Below, piece after piece: positions 1-32,780 of a DNA stretch of 32,780 nucleotides; position 1 is the stretch's first letter, and each line of letters starts with the position of its first letter. A program made the position numbers and the translations under genes. Location of the stretch: positions 1 to 32,780 of the forward strand of contig JAITFY010000169.1 in the NCBI GenBank assembly GCA_031281025.1. The letters run 5' to 3'. This DNA is from Treponema sp. GTDB taxonomy: Bacteria; Spirochaetota; Spirochaetia; Treponematales; Breznakiellaceae. Below the pieces are notes generated by a model, which was given only the letters and a program-made list of their open reading frames with translations, ran no database searches and was not told the DNA's origin.

Positions 1-429
1 TTAAGTATATATACAATTTTAATTGCATTTATACCAATGCTTATGAATACAGGTGGTATTGCAGGTTCTCAAACATCCACCTTGATCATTCGTGGAATGG
101 CAGTGGGCGAAATATCCAAAAGGGATATCTTTGTTATATTATGGAAAGAAATTCGAGTTGGAGTGCTTTGTGGAATTGGTCTTGGACTGGTAAATTTTAT
201 CAGGATTTTTATTATGAACAATATGGATGTAATGTTATGCTTTACCATTACTCTTTCATTGTTCTGTACGATTCTTGTATCAAAAATTACAGGAAGCCTT
301 TTGCCAATTTTTGCAAAGCGCATAAAAATCGACCCGGCAATTATGTCAGCTCCTTTATTAACAACTATCGTTGACGCTGTCTCATTGATTATTTATTTTT
401 CGATCGCAAGGCTGCTTTACATCTCTTAA
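1..429 (+). CDS. mgtE: Mg2+ transporter MgtE, C-terminal part (5' end outside window)
   Basis: This is the last ~142 residues of an MgtE-type magnesium channel/transporter, which sits in the inner membrane and admits Mg2+. The frame is open from base 1, so the start lies left of the window. The visible part opens with FIPMLMNTGGIAGSQTSTL, matching the conserved pore-helix region of MgtE (FxPxLMxTGGNxGSQ). It then has IRGMAVGEI and three further hydrophobic helices. The usual Asn of the GGN motif is Ile here. The cytosolic N and CBS domains are not visible. The stop codon shares one base with the start of the TatD-type gene (TAATG), so the two are probably one transcription unit with coupled translation. 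Family assignment is firm; substrate choice is by homology. Confidence 0.88.
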   Translation, partial: LSIYTILIAFIPMLMNTGGIAGSQTSTLIIRGMAVGEISKRDIFVILWKEIRVGVLCGIGLGLVNFIRIFIMNNMDVMLCFTITLSLFCTILVSKITGSLLPIFAKRIKIDPAIMSAPLLTTIVDAVSLIIYFSIARLLYIS

Positions 430-1238
430 TGTTTACCGATGTCCACTGCCACCCTTTTGATTTATCACAATTTTTTCCGCAATTTGAACAAAAACGAAGA
501 CAGCTCAAGGTACTTGCCGCAGCAAGCTCCTGTAGTGTTGAAGAATTTACCCATAACGAAACAATAGCCCGTAACGCTCAATTGGACGGCTTTACGCCTT
601 TGCTGCCGTATTTTGGCATACATCCGCAGCAATTGGAAGTTAGAAATGAGAAATTAGAAATTGGAAATGAAAATCTTTTGGAAATAATCGATATGCTTGC
701 AAAAGAAAAGCGAATTGCCGCAATAGGGGAATGTGGGTTTGATTTATACAATGACAATTTTAAAAAAACTGAAAAAATGCAAGAGTCATTTTTTTCTGCA
801 CAAATTGAAATAGCTCTAAAACATGATCTTCCTGTTGTTTTGCATGTCCGCCGTGCCATGCATAAAATATTTGCTGCTGCAAAAGATTTGTCAAAGTGCA
901 GAGCTGTTGTTTTTCATTCATGGTCCGGCACACTGGAAGAAGGACAATCACTCTTGCGCCGCGGAGTGAATGCGTTTTTTTCGTTTGGCAATACAATTAA
1001 ACTTAATCATAAGCAGGCAAAGCGAAGCTGCGCATTTCTTGCGGCAGATAGACTTTTGACAGAAACAGATGCTCCCTATCAGCCCCGTCTTGGACAGGCC
1101 TTTTCGTTATGGGCAGATATACCCCTTATCATTGAAGCAACCTGTGCCCTTCGTTATGAAGCGGGAAATAACATTAGTGCAAAAGAGCTGGAAAATACAA
1201 TAGAAAACAATTTCAAGAAAATATTTTATTACAATTAA
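429..1238 (+). CDS. tatD: TatD family metal-dependent hydrolase (DNase)
   Basis: This 269-residue protein belongs to the TatD/YcfH family of TIM-barrel nucleases with 3'-5' exonuclease or deoxyribonuclease activity. Visible metal-site motifs in order are DVHCHP (HxH, residues 4-9), GECGFD (Glu, about 99), VVLHVRRA (His, about 138), VFHSWSG (His, about 162) and LTETDAPY (Asp, about 214). The length fits the family. The ATG overlaps the stop of the upstream mgtE in TAATG. After GIHPQQ there is an extra stretch, LEVRNEKLEIGNEN, encoded by an A-rich repeat-like sequence; the segment usually varies here but this composition is unusual. The stop is 5 bases from the stop of the convergent response-regulator gene, with no terminator hairpin between them. 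Confidence 0.9.
   Translation: MFTDVHCHPFDLSQFFPQFEQKRRQLKVLAAASSCSVEEFTHNETIARNAQLDGFTPLLPYFGIHPQQLEVRNEKLEIGNENLLEIIDMLAKEKRIAAIGECGFDLYNDNFKKTEKMQESFFSAQIEIALKHDLPVVLHVRRAMHKIFAAAKDLSKCRAVVFHSWSGTLEEGQSLLRRGVNAFFSFGNTIKLNHKQAKRSCAFLAADRLLTETDAPYQPRLGQAFSLWADIPLIIEATCALRYEAGNNISAKELENTIENNFKKIFYYN
631..672 (+). repeat. A-rich degenerate minirepeat inside tatD
   Basis: Related units such as TTAGAAATGAGAAA and TTAGAAATTGGAAATGA follow one another in frame and give the peptide LEVRNEKLEIGNEN. Sequences of this kind (GAAATTAGAAATTGG-like) are known as short dispersed repeats in many bacterial genomes. Seen: the near-repeats and the odd peptide between two conserved TatD blocks. Inferred: an in-frame insertion or expansion tolerated in a surface loop. 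Confidence 0.55.
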
Positions 1239-1243
1239 TGTTA

Positions 1244-2593
1244 TCAACTCCCCAGCTCATATTCTGCAAGTTTTCTAAGCAGCGTTTTGCGTCCTATATC
1301 CAGTATTTCTGCGGCTTTGCTTTTGTTTCCCTTGCAATGAGAAAGCGTCTCTTGAATAATTATTCTTTCACAATCGGCCATGTTTGAACCTATTTTTATA
1401 TTTATCATTCCGTCATCGGAAACTGAACGAAAAGCCGGCGGAAGATCATCTACTGTTACAATATTTGATTGACACATAACAACTGCGCTTTCTATACAGT
1501 TGCGTAATTCACGGATATTACCCGGCCAATCGTAAACATAAAGACGAGAACGTACCTTTTCGTGAATTGTATCAATTGATTTACCGTTTTCCTGTGCAAA
1601 TTCATTTAAAAAAGCCGCTATTAAAAGGGGAATATCGTCTTTTCTTTCGCGCAAGGAAGGCACATGAATATTTACCACATTCAAACGGAAAAATAAATCT
1701 TCCCGGAAATTGCCTTTTTCTATTTCTGCTTTTAAATCTTTATTTGTAGCTGCGATAATTCTAACATCAACTTCTATGGTTTTTTCTCCGCCAACTCTTT
1801 CGAATTTCTTTTCCTGTAAAACCCGCAGCAGCTTAATCTGGATATTCGGATCGATCTCGCCTATTTCATCAAGGAACAGCGTCCCGCCGCAGGCAAGTTC
1901 AAAGCGGCCTTTTCTCTGTGTTACAGCTCCTGTAAAAGCTCCTTTTTCGTGTCCAAAAAGCTCGCTTTCCAAAAGTGATGCAGAAAGAGCTGCACAGTGT
2001 ACCTTTACAAGCGGTTTATCTTTACGCGAAGAAAGTTCATGTATCGCATCTGCAACAAGTTCTTTTCCAACACCAGATTCTCCTGTAAGCAGGATCGAAG
2101 CTTTTGTAGCTGCCACTTTATTAATTGTATTAAAGATTTCCCGTATATTACGCGAATTGCCGATAATCGATTTAAATTGTTTTTTACGTTCAAGCTCTTC
2201 TGCCATCTGCCGGTTTTGAAAAAACATTTCTCTTGTTGCAAGAGCTCGTTTAATTTTTAAAGAAAGATGATCAAGGTCTATAGGTTTGGAAAGAAAATCC
2301 CATGCGCCATTATGCATTGCTTTTACGGCTATATCAATTGTACCGTGCCCTGTCATAATAATAACCGGAAACCCGGGTGATTGTGAAAGAATACGCTTCA
2401 TTAATTCTTCGCCGCTTAATTGAGGCATTTTTAGATCGGTTATGACTAAATCAATATCACCATTACTGAAGAGTTTCCATCCTTCATCGCCGTCTTTGGC
2501 GCAAATAACTTCATAACCATCTTCACTTAAATGCTCAGCAAGGCCTTCACGGATATTTTTTTCATCATCTATTACAAGAAGGCGAAATTTCAA
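1244..2593 (-). CDS. atoC: NtrC/AtoC-type sigma-54-dependent response regulator
   Basis: This 449-residue protein is an enhancer-binding activator of sigma-54 RNA polymerase. The receiver domain (1-120) shows the acidic pocket D9/D10, phospho-acceptor D53 in ITDLKMP, T81 and K103. The AAA+ domain (about 140-380) has Walker A GESGVGKE (171-178), the sigma-54 contact loop GAFTGA (218-223) and Walker B LFLDEIGE. A Fis-type helix-turn-helix lies at about 405-445 (NKSKAAEILDIGRKTLLRKL). All key residues are present. The start is TTG, preceded by AGGAGG, and it overlaps the kinase stop in TTGA (2590-2593), so kinase and regulator are translationally coupled. From memory this pair matches the T. pallidum AtoS/AtoC genes beside murG. 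The target genes cannot be read from this window. Confidence 0.92.
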   Translation of the reverse strand: MKFRLLVIDDEKNIREGLAEHLSEDGYEVICAKDGDEGWKLFSNGDIDLVITDLKMPQLSGEELMKRILSQSPGFPVIIMTGHGTIDIAVKAMHNGAWDFLSKPIDLDHLSLKIKRALATREMFFQNRQMAEELERKKQFKSIIGNSRNIREIFNTINKVAATKASILLTGESGVGKELVADAIHELSSRKDKPLVKVHCAALSASLLESELFGHEKGAFTGAVTQRKGRFELACGGTLFLDEIGEIDPNIQIKLLRVLQEKKFERVGGEKTIEVDVRIIAATNKDLKAEIEKGNFREDLFFRLNVVNIHVPSLRERKDDIPLLIAAFLNEFAQENGKSIDTIHEKVRSRLYVYDWPGNIRELRNCIESAVVMCQSNIVTVDDLPPAFRSVSDDGMINIKIGSNMADCERIIIQETLSHCKGNKSKAAEILDIGRKTLLRKLAEYELGS

Positions 2594-3771
2594 TTTGTTC
2601 CTCCTTTTTTATCATACGTTATCAAGCGCATTTCTTTTTGTTGTACCGGTAATATAATCCGGAAATTAGATCCGGTACCAGGCTCGGAATCAACATTTAT
2701 CTCGCCTTTATGTTCCCTGATAATTTTAAAAACCTGCGTAAGTCCCAATCCGGTTCCGGTTTCCCTTGTACTAAAATACGGTTCAAATATTTTTTCAAAA
2801 TGATCTTTACTTATTCCTATGCCGGTATCACAAACAGATATTCTAATTTCATTTTCAAATAAATTTGTTGATATTGTAAGTACACCGCCATCAGCCATTG
2901 CAGATTGTGCATTTGTTATAAGATTAAGCATAGCTTGCTTCATATAACGCTCATCCATTAATATATCAGGAATATTTTCGTCCAGCTCAAGCAGACATAG
3001 TATTTTTGACTGCTCAAACTCCGGGCGGACAAATTCAACTAATTGAGAAATTATTTTATTCAAATCGCCCATTCGTAATTCCAAATCCATAGGCCTTACT
3101 GCAAAAAGAAAATCAACAACTATATTATTTAAACGTTCAATTTCTTCATTAAATACATTAAAGTACTTTTCTATTTTACTTTCAAAACAAAAAGTTTCTG
3201 GAATCTTTTTCTTTGTCAAGGATTTTTTTAGAAGCTGAAGATGTATCGAAATGGAAGCCAGTGGATTTTTGATTTCGTGCGCAACGCCTGCTGCCAGAGT
3301 TGTAAGGCTTGCAAGGTTTTCTGCCCTTCTAAGCCGGGATTCTTCTTTTCGTTTTTCGGTAATATCTTCGACATAAATCAAGGTTCCAGTTACACGTTTT
3401 TCCTGAACAAGCGGGACAACATTAATGGAAAGTAATTTATTTATTCCTTTGTGCATTATATCAATTTCTTTATCAGTTATATTATCTTTGCTGGAAATTA
3501 TTTCCTTAAAACAATCAGAAAGATTTTCATCCATAATTGATGTCGATATATGCGCTCCTTCATTGTAATCAATGGGAAGCAGCCGCTGAGCACATTTATT
3601 AACCATAACTAATTTTTGCTGATCATCACAAACAAGTATTCCAACATTTATTGAATCTGATACTGTTTCAAGAATACCAAGCTGGTTTACAGCCGAAATT
3701 AAAAGACTGCGGTGCTGTTCGATATCAAGTTTATCCAGTTTTTTTATTGCACTCCGGAAAAATTGAACCAT
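2590..3771 (-). CDS. atoS: NtrB-like sensor histidine kinase (PAS-HisKA-HATPase)
   Basis: This 393-residue soluble sensor kinase is the partner of the following sigma-54 regulator. A PAS-like domain occupies about 35-135 (VSDSINVGILVCDDQQKLVMVN). The HisKA helix has HEIKNPL with phospho-acceptor His165. The ATPase domain shows the N box NLITNAQSAM (283-292), the G1 box DTGIGI (315-320), the F box and the G2 box GTGLGL (339-344). No membrane segment or signal peptide is seen, so the signal should be cytoplasmic. The ATG follows AGGTAAAAAT. The 3' end overlaps the regulator start in TTGA. The gene is the fourth of a tight murG-led cluster. The ligand is unknown. Confidence 0.9.
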   Translation of the reverse strand: MVQFFRSAIKKLDKLDIEQHRSLLISAVNQLGILETVSDSINVGILVCDDQQKLVMVNKCAQRLLPIDYNEGAHISTSIMDENLSDCFKEIISSKDNITDKEIDIMHKGINKLLSINVVPLVQEKRVTGTLIYVEDITEKRKEESRLRRAENLASLTTLAAGVAHEIKNPLASISIHLQLLKKSLTKKKIPETFCFESKIEKYFNVFNEEIERLNNIVVDFLFAVRPMDLELRMGDLNKIISQLVEFVRPEFEQSKILCLLELDENIPDILMDERYMKQAMLNLITNAQSAMADGGVLTISTNLFENEIRISVCDTGIGISKDHFEKIFEPYFSTRETGTGLGLTQVFKIIREHKGEINVDSEPGTGSNFRIILPVQQKEMRLITYDKKGGTN

Positions 3772-3789
3772 ATTTTTACCTGTTTAACC

Positions 3790-5112
3790 TTAATTTATTG
3801 CCTTTTTTACATTATAAAAAAGCGCTTCCATTGCAATATTTATATTAATATTTAAAATATCAACTGCTGTTACTGTTTCGTTTATGTATTTTTTAAAAAT
3901 ATCACAGTAAATAATAAAATGAGGATTTTTAATGGAACGGACTGATTCACATAACATATCCAGGCAAATATTCATAAAACCACAAAATGACTCATTTTTA
4001 AAATTTCCGGCTTGTGCAAGGATAGTTTTTACGGCAACTGCGCTATTTACCGGGTATTCCAGTTTAATACTGTCTGCCATTAACGAATAATTTTTTGTTA
4101 TTGTATTAACAAAAAAAGAAATGTTGGGGTTATCGATATTTTTCTTTGAATGACCAATTATTCTTGACATGGAAACAATTAACCATGCAGCAAGCGGATA
4201 TATCTTATCTGTACTTTGCGGCATAAATGATTTTAGATATGCTGTTAAAAGCGAACTTTGCGCCTGGGGATATTTTTCATCTGCATTATCCTTAAAAACA
4301 AGACGGATAACTTCTTTTTCTGATTTAATATCTCTTTTAAAGAAACGATATTGCCTTAATCTGGAAAGAATAGTTGGAATTATTTCTTCTCGTCTTTGCG
4401 CCGTTAATATAATACTTGCAGTAGAAGGCGGTTCTTCCAGAAGTTTTAAAAGTGAATTAGATGCTTCTTCCCTCATATTATCTGCGTTTTCTATCAGCAA
4501 TATTTTATGCTTTCCGTTAGGTGTAAGATTACACCATAATGAAGCACGTCTTATATAATCAATTGGAATCACAGAGCCCAGTTTACTTTCTTTTTCCAGA
4601 GTATATGCATCATTTACAAGAGAGCTGCTAATTTTTTCAAGATGCTCTTTTTCACATACTTCTGCATTAAGTGCAGAAAATTCACTTAATTTTTCATCAA
4701 ATGACCGTAAAACCGGTGCAATTTTTTTAAAATTCGGATCATCTTCCATCAGAATTGGAGAAAAACGAATCTGGAGTTTGCGAAGCGAACGGTAAAACAG
4801 CAGTTTGGCATTAGGTGTTGTATGATTATTCAAAAAAGCAAACCTGCATGCCGCAATTTCTGCAGAAAAGGATTTATTTCCAAGTATCAAAATATCGTCA
4901 TGTATCAGATAACGGTGTCTTGTACAGGAATAACAGGAACATTTCCATATTGCGCTCTGCTCGCATGAAAGGACGCGTGCCAGTTCAAGAGCAGCGCTGC
5001 CTTTTCCGCTGTTGTTAGGGCCGTAAAACAGCATGGAAGGAGCATTACAACCCGATAAAATATCATCCTGTAATTGTTTAACTGCATTTTGATCTATTAT
5101 ATTTTCAAACAT
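3790..5112 (-). CDS. DNA polymerase III delta'/gamma-like clamp-loader subunit
   Basis: This 440-residue AAA+ protein is of the clamp-loader type. It has a Walker A-like GPNNSGKGS (about 31-39), a zinc-knuckle-like CSCYSCTRH (about 58-66), a Walker B-like ILLIENADNM, LLKLLEEPPSTASIILTA (sensor 1 region) and ILSRLRQYRF (arginine-finger region). The role is loading the sliding clamp in replication. It is longer than E. coli delta' (334 residues): an extra stretch of about 90 residues, rich in charged helices, separates the zinc knuckle from the Walker B block. ENAD in place of DEAD/DEAE suggests weak or no ATP hydrolysis, as in delta' subunits. It overlaps the cvpA stop by 8 bases, so expression is coupled. 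holB is likely but a divergent dnaX paralogue cannot be excluded. Confidence 0.8.
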   Translation of the reverse strand: MFENIIDQNAVKQLQDDILSGCNAPSMLFYGPNNSGKGSAALELARVLSCEQSAIWKCSCYSCTRHRYLIHDDILILGNKSFSAEIAACRFAFLNNHTTPNAKLLFYRSLRKLQIRFSPILMEDDPNFKKIAPVLRSFDEKLSEFSALNAEVCEKEHLEKISSSLVNDAYTLEKESKLGSVIPIDYIRRASLWCNLTPNGKHKILLIENADNMREEASNSLLKLLEEPPSTASIILTAQRREEIIPTILSRLRQYRFFKRDIKSEKEVIRLVFKDNADEKYPQAQSSLLTAYLKSFMPQSTDKIYPLAAWLIVSMSRIIGHSKKNIDNPNISFFVNTITKNYSLMADSIKLEYPVNSAVAVKTILAQAGNFKNESFCGFMNICLDMLCESVRSIKNPHFIIYCDIFKKYINETVTAVDILNININIAMEALFYNVKKAIN

Positions 5113-5584
5113 TTGCGATACTCTCGATTCCTGTTATATAAGGCAATAAAAGATTTGCAAAATAGCTGTCTTCCAAAATTATAGACGAATCAAAAAACGG
5201 TTGTATACGCAATAAGAATAAAATCAGGCTGACCAACACTATTCCTTCTGCAAATCCAAAAAAAATCCCAAAAAATTTGTCAACATTACCAAGACGAATT
5301 CCCTGTATTATTCCTTTTAATAAAATTTCCAAAAGTTTAATAATAATAAATACGATAAGGAAAAGAGCAATAAAGGCAATTACCTCTGGAATAATTTCCA
5401 ATTCCGGCCAAAAATTTTCTCTTATAAATTCAGCTCCGTTTTTGTATAAAAACAATGATGCCAAAAGCCCAAATACAAATCCTGACATATTAAGAAACTC
5501 ACTGATTATGCCTTTTAAAAAGCAGCGAATCATAAGTAAGATAATCAGCAATAAAAAGACAACATCCATTACATTAAAATTCAT
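5105..5584 (-). CDS. cvpA: CvpA family inner-membrane protein
   Basis: This 159-residue protein has four hydrophobic helices (about 7-25, 32-48, 63-87 and 105-125) and matches the CvpA family (colicin V production protein). The opening FNVMDVVFLLLIILLMIRCFLKG and the glycine-rich GFVFGLLASLFLYKNG are typical, as is the LLKGIIQGIRLGNVDKFFGIFFGF stretch, given here only to show the conserved R-LG-VD--FG core. The family is involved in colicin export and envelope stress in enteric bacteria; its biochemical role is unsettled. The ATG has AAGGGA upstream. It overlaps murG upstream by 11 bases and the delta'-like gene downstream by 8. Confidence 0.82.
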   Translation of the reverse strand: MNFNVMDVVFLLLIILLMIRCFLKGIISEFLNMSGFVFGLLASLFLYKNGAEFIRENFWPELEIIPEVIAFIALFLIVFIIIKLLEILLKGIIQGIRLGNVDKFFGIFFGFAEGIVLVSLILFLLRIQPFFDSSIILEDSYFANLLLPYITGIESIANV

Positions 5585-6716
5585 TGTTTTTCCCTTTTAT
5601 TTTATCTATTTCCTGCAATAAAAAACCAGCAATTTTTTGTGCGCCGCCGCTTTTTCCAATATTCCCGGATGATACAGCCATTGCCTTTCTTTTTTCTGTA
5701 TCATTTGCCAGCTCGTTAATAGCCGTCATTAATTCATTGGTATCAGGTTTTTCACCTAACACAAACGCAGCGCCTGCCTTGTTAAAAAACCTTGCGTTTT
5801 CTACCTGATCTCCTCTTGTTCCTGAACCTCTTAATGGAATCAGCAGCATTGGTTTTCCCAAAACTGCCCATTCCCAAATTCCTGCTCCGCTTCTGCCCAT
5901 CACAAGTTCAGCTGCAGCCATAACATGGGGCATATCCTCTTTGATATACGGATACGGTTTATACCTCTGTGATGCCGGAATATCCCACGAAAGGTTAGGA
6001 CCTGTTTGATGCACTACGGTATAAACTTTAGTCAACTCTGGCAAAATAGCCCGGATAAGTTCATTTATTTCCGTTGCTCCCTGACTGCCGCCAAGAACCA
6101 GAAGAATCCTAACATCATTACCGGATAAACCCAAAAAAGCCCTGCCTTTTGCCGCATCTGCATTGTAAAAGCCGGCACGTACCGGATTCCCTGTTACTGT
6201 TACACGATCACTCAAACCGCGTTTAAGCGTTTTTTCGCTGAAGAATTTCTTTGTATCTTCGTAAGCTGTAAAAACCCAACCTCCGGTACGTAATACATAA
6301 CGTACATTTATTTTTGTGGCAAGTCCCGGACTAAAATCCGACTCATGTGTAAAAGTGCGAATGCCTAAGGAAGATGCAGCTGCACAGGGAGGAACACTTA
6401 CAAAACCGCCCTTTGAGAAAAGCAATACCGCTTTTTGTTTTTTTAAAATTTTTCGTGCAGCAAAGAAACCACCTGCAATTTTAAATAAATCGACTATATT
6501 TTTTAAAGAAAAATAACGCCGGAGTTTTCCAGAAGGCACACCAAAGAATTCAATCCCCGCTTCCTCGACAATAGAACGATCCATACCGGCAGAAGAACCA
6601 ATCCAGAAAATCCGTGTTTCATGATCTGCAAATTTCTTTTTTAGTTCCATGGCAACTGCCAACCCAGGGTAAATATGTCCTCCAGTGCCGCCGCCGGTAA
6701 ACGCTATGTTTATCAT
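5574..6716 (-). CDS. murG: MurG, lipid II synthase (UDP-GlcNAc transferase)
   Basis: This 380-residue GT28 glycosyltransferase adds GlcNAc to lipid I on the inner face of the membrane, the last cytoplasmic step of peptidoglycan precursor synthesis. The N-terminal acceptor domain has GGGTGGHIYPGLAVA (8-22) and SKGGFVSVP (about 100). THESDFSPGLATK stands where E. coli has a HEQN-type motif. The C-terminal UDP-GlcNAc domain has LGGSQGATEIN and GRSGAGIWEWAVLGKPMLLIP followed by GDQxxNA. The chosen ATG lacks a recognisable Shine-Dalgarno sequence. A 9-codon ORF with a strong AGGAG ends 7 bases before it, so translation may depend on coupling. The gene heads the overlapping cluster murG-cvpA-delta'-kinase-regulator. 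Confidence 0.93.
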   Translation of the reverse strand: MINIAFTGGGTGGHIYPGLAVAMELKKKFADHETRIFWIGSSAGMDRSIVEEAGIEFFGVPSGKLRRYFSLKNIVDLFKIAGGFFAARKILKKQKAVLLFSKGGFVSVPPCAAASSLGIRTFTHESDFSPGLATKINVRYVLRTGGWVFTAYEDTKKFFSEKTLKRGLSDRVTVTGNPVRAGFYNADAAKGRAFLGLSGNDVRILLVLGGSQGATEINELIRAILPELTKVYTVVHQTGPNLSWDIPASQRYKPYPYIKEDMPHVMAAAELVMGRSGAGIWEWAVLGKPMLLIPLRGSGTRGDQVENARFFNKAGAAFVLGEKPDTNELMTAINELANDTEKRKAMAVSSGNIGKSGGAQKIAGFLLQEIDKIKGKNNEF

Positions 6717-6723
6717 AATAGAA

Positions 6724-6753
6724 TTACTTTTTAACCAGCTCTGTTAGGTACAT
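6724..6753 (-). CDS. Candidate 9-codon leader peptide upstream of murG
   Basis: A tiny ORF, MYLTELVKK then TAA, has AGGAG five bases before its ATG. It ends 7 bases before the murG ATG, which has no Shine-Dalgarno sequence of its own. Seen: the spacing and the ribosome-binding site. Inferred: terminating ribosomes re-initiate at murG. It could also be a chance ORF or a decayed gene end. Confidence 0.4.
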   Translation of the reverse strand: MYLTELVKK

Positions 6754-6767
6754 ATAGTCTCCTGTTA

Positions 6768-7319
6768 CTAAATTACTAAACTTTGCTCTAATACCTGGAA
6801 CTCAGAAAATAAATTTTCTTTTATATCACTATGTTTTGTTATTCCATATAAATTTCCATTGCGGGTAAAAGAATATAAAACTCCATTGCCTGCATTTTGA
6901 AACATATAAGATTGTTTATAATCTATCGCTATACAATTTATTCCAATAAAGGTTGAATTATAAACAGGACCAAATTTATATCTAACCATTTGCCCCTTTA
7001 CTGCTGTTTTATAATCATCTATGTAATTTTCCGGAGATCTGGGATCATTTTTTCCACATGTAATAATTATCATGTCCGGTTCTTCTTCATTCTTTTTTCC
7101 ACATGTAATAACCAGACTTTCAAAATCTCCCTCTGCCGATTTTTCATACGAAACTTTATAATTGGAAGGATAAGAAAATGATATTCCTTCCACAGAAAAA
7201 TTAGGAAACCCATCAATAAATTTTGTTATATTATTGTTTTCGACTGTTTTTGACCCGCATTTGCTGCAAAAGCCTGCATTTTTATTAAGTTGTGTACCGC
7301 ATTGTTCACAAAATATCAT
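6768..7319 (-). CDS. Zinc-ribbon protein with PsbP/DUF1795-like C-terminal domain
   Basis: This 183-residue protein begins with a four-cysteine zinc ribbon (C4-x2-C7-x10-C18-x2-C21; CEQCGTQL...FCSKCG), as in the zinc_ribbon_2 family. The rest (about 45-183) reads as a small beta-rich domain: FSYPSNYKVSYEK, then YSFTRNGNLYGITKHSD near the end, resembling PsbP/DcrB-like domains; this resemblance is weak. No transmembrane helix is seen. The start at 7319 is chosen because GGAG lies 5 bases upstream and a strong promoter puts the likely transcript start near 7335. A TTG at 7370 in the same frame lies inside the -35 box and would not be transcribed. ITCGK occurs twice, 15 residues apart. Function unknown. 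Confidence 0.7.
   Translation of the reverse strand: MIFCEQCGTQLNKNAGFCSKCGSKTVENNNITKFIDGFPNFSVEGISFSYPSNYKVSYEKSAEGDFESLVITCGKKNEEEPDMIIITCGKNDPRSPENYIDDYKTAVKGQMVRYKFGPVYNSTFIGINCIAIDYKQSYMFQNAGNGVLYSFTRNGNLYGITKHSDIKENLFSEFQVLEQSLVI
7048..7111 (-). repeat. Two copies of a 19-base direct repeat in the zinc-ribbon gene
   Basis: The + strand sequence TTTTTTCCACATGTAATAA occurs exactly at 7048-7066 and 7093-7111, offset by 45 bases (15 codons). Both copies give the peptide ITCGK in frame, so this looks like a small internal duplication. Confidence 0.75.
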
Positions 7320-7341
7320 TTTTTCTCCATATTCTAATAAT

Positions 7342-7370
7342 ATTATAGTAAATAAACGATAAACCGTCAA
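7342..7370 (-). promoter_or_regulatory. Sigma-70-type promoter for the zinc-ribbon gene
   Basis: The - strand reads TTGACG (7370-7365), a 17-base spacer and TATAAT (7347-7342): five of six and six of six matches to consensus with ideal spacing. The -35 box overlaps the TGA stop of the upstream acyl-CoA synthetase. The predicted transcript start is near 7335, giving a leader of about 16 bases that carries GGAG before the ATG at 7319. Confidence 0.8.
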
Positions 7371-9100
7371 CTAGAAGTTTTTATATCAGAATCCTTCCTG
7401 CGTATTTCCATCCGTTTAATTTTTCCGCTTATTGTTTTGGGCAGTTCCGGTACAAATTCAATTATTCGCGGATATTTGTATGGAGCCGTTACGCGCTTTA
7501 CATGGTTTTGCAGTTCGCGTATTAATTCGTCTGATGGTTGAAACCCGCGCGCCAAAACAACTGTGGCTTTTACAATCTGGCCCCGCATTGGGTCTTCTGC
7601 GGCGGTAACTGCGCACTCAAGCACCGACGGATGTTCCATCAGGGCGCTTTCTACTTCGAATGGGCCGATACGGTAACCTGAGCACTTTATCACATCATCG
7701 TTGCGGCCTACAAACCACAGGTAACCGTCGTCGTCCCGCCATGCCATGTCGCCTGTACGATACGTTCCGCCGCTCCAGCTTTTTGCGGTAACGTCCTCGT
7801 CTCTCCAGTAGCCGCGAAAAAGCCCCGGGAAATTGGAATCTCCGATTCCTGAATCTCCGATTCCTGAATCTCCAATTCTTGAAGTTTCGTACATGTTTTT
7901 TCCCGCTTTTGTGATGCTCATGTTGCCGACAATCCCCTCGTCACAATGCCGGCCTTCTTCGTCCAACAATTTAAGATCAAAAAGCGGTGCGGGTTTTCCC
8001 ATAGAGCCGGGTTTTACTGCCAGCCACTTAAATACAGCAGCCATAACCGAAGTTTCACTTTGCCCAAAGCCCTCGCAGATTTCAAGACGGGTGAGCTCTT
8101 TAAACTTTTTGTAAACTTCCGGGCTTAAAGGTTCTCCTGCTACAGATGTACGGTTGATAAAACTAAAGTCATAGGCACAAAGGTCTTCTTTAATTAAATA
8201 GCGAAATACCGTTGCGGGAACACACAAAGTAACCGGACGCAGTCTTTGAATTGCATCTAACATTCCTTTTGGCACAAATTTTTCGGTGTCATAAACACCA
8301 ATTGCAGCCCCGCAAATCCACTGGCCGTAAATTTTCCCCCATGCAAATTTTGCCCAGCCGGAATCTGTCTGTGTAAGGTGAACGCCATTATCTTCCACGC
8401 AGTGCCAGTATTTTGCAGTAACAATGTGGCCTAACGGCAGTGAATGATTGTGAATAACCATCTTTGGCATTCCGGTAGTGCCGGAAGAAAAGTAAATAAG
8501 CATGGGGTCTTTTGTAGCCGTCTGGATTCTGTCAAGAACATCGCTGGCTTTTTCGATTTCTGCACGCATATCCAGGTATCCCACAGGAATATTGCTGCCT
8601 ACAACTGCGATTTTTTCCAGCTTTTTGCAATTTGGAAGCGCCACAGCGATATTTTCCAGTAGTTCATTGTCATCAACTGTAATAAGGAGTTTTACATCGG
8701 CTATATTGCAGCGATATTCCAAATCTTTAGACGTTAGCTGATAAGTACCGGGAATGCAAATTGCGCCTATTTTGGAAAGAGCGCACATTAACACCCAAAC
8801 CTCCAAACGCTGCTTTAAAATTAATTTTACAACATCGCCTTTTTTTATACCTAACGAAATAAACGCATTGGCTGCCTTATCAGAAAGACATTTAATCTGT
8901 GCAAAGGAATAACTTTTCATTACTTCGGTATCATCAGTCCAAAGAAGAGCAAGTTTTTGGGGCTGCAATTTAGCCCATTCATCTACGACATCGTAGGCAA
9001 AATTAAAATTATCCGGCACATTACAACTGTAATTGTTGTAAAAATCTTCGTAAGAGTCGAATTCTATCTGCGGGCAATAACGTGAAAGTATCTCGTTCAT
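7367..9100 (-). CDS. AMP-forming acyl-CoA synthetase (medium-chain/ACSM-like)
   Basis: This 577-residue member of the adenylate-forming superfamily activates a carboxylic acid to acyl-AMP and then to acyl-CoA. It shows the P-loop-like YFSSGTTGMPKMVIH, the A5 motif GFGQSE, the A7-A8 region YRTGDMAWRDDDGYLWFVGRNDDVIKCSGYR (cited only for TGD and GRxDD) and the C-terminal catalytic lysine in PKTISGKIKR. The length is normal except for an in-frame insertion of three GIGDS-type repeats just before GLFRGYWRDED. The ATG follows AAGG at good spacing. It lies 10 bases downstream of an XRE-cupin regulator gene, a pairing I recall from other anaerobes; the regulator may sense the acid or acyl-CoA. The substrate cannot be told from sequence. 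Confidence 0.87.
   Translation of the reverse strand: MNEILSRYCPQIEFDSYEDFYNNYSCNVPDNFNFAYDVVDEWAKLQPQKLALLWTDDTEVMKSYSFAQIKCLSDKAANAFISLGIKKGDVVKLILKQRLEVWVLMCALSKIGAICIPGTYQLTSKDLEYRCNIADVKLLITVDDNELLENIAVALPNCKKLEKIAVVGSNIPVGYLDMRAEIEKASDVLDRIQTATKDPMLIYFSSGTTGMPKMVIHNHSLPLGHIVTAKYWHCVEDNGVHLTQTDSGWAKFAWGKIYGQWICGAAIGVYDTEKFVPKGMLDAIQRLRPVTLCVPATVFRYLIKEDLCAYDFSFINRTSVAGEPLSPEVYKKFKELTRLEICEGFGQSETSVMAAVFKWLAVKPGSMGKPAPLFDLKLLDEEGRHCDEGIVGNMSITKAGKNMYETSRIGDSGIGDSGIGDSNFPGLFRGYWRDEDVTAKSWSGGTYRTGDMAWRDDDGYLWFVGRNDDVIKCSGYRIGPFEVESALMEHPSVLECAVTAAEDPMRGQIVKATVVLARGFQPSDELIRELQNHVKRVTAPYKYPRIIEFVPELPKTISGKIKRMEIRRKDSDIKTSS
7836..7880 (-). repeat. Three tandem 15-base repeats inside the acyl-CoA synthetase gene
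   Basis: The + strand unit GAATCTCCGATTCCT occurs exactly at 7836-7850 and 7851-7865, with a third copy at 7866-7880 carrying two changes. On the coding strand this gives a five-residue period (IGDSG). The unit is partly self-complementary (GAATC/GATTC). Such GGAATCGGA-type minirepeats are known as dispersed elements; here they stay in frame. Confidence 0.85.
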
Positions 9101-9110
9101 ATAAACCTTT

Positions 9111-9659
9111 TTATTCCTGAATTATTGTTATAAATTTGGCTGTTCCGTTAACAGCACATTGACCATGAGGCAAACGTGCATCAAAATAAATTGAATCTCC
9201 GGCAGAAAGAATGTGTTCAACTTTTCCAACAGTTATTTTTATTCTACCTTCAATCACATAATTAAATTCCTGTCCCGAATGAGAAACAGCATCAGCCTGC
9301 GGCCGGGAAGAATCAAGAGATACAAGTAACGGCTCCATAGTTCTGCGTTTAAAATTATATGCAAGGCTGGAAAAATCATAACCTGGATAACGTTCAATTT
9401 GAACACCCTTACCGCTGCGGCATACTGCCGCGCTGTCCATTCTTGCTTCTTCTCCTGTAAGAAGGACAGTAACATCAGTCCCAAAGCGGTTGGCAATTGT
9501 ATACAAAACACTGATAGGAATGTCCTGTTCTCCGCTTTCGTATTTATTGTATGTTTCAAAAGGGATATTGGTATCCTTTGCCATATCAAAAACACTTATT
9601 CCAAGAATCTCCCTAAATTCTTTTATACGTTCAGGAACAAAAGTTACTTTTTCATTCAT
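9111..9659 (-). CDS. XRE family transcriptional regulator with cupin sensor domain
   Basis: This 182-residue protein has an N-terminal XRE-type helix-turn-helix (about 10-65; LGISVFDMAKDTNIPFETYNKY followed by IPISVLYTIANRFG). A C-terminal cupin_2 barrel (about 110-180) has GQEFNYVIEGRIKITVG and HILSAGDSIYFDARLPHG. Such proteins bind DNA and sense a small metabolite through the cupin. One canonical cupin metal histidine is replaced (EFNYVIEG), but H in PHGQC is kept. The ATG has AGGAGG about 10 bases upstream. The gene sits directly before the acyl-CoA synthetase, so it probably regulates that gene. The ligand is unknown. Confidence 0.88.
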   Translation of the reverse strand: MNEKVTFVPERIKEFREILGISVFDMAKDTNIPFETYNKYESGEQDIPISVLYTIANRFGTDVTVLLTGEEARMDSAAVCRSGKGVQIERYPGYDFSSLAYNFKRRTMEPLLVSLDSSRPQADAVSHSGQEFNYVIEGRIKITVGKVEHILSAGDSIYFDARLPHGQCAVNGTAKFITIIQE

Positions 9660-9695
9660 AAAAAATACTCCCTCCTATTTTTCTTTATTATTTTA

Positions 9696-11591
9696 TCAGC
9701 CAGCGTCTTCTATCAGGTTTTTCATTATATATTCGCGGCGTTCCGGGGTGTTTTTACCCATGTAAAAATTAAGGACTTGCGGAACTTGTTTTAGGGTGTT
9801 AACCGATACGGGAACAAGACGGATATCGTCTCCTATGAATTGTCCAAACTCTTTGGGGCTGATTTCGCCAAGTCCTTTAAAACGGGTAATCTCGCTGTTT
9901 GAGCCAAGTGAGGCAAAAGCCTGGTCGCGTTCTTTTTCTGTATAACAATACCGGGTTTCTTTTTTGGTACGAACGCGAAACAGCGGTGTTTCCAAAATGA
10001 AGACATGCCCTTTAGTTACCAGCTCTTCAAAATAAGAAAGAAAAAAAGTTAAAAGAAGGTTTCGGATGTGAAAACCATCAAAGTCTGCGTCAGTTGCAAT
10101 TACAATTTTTGCATAACGAAGCCCTTCGATATCATTATCGATACCAAGCGCCATCATCATATTAAAGAGTTCTTCGTTTTTATAAATGGCCGTGCGTTTT
10201 TTGCCGTATACGTTTTCTACTTTTCCACGCAGGGCGTAAATTGCCTGCGTATACACATCACGGCTGGATACAATTGAACCTGCGGCAGAGTCGCCTTCTG
10301 TAATAAAAATTGTAGATTCTTCTCCGTCTTTGCCGTCTTCCAGGTGGTACTTGCAGTCTTTAAGCTTAGGGATTTTTAGGGCGATTTTTTTTGCCGCCTC
10401 GCGCGCTTCTTTTTTGACGGCATTTAGCTCTGTTCGCAATGATTCGTTTGCAATTATTTTGTGTTCCAGTTTTTTGCCTGCTTCCGGATTTTTATGCAGC
10501 CAGTCTTCTACGGCATTTCGCACTTCCTGTACAACCCATGTACGAATGTCGGAATTACCCAGCTTGTTTTTTGTCTGGCTTTCAAAAATGGGATTTTTTA
10601 GCTTTATGGCAACTGCGCCTATCGTACCTTCGCGGACATCTTCGCTGCGATAATCCTTCTTAAAAAAAGTCTGAATACCTTTTAAAAACCCTTCCTTAAA
10701 GGCAGAAAGATGAGTTCCGCCGTCGGAAGTATACTGGCCATTTACAAACGAAAAGTATTCTTCGCCGTAATTGTTTGTATGTGTAAAAGCAATTTCCAGC
10801 TGACCGTTAGACGAATGAGTTCCCCGGTAAAACCCTAGTGGATACAGGCCGTCGTCTCCTGTTTCTTCCTGCAGCAGATCGTATAACCCCCGTGTCGACA
10901 TGAATTTACTGCCGTTAAACGACAGGGTAAGCCCGGCATTAAGATACGCATAATTTTTCATGCGTTTTTCGATAAACTCAGGATTAAAAATATAATCCTT
11001 AAAAATTTCCGGATCCGGAATAAACTCTACAAGGGTTCCGTTTTTAATTTTTTCTTTAAGTTTACCTTTACGGCTGCTTTTTAATACTCCCCTCTCAAAA
11101 ACTGCTTCGGCAAATTCACCGTCACGTATTGCAACAACCCTAAAATGAATGGAAAGAGCGTTTACTGCCTTTGTACCCACACCATTAAGCCCAACCGAAA
11201 ATTGAAACACATCGTCGTTGTATTTTGCGCCTGTGTTGATAACGGAAACACATTCAACCAATTTACCAAGCGGAATACCCCGCCCAAAATCGCGTACTTT
11301 AACCAGCGCTTTTCCCGGCTTTTCGATATCTTTAACTACTATCTCGATAAGTTTTCCATTACCCATGATAAACTCATCAACGCCGTTATCAATCACCTCT
11401 TTTAACAGAATGTAAATTCCGTCATCGGGATTGGAACCATCACCAAGACGGCCAATGTACATTCCTGTCCTTAACCTGATATGTTCAAGCGAAGAAAGCG
11501 TCTTTATTTTTGATTCATCATAAACTTGAGTTTTACCTGTCTGTTTTGCCTTGGCAGCAGGTTTTTTAGTGTTTGTTTTTTTAACCGGCAT
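9696..11591 (-). CDS. parE: DNA topoisomerase IV subunit B (ParE/GyrB family)
   Basis: This 631-residue type IIA topoisomerase ATPase subunit is homologous to ParE and GyrB. The GHKL ATPase domain has EVIDNGVDEF (Mg/ATP Asn), VRDFGRGIP and GLNGVGTKAVNALS. The transducer domain has a lysine-bearing loop (QTKNKLGN). The TOPRIM domain has ITEGDSAAG and the metal triad DADFDGFHIRNL. The C terminus has KGLGEISPKEFGQF. PDDGIYILLKEVIDN is the type I associate with Bacteroidetes-style ParE more than classical GyrB. The partner ParC would be expected nearby but none of the window's genes encodes it. The basic Lys/Ala-rich N terminus (2-25) is a likely flexible tail. It follows the coiled-coil gene by 17 bases. 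Confidence 0.88.
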   Translation of the reverse strand: MPVKKTNTKKPAAKAKQTGKTQVYDESKIKTLSSLEHIRLRTGMYIGRLGDGSNPDDGIYILLKEVIDNGVDEFIMGNGKLIEIVVKDIEKPGKALVKVRDFGRGIPLGKLVECVSVINTGAKYNDDVFQFSVGLNGVGTKAVNALSIHFRVVAIRDGEFAEAVFERGVLKSSRKGKLKEKIKNGTLVEFIPDPEIFKDYIFNPEFIEKRMKNYAYLNAGLTLSFNGSKFMSTRGLYDLLQEETGDDGLYPLGFYRGTHSSNGQLEIAFTHTNNYGEEYFSFVNGQYTSDGGTHLSAFKEGFLKGIQTFFKKDYRSEDVREGTIGAVAIKLKNPIFESQTKNKLGNSDIRTWVVQEVRNAVEDWLHKNPEAGKKLEHKIIANESLRTELNAVKKEAREAAKKIALKIPKLKDCKYHLEDGKDGEESTIFITEGDSAAGSIVSSRDVYTQAIYALRGKVENVYGKKRTAIYKNEELFNMMMALGIDNDIEGLRYAKIVIATDADFDGFHIRNLLLTFFLSYFEELVTKGHVFILETPLFRVRTKKETRYCYTEKERDQAFASLGSNSEITRFKGLGEISPKEFGQFIGDDIRLVPVSVNTLKQVPQVLNFYMGKNTPERREYIMKNLIEDAG

Positions 11592-11608
11592 TTAACTTTA
11601 ACCCCAAA

Positions 11609-12733
11609 TCAAAGCTGTTTTTCAAGTTCCTTAATATATTCTTCACAATCGCTGGTACTTTCTTCAAGATCTTTTATGGCAGATTCAAGTTCGTCGATGC
11701 GTTTTTTCTTGTCTTCTATCGATTTTTGATATTTTTCGATTTTTGATTTTTCTTCGTCGATTGCAAGAGATGCCCGAAGCTTAGAAATAGCTTTTTCGTT
11801 ATCTGCAAGAGCCTGAGTTAATCTTACAGCTCTGCCGATAACTTCTCCATCTTCTACAGTTACGATTGTATCGATAAAGTATCTGCGTTCTGGATTGATT
11901 TGTTCATCCATTATTCCCGATGCCTGCGCTCCGAAATTTTTGTACAAGACGCCAAGGGCTTCCTTTACATGGATGATATGATTTTTTACAGATTGAATTT
12001 GTTTTTGAGGATTACCATCTAATCCAAAGGATGCAGAAATAATACGTTTTTCGTCTTTTAATACAGCAATCTCATCCTGAGTGGTTTGTGAAAAACTTCG
12101 CAGAACATCAAGTTCTGCATGTATCATTGCAACATCGTCATCTGAACTGACCAAATCCCGGTTGCCAAAACGTTCTCCGACATTATGGTACAGCTGTTCC
12201 TGGTTTTCCTGAGCTTTTGAAAGGAAGGATTTTAAAACCAGCCCCTGAGCGCTTTTACCAATCCACGTAAAGACATTCCCGCCTTCTTTTTTATCAAGTT
12301 CTCCAATGCGGGTTTCCAGCGATTCCAGTTTAGCTTTTAAAGCATCAGCCTGTTCTTTAAAGAGCGAAGTAAAGTCGCTGTACTTGCTGTTATTTAAAAG
12401 GGCTTTTCCAAGTCTCCGGTAAACACCGTTCATTTCCCTTGCACGGTCTCTTTCTTCATGTTCTTTGGAATTGATTGCATCTTCCAGTTCTTTGAAGCGG
12501 CGGTTTTTTTCCTCGATTTTTCCAATTGTAGCATTTGATTCAGTAATGTCCAAAAGAAACGCTTTGTATTGATTTATATCCTCAAAATCGGCTTTTGCCT
12601 TGTATTCACCCCCTATTTCATTAGTGCGGGAATACAGCTTTTCGCCAAAATTTTCCAGTAATGTATCCAAAGAAACCCGTGTTTCCTGGCTGTTTTTCAG
12701 GAGGTCGTCAATCCTCTTTTTTCGATCATCCAT
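11609..12733 (-). CDS. Coiled-coil protein of unknown function
   Basis: This 374-residue protein is highly charged and mostly helical. It has heptad-like stretches at about 60-105, 130-155 and 310-374, the last ending in DLEESTSDCEEYIKELEKQL. A short less helical region (about 155-185, GGNVFTWIGKSAQGLVLKSFLSKA) contains a hydrophobic patch but no clear membrane helix, and there is no signal peptide. I do not recognise a named family; it resembles conserved treponemal hypotheticals only in character. It precedes parE by 17 bases and likely shares its transcript. The ATG at 12733 lies 8 bases from a strong -10 box and has no usable Shine-Dalgarno sequence, so the mRNA may be near-leaderless. 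Confidence 0.75.
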   Translation of the reverse strand: MDDRKKRIDDLLKNSQETRVSLDTLLENFGEKLYSRTNEIGGEYKAKADFEDINQYKAFLLDITESNATIGKIEEKNRRFKELEDAINSKEHEERDRAREMNGVYRRLGKALLNNSKYSDFTSLFKEQADALKAKLESLETRIGELDKKEGGNVFTWIGKSAQGLVLKSFLSKAQENQEQLYHNVGERFGNRDLVSSDDDVAMIHAELDVLRSFSQTTQDEIAVLKDEKRIISASFGLDGNPQKQIQSVKNHIIHVKEALGVLYKNFGAQASGIMDEQINPERRYFIDTIVTVEDGEVIGRAVRLTQALADNEKAISKLRASLAIDEEKSKIEKYQKSIEDKKKRIDELESAIKDLEESTSDCEEYIKELEKQL

Positions 12734-12741
12734 ACCCTATA

Positions 12742-12770
12742 ATTATACGATATTATCTAATTGTTGACAA
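12742..12770 (-). promoter_or_regulatory. Sigma-70-type promoter for the coiled-coil/parE unit
   Basis: The - strand reads TTGTCA (12770-12765), a 17-base spacer and TATAAT (12747-12742). The ATG is only 8 bases after the -10 box. A short palindrome ATTGT-TG-ACAAT (12760-12771) covers the -35 box and could be an operator. It lies in the gap after kduD, so this is where the housekeeping transcript begins. Confidence 0.72.
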
Positions 12771-12781
12771 TGGATTAACCC

Positions 12782-13549
12782 TTACCTTGCCAGCCAGCCG
12801 CCGTCTACTGCAATAGTGTAACCATTGATGTAATCCGATGCAGAAGAAGCAAGAAACACTGCCGTACCTGCAAGATCAGATGGACTTCCCCAGCGGGCTG
12901 CGGGAATACGGTTTAGGATTTCCTTGCTTCGCTGTTCATCGGCTCGTAAAGGAGCTGTATTATCCGTTGCCATGTAACCTGGCGCAATGGCGTTGGTATT
13001 AATGCCGTGTTTTGCCCATTCATTTGCCATGAGCATAGTAATACCCTTTACGCCGCTTTTTGAAGCTGTGTATGACGGCACACGGATACCTCCCTGAAAC
13101 GAAAGCATCGATGCAATGTTGATGATCTTGCCGCCGGTTTCCTGTTTGATAAATTGACGAGCAGCTGCCTGACACATAAAAAACACCGTTTTTAAATTGA
13201 TGTTCATAACATCGTCCCACTCGGCTTCTGTAAAATCGACAGAATCGTTTCGCTTTATGATACCGGCATTATTCACTACAATATCGACATGACCAAAATC
13301 GCTTGCCGCCTGTGCAAATAGTTTTTCTATTGGTTCTATGGTAAGCAGATTGGCGGAAAAATACGAAAAACGCCTTCCGGTTTTTTCTACGATCTCTTTG
13401 GTTTCCTGTGCATCGGGTAAATAATCTACTCCAAAGATATCCGCACCTGCCTGGGCAAGCGCTTCTGATATACCCTGCCCAAGACCCCGTCCGCAGCCTG
13501 TAACTACGGCTGTTTTTCCGTTTAGTTTAAATGAATCAAGAATGCTCAT
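12782..13549 (-). CDS. kduD: 2-deoxy-D-gluconate 3-dehydrogenase / DKII reductase KduD
   Basis: This 255-residue short-chain dehydrogenase reduces 3-deoxy-D-glycero-2,5-hexodiulosonate (DKII) to 2-keto-3-deoxygluconate (KDG) with NAD(P)H. It shows the nucleotide motif TGCGRGLGQG (18-27), NNAG, the catalytic Ser in NIASMLSF and YTASKSG (Y-x3-K). The ending YINGYTIAVDGGWLAR is typical of KduD. The start has AGGAGT upstream. It is 9 bases after kduI and is the last gene of the seven-gene import and catabolism cluster. It completes the branch that handles unsaturated galacturonate released by GH105 and the lyase. KDG kinase and aldolase are not in the window. Confidence 0.92.
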   Translation of the reverse strand: MSILDSFKLNGKTAVVTGCGRGLGQGISEALAQAGADIFGVDYLPDAQETKEIVEKTGRRFSYFSANLLTIEPIEKLFAQAASDFGHVDIVVNNAGIIKRNDSVDFTEAEWDDVMNINLKTVFFMCQAAARQFIKQETGGKIINIASMLSFQGGIRVPSYTASKSGVKGITMLMANEWAKHGINTNAIAPGYMATDNTAPLRADEQRSKEILNRIPAARWGSPSDLAGTAVFLASSASDYINGYTIAVDGGWLAR

Positions 13550-13558
13550 AATGTACTC

Positions 13559-14392
13559 CTATTTTAAATCTGTTGTTTTGACAGTATCCATGTCATCAAA
13601 AGTTTGATTTTCGCCAGCCATTGCCCAAATAAATGTATAAGCTGCCGTCCCTACGCCGGAATGTATCGACCATGAAGGTGAGATTACCGCCTGTTCATTT
13701 TGCATAACGATGTGGCGTGTTTCATCGGGTTTACCGTGCAGATGAAAAACAACCGAGTCGGGTGCAAAGTCAAAGTAAAAGTAAACTTCCATACGTCTTT
13801 CATGAGTATGGCAGGGCATGGTGTTCCACACAGAGCCCGGCTCCAGGATGGTCATTCCCATTACAAGCTGGCAGCTCTGGCAAACAGCAGGGTGTACATA
13901 CTGATAAATTGTACGCACATTCACTGTAGCGGCTTCTCCGAGCTTACGAGGATTGGCTTTTTCGATTGGGATAAAGACAACCGGGTAAGCAGTATGCGCA
14001 GGAGAACTTGCCATGTAAAACTTTGCAGGGTCGTTAGCGTCTCCGTTAAAAACAACATCCTTTACGCCTTTTCCAATATATAATCCATCGCCTTTTTTCA
14101 TTTTATATTCCGTTCCATCGGCGTTAACACTGCCGGTTCCCGAAATACAGATTATTCCCAATTCGCGCCTGTCCAGAAATACTTCACTTCCAAAATCTTT
14201 GCCGCCTTCCAGTTTTAAGCTCTTGTTTTTTGGATAAGCGCCGCCAAAAACTACCCTATCTGAATGGGTGTAACCAAGGCTGATTTCATTTTCGATAAAA
14301 ACATTTTCAAAAAGAAAATGTTCCCGCATGGTTTTAGTGTCGTATCCTTTCATGTCGTCAGGATGCTCAGCATAGCGAATTTCCAGTTTCAT
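13559..14392 (-). CDS. kduI: 5-keto-4-deoxyuronate isomerase KduI
   Basis: This 277-residue cupin-fold isomerase converts 5-keto-4-deoxyuronate (DKI), formed spontaneously from unsaturated galacturonate, to DKII. The zinc-site motif HTHERRMEVYFYFD (about 197-210) and the second site in SWSIHSGVGTAAYTFIWAM are intact. The N-terminal MKLEIRYAEHPDDMKGYDT is very typical of the family and so fixes the ATG, which has AAGGAG upstream. The length equals that of characterised KduI. It lies 10 bases after uxaE and 9 before kduD. Confidence 0.95.
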   Translation of the reverse strand: MKLEIRYAEHPDDMKGYDTKTMREHFLFENVFIENEISLGYTHSDRVVFGGAYPKNKSLKLEGGKDFGSEVFLDRRELGIICISGTGSVNADGTEYKMKKGDGLYIGKGVKDVVFNGDANDPAKFYMASSPAHTAYPVVFIPIEKANPRKLGEAATVNVRTIYQYVHPAVCQSCQLVMGMTILEPGSVWNTMPCHTHERRMEVYFYFDFAPDSVVFHLHGKPDETRHIVMQNEQAVISPSWSIHSGVGTAAYTFIWAMAGENQTFDDMDTVKTTDLK

Positions 14393-14402
14393 GGTTTGCT
14401 CC

Positions 14403-15809
14403 TTAAATATGTAATAATTCTAAATGTTTGCCTATGTGTTTTACGAGCGCTTTACGGAATTCGTCTTCGTATTGCCGCCACAGTTTATAAAGACGATCTT
14501 TGTAAATAAAAGAATTGTCTTTTTTGCTGCTTAGAATAATACCATAAGTGATATGGATTAGCTGGCGGACTTCGTTGTTTTCGAATAGATTAGGCAACTC
14601 TTCGTCTTTTAAACCGGTAATATCCGGAACTTTTGACAGGTCTGTTGTTACCTGATAGTATTTTTTTGCATCATCAAAAACGCTTAAAGCAAATTTGTGA
14701 ATTTCGCGGTACAGGGAAGGATCGGTGATTGCGACAACACGCATTGCTTCCAGCCAATTTGTTCCTGCTGTTTTTACATGGAAGTTACCTTTTGTTTCGC
14801 GGCTAATAATGGGGAATACGCTGAATTTGTCAGAGCCGGAATGGATACTTAGTTTATATCCAAAATGCCGTGCAATTTCTGCGTGTATTTTAATTTCTTT
14901 TTCGAATTGCGCGATATCTCCAATATAATCAATTCCTTTTTGAAACTCACCGCAAAAACGCGGCGCTATTGTTGCGAATTTAACCTTGGCTTCCAAAAGC
15001 TCGCGGGCAACAAAATAATGCTGCAATGGAGTCGTTACCGAAATTGTTTCATCTATAGAAACTTCAAAATCAGCATCATACTTTTTTTCAAAAAAATTAA
15101 AATAAATATCTTTGGCAAAACCAATAGCCTGCTCGTATACGGCAATACATTCTTTAAGTTCATCCTGAGAAAAAACAATTGGATAATCACCAACGGTTAT
15201 TTTTTCATCAAGGTATCTTGTTTTATAATGATCAGGAATAGTACTATCCAAAACAGCATTGTTTTTTATATGTTCTGAACAGTCCAGAGTTATCATGGTA
15301 AACCCAAGTGAAAGAGCATACTCAACATCTTCTGCGGTTTTAAGATGATCGCCGTCGGCGCCAAAGCCTTTTTTGAATCCTTCGCGGAAAACGGCAAAAG
15401 AGGCAGCATCCAAAACATCTTTGTATGTACGATTTGTAAGAGTCAGCTCGCGGATGGACTGTTGGGCAAACATGGGAAAAACATCATGGTTTTGGAAAAG
15501 ATCAATATGTCCGGGTGTGGCTATTCCAAGCCTGTCTCCCAGCCCAAAACTTACAGGTTTACCTAAACCGCGAACCGGCGATGTAAAAGGAAAAAGTTTA
15601 CGCATAACGCACGCATTTTCGTGTGTTAAGGCAGCCTTGAATTTACCATCGCCAAGCGAAACAGCGTTAAAGCCAAGAGATGTTACATCCGCTCCATTTT
15701 TTGCATCAATTACAATAAAAGTTTCATCATTTTCGCTTGCCATAAAAACAACAAATGAATTAATTTCGTTTATAGATTTTTCAAATACATTAAAACCAGG
15801 GTATAACAT
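14403..15809 (-). CDS. uxaE: Tagaturonate epimerase UxaE
   Basis: This 468-residue protein matches the UxaE family of D-tagaturonate 3-epimerases, which interconvert D-tagaturonate and D-fructuronate. They let a cell route galacturonate into the fructuronate-mannonate branch instead of altronate. Recognisable blocks are FGLGDRLGIATPGHI (about 87-101), GADGDHLKT, TLDCSEHI and KLSIHSGSDKFSVFP, holding candidate metal ligands Asp, His and Glu. No signal peptide is present; it is cytoplasmic. The ATG has GGAG upstream. It sits between GH105 and kduI, so the operon treats saturated galacturonate as well as the unsaturated sugar. UxaC, UxuB and UxuA are needed but not in the window. Confidence 0.88.
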   Translation of the reverse strand: MLYPGFNVFEKSINEINSFVVFMASENDETFIVIDAKNGADVTSLGFNAVSLGDGKFKAALTHENACVMRKLFPFTSPVRGLGKPVSFGLGDRLGIATPGHIDLFQNHDVFPMFAQQSIRELTLTNRTYKDVLDAASFAVFREGFKKGFGADGDHLKTAEDVEYALSLGFTMITLDCSEHIKNNAVLDSTIPDHYKTRYLDEKITVGDYPIVFSQDELKECIAVYEQAIGFAKDIYFNFFEKKYDADFEVSIDETISVTTPLQHYFVARELLEAKVKFATIAPRFCGEFQKGIDYIGDIAQFEKEIKIHAEIARHFGYKLSIHSGSDKFSVFPIISRETKGNFHVKTAGTNWLEAMRVVAITDPSLYREIHKFALSVFDDAKKYYQVTTDLSKVPDITGLKDEELPNLFENNEVRQLIHITYGIILSSKKDNSFIYKDRLYKLWRQYEDEFRKALVKHIGKHLELLHI

Positions 15810-15821
15810 TTTTTCTCCAAA

Positions 15822-16982
15822 TTAACTATTTAACGCTTCTTGTTCCATGCTTGCAAGAATAAAAGGCCCAACACCTTTAAAATCATCTGCACCTTTTGGC
15901 TCACCAATATAGTATTCATAAGAACCATCCCTGTAAGGGTTTCCGCCAAGACCGGCAACAAAACAGATGTCATTCAGATGAAGTTGGCTTTGAGTTCCGT
16001 CAGAGGACAATTCTTCCTGTAGTTTGAGGTTTAAAAGCCCCTGATAACCCGTGTACGCGCTCTTTTTTACTATATTAATTTTGTTTTCTTCTATCAAGCC
16101 TAATCTGAGCATTTTTGTCATAAAGTATACATACATTGAAGATGCAGAACTTTCTGTATAGTTTCCGGCTTCCTGGCCTTTATCCAATACCTGATACCAC
16201 AGACCGCTTTGCGCATCCTGAAAATTAATTAACGGATCTATCAAACGCTGCGTAATACCGCAAAGCGCTTCGAATACTTCTTCGCATAACGCTTTAGACG
16301 GCTGGATAATTTCCAAAACATCCACAATAGCCATGCAATACCAGCCTAACGCCCTTCCCCAAAAATGCGGCGAACAGCCTGTATCGGGGTTAGCCCATTT
16401 TTGCTGCCGTGATTCATCCCAGGCATGATACAAAAGACCGGTTTTTTCATCGCGGGCTTTTGATTCGATTATGGAAAATTGATGCCCAATATCTTTTAAG
16501 CTGTTGGCAAACTCGGCGCCTGTACTATATTTAAAAGCATACTCGGTATAAAACGGCGCTTGCATATACAACCCATCCAGCCACATTTGCCAGGGGTAGA
16601 TAAGCTTGTGCCAATAACCGCCTGATTTTGTCCTTGGGTGTTTACACAACTGTTCTCTTAGTTTTTCGATTGCAATTTTGTATTTTTCTTCGCCGTATTT
16701 TGAATAAAGTAAAAACAAAACTTTTCCTGGATTAATCTGATCCAGGTTATATTCATTTTCCTTGTAACTTAAAATGTCACCCGATGGGGTAATTTTTTCA
16801 TCGTACATGGTTTTTACATAACTACAGAATTCTTCGTTCCCTGTTTTAAGCCCTAGATGAAAAATACTTTGTAAAACAAGTCCATGCTCATAGTGCCATA
16901 ACATTTGCGCTTTCTCATACCGGTTCATGACCGATTGAGCCATGCGAACAGAAATAGGCCCATTCATATTTATGCCAGCCAT
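15822..16982 (-). CDS. GH105 unsaturated rhamnogalacturonyl/galacturonyl hydrolase (YteR/YesR-like)
   Basis: This 386-residue (alpha/alpha)6-barrel enzyme removes the 4,5-unsaturated uronate from the non-reducing end of oligomers made by lyases. Family blocks include YPWQMWLDGLYMQAPFYTEY, whose Asp matches the proposed catalytic acid of YteR, and HFWGRALGWYCMAIVDVLE, GLWYQVLD and NYTESSASSMYVY. No signal peptide is present, so it is cytoplasmic and acts on imported oligomers. The start at 16982 is chosen because it lies 2 bases after the stop of the binding-protein gene. A longer reading to 17078 would add a Cys-rich stretch overlapping that gene and lacks support. Whether it prefers rhamnogalacturonan or homogalacturonan products is not decidable here. 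Confidence 0.9.
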   Translation of the reverse strand: MAGINMNGPISVRMAQSVMNRYEKAQMLWHYEHGLVLQSIFHLGLKTGNEEFCSYVKTMYDEKITPSGDILSYKENEYNLDQINPGKVLFLLYSKYGEEKYKIAIEKLREQLCKHPRTKSGGYWHKLIYPWQMWLDGLYMQAPFYTEYAFKYSTGAEFANSLKDIGHQFSIIESKARDEKTGLLYHAWDESRQQKWANPDTGCSPHFWGRALGWYCMAIVDVLEIIQPSKALCEEVFEALCGITQRLIDPLINFQDAQSGLWYQVLDKGQEAGNYTESSASSMYVYFMTKMLRLGLIEENKINIVKKSAYTGYQGLLNLKLQEELSSDGTQSQLHLNDICFVAGLGGNPYRDGSYEYYIGEPKGADDFKGVGPFILASMEQEALNS

Positions 16983-16984
16983 AG

Positions 16985-18574
16985 TTAGTTCTCTTGCGCT
17001 ATTATTGCAGCGGTTAATGGGGACGATGTCTGGACAAAGCCCAATTCTTTTGCAGCAGCAATCGCAGTGTCCTCCCATTCAGCTCCGCCTATCTGGTCAA
17101 ACTCTGCCAGCCAGCTATCCCAATTTTCGCGGTTAAGAGTCCGGCTGCCGATAACAAACTCGACAATTCCCTGTTCCCAAAAACGCCTTACGTCGGCGTT
17201 TGGCTGGGGAAGAGCATCCGACCCGGTGTTAAGTGTCCAGGGCCTGGATTGCATGTCACGTAAAACCCACTCCGCGCTTTTCTGCCTTCCGGCAGCCGTT
17301 GTCCAAACTGGAAACCGTGCGGCAAGCTCTACATCGCCGTTGAAAAAAACCATATTCCTAAGCTGCGTGTATTTTTGCATCTCAGAGCGGTTGAAGCCGC
17401 GCGCCGGGTCTGGAATACCAGCCACAGTGGGAACTCCATTTTCGTCGAACAGGAAGTTATCGCCTTCGACACCCCAGCCAAAAAGGAAGTAGCTTTCTGA
17501 GGTCATCCACTCCAGAAGGCGTACAATGTGCGCCGCCTTCCCTTGATACATGGCGCGAGTGGAAATAGCGTAGATGCGGAAAGAAGGCGTATCGACGCCC
17601 ACAGACTGGTGGCCGTTAGGACCAACCGGAGGATCTATTACGATCCATTCGCCGTTGGGGAAGTTTATATCAAAGTCACGGTAGTTATTTTGAGCGGCAA
17701 ACGCGGCATTTTGTTCCCTCATTATTCCAAAGGTGCCTTGTTTCCATGCTGCTCGGAAAGTGTCCCGGCTATGACTTACCCAGTTGGGATCTATAACTCT
17801 TTCTTCGACCATTTGCCTAACGAAGCTAAGCGCATCAAAATATTCCGGGTTGCGGATATTCAGGCCTAATTGTTCTTCTTTTAGGTTCCATGTGCCGGCT
17901 ACCCCAAAAGCTCCCATAAGCGGATCAAAACGGCGGCCAAGAGCGCCTTCGTGGACATTGTGATTTTCCAGGAATGCGCCAAAACCAAATGTGTTCATGT
18001 TGCCATTCCAGTCGGCAGGACCTGATGTAAAGGCCCTCATTACGTTCATAAAATCATCGGAGGTTACGGGGACGTCAAGCCCAAGAGCGTCAAGCCAGTC
18101 CTTGCGGATCAGTAAACCTTCGTTTCTTGGAGTCGCACCCGGATCGGCTAACCCCCAGGCCCGGCCGTCTATGGTGGTGAACCTTCGGCTCAACTCATCG
18201 TAGTGCCGTTCGCTTCTGACAGGCATCTGATCGTACAGAGTGTCAACCGGGGCGACAAGCCCAACGTTGACAAGATTCATAAGTACGCCTCTGGAAACCA
18301 TAAATATATCTGGAAGGTTGTTTCCCGCGCCGGCAGCGCTTATCCTGACATCCTGGTCGTTCATAGAAGACGGCAATGCGCTCAGTCTAAGATTGATACC
18401 AAGCTCGTCGCGTACCTTTTGTATAACATGCCAGTTACGGGGAGGCGGACCCGCCTCGGTAACGGCTGCACCGTACCACAACCTAATGGTTACAAGGTCG
18501 CTATCATCCTCCTGGCTGCACCCGCTTAACAGGACTACAATGGCGAATAACGCCAAAATCACTAGTTTTCTCAT
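16985..18574 (-). CDS. ABC transporter solute-binding lipoprotein (LplA/YtcQ-like)
   Basis: This 529-residue family 1 extracellular solute-binding protein has a lipoprotein signal MRKLVILALFAIVVLLSGC with the lipidated Cys at 19. The mature part starts with acidic residues and VTIRLWYGAAV. The later GTFGIMREQNAAF and SESYFLFGWGVEGDNF blocks are typical of the large LplA-type binding proteins that pair with LplB and YtcP permeases in Gram-positive and spirochaete pectin or host-glycan loci. The ATG has AGGAGG. Two 60-base lines sampled inside it (18001 and 18061) are about 48 and 55 percent GC, above many neighbouring lines. The cargo is inferred from context to be an oligogalacturonide or rhamnogalacturonan oligomer. 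Confidence 0.9.
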   Translation of the reverse strand: MRKLVILALFAIVVLLSGCSQEDDSDLVTIRLWYGAAVTEAGPPPRNWHVIQKVRDELGINLRLSALPSSMNDQDVRISAAGAGNNLPDIFMVSRGVLMNLVNVGLVAPVDTLYDQMPVRSERHYDELSRRFTTIDGRAWGLADPGATPRNEGLLIRKDWLDALGLDVPVTSDDFMNVMRAFTSGPADWNGNMNTFGFGAFLENHNVHEGALGRRFDPLMGAFGVAGTWNLKEEQLGLNIRNPEYFDALSFVRQMVEERVIDPNWVSHSRDTFRAAWKQGTFGIMREQNAAFAAQNNYRDFDINFPNGEWIVIDPPVGPNGHQSVGVDTPSFRIYAISTRAMYQGKAAHIVRLLEWMTSESYFLFGWGVEGDNFLFDENGVPTVAGIPDPARGFNRSEMQKYTQLRNMVFFNGDVELAARFPVWTTAAGRQKSAEWVLRDMQSRPWTLNTGSDALPQPNADVRRFWEQGIVEFVIGSRTLNRENWDSWLAEFDQIGGAEWEDTAIAAAKELGFVQTSSPLTAAIIAQEN

Positions 18575-18587
18575 ATAATCCTCCTGC

Positions 18588-19505
18588 TTAACCCTTCACG
18601 CTCCCTATCAATGTTCCCTTGGTGAAGTACTTCTGTATGAATGGATAGGCGATAACCATTGGAACGGCCGCCAGGAACACACTCGCTGCCCTTATCGCTT
18701 CCAGCGGGGCATCGGCGAACGCACCAACTTCCAAAGCTTCACTCATGGCTGCGCCTAAAAGAATGTTGCGCAGAAGTACAGGTAAAACCAGAAGCGTATC
18801 ATCATGTATATAAAGCATTGCGTTAAAGAAGTTGTTCCAGAAAGCAACGCCATAAAAAAGACCTACTGTCATAATAATCGGTTTTGAAAGAGGGATAATC
18901 AGCATAATTAGTACTCTAAATTCGCTGGCTCCATCAATTCTTGCCGATTCCTTTAGTTCATCGGGAATGCCTTCGAAGAATTTGCGCATAATAAGAAGGT
19001 TGTATACGCTAATCGCAACCGGCAGGTATACCGAAGCAAGAGTGTTGGAAAGCCCAACACCCACAACTACAAGGTAGGTTGGAATAAGACCTACCTGGAA
19101 CAGGTATGGAATTAATACCATTAAGGAAAATAATTTCCTTCCTGGAAGAGTTTTAACCGAAAGCGCATACGCCATAGGAATTGTAAAAAACAACGCTACA
19201 ATTACGCCAAAAGCAAGTATCTGAAAGCTGTTCATAAAGGCGCGTAAAAAACCGTCATTGCCAAGCAATGTCCTGTACGCTGCAAAAGACCATTCCCACG
19301 GGGCTTTGAACATCATCTGAAGATTGGTACCGCTAAAATCCCCTACAGGCGGCCGCATGGAAAGCGTGATTGTACTCCACAGCGGAATCGCTACAACTAC
19401 CAGGATGAACAGCAGAAATATATTAATGATAACAAAATATATCCTGTCGCTGCCGGTAATCCTTACGGCGGCGCCTTTCACTTTGATGTTTTTCTCTGTT
19501 TTCAT
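18588..19505 (-). CDS. CUT1 ABC sugar permease (YtcP-like)
   Basis: This 305-residue inner-membrane permease is predicted to have six membrane helices. The first is at about 22-44 (YFVIINIFLLFILVVVAIPLW). The EAA loop that contacts the ATPase is PDELKESARIDGASEFRVLIMLIIPLSKP (cited for its E-ARIDGA-----IPLSKP core). The C terminus PFIQKYFTKGTLIGSVKG is diagnostic of YtcP/CUT1 proteins. The ATG has GAGGTGG upstream. It is 12 bases after the LplB-like gene and 13 before the binding-protein gene, so the three form one importer. No ATP-binding subunit is encoded nearby; CUT1 systems commonly share an MsmX-type ATPase from elsewhere. Confidence 0.93.
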   Translation of the reverse strand: MKTEKNIKVKGAAVRITGSDRIYFVIINIFLLFILVVVAIPLWSTITLSMRPPVGDFSGTNLQMMFKAPWEWSFAAYRTLLGNDGFLRAFMNSFQILAFGVIVALFFTIPMAYALSVKTLPGRKLFSLMVLIPYLFQVGLIPTYLVVVGVGLSNTLASVYLPVAISVYNLLIMRKFFEGIPDELKESARIDGASEFRVLIMLIIPLSKPIIMTVGLFYGVAFWNNFFNAMLYIHDDTLLVLPVLLRNILLGAAMSEALEVGAFADAPLEAIRAASVFLAAVPMVIAYPFIQKYFTKGTLIGSVKG

Positions 19506-19517
19506 GGAACCACCTCG

Positions 19518-20504
19518 TTAAAAAATCGAAGAATCGTCAAATTTCTTGACAAACCAGTTGGATACAAGAATCAGACCCAGGGCAATCACTCCCTTGAATA
19601 GTCCGACCGCAGTCGCAAGGCTGTACTGGAAGTTCAGAAGCCCTTGACGATAAACCCATGTATCGATAATGTCCGCAACATCCAAAACCGGAAGCGAATA
19701 TAACATGAATATCTGTAGAAAACCCGCATTAAGTATCGTTCCCAGTCGCAAGAGCAATACTATAACGATTACAGGGCGAATAGACGGTAAAGTTATGTAG
19801 AGAGTTTTCTTCCAGGCGCTTGCCCCCTCGACGGTGGCAGCTTCGTATAAGGTTGGATCAATACCGACAAGCGCAGCAATGAAGATAATTGCGCTCCAGC
19901 CCATTGAGTGCCAGATTTCTGAAATGATGACAACCCAAGGGAAAGTCCGCGTATCGGTGAGGAAGGCAACCGGATCGGCTCCTAACGCTACACGTATGTC
20001 GTTGATTATGCCACCCGAAGGATTCAGAAGAACCCTAAGAATACCAAGCATAATAACCCATGACAAAAAGTGCGGAAGATAGGACAATGTCTGCACTGCC
20101 TTTGCCAAACCGCGCCTGGTTGATTCAAAAACCGCCACTGCCAGCAGAATAGCGATTGGAAGGCCTAAAAATAACTTGGCAAAACTATAACCCAGCGTAT
20201 TTCGCATGAGCTGGAAAAAATAGTGCGAAGTTATGAAGTTATAGAAGTGATGAACGCCGGCCCAGGCACTGCCAAAAACACCGCGCCCCTTGCCGGATTC
20301 AATGCCAATTTCGTCCAGAAAAGCGTCTGGAACGCCAAGATTTGGCATAAATTCCCTAAAGGCAATCTGCGCATTCCAAATAGGCAGATACTGGAAAACG
20401 ATAAAATGCAGCAAAGGAAGAAACAAAAGGAGGTATACAGAACGGTGCTTGACAACCCTCCCTAACAAATTTCCACTATGCAAAGCTTTGACTTGATTTT
20501 TCAT
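19518..20504 (-). CDS. CUT1 ABC sugar permease (LplB-like)
   Basis: This 328-residue inner-membrane permease has six hydrophobic helices. After a short basic N terminus, YLLLFLPLLHFIVFQYLPIW then QIAFREF is the typical LplB opening. The EAA loop EAATVEGASAWKKTLYITLPS and the end GLILVSNWFVKKFDDSSIF are also typical. It is the first gene of the import and catabolism operon. The ATG has no Shine-Dalgarno sequence. A -10-like TATCCT lies 8 bases before it, so the transcript may be near-leaderless. A direct repeat TTGACAT-N10-TTGACAT stands immediately upstream, a candidate binding site for the neighbouring AraC-type regulator. Confidence 0.92.
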   Translation of the reverse strand: MKNQVKALHSGNLLGRVVKHRSVYLLLFLPLLHFIVFQYLPIWNAQIAFREFMPNLGVPDAFLDEIGIESGKGRGVFGSAWAGVHHFYNFITSHYFFQLMRNTLGYSFAKLFLGLPIAILLAVAVFESTRRGLAKAVQTLSYLPHFLSWVIMLGILRVLLNPSGGIINDIRVALGADPVAFLTDTRTFPWVVIISEIWHSMGWSAIIFIAALVGIDPTLYEAATVEGASAWKKTLYITLPSIRPVIVIVLLLRLGTILNAGFLQIFMLYSLPVLDVADIIDTWVYRQGLLNFQYSLATAVGLFKGVIALGLILVSNWFVKKFDDSSIF

Positions 20505-20512
20505 ATACAGTT

Positions 20513-20546
20513 AGGATACATTTTGACATCCAGAAAAAGTTGACAT
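20513..20546 (-). promoter_or_regulatory. Candidate operator (direct repeat) and -10 box of the LplB-led operon
   Basis: TTGACAT occurs at 20523-20529 and 20540-20546 on the + strand (ATGTCAA on the coding strand), with a 17-base period. A -10-like TATCCT is at 20518-20513, 8 bases before the ATG. The expected -35 position (AACTTT) is poor, as in activator-dependent promoters. Seen: the exact repeat. Inferred: binding by the AraC-family protein encoded next door. The proximal copy falls between -35 and -10, so repression is also possible. Confidence 0.45.
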
Positions 20547-20574
20547 GTTATTGGATTTTTCCGTCTTTTCTTAT

Positions 20575-23500
20575 TTATTTACGCAAGTGCCCCGGCGGAA
20601 CTCCGTATATTTTTTTAAAAACACGGCAGAAATACGCATGGTCATGAAAACCGGTGCGGGAGGCAATTTCCTGGATAGTATCATCAGTTTGCCGTAAATA
20701 ATCCGCTGCCATAAAAATTCGCAGGCGGCTTAAGTAATCCCATAAAGAAAGCCCCATTTCCCGGTGGAAAATACGGGAAAGGTAATCTTCGCTGGCATTT
20801 ATGGAATCGGCCAGTTTCCAGCGGGAAAATTGGGAATGAATATGCTGATCAAAATAGTGAATTGTTTTTTTAACCAGCGCCCCTGTATGCGGCGGTAAAA
20901 TTTCCGCGCCGTCTACAACAGCCTGGATACGGGCTTTAAATTCCTGAGAAGAAACAGCCGCAGAATGACAAATAATAAGCCTGGAATATTGATTTAATGC
21001 TGATAAATTCATGGCATTATCTATTTTTTCACAGATCATCAACATGGGAACCATTACAGTAAAAGGATGACGGCGCACCATAATAGCGCCCTCGATATTA
21101 AGGGAATTAAAAACAATTAAAGATGGATTTACTTCTCCTGCAATATCATTAAATGATGCCATAGAGTCTATATGTATTTTTTCAAACAGGCTTTTTTTGT
21201 TTTTCTGATCTTGCTGTTCAAAAAGTTGTTCCATATAACTATCTGAATATCCTTTGCAGCCAATAAAAAGAACCGTTCTTTTTTTCTTTGATTTTAATGC
21301 AAATTCAACTGTATCTATCAGGGCAGCGGCGGAATCAAGCGAGCCTTCTGCGCCTGCCGGCATACCATAACAAAGAAAGGGAACTCCTGCAAATCTGCTT
21401 TTATTTTTTAGACTAACAACTTTTAAAAAATCCCCAGAAGAAGCGCCTGCTGCATTCCAGACAACAAAGGCAGTTTTTCCAGATATGGTTTTTTCCATAT
21501 CCGTTATTTTAAGCAAATGAGAAAATTCATCCGGCAGCATTTCCGGCTGTGAAAGAACAAAAACATGATCCTTTACTCCAACAGGATTTTTATAAAGTTC
21601 ATGCCCCGTTAATGTAGGCCAGGGCAATGTAATTTTACAATGATTGCGATTTAAGGAAAAATCGCCCCCATGCATTAGTATGACTCTTTCTGCAAGAAGT
21701 AAACCAAACTGCCTTGCCATTTCCGTTCTGCCGGTACTTTCTTTTTTTGTTTTCCCATGAAATGTAATGGAAAGACCATCATAAGTTATTTCGGCTGAAT
21801 ACGATTTTTCGTACTGTTCACGGATAAGCGTAAAACACTGGACAAGCCTGAGTGTATCACCGGCTAACAGCGGGAAAGCTCCAATTTTTGGCAGTAATTC
21901 TTCAAGATCAAAAATAGTTTTTCTTAAAGAAAGTTCATTTAACTTTGCAAGAGTAAAATCCATAATGCTGCCTGCCTCGGCTTCTTTGGAAGATACAAAA
22001 GCTTTTGTTTTTTTTATATCATCAAGCAGAACATCAATTTTACCGTTAAACTTTCCGCTTTCGCATTTTTTTTGAATAATTTCAAGTTTTTCTTCTACCC
22101 CCTGCAGCGGATTAAAAAGACCGTTTTCCAAAAACTGCAAAAAATCCGTCTTTGCCTGTTCCGCCTGCTCTGCAATACGTTTTGCCCGGATAGTCTCTTC
22201 CAGAAGAAATATACCTTTTAGGGCATAACTTACAGAGGAACGAAGCTCTTCAAAAATTACACCATTGTTAATTGGAGCATTATGCACAAAATACCCAAGC
22301 GAAAAATTATTAATAAAAAGAGGCTGAACCATAAAAATACCGTCGCTGTACTGCGGTTTTAAGGACATGGGAACAAGAAGACGTGAAGGAAAAGGCACAT
22401 CCTTGATAGCGTCGATTCCTTCGACAGAAAATCCTCCAACAAAAATCGATGTTTTTTCGTCTTTGTACAATACAATTGCAACAGTGTTAATACCGATTCC
22501 GGGCAGATGTTTTGCAAGATTATTTACAAGAGATATACGATTCCGTGTTCCAAGAAGATCACATTTTAGGGAATTAAGAGCCGTGTTCCATCTTGCTGTT
22601 TCGTGGCGTTCCTGCGCATTTATTCTTTCACGAATTTTAATTATACTGCTGTAAAGAGCGGGTTCCAGTGCAAAAAATTCATCGGTTAGCTTTAGATGCA
22701 GAATCTTAAAATCGTTTATTAATTTTAAAAGATTGTCCGGCTCTTTACCTGCATTAAAGTATTGTACAAGGGATTTTTCAAAATGCCGGAAAAAACTTTC
22801 GCGAGTTTCGTATAACAAAGAATGAATTACAGGCATCACATAACTATTAACATCATCTTTTTCCAGTTTTAAATAATCAGCAACCATCTTTACAAGATTT
22901 TCTTTATTTATAACAAAATCCCCGCCTGATTTTTGCGGCAGTTTATCTCCAGGGTAAACACATCCGCAGGATTCCCGTATGATAATTTCGCAATTAAGAA
23001 GAACATCGCCTGTCCCCTTTTTTTTCCGGTTCATAATGTTAAGCAGCAGCTTAAAAGATTCCTTGCTAGCCTCAGTAAACGGCATGTTAACAGTTGAAAG
23101 CAGGCTTTCTGTGGCACGGCTTTCCTGAGAATTGTTGAATCCTGCAGCATGGTAATCTACAGGAACATGAAAACCGTTCTCTGCAAAATAGTTAACCGCT
23201 CCCAGTGTCATAAGATCGCTGGAACCTATCAGGGTATCAAAGTCCTTTCCGGGAGTGAGTTTTTTTTGCTCATAAAGTTCGGCTGCCGCGGCTGCCCCTT
23301 CATGCCAGTCAAATGAACTTGTTACAAGCTGCTCACGGTGACTGCCTATTAACAAACCCGCTTCTTTTAACGCGCTGTAGTAGCCTTCAAGGCGCTCTGT
23401 TGCAGGCTGATTAAAATTGGGGCCGCGTAAAAAGGCGATTTTTTTAGCTCCATGAACTTTGATACAATGATTAACCAAATGTTTCATTCCGTTATAGGCA

Positions 23501-23838
23501 TCAAAAATAACACAAGGATGTCCAGGCGATTTATACCCCAGGGTAACGTAAGGAAGAGAATCAAAACCAGAATGAAAGGAATCCATTTTTTCCTGTGATT
23601 GAGCATATATAATGGAAGAACTCCAGCTGATACAACCATCCAGGTTTTCTTCATTTGCCAGCAAATAAACAGGGTTACGCAAATTTTCAAAATTTTCCGG
23701 GGCATTTAACCTGCCGCCCGGGAAAATAAACAAACTGGAATTTTCTGTTACAGCGGAGCGGACAAAACTAGCCCACATATTTCTGGAAACGCCTGTATGA
23801 ATAGATGCAAGAACAAGACCTATTCTCTTTTTACCCAT
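20575..23838 (-). CDS. AraC-type regulator with LacI-like sensor and degenerate kinase/receiver modules
   Basis: This 1087-residue regulator is built in tandem. A LacI/periplasmic-binding type sugar sensor spans about 5-290 (KRIGLVLASIHTGVSRNMW...ESCGC). A helical linker follows, then a GAF-like region at about 440-555 and a HisKA-like helix at about 555-640. There is a worn HATPase-like region (about 640-740, ending ERVILMHGGDFSL) and two receiver-like segments (about 755-970). The C terminus is an AraC helix-turn-helix (about 988-1087; WKLADSINASEDYLSRIFHRE and FHDHAYFCRVFKKIYGVPPGHLR). In the HisKA-like motif Asn572 stands where the phospho-His should be. The ATP-binding N and G1 boxes are absent, and the receiver motif reads IVFNSLN where an Asp is expected. 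It is probably a one-component sugar-responsive activator of the pectin genes. The ATG lies 6 bases after TATAAT without a Shine-Dalgarno sequence. Confidence 0.85.
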   Translation of the reverse strand: MGKKRIGLVLASIHTGVSRNMWASFVRSAVTENSSLFIFPGGRLNAPENFENLRNPVYLLANEENLDGCISWSSSIIYAQSQEKMDSFHSGFDSLPYVTLGYKSPGHPCVIFDAYNGMKHLVNHCIKVHGAKKIAFLRGPNFNQPATERLEGYYSALKEAGLLIGSHREQLVTSSFDWHEGAAAAAELYEQKKLTPGKDFDTLIGSSDLMTLGAVNYFAENGFHVPVDYHAAGFNNSQESRATESLLSTVNMPFTEASKESFKLLLNIMNRKKKGTGDVLLNCEIIIRESCGCVYPGDKLPQKSGGDFVINKENLVKMVADYLKLEKDDVNSYVMPVIHSLLYETRESFFRHFEKSLVQYFNAGKEPDNLLKLINDFKILHLKLTDEFFALEPALYSSIIKIRERINAQERHETARWNTALNSLKCDLLGTRNRISLVNNLAKHLPGIGINTVAIVLYKDEKTSIFVGGFSVEGIDAIKDVPFPSRLLVPMSLKPQYSDGIFMVQPLFINNFSLGYFVHNAPINNGVIFEELRSSVSYALKGIFLLEETIRAKRIAEQAEQAKTDFLQFLENGLFNPLQGVEEKLEIIQKKCESGKFNGKIDVLLDDIKKTKAFVSSKEAEAGSIMDFTLAKLNELSLRKTIFDLEELLPKIGAFPLLAGDTLRLVQCFTLIREQYEKSYSAEITYDGLSITFHGKTKKESTGRTEMARQFGLLLAERVILMHGGDFSLNRNHCKITLPWPTLTGHELYKNPVGVKDHVFVLSQPEMLPDEFSHLLKITDMEKTISGKTAFVVWNAAGASSGDFLKVVSLKNKSRFAGVPFLCYGMPAGAEGSLDSAAALIDTVEFALKSKKKRTVLFIGCKGYSDSYMEQLFEQQDQKNKKSLFEKIHIDSMASFNDIAGEVNPSLIVFNSLNIEGAIMVRRHPFTVMVPMLMICEKIDNAMNLSALNQYSRLIICHSAAVSSQEFKARIQAVVDGAEILPPHTGALVKKTIHYFDQHIHSQFSRWKLADSINASEDYLSRIFHREMGLSLWDYLSRLRIFMAADYLRQTDDTIQEIASRTGFHDHAYFCRVFKKIYGVPPGHLRK

Positions 23839-23844
23839 GTAGTA

Positions 23845-23850
23845 ATTATA
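23845..23850 (-). promoter_or_regulatory. -10 box of the AraC-type regulator gene (leaderless geometry)
   Basis: TATAAT is followed by TACTAC and then the ATG at 23838. A start seven bases downstream of the box would be the A of the ATG. There is no good -35 (TTATCT at 17-base spacing) and no Shine-Dalgarno sequence. The box lies in the 21-base gap after the GH28 gene. Confidence 0.5.
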
Positions 23851-23859
23851 TACTATTTT

Positions 23860-25206
23860 TTATTGATAGATAAAGGGTTTTTCTACGCCTTTTACGTTTA
23901 TTTCGTTGAATTCAATGTCTTTTGTATTGATTAACCTTATGGATTTTTCTGTAACTTCCGGCAAGCCAAGATACATTTCCGATTCTTCCGGGTTAATTCC
24001 TGATTGTTCATCGATAGAGAATTCGCAGCGGTATAAACGTATATTTTGAATAGGCGATTCGGGGAGGCCTGCGATAAAGCCAGCCGAAGCACGACAGCCA
24101 GTTGCCTGTATATCAGAAATAACGATATCCCTAATTAAAGGGGTTGCATCATTAACCGGAAGAGCTTCCGTTGTAAAAAAGCCGTCTTCCAATTTGGCTC
24201 CGCAGCGATAAAACATATTTATGGCAAGCGGGCACAGGTTGTTTTCCATTGTGAGTTTTCTGAATTCCAGGTTGTGAATATGTCCTCCCCTGCCCCTGCG
24301 GGTTTTAATCCGTATACCGCGGTCGGTTCCTTTAAATACACAGTCTTCTGTTAAAACATTAGAGATTCCTGCCGCAGTTTCGCTGCCGATAACGATACCG
24401 CCGTGCCCGCTTCCCACCGTGCAGCCCCGTACTGTTATCCGCCTGCAGGGTTTTCCCACTCGAATACCGTCTTCGCCGGCGCCCGATTTGATAGCGATAC
24501 CGTCGTCTCCAACGGTAATTTCGCAGTTTTGGACTGTTACATCTTCGCATGAGTCAATATCGATGCCATCGGTATTTGGCGCATCTTGAGGATTTTGAAT
24601 TTTAAGACCGGAAATAACCACATCTTTACAGTACAATGGGTGCAGTGTCCAAAAAGGAGAATTACGCAGAGTAATATCTTCCAGGGTTATTTTTGAACAG
24701 CTGCGGAATTGCACAAGCGGGGGACGTAAAAACTGTATTTGTCTGCCGCCGCCGCCCGAAGCCTGTTTTTTATAGTCTTTATTTAGGCTTGCCAGTTTTA
24801 GTTCTTCCGGTGTTTGAGGTTCATTCTGACCGCGTTTTCTTTTTTCGCCCAGTTTATCCCACCAGATTTGCCCGTTGCCTTCCAGAATTCCTTTTCCAGA
24901 GACGGTAATATTGCTTTGTTCATTTGCAAACAACAATGGGTGCATGGCATAACACTCCGCCCCTTCCCATCTTGTCCAAACCGGCTGGTAACGTTCCGGC
25001 TCTGGAATAAAGGAGATAACCGCTCCCTCATCCAATAAAAGCGTAGTATTGGAAAACAGCTCAAGCGGACCGGTACTCCAAATACCTTTTTCTATTTTGA
25101 GAGTTCCGCCGCCTATTTCTTTTATTGATTGTAACGCGGCGAAAAAGGCCTGGGAATTATCGTGAATTCCATCGCCTTTTCCGCCGAATGATATCAAGTT
25201 AAACAT
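23860..25206 (-). CDS. GH28 polygalacturonase, apparently cytoplasmic
   Basis: This 448-residue right-handed beta-helix glycosidase hydrolyses alpha-1,4 galacturonosyl bonds. All four GH28 signature motifs are intact: NTD (211-213), GDD (233-235), GHGG (His268) and RIK (299-301). The N terminus MFNLISFGGKGDGIHDNSQA is the family's own start and no signal peptide precedes it, so it should act in the cytoplasm on imported oligogalacturonides, probably as an exo-enzyme. The ATG at 25206 is preferred over an adjacent TTG. There is no Shine-Dalgarno sequence, and the stop of the upstream barrel-protein gene is 3 bases away, so translation is probably coupled. It produces saturated galacturonate, the substrate for the UxaC-UxaE branch. 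Confidence 0.92.
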   Translation of the reverse strand: MFNLISFGGKGDGIHDNSQAFFAALQSIKEIGGGTLKIEKGIWSTGPLELFSNTTLLLDEGAVISFIPEPERYQPVWTRWEGAECYAMHPLLFANEQSNITVSGKGILEGNGQIWWDKLGEKRKRGQNEPQTPEELKLASLNKDYKKQASGGGGRQIQFLRPPLVQFRSCSKITLEDITLRNSPFWTLHPLYCKDVVISGLKIQNPQDAPNTDGIDIDSCEDVTVQNCEITVGDDGIAIKSGAGEDGIRVGKPCRRITVRGCTVGSGHGGIVIGSETAAGISNVLTEDCVFKGTDRGIRIKTRRGRGGHIHNLEFRKLTMENNLCPLAINMFYRCGAKLEDGFFTTEALPVNDATPLIRDIVISDIQATGCRASAGFIAGLPESPIQNIRLYRCEFSIDEQSGINPEESEMYLGLPEVTEKSIRLINTKDIEFNEINVKGVEKPFIYQ

Positions 25207-25209
25207 CAA

Positions 25210-26649
25210 TTAGAATCTAAAAACAAACTTAAAGTAAAGCCCGCCTGCTTCTACAAGCCTGTCAGATGTAGTCCATTCGGTATCTTTTTGCTTGTACTTT
25301 ATTTGGGCATCTGGTCTTGCTTCCAGCATGTGGTTGAGTGAAAGACCTTTATTCTGGTTAAAACCAATAACAAATTTTCCACTGTTTCTAAAGTTGATAC
25401 CGCCATATACTTCATAGCCAAAGTTTTGCATAAAGGTAAAGGTATGATCAAAGTCTTCTTTGTCAGCGGCGCTAGCTTTGGTTTTCCATTGCGCATCCAG
25501 TAAAGTTCCTGCAATAAAACCGCCGCCTACAAAAAAATGTTCTTGTATTGTTACCATTGTATCCAAAGACAATCTGATTATCTGCAATGAATCACGGTAG
25601 TAATGATCGACCATATTAAAAGTTCCCGCTAAATTAAGCTCCACATCGTAGTCCGGCAGCGTGTAACGGAGACCTGTTCCAAGGGCTGCGGAAATATTTG
25701 TGCGCATACTTGCCGTAGTAACGGGAGGCGCGTAAACAGCGGCTTTTCCAAGAACATCGATATTTCTTTGATGGAATACAAATGCAAGACCAATAGGAAG
25801 AGAAATGTTATCGGCTATTCCATCTAAGGTATAACGCGAAGAAAACCCGGCTGAATGTCCCGAATCTATCCCCGACACATTAAAACCATACGCCACTTCC
25901 GCGTTAAGTTTATTGCCTCCAACTTCCATATCTGTAAATTGCGCTAAAAGAAATGCCTGAGGAGCATATTCATTAAGTACTATATTCCCATGAGTTACCA
26001 TTCCGTCTGTGTTATACAACCGCTGGGTGGCTTCGTTAAACATATAGTTTGTTGCTGCGGAAACCTTAAAATTATCAAAAATAGCTCCAACTTCGTATGT
26101 AAGATCGGTCTTTAGGTTCATGAGATAATGAATGTCTTCCAGTTTATACTTTGACACTACTGCAAAATGCGAACCTTGAACTTTATAACGGCCGGCTTTC
26201 ATGAAAAGTTCAAAAGGCATTTCCATTTCTATAGCTTCAAAAACATTTACCCTTCCGTATACAACATCAAGAGTAAATGATGGAAAGTTGTTTGGATTGG
26301 ACATTCTGCGTTCGCCAGCATTTTCCATAGAAAGAGGATGATAAAAAGAACCGGGACGATCTATGGAATAAATCCTAAAATATCCTTCCATCCATGGGAA
26401 AGGATTAAAATTAATATGCAAATTACCGAGTGTATAAAACCCGTTTTTGGTTGCAGGTTCAGTTTGGCTTGCAAAATAAGCTCCTGTTGCCGTAGTGTCG
26501 GGAATTTTCATGGAATCATCCGCCAGAGCATTTCCAATTGTATAAATTGTAGTAAAATCTGCGGAGAAGGAAACTGTCGCATCCGAGATTTGAGCTTGCG
26601 CATTAATCGCAAAAGCCATCAAAATTATGGCAAAAAAAGCATTTTTCAT
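25210..26649 (-). CDS. Outer-membrane beta-barrel protein paired with GH28
   Basis: This 479-residue exported protein has a cleavable signal peptide (MKNAFFAIILMAFAINAQA, cut after AQA). The rest shows alternating polar/hydrophobic strands and a terminal strand ending LYFKFVFRF, with the C-terminal Phe expected of barrel-assembly substrates. It is a clear paralogue of the protein at 30518-32041: both have GRVNV(F/I)E, KAG(R/K), the GHS(A/F)G block, (R/K)NIDVL and QIKY(K/R)Q. I do not recognise a named family; it may be a spirochaete porin. The start at 26649 is chosen because GGGGG lies at proper spacing and the predicted transcript start (about 26660) falls after the ATG at 26664. A role in passing oligouronides is inferred from context. 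Confidence 0.75.
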   Translation of the reverse strand: MKNAFFAIILMAFAINAQAQISDATVSFSADFTTIYTIGNALADDSMKIPDTTATGAYFASQTEPATKNGFYTLGNLHINFNPFPWMEGYFRIYSIDRPGSFYHPLSMENAGERRMSNPNNFPSFTLDVVYGRVNVFEAIEMEMPFELFMKAGRYKVQGSHFAVVSKYKLEDIHYLMNLKTDLTYEVGAIFDNFKVSAATNYMFNEATQRLYNTDGMVTHGNIVLNEYAPQAFLLAQFTDMEVGGNKLNAEVAYGFNVSGIDSGHSAGFSSRYTLDGIADNISLPIGLAFVFHQRNIDVLGKAAVYAPPVTTASMRTNISAALGTGLRYTLPDYDVELNLAGTFNMVDHYYRDSLQIIRLSLDTMVTIQEHFFVGGGFIAGTLLDAQWKTKASAADKEDFDHTFTFMQNFGYEVYGGINFRNSGKFVIGFNQNKGLSLNHMLEARPDAQIKYKQKDTEWTTSDRLVEAGGLYFKFVFRF

Positions 26650-26666
26650 TTTATTATCCCCCATAA

Positions 26667-26675
26667 ATTATAACA
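26667..26675 (-). promoter_or_regulatory. Extended -10 promoter of the barrel-protein/GH28 unit
   Basis: The - strand reads TGTTATAAT, a perfect extended -10 (TGnTATAAT). The -35 position (GGCGGT at 17 bases) is poor, which suggests an activator or reliance on the extended -10. The predicted start near 26660 leaves a very short leader with GGGGGAT. Confidence 0.6.
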
Positions 26676-26680
26676 GATAT

Positions 26681-26762
26681 ATTCAGCCTACCGCCCTACG
26701 GCATTAATTTTCCGCTGAATAATTGTAAAATACCGTTGTAGACCTACGGCGCTATCTACAAC
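26681..26762. repeat. Two inverted repeats sharing the octamer CCTACGGC
   Basis: ATTCAGC (26681-26687) pairs with GCTGAAT (26714-26720), and GTTGTAGA (26735-26742) pairs with TCTACAAC (26755-26762). Each loop contains CCTACGGC (26695-26702 and 26743-26750). The second stem includes the stop codon of the Big-domain lipoprotein gene. Neither is followed by a T-run on the coding strand, so these are not plain intrinsic terminators. They may be an RNA end-structure or a small dispersed element. Confidence 0.6.
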
Positions 26763-27748
26763 CGAGTTATAGCTATTCTCCAAATTCGCGTACCTGAATT
26801 GGTTTCCAGAAAAATTACCGGCACAAATTCGGCTTCTGTAAAGTCATGAGAAACCGTTTGAAAATTCGTATTACTCATAGAATGCGGTCCTTCAATTCGC
26901 CAGCCTTCTGTATCGCCTATACGGATATCGACATTGGAACCGTCCTCGTTATTACCGGCATATATTACTTCTATTCTAAATGGCCCCTGAACAGCGTTAA
27001 TTTGAATAAAACGAGCCATACCGGAAGGTCTTATCATATGCGTAAGACCCACAGGATTCGGGGGACTTGGGGGTAATTGCCCGCCAGGAGCAACATAATT
27101 CCAATTTCTAGGAGCGCCGGTTGGTAAAATACCAAACCTGTATGGATCCGCCGGATCAATTTCGTGAACGCCGGTCCCTCCTGTATTATATTCGGATGCA
27201 AAACCTCTTGACCCTAAAATAATAGCGCCTTCGGATAAAAAACCATCCGTATTTCTGTTTGTCCAGGCTGACGCTGTTGTGCCACCACTTGGGGTAATCA
27301 CACCGGCTTCTGTCGATACTGCACTAGTGCCAAAAGTCCAGGTACGGTTTGGGCTATAGATAGGGTACACAGTAAAAATACATTCGGCATAAACGGATGG
27401 GTCATGAACAGAATGAACTCTGATTCTTGTTGATGCCAATGTATGTTGATTGTTAACTTCAATTGTTATATTCCCATCTTGATCTACCGTTGCGGCGGCA
27501 TGATTCGAAGAAGACCAATGAACTCTGGTATCTGTGGCAAAGGACGGCGAGCTGTTAAAAAGAAGTTCTTCGAAAGGAACAGCGCGATTATAAATGGTGC
27601 CTATTTCTCTGACAAGACTTAATGAAAGAAGATTAATCTCAAAATCACCGGGGTCGCCCTCTTCAATTTCTTTACTGCCCCATATCTCGCAGTTGGAAAA
27701 AATAACCAAAATGAATACAACGGTTATTGCCGTTTTAAAAATCTTCAT
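26756..27748 (-). CDS. Lipoprotein with Big-type domain and beta-sandwich C terminus
   Basis: This 330-residue lipoprotein has a signal MKIFKTAITVVFILVIFSNC, lipidated at C20. Residues about 40-135 look like a bacterial Ig-like (Big_2) domain: VHWSSSNHAAATVDQDGNITI is the usual core, though the strand is longer than normal. Residues about 140-330 form a beta-rich domain (WTFGTSAVS, RFIQINAVQGPFRIEVIYAG, IRIGDTEGWRIEG, RIWRIAITRL) that resembles carbohydrate-binding modules appended to pectate lyases. No catalytic motif is seen. The ATG has AGGGGG. It follows the PL9 gene by 17 bases, so it may be a non-catalytic surface pectin-binding partner. Function is inferred, not shown. Confidence 0.7.
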   Translation of the reverse strand: MKIFKTAITVVFILVIFSNCEIWGSKEIEEGDPGDFEINLLSLSLVREIGTIYNRAVPFEELLFNSSPSFATDTRVHWSSSNHAAATVDQDGNITIEVNNQHTLASTRIRVHSVHDPSVYAECIFTVYPIYSPNRTWTFGTSAVSTEAGVITPSGGTTASAWTNRNTDGFLSEGAIILGSRGFASEYNTGGTGVHEIDPADPYRFGILPTGAPRNWNYVAPGGQLPPSPPNPVGLTHMIRPSGMARFIQINAVQGPFRIEVIYAGNNEDGSNVDIRIGDTEGWRIEGPHSMSNTNFQTVSHDFTEAEFVPVIFLETNSGTRIWRIAITRL

Positions 27749-27765
27749 ATACTTCCCCCTAAAAA

Positions 27766-30492
27766 TTAAAACACACCCGGTAAAAACCAGGAAGCGGGAG
27801 GCTGCGGCTTTGCACCAAAAAATGCTGTCGCTCCATTAGGAGAATGTCCGGCCGGATTATAAACATTCCCCAGATCTGGTCTTCCATCCGGCAGGCGGTT
27901 AATAAAATTTGTGCGTTCCACCCCATTAACGATGCGGGTTCGCAGAATGTTTTTATAATTGTAGGTTTGATTTACTGACGCATTCCCATTCCAGACGGTA
28001 GCATACGTCCCGTCCGTAGGCGAGTTGTCTCCTGAAGTTATTGATGTATTTCCTTGAGCAATTCCATCTGAAGCAATTGCGGTACTGTTATAAACCCTTA
28101 AAGATGGATTTGAATTACTATGAAACGCATTCCCTAAATTCCCAAAGGCAATTGATTGATGGATTTCATGCCTGATGGATATACCTTCGCCGCCCATTTT
28201 GAAACCCTGACCGCCCGCATTCGGTACATGGCCGTTCAGAAGCCTCATATTTTCGTACGAAACACAACCAAACAATCTGATAATGCCAATTGTCCCGGTT
28301 TCCTTTTTTGTAAAAAGATCCCAGCCGTCGTCGCAGTTGTTAAAAGCCATACACCAAAGGAAAACATTACCTTCGCCTACAGTTAATTTTGCGGCAAAAC
28401 CATCGGCATCTGTCTCGGCATCATCCCTGTTGTTAAAAGAGTCGCAGTATTCAATTATATTGTAGGAAGGCCAGTCGCGTTTTGGAACAGAAGCGCTTGC
28501 GGATATCTGGAATCCGGAATTTCCGTTTGAATGAGTCGTAATCCACGAAAGCCTGTTATTACTGCCGTTGACAATTATCCCCTGTACCTGATTGGGTGTA
28601 TTTTCTACGCAAAAACCTTCTAAATGCCAATAGTTACCCGCCAGCGTTAACCCAGCTCCTATACCTTCCAGGTTTTGGTTTCTTGCAAAATCAAAAGTTA
28701 CTCTGTATCTGGGAGATGTATCATCCGGATCCAGGTCCCTGTATAGTTCACTTGGAAGAGTTTGCGCTCTTAAGGTTTTTACAGCGCCAAAACGCCCATT
28801 GTTATATCTGGGAATTACAATGGGCGCTGTCATGGTATAGGTTCCATCCATTACAATAATGGTTTGCCCGGGCTGAACAAAGTTTATCGCTGTTTGTAAA
28901 TCTACGGGGCTGTTTATACTTCCGGTATTTCGCGAATTCCCCATATTGTTTACATAAATATCACCTTCCCCATCCTGATAAAGTCTTTTGTTTAAAATAA
29001 AAGCCCTTCTTATTACCGCATTGGAATTGAGGATTTGCTCCCTTCCCCTTACATCCGCTGCAAGTTCTTTTGGCAGACTTGTGCTTGGGAAAAATTGAAA
29101 TAAAAAGTGATTATCACCTTCATTAGGTTCCAGGATTGGAACGGTGAATAAATTATACGGAATAGCCATAGCATTTTCTGTTTCTACAATCCATTCAGAA
29201 TAAATTACCCCTTCTGGTATTAGCGTGTTATTTTGAGTAACAACAAGTTGCCCAGGCATATTTGATCTTGCGTATAAAAATCTTTCCCCTGTGTAAAATT
29301 GCGGAGAAACTACATCAAAAGAAGCGTCTATTTTGAAAGGATCAGGTTTAACATAAGGCGCGATATCCGAAGCATCTGCTTCCCTGTAGGTAATATTGGA
29401 AACCCATACAACAGCTTCGCGGGAAGCAAAAAAACCAACATAGTATTCATCCTGGTTAATGGAATTGACTATGTCAGAAAGAGGGACTATACCGGTAACA
29501 GGAGCAACTCCTTTTTCTGCGGGAGCCGTAATTGTGTATACAAACCCATTATTGTTTTTTTCCAGCCTAAGCCTGTAGACACTTCCCCATGCCGGGAAAT
29601 CAGGGCGTGCAGGCAAAGAAGGAAAACCGTTTGAATTAAGAAATTCACTGTAGTTTGACAGTTCTCTTGGATACCAGCCAAATCTGCACATACTTGCATC
29701 CTGGTATTCATTGCGGGCAGGATTGCCGCTGGTAATAGTTGGATCCTGATCACTGGTAAGATTGGAAACAGTGTCTCTTAAAAGATTCCCGGGAGCATGT
29801 TTGATACCTTCGCGCCAGTAAACACGCATACCCTGTTTAACGCCTCCAACCATGATCATGTTGCTGTCGCCGCCGCGAGCGCCTGTAAAATAATTGAAAT
29901 TTGCTACCCCAGAACTTCTGGTTTGCATCAAGTTTGGCAATCTTGCGGCTATTTGCGGGAAAGTATTTCCTTCCCACTGTGGAACATGATCGCGCGCCAT
30001 GATGCCAAAGGCATGCTGCCCGTGAATAGACATTGTTTCGTCATCTATTGTCCCTCTGATGTTCAAATCGTCTTCGGTGCTGGTGCCAAATTGCTTGACG
30101 GTAAAATCCGCTTCTAAAATAAAAACCTTGTCAATTTCTACACGTTTATAATAAAACGCGATACCGTCTTCACTGCCGGCGATTTTACCTCCGGTGTTGC
30201 TGCCTATCGCTCTTAGTTCTACAGACCCTAAAGGCACGCGCTCCTGAAGTCCTGTGACAACGGTAGGAAATCCGCCGCGGGTAACAGAACAAGAAGCAGC
30301 AGAGGTGGAAGGCCCAAAGACCAGCGGCTGCGCTACAGAGAAAAAATCATATTCTGTGTATGCCCAGGCATACTTATCCATGTTATCTATCTTGGAATTG
30401 TTGTTTCCGGAAATATCTATAAGACCAACATCAACGCAGGAAGCCAAAAATAAAAATCCGGCAAAAACTAAAAAAACATTTTTAAATTTCAT
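27766..30492 (-). CDS. PL9 family pectate lyase lipoprotein (PelX/Pel9A-like)
   Basis: This 908-residue polysaccharide lyase cleaves polygalacturonate by beta-elimination, leaving unsaturated ends. The signal ends in LFLASC, lipidated at C19, so it is membrane-anchored outside the cytoplasm. An N-terminal beta-sandwich region (about 35-390; GIAFYYKRVEIDK, GIMARD) recalls exo-acting PelX. The beta-helix runs from about 490 to 900 (DLQTAINFVQPGQTIIVMDG onward). The PL9 calcium ligands are present: D697 in DADGF and D721, D722 and D725 in DDGWD, with the same 24-residue spacing I recall for Pel9A. K765 in GFKMGG is the probable catalytic lysine. The ATG has GGAGG. It is followed by the Big-domain lipoprotein and preceded by a barrel-protein gene. 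Products feed GH105 and then KduI/KduD. Confidence 0.9.
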   Translation of the reverse strand: MKFKNVFLVFAGFLFLASCVDVGLIDISGNNNSKIDNMDKYAWAYTEYDFFSVAQPLVFGPSTSAASCSVTRGGFPTVVTGLQERVPLGSVELRAIGSNTGGKIAGSEDGIAFYYKRVEIDKVFILEADFTVKQFGTSTEDDLNIRGTIDDETMSIHGQHAFGIMARDHVPQWEGNTFPQIAARLPNLMQTRSSGVANFNYFTGARGGDSNMIMVGGVKQGMRVYWREGIKHAPGNLLRDTVSNLTSDQDPTITSGNPARNEYQDASMCRFGWYPRELSNYSEFLNSNGFPSLPARPDFPAWGSVYRLRLEKNNNGFVYTITAPAEKGVAPVTGIVPLSDIVNSINQDEYYVGFFASREAVVWVSNITYREADASDIAPYVKPDPFKIDASFDVVSPQFYTGERFLYARSNMPGQLVVTQNNTLIPEGVIYSEWIVETENAMAIPYNLFTVPILEPNEGDNHFLFQFFPSTSLPKELAADVRGREQILNSNAVIRRAFILNKRLYQDGEGDIYVNNMGNSRNTGSINSPVDLQTAINFVQPGQTIIVMDGTYTMTAPIVIPRYNNGRFGAVKTLRAQTLPSELYRDLDPDDTSPRYRVTFDFARNQNLEGIGAGLTLAGNYWHLEGFCVENTPNQVQGIIVNGSNNRLSWITTHSNGNSGFQISASASVPKRDWPSYNIIEYCDSFNNRDDAETDADGFAAKLTVGEGNVFLWCMAFNNCDDGWDLFTKKETGTIGIIRLFGCVSYENMRLLNGHVPNAGGQGFKMGGEGISIRHEIHQSIAFGNLGNAFHSNSNPSLRVYNSTAIASDGIAQGNTSITSGDNSPTDGTYATVWNGNASVNQTYNYKNILRTRIVNGVERTNFINRLPDGRPDLGNVYNPAGHSPNGATAFFGAKPQPPASWFLPGVF

Positions 30493-30517
30493 TGTTATTC
30501 CTCCATATCATCTTTAA

Positions 30518-32041
30518 TTACCAGGAAAAAACAAGTTTGGTAAATATACCGCCCCGTTCAAAGAGCCCGCTTTCCGTTAAGGTACCAGCTTGTCTGTATT
30601 TTATTTGAGTTTCTGGAAGAGCTTCCAGGCTGTTGCTCATGGCAAGTCCTTTTGCGCAGTTGTATCCAATAAGAAATCTTGCTCTTTCCATTTGAAGCCC
30701 CATGAATACTTCGTAGCCAAGATTTTCCGTTAAAAAGAAATCGTGGTTAGAAATATCCTGTGTATTTGTTATGCCCGGTTTTAAAACCCAATACAAGTCT
30801 TGTAAAGTGCCAAGGTAGATACCGCCGCCGATAAAGTACCGGTTCTGATATGTAAGGCGGAAATCACATGAAGCGGACAGAATACTGAGTGTCTGGCGGT
30901 AAATATGCGCGATATTATTTACCGAAAACCCCAGGTTAAGTTCTCCTCTTATGTTATCGTCATCATAATGCGCGCCAATACCTACGCCAATACGCATTGC
31001 CTGACGCAGACTTTTGGTTCTTATATCGTTGGGATTATGGTATCCGCCGTCGGTGTACAGTTTGGTATAATCAGAAGCGTCTCTGGAAACGGAAGTGCCG
31101 GCAAGTACATCGATATTTTTTTCCTGAAAAATCGCACCAAAACCAACTGGGATGGAAAGTTTTGACGAAACCGGCAATTTAAGACCTGTGTTTAAACCAA
31201 AACTGTGTCCAGAATGAATATGCATGGCATTGTAGGCATAAAGCACTTCCAAAGATAAACCGCCCAGCGGCGTATTAATATTTCTAAAGGTTAGGGCTGC
31301 ATGAACTGGAAGAACGGTATCCCCTGTTTCATGTCCGTGAAATATTGTGGAAGTTAAATCTTCATCAAAAAATTCCGGCAGTTCTTCGTTAAGCCTCATA
31401 AGGGTTGTAAGAGTAAGAGAGATAGAATCTGCGAAGTCATACGGATTATGATAAACTGACTGAACCTGAAAGGCATATCTGTTCATGGTTTTAAGAGTGT
31501 TCATAACAGAATCCGCTCCGTAACGGGAAACTCTGTTAAAATGCGAAGGCGTGGTATCAAACTTTCCTGCTTTTAAATAGACGTCCAGCGGAAGATCAAG
31601 GCCAAGTCCTTCTATAACATTAACTCGTCCAAAAGCAGAGTCTACTGCAAAGTCATCGAATGTTTTTGCGCTGTGATCTTCCAGCTGCAAGGGCATATAC
31701 GGAGAGCCCGGCCTATACTGCGCTAGAAGTTTCATATATATTTCTATATTGGAAACAGGATGATAATGGATATTAAAACTAATGGAAGAATAATAACCGT
31801 TTCTGCCGGAAATATAATTTCCCTGTTGGTCCAGATAATAAAATCCAGGTGCAGGCGATCCGGCTCCCGCAAAGTACGATTGTTCTTCGCTCTGCAGGCC
31901 GAGCGTCATCATGTTGGTAAAATCGCCGGACAGACGAAGTATGGGGCCATTTTCTCCGTCTACCTGTGCGATAAACTGACTATATGACATTACACTCGCT
32001 GCCAAAAGAAACAGCCCTATCAAAAAATTCCGTTTATTCAT
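30518..32041 (-). CDS. Outer-membrane beta-barrel protein paired with PL9
   Basis: This 507-residue protein has a signal peptide MNKRNFLIGLFLLAASVMSYS and a barrel-like remainder that ends in an aromatic residue (FTKLVFSW). It is a paralogue of the protein at 25210-26649, with shared blocks FGRVNVIEG, LKAGKF, SHFNRVSRYG, GHSFG, EKNIDVL, NLGYEVF and QIKYRQ. No known family is recalled. The ATG has GGAGG at good spacing. It is the first gene before PL9 and lies 25 bases upstream of it, so one transcript probably carries both. Passage or capture of oligogalacturonides across the outer membrane is inferred from context; a structural role is possible. Confidence 0.75.
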   Translation of the reverse strand: MNKRNFLIGLFLLAASVMSYSQFIAQVDGENGPILRLSGDFTNMMTLGLQSEEQSYFAGAGSPAPGFYYLDQQGNYISGRNGYYSSISFNIHYHPVSNIEIYMKLLAQYRPGSPYMPLQLEDHSAKTFDDFAVDSAFGRVNVIEGLGLDLPLDVYLKAGKFDTTPSHFNRVSRYGADSVMNTLKTMNRYAFQVQSVYHNPYDFADSISLTLTTLMRLNEELPEFFDEDLTSTIFHGHETGDTVLPVHAALTFRNINTPLGGLSLEVLYAYNAMHIHSGHSFGLNTGLKLPVSSKLSIPVGFGAIFQEKNIDVLAGTSVSRDASDYTKLYTDGGYHNPNDIRTKSLRQAMRIGVGIGAHYDDDNIRGELNLGFSVNNIAHIYRQTLSILSASCDFRLTYQNRYFIGGGIYLGTLQDLYWVLKPGITNTQDISNHDFFLTENLGYEVFMGLQMERARFLIGYNCAKGLAMSNSLEALPETQIKYRQAGTLTESGLFERGGIFTKLVFSW

Positions 32042-32064
32042 ACAAATCCTCCAAAAAACATATT

Positions 32065-32099
32065 TTTACAGAAATATCCCTTATATTTTATACTGTAAA
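32065..32099. promoter_or_regulatory. Inverted repeat upstream of the PL9-paired barrel-protein gene
   Basis: TTTACAG-AAATAT (32065-32077) pairs with ATATTT...CTGTAAA (32083-32099), 13 bases in all with a four-base TATA bulge and a five-base loop. It lies 24-58 bases before the ATG. It could be an operator or a 5' leader hairpin. No clear -35/-10 pair was identified, so the promoter of this unit remains unplaced. Confidence 0.5.
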
Positions 32100-32172
32100 A
32101 TTAATACGATTCTGTTGTGTTTTTGGACTTTAGCGAACTTGAGGAATCTTTTTTTTGCAGTTGAACGATGTA

Positions 32173-32204
32173 CAGTGAGGCTGCCCAACCGGACAACCTC
32201 ACTG
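32173..32204 (-). other. 14-bp RNA hairpin after the right-edge gene
   Basis: Read as - strand RNA, CAGTGAGGUUGUCC and GGGCAGCCUCACUG form a continuous 14-pair stem with a GGUU loop. Two pairs are G-U on this strand but would be A-C mismatches on the other, so the - strand RNA is the likely functional form. It begins 6 bases after the stop codon of the right-edge gene. The sequence after it lacks a U-run, so it is not a standard intrinsic terminator; a processing or stability element is possible. Confidence 0.65.
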
Positions 32205-32209
32205 CAATA

Positions 32210-32734
32210 CTACTGTTGCAGCCACCTAAAGTCTATCTTGTTCATACCGGCTGTTTGTGTTGTAACAGTGGCAGCGCCCATATTCGTGCCAGACCCAAAG
32301 TACATCTCTGTAAAATCTACTTCTCCGACATTATCGGCATTGCCGGAAACAATAAGACCCACATAAGCATTGCCAAGAACGACAGTTGCATTTCCAGTAT
32401 TATCAGATTCAGACCATGTAGTTCCATTATCAGAAACCGCAGCTTGAAAAACATTACCAACCCTTCTTAATCTTAGATATTTTGGAAATCCGCCAGCTGG
32501 AGGATTCGGTATAGAGTTGGTCATATTAGCTTCTACTCCTAATGCTGTGCGTTGCTGTCTTACCCAAGAACCATCTCCACGATATACAGTGCCTGAATAA
32601 AGCAAAGTATTACCTGTTGCAACACCAGTCAATGGGCTTGACTGCGGAGTACCCGCAGATTGAGAAATTGCCATTATACCTGTCCTTGCATTATTACTAC
32701 TACCCAGAACTGCCCGCGTTATCCTTACTATCAT
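32210..32734 (-). CDS. C-terminal concanavalin-like/DUF1349-type domain, 5' part missing or broken
   Basis: The 174-residue reading starts at an ATG with AAGGTGA upstream but has no signal peptide. It begins inside what looks like a beta-sandwich domain: GDFTMIVRI and ARTGIMA are normally interior strands, followed by YLRLRRVGNVFQAAVSDNGTTW and VYVGLIVSG-like blocks (here AYVGLIVSG). Such domains are found at the ends of secreted polysaccharide lyases and hydrolases. A TAA (32749-32747) stands four codons before the ATG, just ahead of GDFT, which suggests a nonsense change, a frameshift or a sequencing error rather than a true start. It is probably the tail of another pectin-related secreted protein extending past the right edge. 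Confidence 0.5.
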   Translation of the reverse strand: MIVRITRAVLGSSNNARTGIMAISQSAGTPQSSPLTGVATGNTLLYSGTVYRGDGSWVRQQRTALGVEANMTNSIPNPPAGGFPKYLRLRRVGNVFQAAVSDNGTTWSESDNTGNATVVLGNAYVGLIVSGNADNVGEVDFTEMYFGSGTNMGAATVTTQTAGMNKIDFRWLQQ

Positions 32735-32780
32735 TGTAAAATCACCTTATGCAAGGAGATATACAAAACTAAACTGCTGT

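Follow-up and report, generated by a model that had tools for sequence, protein, structure and literature searches.

In the 32,780-nucleotide stretch of Treponema sp. DNA analyzed here (the window), a protein of 1,087 residues begins like a sugar sensor and ends like an AraC-type regulator. The question raised by this locus is what the long region between these ends is, and what it does there. The open reading frame lies at 20575..23838 on the minus strand, as do all features given with coordinates below, with an ATG start and its stop codon at 20575-20577. Its domain order was a LacI-like sensor, a GAF-like segment, dead HisKA helices, a shrunken ATPase, two dead receivers, and an AraC DNA-binding domain.

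The N-terminal domain (22963..23838, residues 1-292) matched Pfam Peripla_BP_3 at residues 129-291 (2e-16) and LacI-family structures (up to 5.7e-17). The Pfam scan gave no LacI helix-turn-helix family; the protein has the ligand-binding domain of the LacI/GalR family and lacks its N-terminal headpiece. At the other end (20578..20883, residues 986-1087), an HTH_18 match at residues 1009-1087 (6e-21) places the regulator in the AraC/XylS family. Sensor and DNA-binding domain share one chain, just as the first-pass annotation had read them, and the protein is presumed to be soluble and cytosolic. A linker and GAF-like segment follow the sensor (22183..22962, residues 293-552). Residues 385-556 were conserved across 42 relatives with the same dead middle (relics). 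A profile search of solved structures with this segment gave no clear match, and because the best E value was 0.15, the GAF name rests on a sequence pattern only.

The rest of the middle was blank in single-sequence scans. Pfam returned no HisKA, HATPase, or Response_reg match at E values up to 10, and Pfam, NCBIfam, and phmmer with the single protein detected just both ends. Thus, relatives were needed to reveal the kinase, and the blank middle was not accepted as an argument against a relic. Single-sequence structure prediction of residues 546-985 was too unreliable (pLDDT 39.8, pTM 0.24) and was discarded. A related-locus search of genome contigs returned one locus, with a match confined to residues 934-1086 (26% identity).

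Homology of the middle to working hybrid kinases

The regulator family is widespread. In G055, G056, and G047 (by Pfam) and in G477 (by motif), the ends of the protein were found to flank an intact HisKA-HATPase-REC. Since both ends are shared, these relatives contain, at the corresponding position, a working homologue of the dead middle. The main family alignment comprised 105 rows, including the window protein; the short sequences from G360, G361, G359, G389, G390, G308, and G608, cut by contig ends except in G389 and G390, were dropped.

In this alignment and in a 28-row alignment, Asn572 (codon 22123..22125) of the DHp helices (21919..22182, residues 553-640) fell in the phospho-His column of the intact hybrid kinases, as had been claimed from the window alone. 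The ATPase (CA) remnant (21604..21918, residues 641-745) had been described as lacking its N and G1 boxes; the 105-row alignment agreed and showed that the G2 box is gone as well. The annotated exchange of Asn for Asp in the receiver-like segments also held. In the first pseudo-receiver (21271..21603, residues 746-856), Asn795 occupied the Asp column in both alignments; the acidic pair of this receiver is already missing in the intact kinases. In the second (20884..21270, residues 857-985), Asn911 (codon 21106-21108) occupied the phospho-Asp column in the 105-row alignment and in the profile alignment, and IGCK replaced the acidic pair (105-row alignment). A gap in the 28-row alignment shifted Asn911 five columns off the Asp.

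Profiles built from relics only and from intact proteins only matched with probabilities of 97.6% (DHp), 96.2% (CA), 96.9% (first receiver), and 95.1% (second receiver), and all 12 column-shuffled controls stayed at or below 1.2%. Over the whole region 555-985, the match reached 99.6% (E 6e-24). An 18-relic profile of this region found solved histidine kinases (6nb0, E 3.9e-7; 2c2a, E 4.7e-7) in a search where unrelated proteins appeared from about 0.07; it also found the pseudo-kinases DivL (E 1.3e-4) and RetS (E 0.09). Separate receiver profiles matched solved structures weakly, with receivers making up 6 of 7 matches for the first (PleD, E 0.01) and 16 of 21 for the second (KdpE, E 0.1). 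The two receiver profiles matched each other poorly, also in the intact proteins (14%). By these comparisons and the trees described below, region 553-985 is a descendant of HisKA-HATPase-REC, and a working kinase would hardly have arisen from the relic.

Across the family, residues were tallied in 67 full-length relics picked by length (1,000-1,145 residues), with G014, G321, G388, and other shorter rows outside the tally. The first-pass annotation had asked whether the His and Asp are lost in all homologues. They are lost in most relics; loss of the His in all relatives is too strong a statement. A His stood at the phospho-His position in 3/67 and in the reduced protein of G388, none of them with ATPase motifs. 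The second-receiver column held Asp in nine relics, none with the acidic pair. Asp, Asn, or Glu together accounted for 35 of the 67, and Gly, Arg, Lys, Phe, and Tyr also occurred. Seven other positions (A556, P577, P656, D661, G725, R922, and P931) were each kept in more than 90% of the same relics; P656, D661, and G725 belong to the ATPase remnant. In genus g22, the regulator appears to contain a poly-C tract, perhaps of varying length.

The dead domains are under purifying selection. Pooled over six close pairs, dN/dS was 0.26 for DHp, 0.25 for CA, 0.27 for the first receiver, and 0.20 for the second, with 95% limits of at most 0.36. These values are close to those of one intact pair, for which the limits are wide (DHp, 0.29; CA, 0.24). 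The ends evolve more slowly than the relic domains (LacI, 0.13; AraC, 0.06).

The pectin locus and a predicted operator

A GH28 polygalacturonase gene (23860..25209) lies 21 bases upstream of the regulator. Downstream are two ABC permease genes (18588..20504), which presumably open the target operon, and, in the same locus, genes for a solute-binding protein, a GH88 enzyme, and the tagaturonate epimerase UxaE (14403..18574). The solute-binding protein matched SBP_bac_1 at 23.6 bits, under the Pfam cut-off of 26. In 42/78 relics, a same-strand pectin permease lay no more than 600 bases downstream, and any core pectin gene was near the regulator in 61/85 relics and 4/4 intact proteins; adjoining pectin genes are common to intact-kinase and relic loci. 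In 24/85 relics, the fetched stretch, in some cases cut by contig ends, held no core pectin gene, and some of these relics may control something else. By a hand count, 35 of 38 genomes with a permease orthologue also carried the regulator family. The co-occurrence and site counts alike make no correction for common ancestry (near twins such as G468/G469, G451/G452, and G407/G408) or for genome incompleteness.

Between the regulator and the permease gene, a predicted operator with the family consensus AAAGTCGGAATAGTCCAATAAnnnnTCTGnATTTT was found at 20534..20568. A -10-like box, TATCCT (20513..20518), lies 15 bases past it, at columns with a conserved TATnnT. This placement before a transporter gene resembles that of an AraC activator site. 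Among the training intergenic stretches, 38/41 scored above the 99% null threshold (log-likelihood of 320 versus 46-53 for shuffled sequences), and stretches upstream of the regulator passed the threshold in 3/41. Four loci had been kept out of training. Scored out of sample, two intact-kinase loci (G056 and G047) and two early relics (G058 and G049) reached 16.0-16.5; at G056 and G047, the site overlaps the end of the regulator coding sequence. Neither of the other intact-kinase loci, G055 and G477, yielded the operator, so two of four intact loci carry the site.

The site also preceded permease orthologues for which the regulator was not taken as adjacent: 16/23 scored above 12 and 7/23 fell below threshold, compared with 0/19 paralogous permeases (best score, 7.7; 19 of 20 controls were scored, one being too short). 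The set of 23 retains one permease that adjoins a regulator (G482), two within a few kilobases of one (G242 and G352), and two with short upstream stretches (G359 and G369). G387 is among the 16 that passed, yet its genome gave no regulator match. In G248, an operator-type site precedes a distant GH28 gene. Only 26/49 sites lie wholly past the regulator stop codon; with these copies and the sites before distant permeases and the GH28 gene, mere coding conservation at the regulator end was rejected as the source of the pattern.

With up to three mismatches allowed, the pattern matched once within the window, at the operator itself and with zero mismatches; since 1.2 matches are expected by chance, this count alone is uninformative. 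The window's own genome held three other exact matches, all inside open reading frames, and 61 matches with up to one mismatch versus 43 for the reversed control.

Proposed signaling through a dead scaffold and its alternatives

The regulator is very probably a former hybrid two-component protein that became a ligand-controlled, one-component activator of the pectin ABC transporter/GH88 operon, acting by mechanical coupling without phosphotransfer. This reading draws on the domain homology, the loss of catalytic residues, the intact homologues in place, selection on the relic, transporter co-occurrence, and the conserved operator. The ancestor would have comprised a LacI-type sensor, a GAF-like segment, HisKA, HATPase, a degenerate receiver, a receiver, and AraC. 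A soluble pectin-breakdown product would bind the LacI-like domain, and its signal would reach the AraC domain mechanically, by way of the inactive DHp, ATPase, and receiver parts; this scaffold probably defines the dimer. The AraC domain is predicted to bind the operator that immediately precedes the permease gene, covering the -35 region, and would thereby switch on the pectin-oligomer transporter and GH88 operon, with ATP-driven phosphotransfer absent. The first-pass annotation had proposed such a conversion with the scaffold kept, and this is supported by intact homologues of the same layout, shared pectin genes, and the operator at two of four intact loci. Retention of the scaffold applies to the window protein. 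Elsewhere parts of it are gone: DHp and ATPase, and with them the first receiver, are lost in three proteins (two copies in G407 and one in G408), as are ATPase and the first receiver in G388. Evidently, the scaffold is not needed everywhere in the family.

These reduced forms bear on two other explanations of the middle. It could be a decaying spacer with a role in length only, so that just the LacI and AraC ends matter; the deletions in G388, G407, and G408 and the faster change of the relic domains relative to the ends would fit. Against this stand dN/dS values near those of the intact pair, with their low upper limits, and the seven positions kept in nearly all full-length relics, and we regard a mere spacer as improbable. 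Alternatively, the dead kinase and receiver parts could bind another protein, a working hybrid kinase, much as RetS docks onto GacS, and keep the regulator in a two-component network as a phosphorylation-independent partner. The genus has many working hybrid kinases (G020 gave 49 matching stretches), and selection acts on the dead DHp part. However, the only kinase gene among the scanned window genes is about 17 kb away and adjoins its own sigma-54 response regulator, the regulator has ligand-binding and DNA-binding ends of its own, and the permease genes of G407 and G408, whose regulators lack DHp and ATPase, still carry operators scoring 23.0. A docking partner is as improbable as a spacer.

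Least likely, to the point of being barely credible, is an altered but persisting phospho-control in which the receivers take up phosphate or another modification at the replaced positions. The share of Asp, Asn, and Glu at the second-receiver column would suit such control. Against it, the acidic pair is missing from every relic with Asp there, and the Gly, Arg, Lys, Phe, and Tyr in the same column look like drift.

Escherichia coli XylR, a one-component activator, fuses a LacI-type ligand-binding domain to an AraC domain, so that a LacI-like sugar sensor drives an AraC DNA-binding domain, as proposed for the regulator. In XylR, the two domains are joined almost directly, whereas about 690 residues (linker, GAF-like segment, dead DHp/ATPase, and two dead receivers) separate them here. 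Hybrid two-component systems of Bacteroides have periplasmic sensors followed by HisKA, HATPase, REC, and AraC, with working phosphotransfer. Their kinase-receiver-AraC order is common to the four intact relatives; the present regulator differs in its LacI-type sensor and in the loss of the phosphotransfer residues. The pseudo-kinases DivL and RetS, which act on other kinases, keep the histidine kinase fold without normal kinase chemistry, as the regulator appears to do by sequence comparison. Unlike them, it has a DNA-binding output of its own, and most of its ATP-binding site is gone. The yes rhamnogalacturonan locus of Bacillus subtilis, with YesM/YesN, encodes an ABC transporter, a GH88/GH105-like enzyme, and an AraC-type regulator, a gene set similar to that of the present locus, but YesM and YesN are a separate two-component pair. 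Finally, PMC4395418 describes aspartate-less receiver domains, such as those of RitR and ChxR, in which Asn ranks second only to Glu among the replacements (16%). The receivers of the regulator likewise lack the phospho-Asp and are, by profile, apparently homologous to intact receivers. The aspartate-less receivers described there occur with an output domain, whereas in the regulator the kinase and its receivers became inactive on a single chain. Among open-license papers, as judged by titles and the beginnings of abstracts, none was found on a hybrid kinase that lost its function while lying between a LacI and an AraC domain.

A proposed series from working kinase to reduced and re-armed forms

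One-component systems are usually viewed as having given rise to two-component systems. Here, we consider it fairly likely that the family preserves a series from a working hybrid kinase through a selected dead kinase to a kinase partly or wholly deleted, together with a re-armed form whose kinase-receiver-HPt came from resident paralogues, the operator and transporter target staying constant from the working kinase to the reduced forms. Confidence in this series is tempered by the presence of the operator at only two of four intact-kinase loci and by the disagreement of the trees on the intact rows. In sensor-domain trees, the relics grouped together, placed either next to the intact kinases or above them. 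The 101-row tree, which left out G731, G341, G538, and G315 (sensor missing or row truncated), joined the AraC-output rows, including the re-armed ones, in one clade of 85 rows (SH-aLRT 99). Inside it, 80 rows without ancestral kinase motifs were separated at 95 from the intact rows and G551, which formed a single clade beside the relics (88). In a tree of 45 rows chosen from the 105, the intact proteins and G551 branched successively before the relics (97/92 and 87/88), and the non-intact rows grouped together at 87/88.

If the series is correct, mechanical coupling can take over from a phosphorelay within one and the same scaffold, with the target genes unchanged. The reverse step, from two- to one-component, would be readable from extant proteins, for which intact relatives, intermediates, and reduced forms are at hand and the operator serves as a yardstick. 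It raises the question of how a phosphate-dependent receiver-AraC output now answers a ligand through a dead kinase, and intact-type and relic-type regulators would be comparable on the same operator. It would also account for the large LacI-AraC proteins of this group with a Pfam-blank middle.

In one lineage (G002/G020), the relic-type sensor has evidently been re-fused to a working kinase. Over 340 residues, this kinase shares 74% identity with a second hybrid kinase of G020. The two proteins were rejected as surviving ancestors: a tree that places them with the intact kinases is 216 log units worse, and excluding both from the window protein's family clade gives p 0.002. G551 encodes a protein of 979 residues with an AraC output in which the alignment shows kinase and receiver motifs to be missing; it is perhaps a second, separate loss of the kinase.

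Kinase ancestry of the regulator's middle region

The regulator is a 1,087-residue ORF on the minus strand (20575-23838). Pfam recognizes a LacI-type ligand-binding domain (Peripla_BP_3, residues 129-291) and an AraC DNA-binding domain (HTH_18, residues 1009-1087), and no family was matched between them at E values up to 10. Its neighborhood is a pectin/galacturonate locus. A GH28 polygalacturonase gene ends 21 bases upstream of the ORF, and two ABC permease genes begin 70 bases downstream, followed by genes for a solute-binding protein, GH88, and UxaE and, farther on, KduI-like and short-chain dehydrogenase genes. The locus also encodes two large proteins (25210-26664 and 30518-32041; 484 and 507 aa) with no Pfam family at E 0.001.

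Whole-genome searches recovered many relatives along the full length of the regulator. In three (G055, G056, and G047), Pfam finds the order Peripla_BP_3-HisKA-HATPase-Response_reg-HTH_18, and a fourth (G477) is intact by its motifs in the alignment; relatives with LacI-like and AraC ends and a dead kinase middle are termed relics here. The first-pass annotation had read the middle as a hybrid kinase with Asn at the phospho-His position, Asn for Asp in the receiver-like segments, and an ATPase remnant lacking the N and G1 boxes. This reading was borne out by the main alignment (105 rows, the window sequence among them), in which Asn572 aligns with the phospho-His, Asn911 with the receiver Asp, and Asn795 with the first-receiver Asp, and the G2 box is missing along with N and G1. 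In an earlier 28-row alignment, a gap shifted Asn911 five columns from the Asp, and profile alignment paired them again. The acidic pair of the first receiver is already absent from the intact proteins.

Domain by domain, profiles of 42 relics matched the four intact proteins at 95 to 98% probability, with all 12 column-shuffled controls at or below 1.2%. Against solved structures, a profile of residues 555 to 985 from 18 relics retrieved histidine kinases at E values down to 3.9e-7; unrelated proteins appeared from about 0.07. Receiver profiles matched more weakly: the first reached PleD at E 0.01 (receivers made up 6 of 7 matches) and the second KdpE/PhoB at E 0.1 and above (16 of 21). Compared with each other, the two receivers give a poor match, even in the intact proteins (14%). 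Single-sequence structure prediction of the middle region gave no usable fold (pLDDT, 39.8).

Residue drift and constraint in the relics

The notion that His and Asp are lost in all homologues was correct only in part. Among 67 full-length relics, His persists in three (G028, G368, and G456) and the second-receiver Asp in nine, but in the alignment the former all lack ATPase motifs and the latter all lack the acidic pair. The His column holds Asn (19), Glu (16), Ser (12), Asp (9), His and Ala (3 each), Gln (2), and Thr, Ile, and Val (1 each). The second-receiver column holds Asn (16), Glu (10), Ser and Asp (9 each), Gly (7), Arg (5), and others, and the first-receiver column Asp (27), Asn (24), and others. 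This spread looks like drift after loss rather than a newly conserved residue. HisKA can still be recognized in early relics, for instance G310 (2e-10), whose His column is occupied by Gln; a G2-like stretch is still visible in a truncated, early-branching row (G556).

The dead domains are clearly under constraint. Pooled over six close relic pairs, dN/dS was 0.26 (0.20 to 0.36) for the HisKA helices, 0.25 (0.19 to 0.33) for the ATPase domain, and 0.27 (0.20 to 0.33) and 0.20 (0.14 to 0.26) for the first and second receivers; the LacI and AraC ends gave 0.13 and 0.06. The single intact pair available for comparison gave 0.29 (0.14 to 0.58) for the helices, 0.24 (0.15 to 0.39) for the ATPase domain, and 0.40 and 0.18 for the first and second receivers, so that constraint on the dead domains is no less than in that pair, within its wide limits.

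In genus g22, the first pseudo-receiver contains a poly-C tract, C8 in G355 (locus L099) and C14 in G363 (L103, about 2383-2396); in G363, the AraC part lies in another frame (ORFs of 811 and 270 aa). Tracts of C13 to C14 stand at contig ends in G361 (start of L106) and G360 (ends of L104 and L105). Either phase variation or an assembly artifact may account for this. Runs of C or G of at least 11 occurred in 9 of 9 g22 genomes searched, as well as in G000 and G011 (overlapping positions counted).

Target genes and predicted operator

Of the 78 relics whose downstream sequence extends for 1 kb or more, 42 are followed on their own strand, no more than 600 bases away, by a permease like that at 19518-20504 or its neighbor. 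Core locus genes (the two permeases, binding protein, GH88, GH28, and UxaE, at 40% identity or more) occurred within the fetched stretch for 61/85 relics, fragments included, and 4/4 intact proteins. Within the window's family, 38 genomes have a first-permease orthologue, and 35 of these have the regulator family (hand count); 7 of 42 regulator-family genomes lack the orthologue. The two sets of genomes behind these counts differed slightly, and the Fisher P of 1e-27 disregards shared ancestry.

The short regulator-permease gap shares a motif, AAAGTCGGAATAGTCCAATAA-4-TCTGnATTTT followed after 15 bases by TATnnT, with little information in flanking columns. Its model placed 38/41 training intergenic regions above the 99% null threshold, and its log-likelihood was 320, versus 46 to 53 for shuffles and 86 for regulator-upstream regions, 3/41 of which pass. 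Out of sample, the predicted operator scored 16.0 to 16.5 at two intact-kinase loci (G056 and G047) and in two early relics (G058 and G049); the intact loci G055 and G477 yielded none. Ahead of permease orthologues taken as not adjacent to a regulator, 16/23 pass, although G482 is actually adjacent and G387 had no regulator match; G407 and G408 score 23.0. Paralogous permeases, used as a control, gave 0/19. A scan of 16 genomes that allowed at most one mismatch yielded 29 sites, compared with 7 when the pattern was reversed. Seven of the 29 fall in the gap between regulator and permease or at the end of the regulator, two precede a permease located elsewhere, and one precedes a distant GH28 gene in G248; of the remaining 19, 15 are inside ORFs.

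In the window, the predicted operator occupies 20534-20568 and a TATCCT box 20513-20518, both on the minus strand. A site lying over the -35 position and followed by a -10 box, as predicted here, fits an AraC-type activator. Most likely, the putative ligand, a cytosolic pectin breakdown product, would bind to the LacI-like domain; the resulting change would travel through the long dead scaffold to the AraC dimer, turning on the transporter operon.

Parts of this arrangement have precedents: LacI-AraC fusion is known from XylR, and hybrid kinases with AraC output and pseudo-kinases are likewise known. Receivers without the Asp have been described (PMC4395418). None of the open-license papers retrieved deals, by its title or the opening of its abstract, with a complete hybrid kinase that became a one-component regulator and retained its operator.

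Descent, reduced forms, and re-armed kinases

Trees were built from the sensor part only (residues 1-553) because the trait's own columns thereby stay out. In the 101-row tree, the AraC-output rows and the re-armed ones, 85 in all, make up a single clade (support, 99). It divides into a group of the intact rows with G551 (88) and a group of the 80 remaining rows (95). In the tree of 45 chosen rows, the pairs G055/G477 and G056/G047 instead diverge successively before the rest (97/92, then 87/88); the topologies therefore disagree on the monophyly of the intact rows. One loss is enough to explain the relics in either tree. The direction from intact to relic is the plausible one because the intact kinases have motifs, and their placement, common to all histidine kinases. 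G551, a 979-aa AraC-output relative without kinase and receiver motifs (L136:4342-7281), falls among the intact kinases in the 101-row tree, has no core gene in its stretch (0/1), and is perhaps a second, independent loss.

Reduced proteins occupy at least two places on the 101-row tree. In G407 (two copies) and G408 (699 to 751 aa), the sensor is fused to the last receiver and the AraC domain, and both HisKA helices and ATPase are missing; in G388 (777 aa), the helices remain but the ATPase and first receiver are gone. A core gene was found for 1/4 of these proteins.

In two genomes of the window's genus, G002 and G020, a sensor 43 to 44% identical to the window's (residues 3-581) is attached to an intact HisKA-HATPase-REC-HPt-like chain that lacks AraC (Pfam, with Hpt below its cutoff; L063:4781-8374 and L064:5978-9706, plus strand). 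These proteins are nested deep in the relic clade (100/99, 45-row tree), grouping them with the intact kinases was rejected at a cost of 216 log units, and another hybrid kinase of G020 shares 74% identity with their kinase over 340 residues. For these reasons, they are relic-clade sensors re-fused to a working kinase from a resident hybrid-kinase family. Their stretches hold no core gene (0/2), and both genomes are among the seven without a permease orthologue (none in G020; best match of 38% in G002).

The sensor module is also joined to GGDEF (diguanylate cyclase; L054, L055, L058, and L018), SpoIIE phosphatase (L053), and HATPase (histidine kinase; L056 and L059) outputs in other proteins and genomes and is therefore a general input. 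Core genes beside sensors with other outputs numbered 0/16, mostly with short flanks.

Three stand-alone proteins of 231 to 238 aa (L060:1417-2112, L062:1471-2187, and L017:1411-2127) resemble the last pseudo-receiver plus AraC domain, being 33 to 35% identical to window residues 885-1087 with the Asp kept. Each adjoins a 346- to 347-aa protein; the L060 protein, the one scanned, had no Pfam receiver match. At the same pectin locus in two genomes of genus g158, the regulator is represented only by an ORF of 318 aa (L109:6474-7430, G389) or 282 aa (L110:4895-5743, G390) that matches the last pseudo-receiver and AraC domain; the predicted operator is weak or misplaced (12.6 at an odd distance, and 2.8), and these ORFs may reflect sensor loss or a broken gene. 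In G341 (L075, 338 plus 670 aa) and G731 (L155), the LacI part has an ORF of its own immediately ahead of the remainder of the regulator, which may represent fission or a frameshift.
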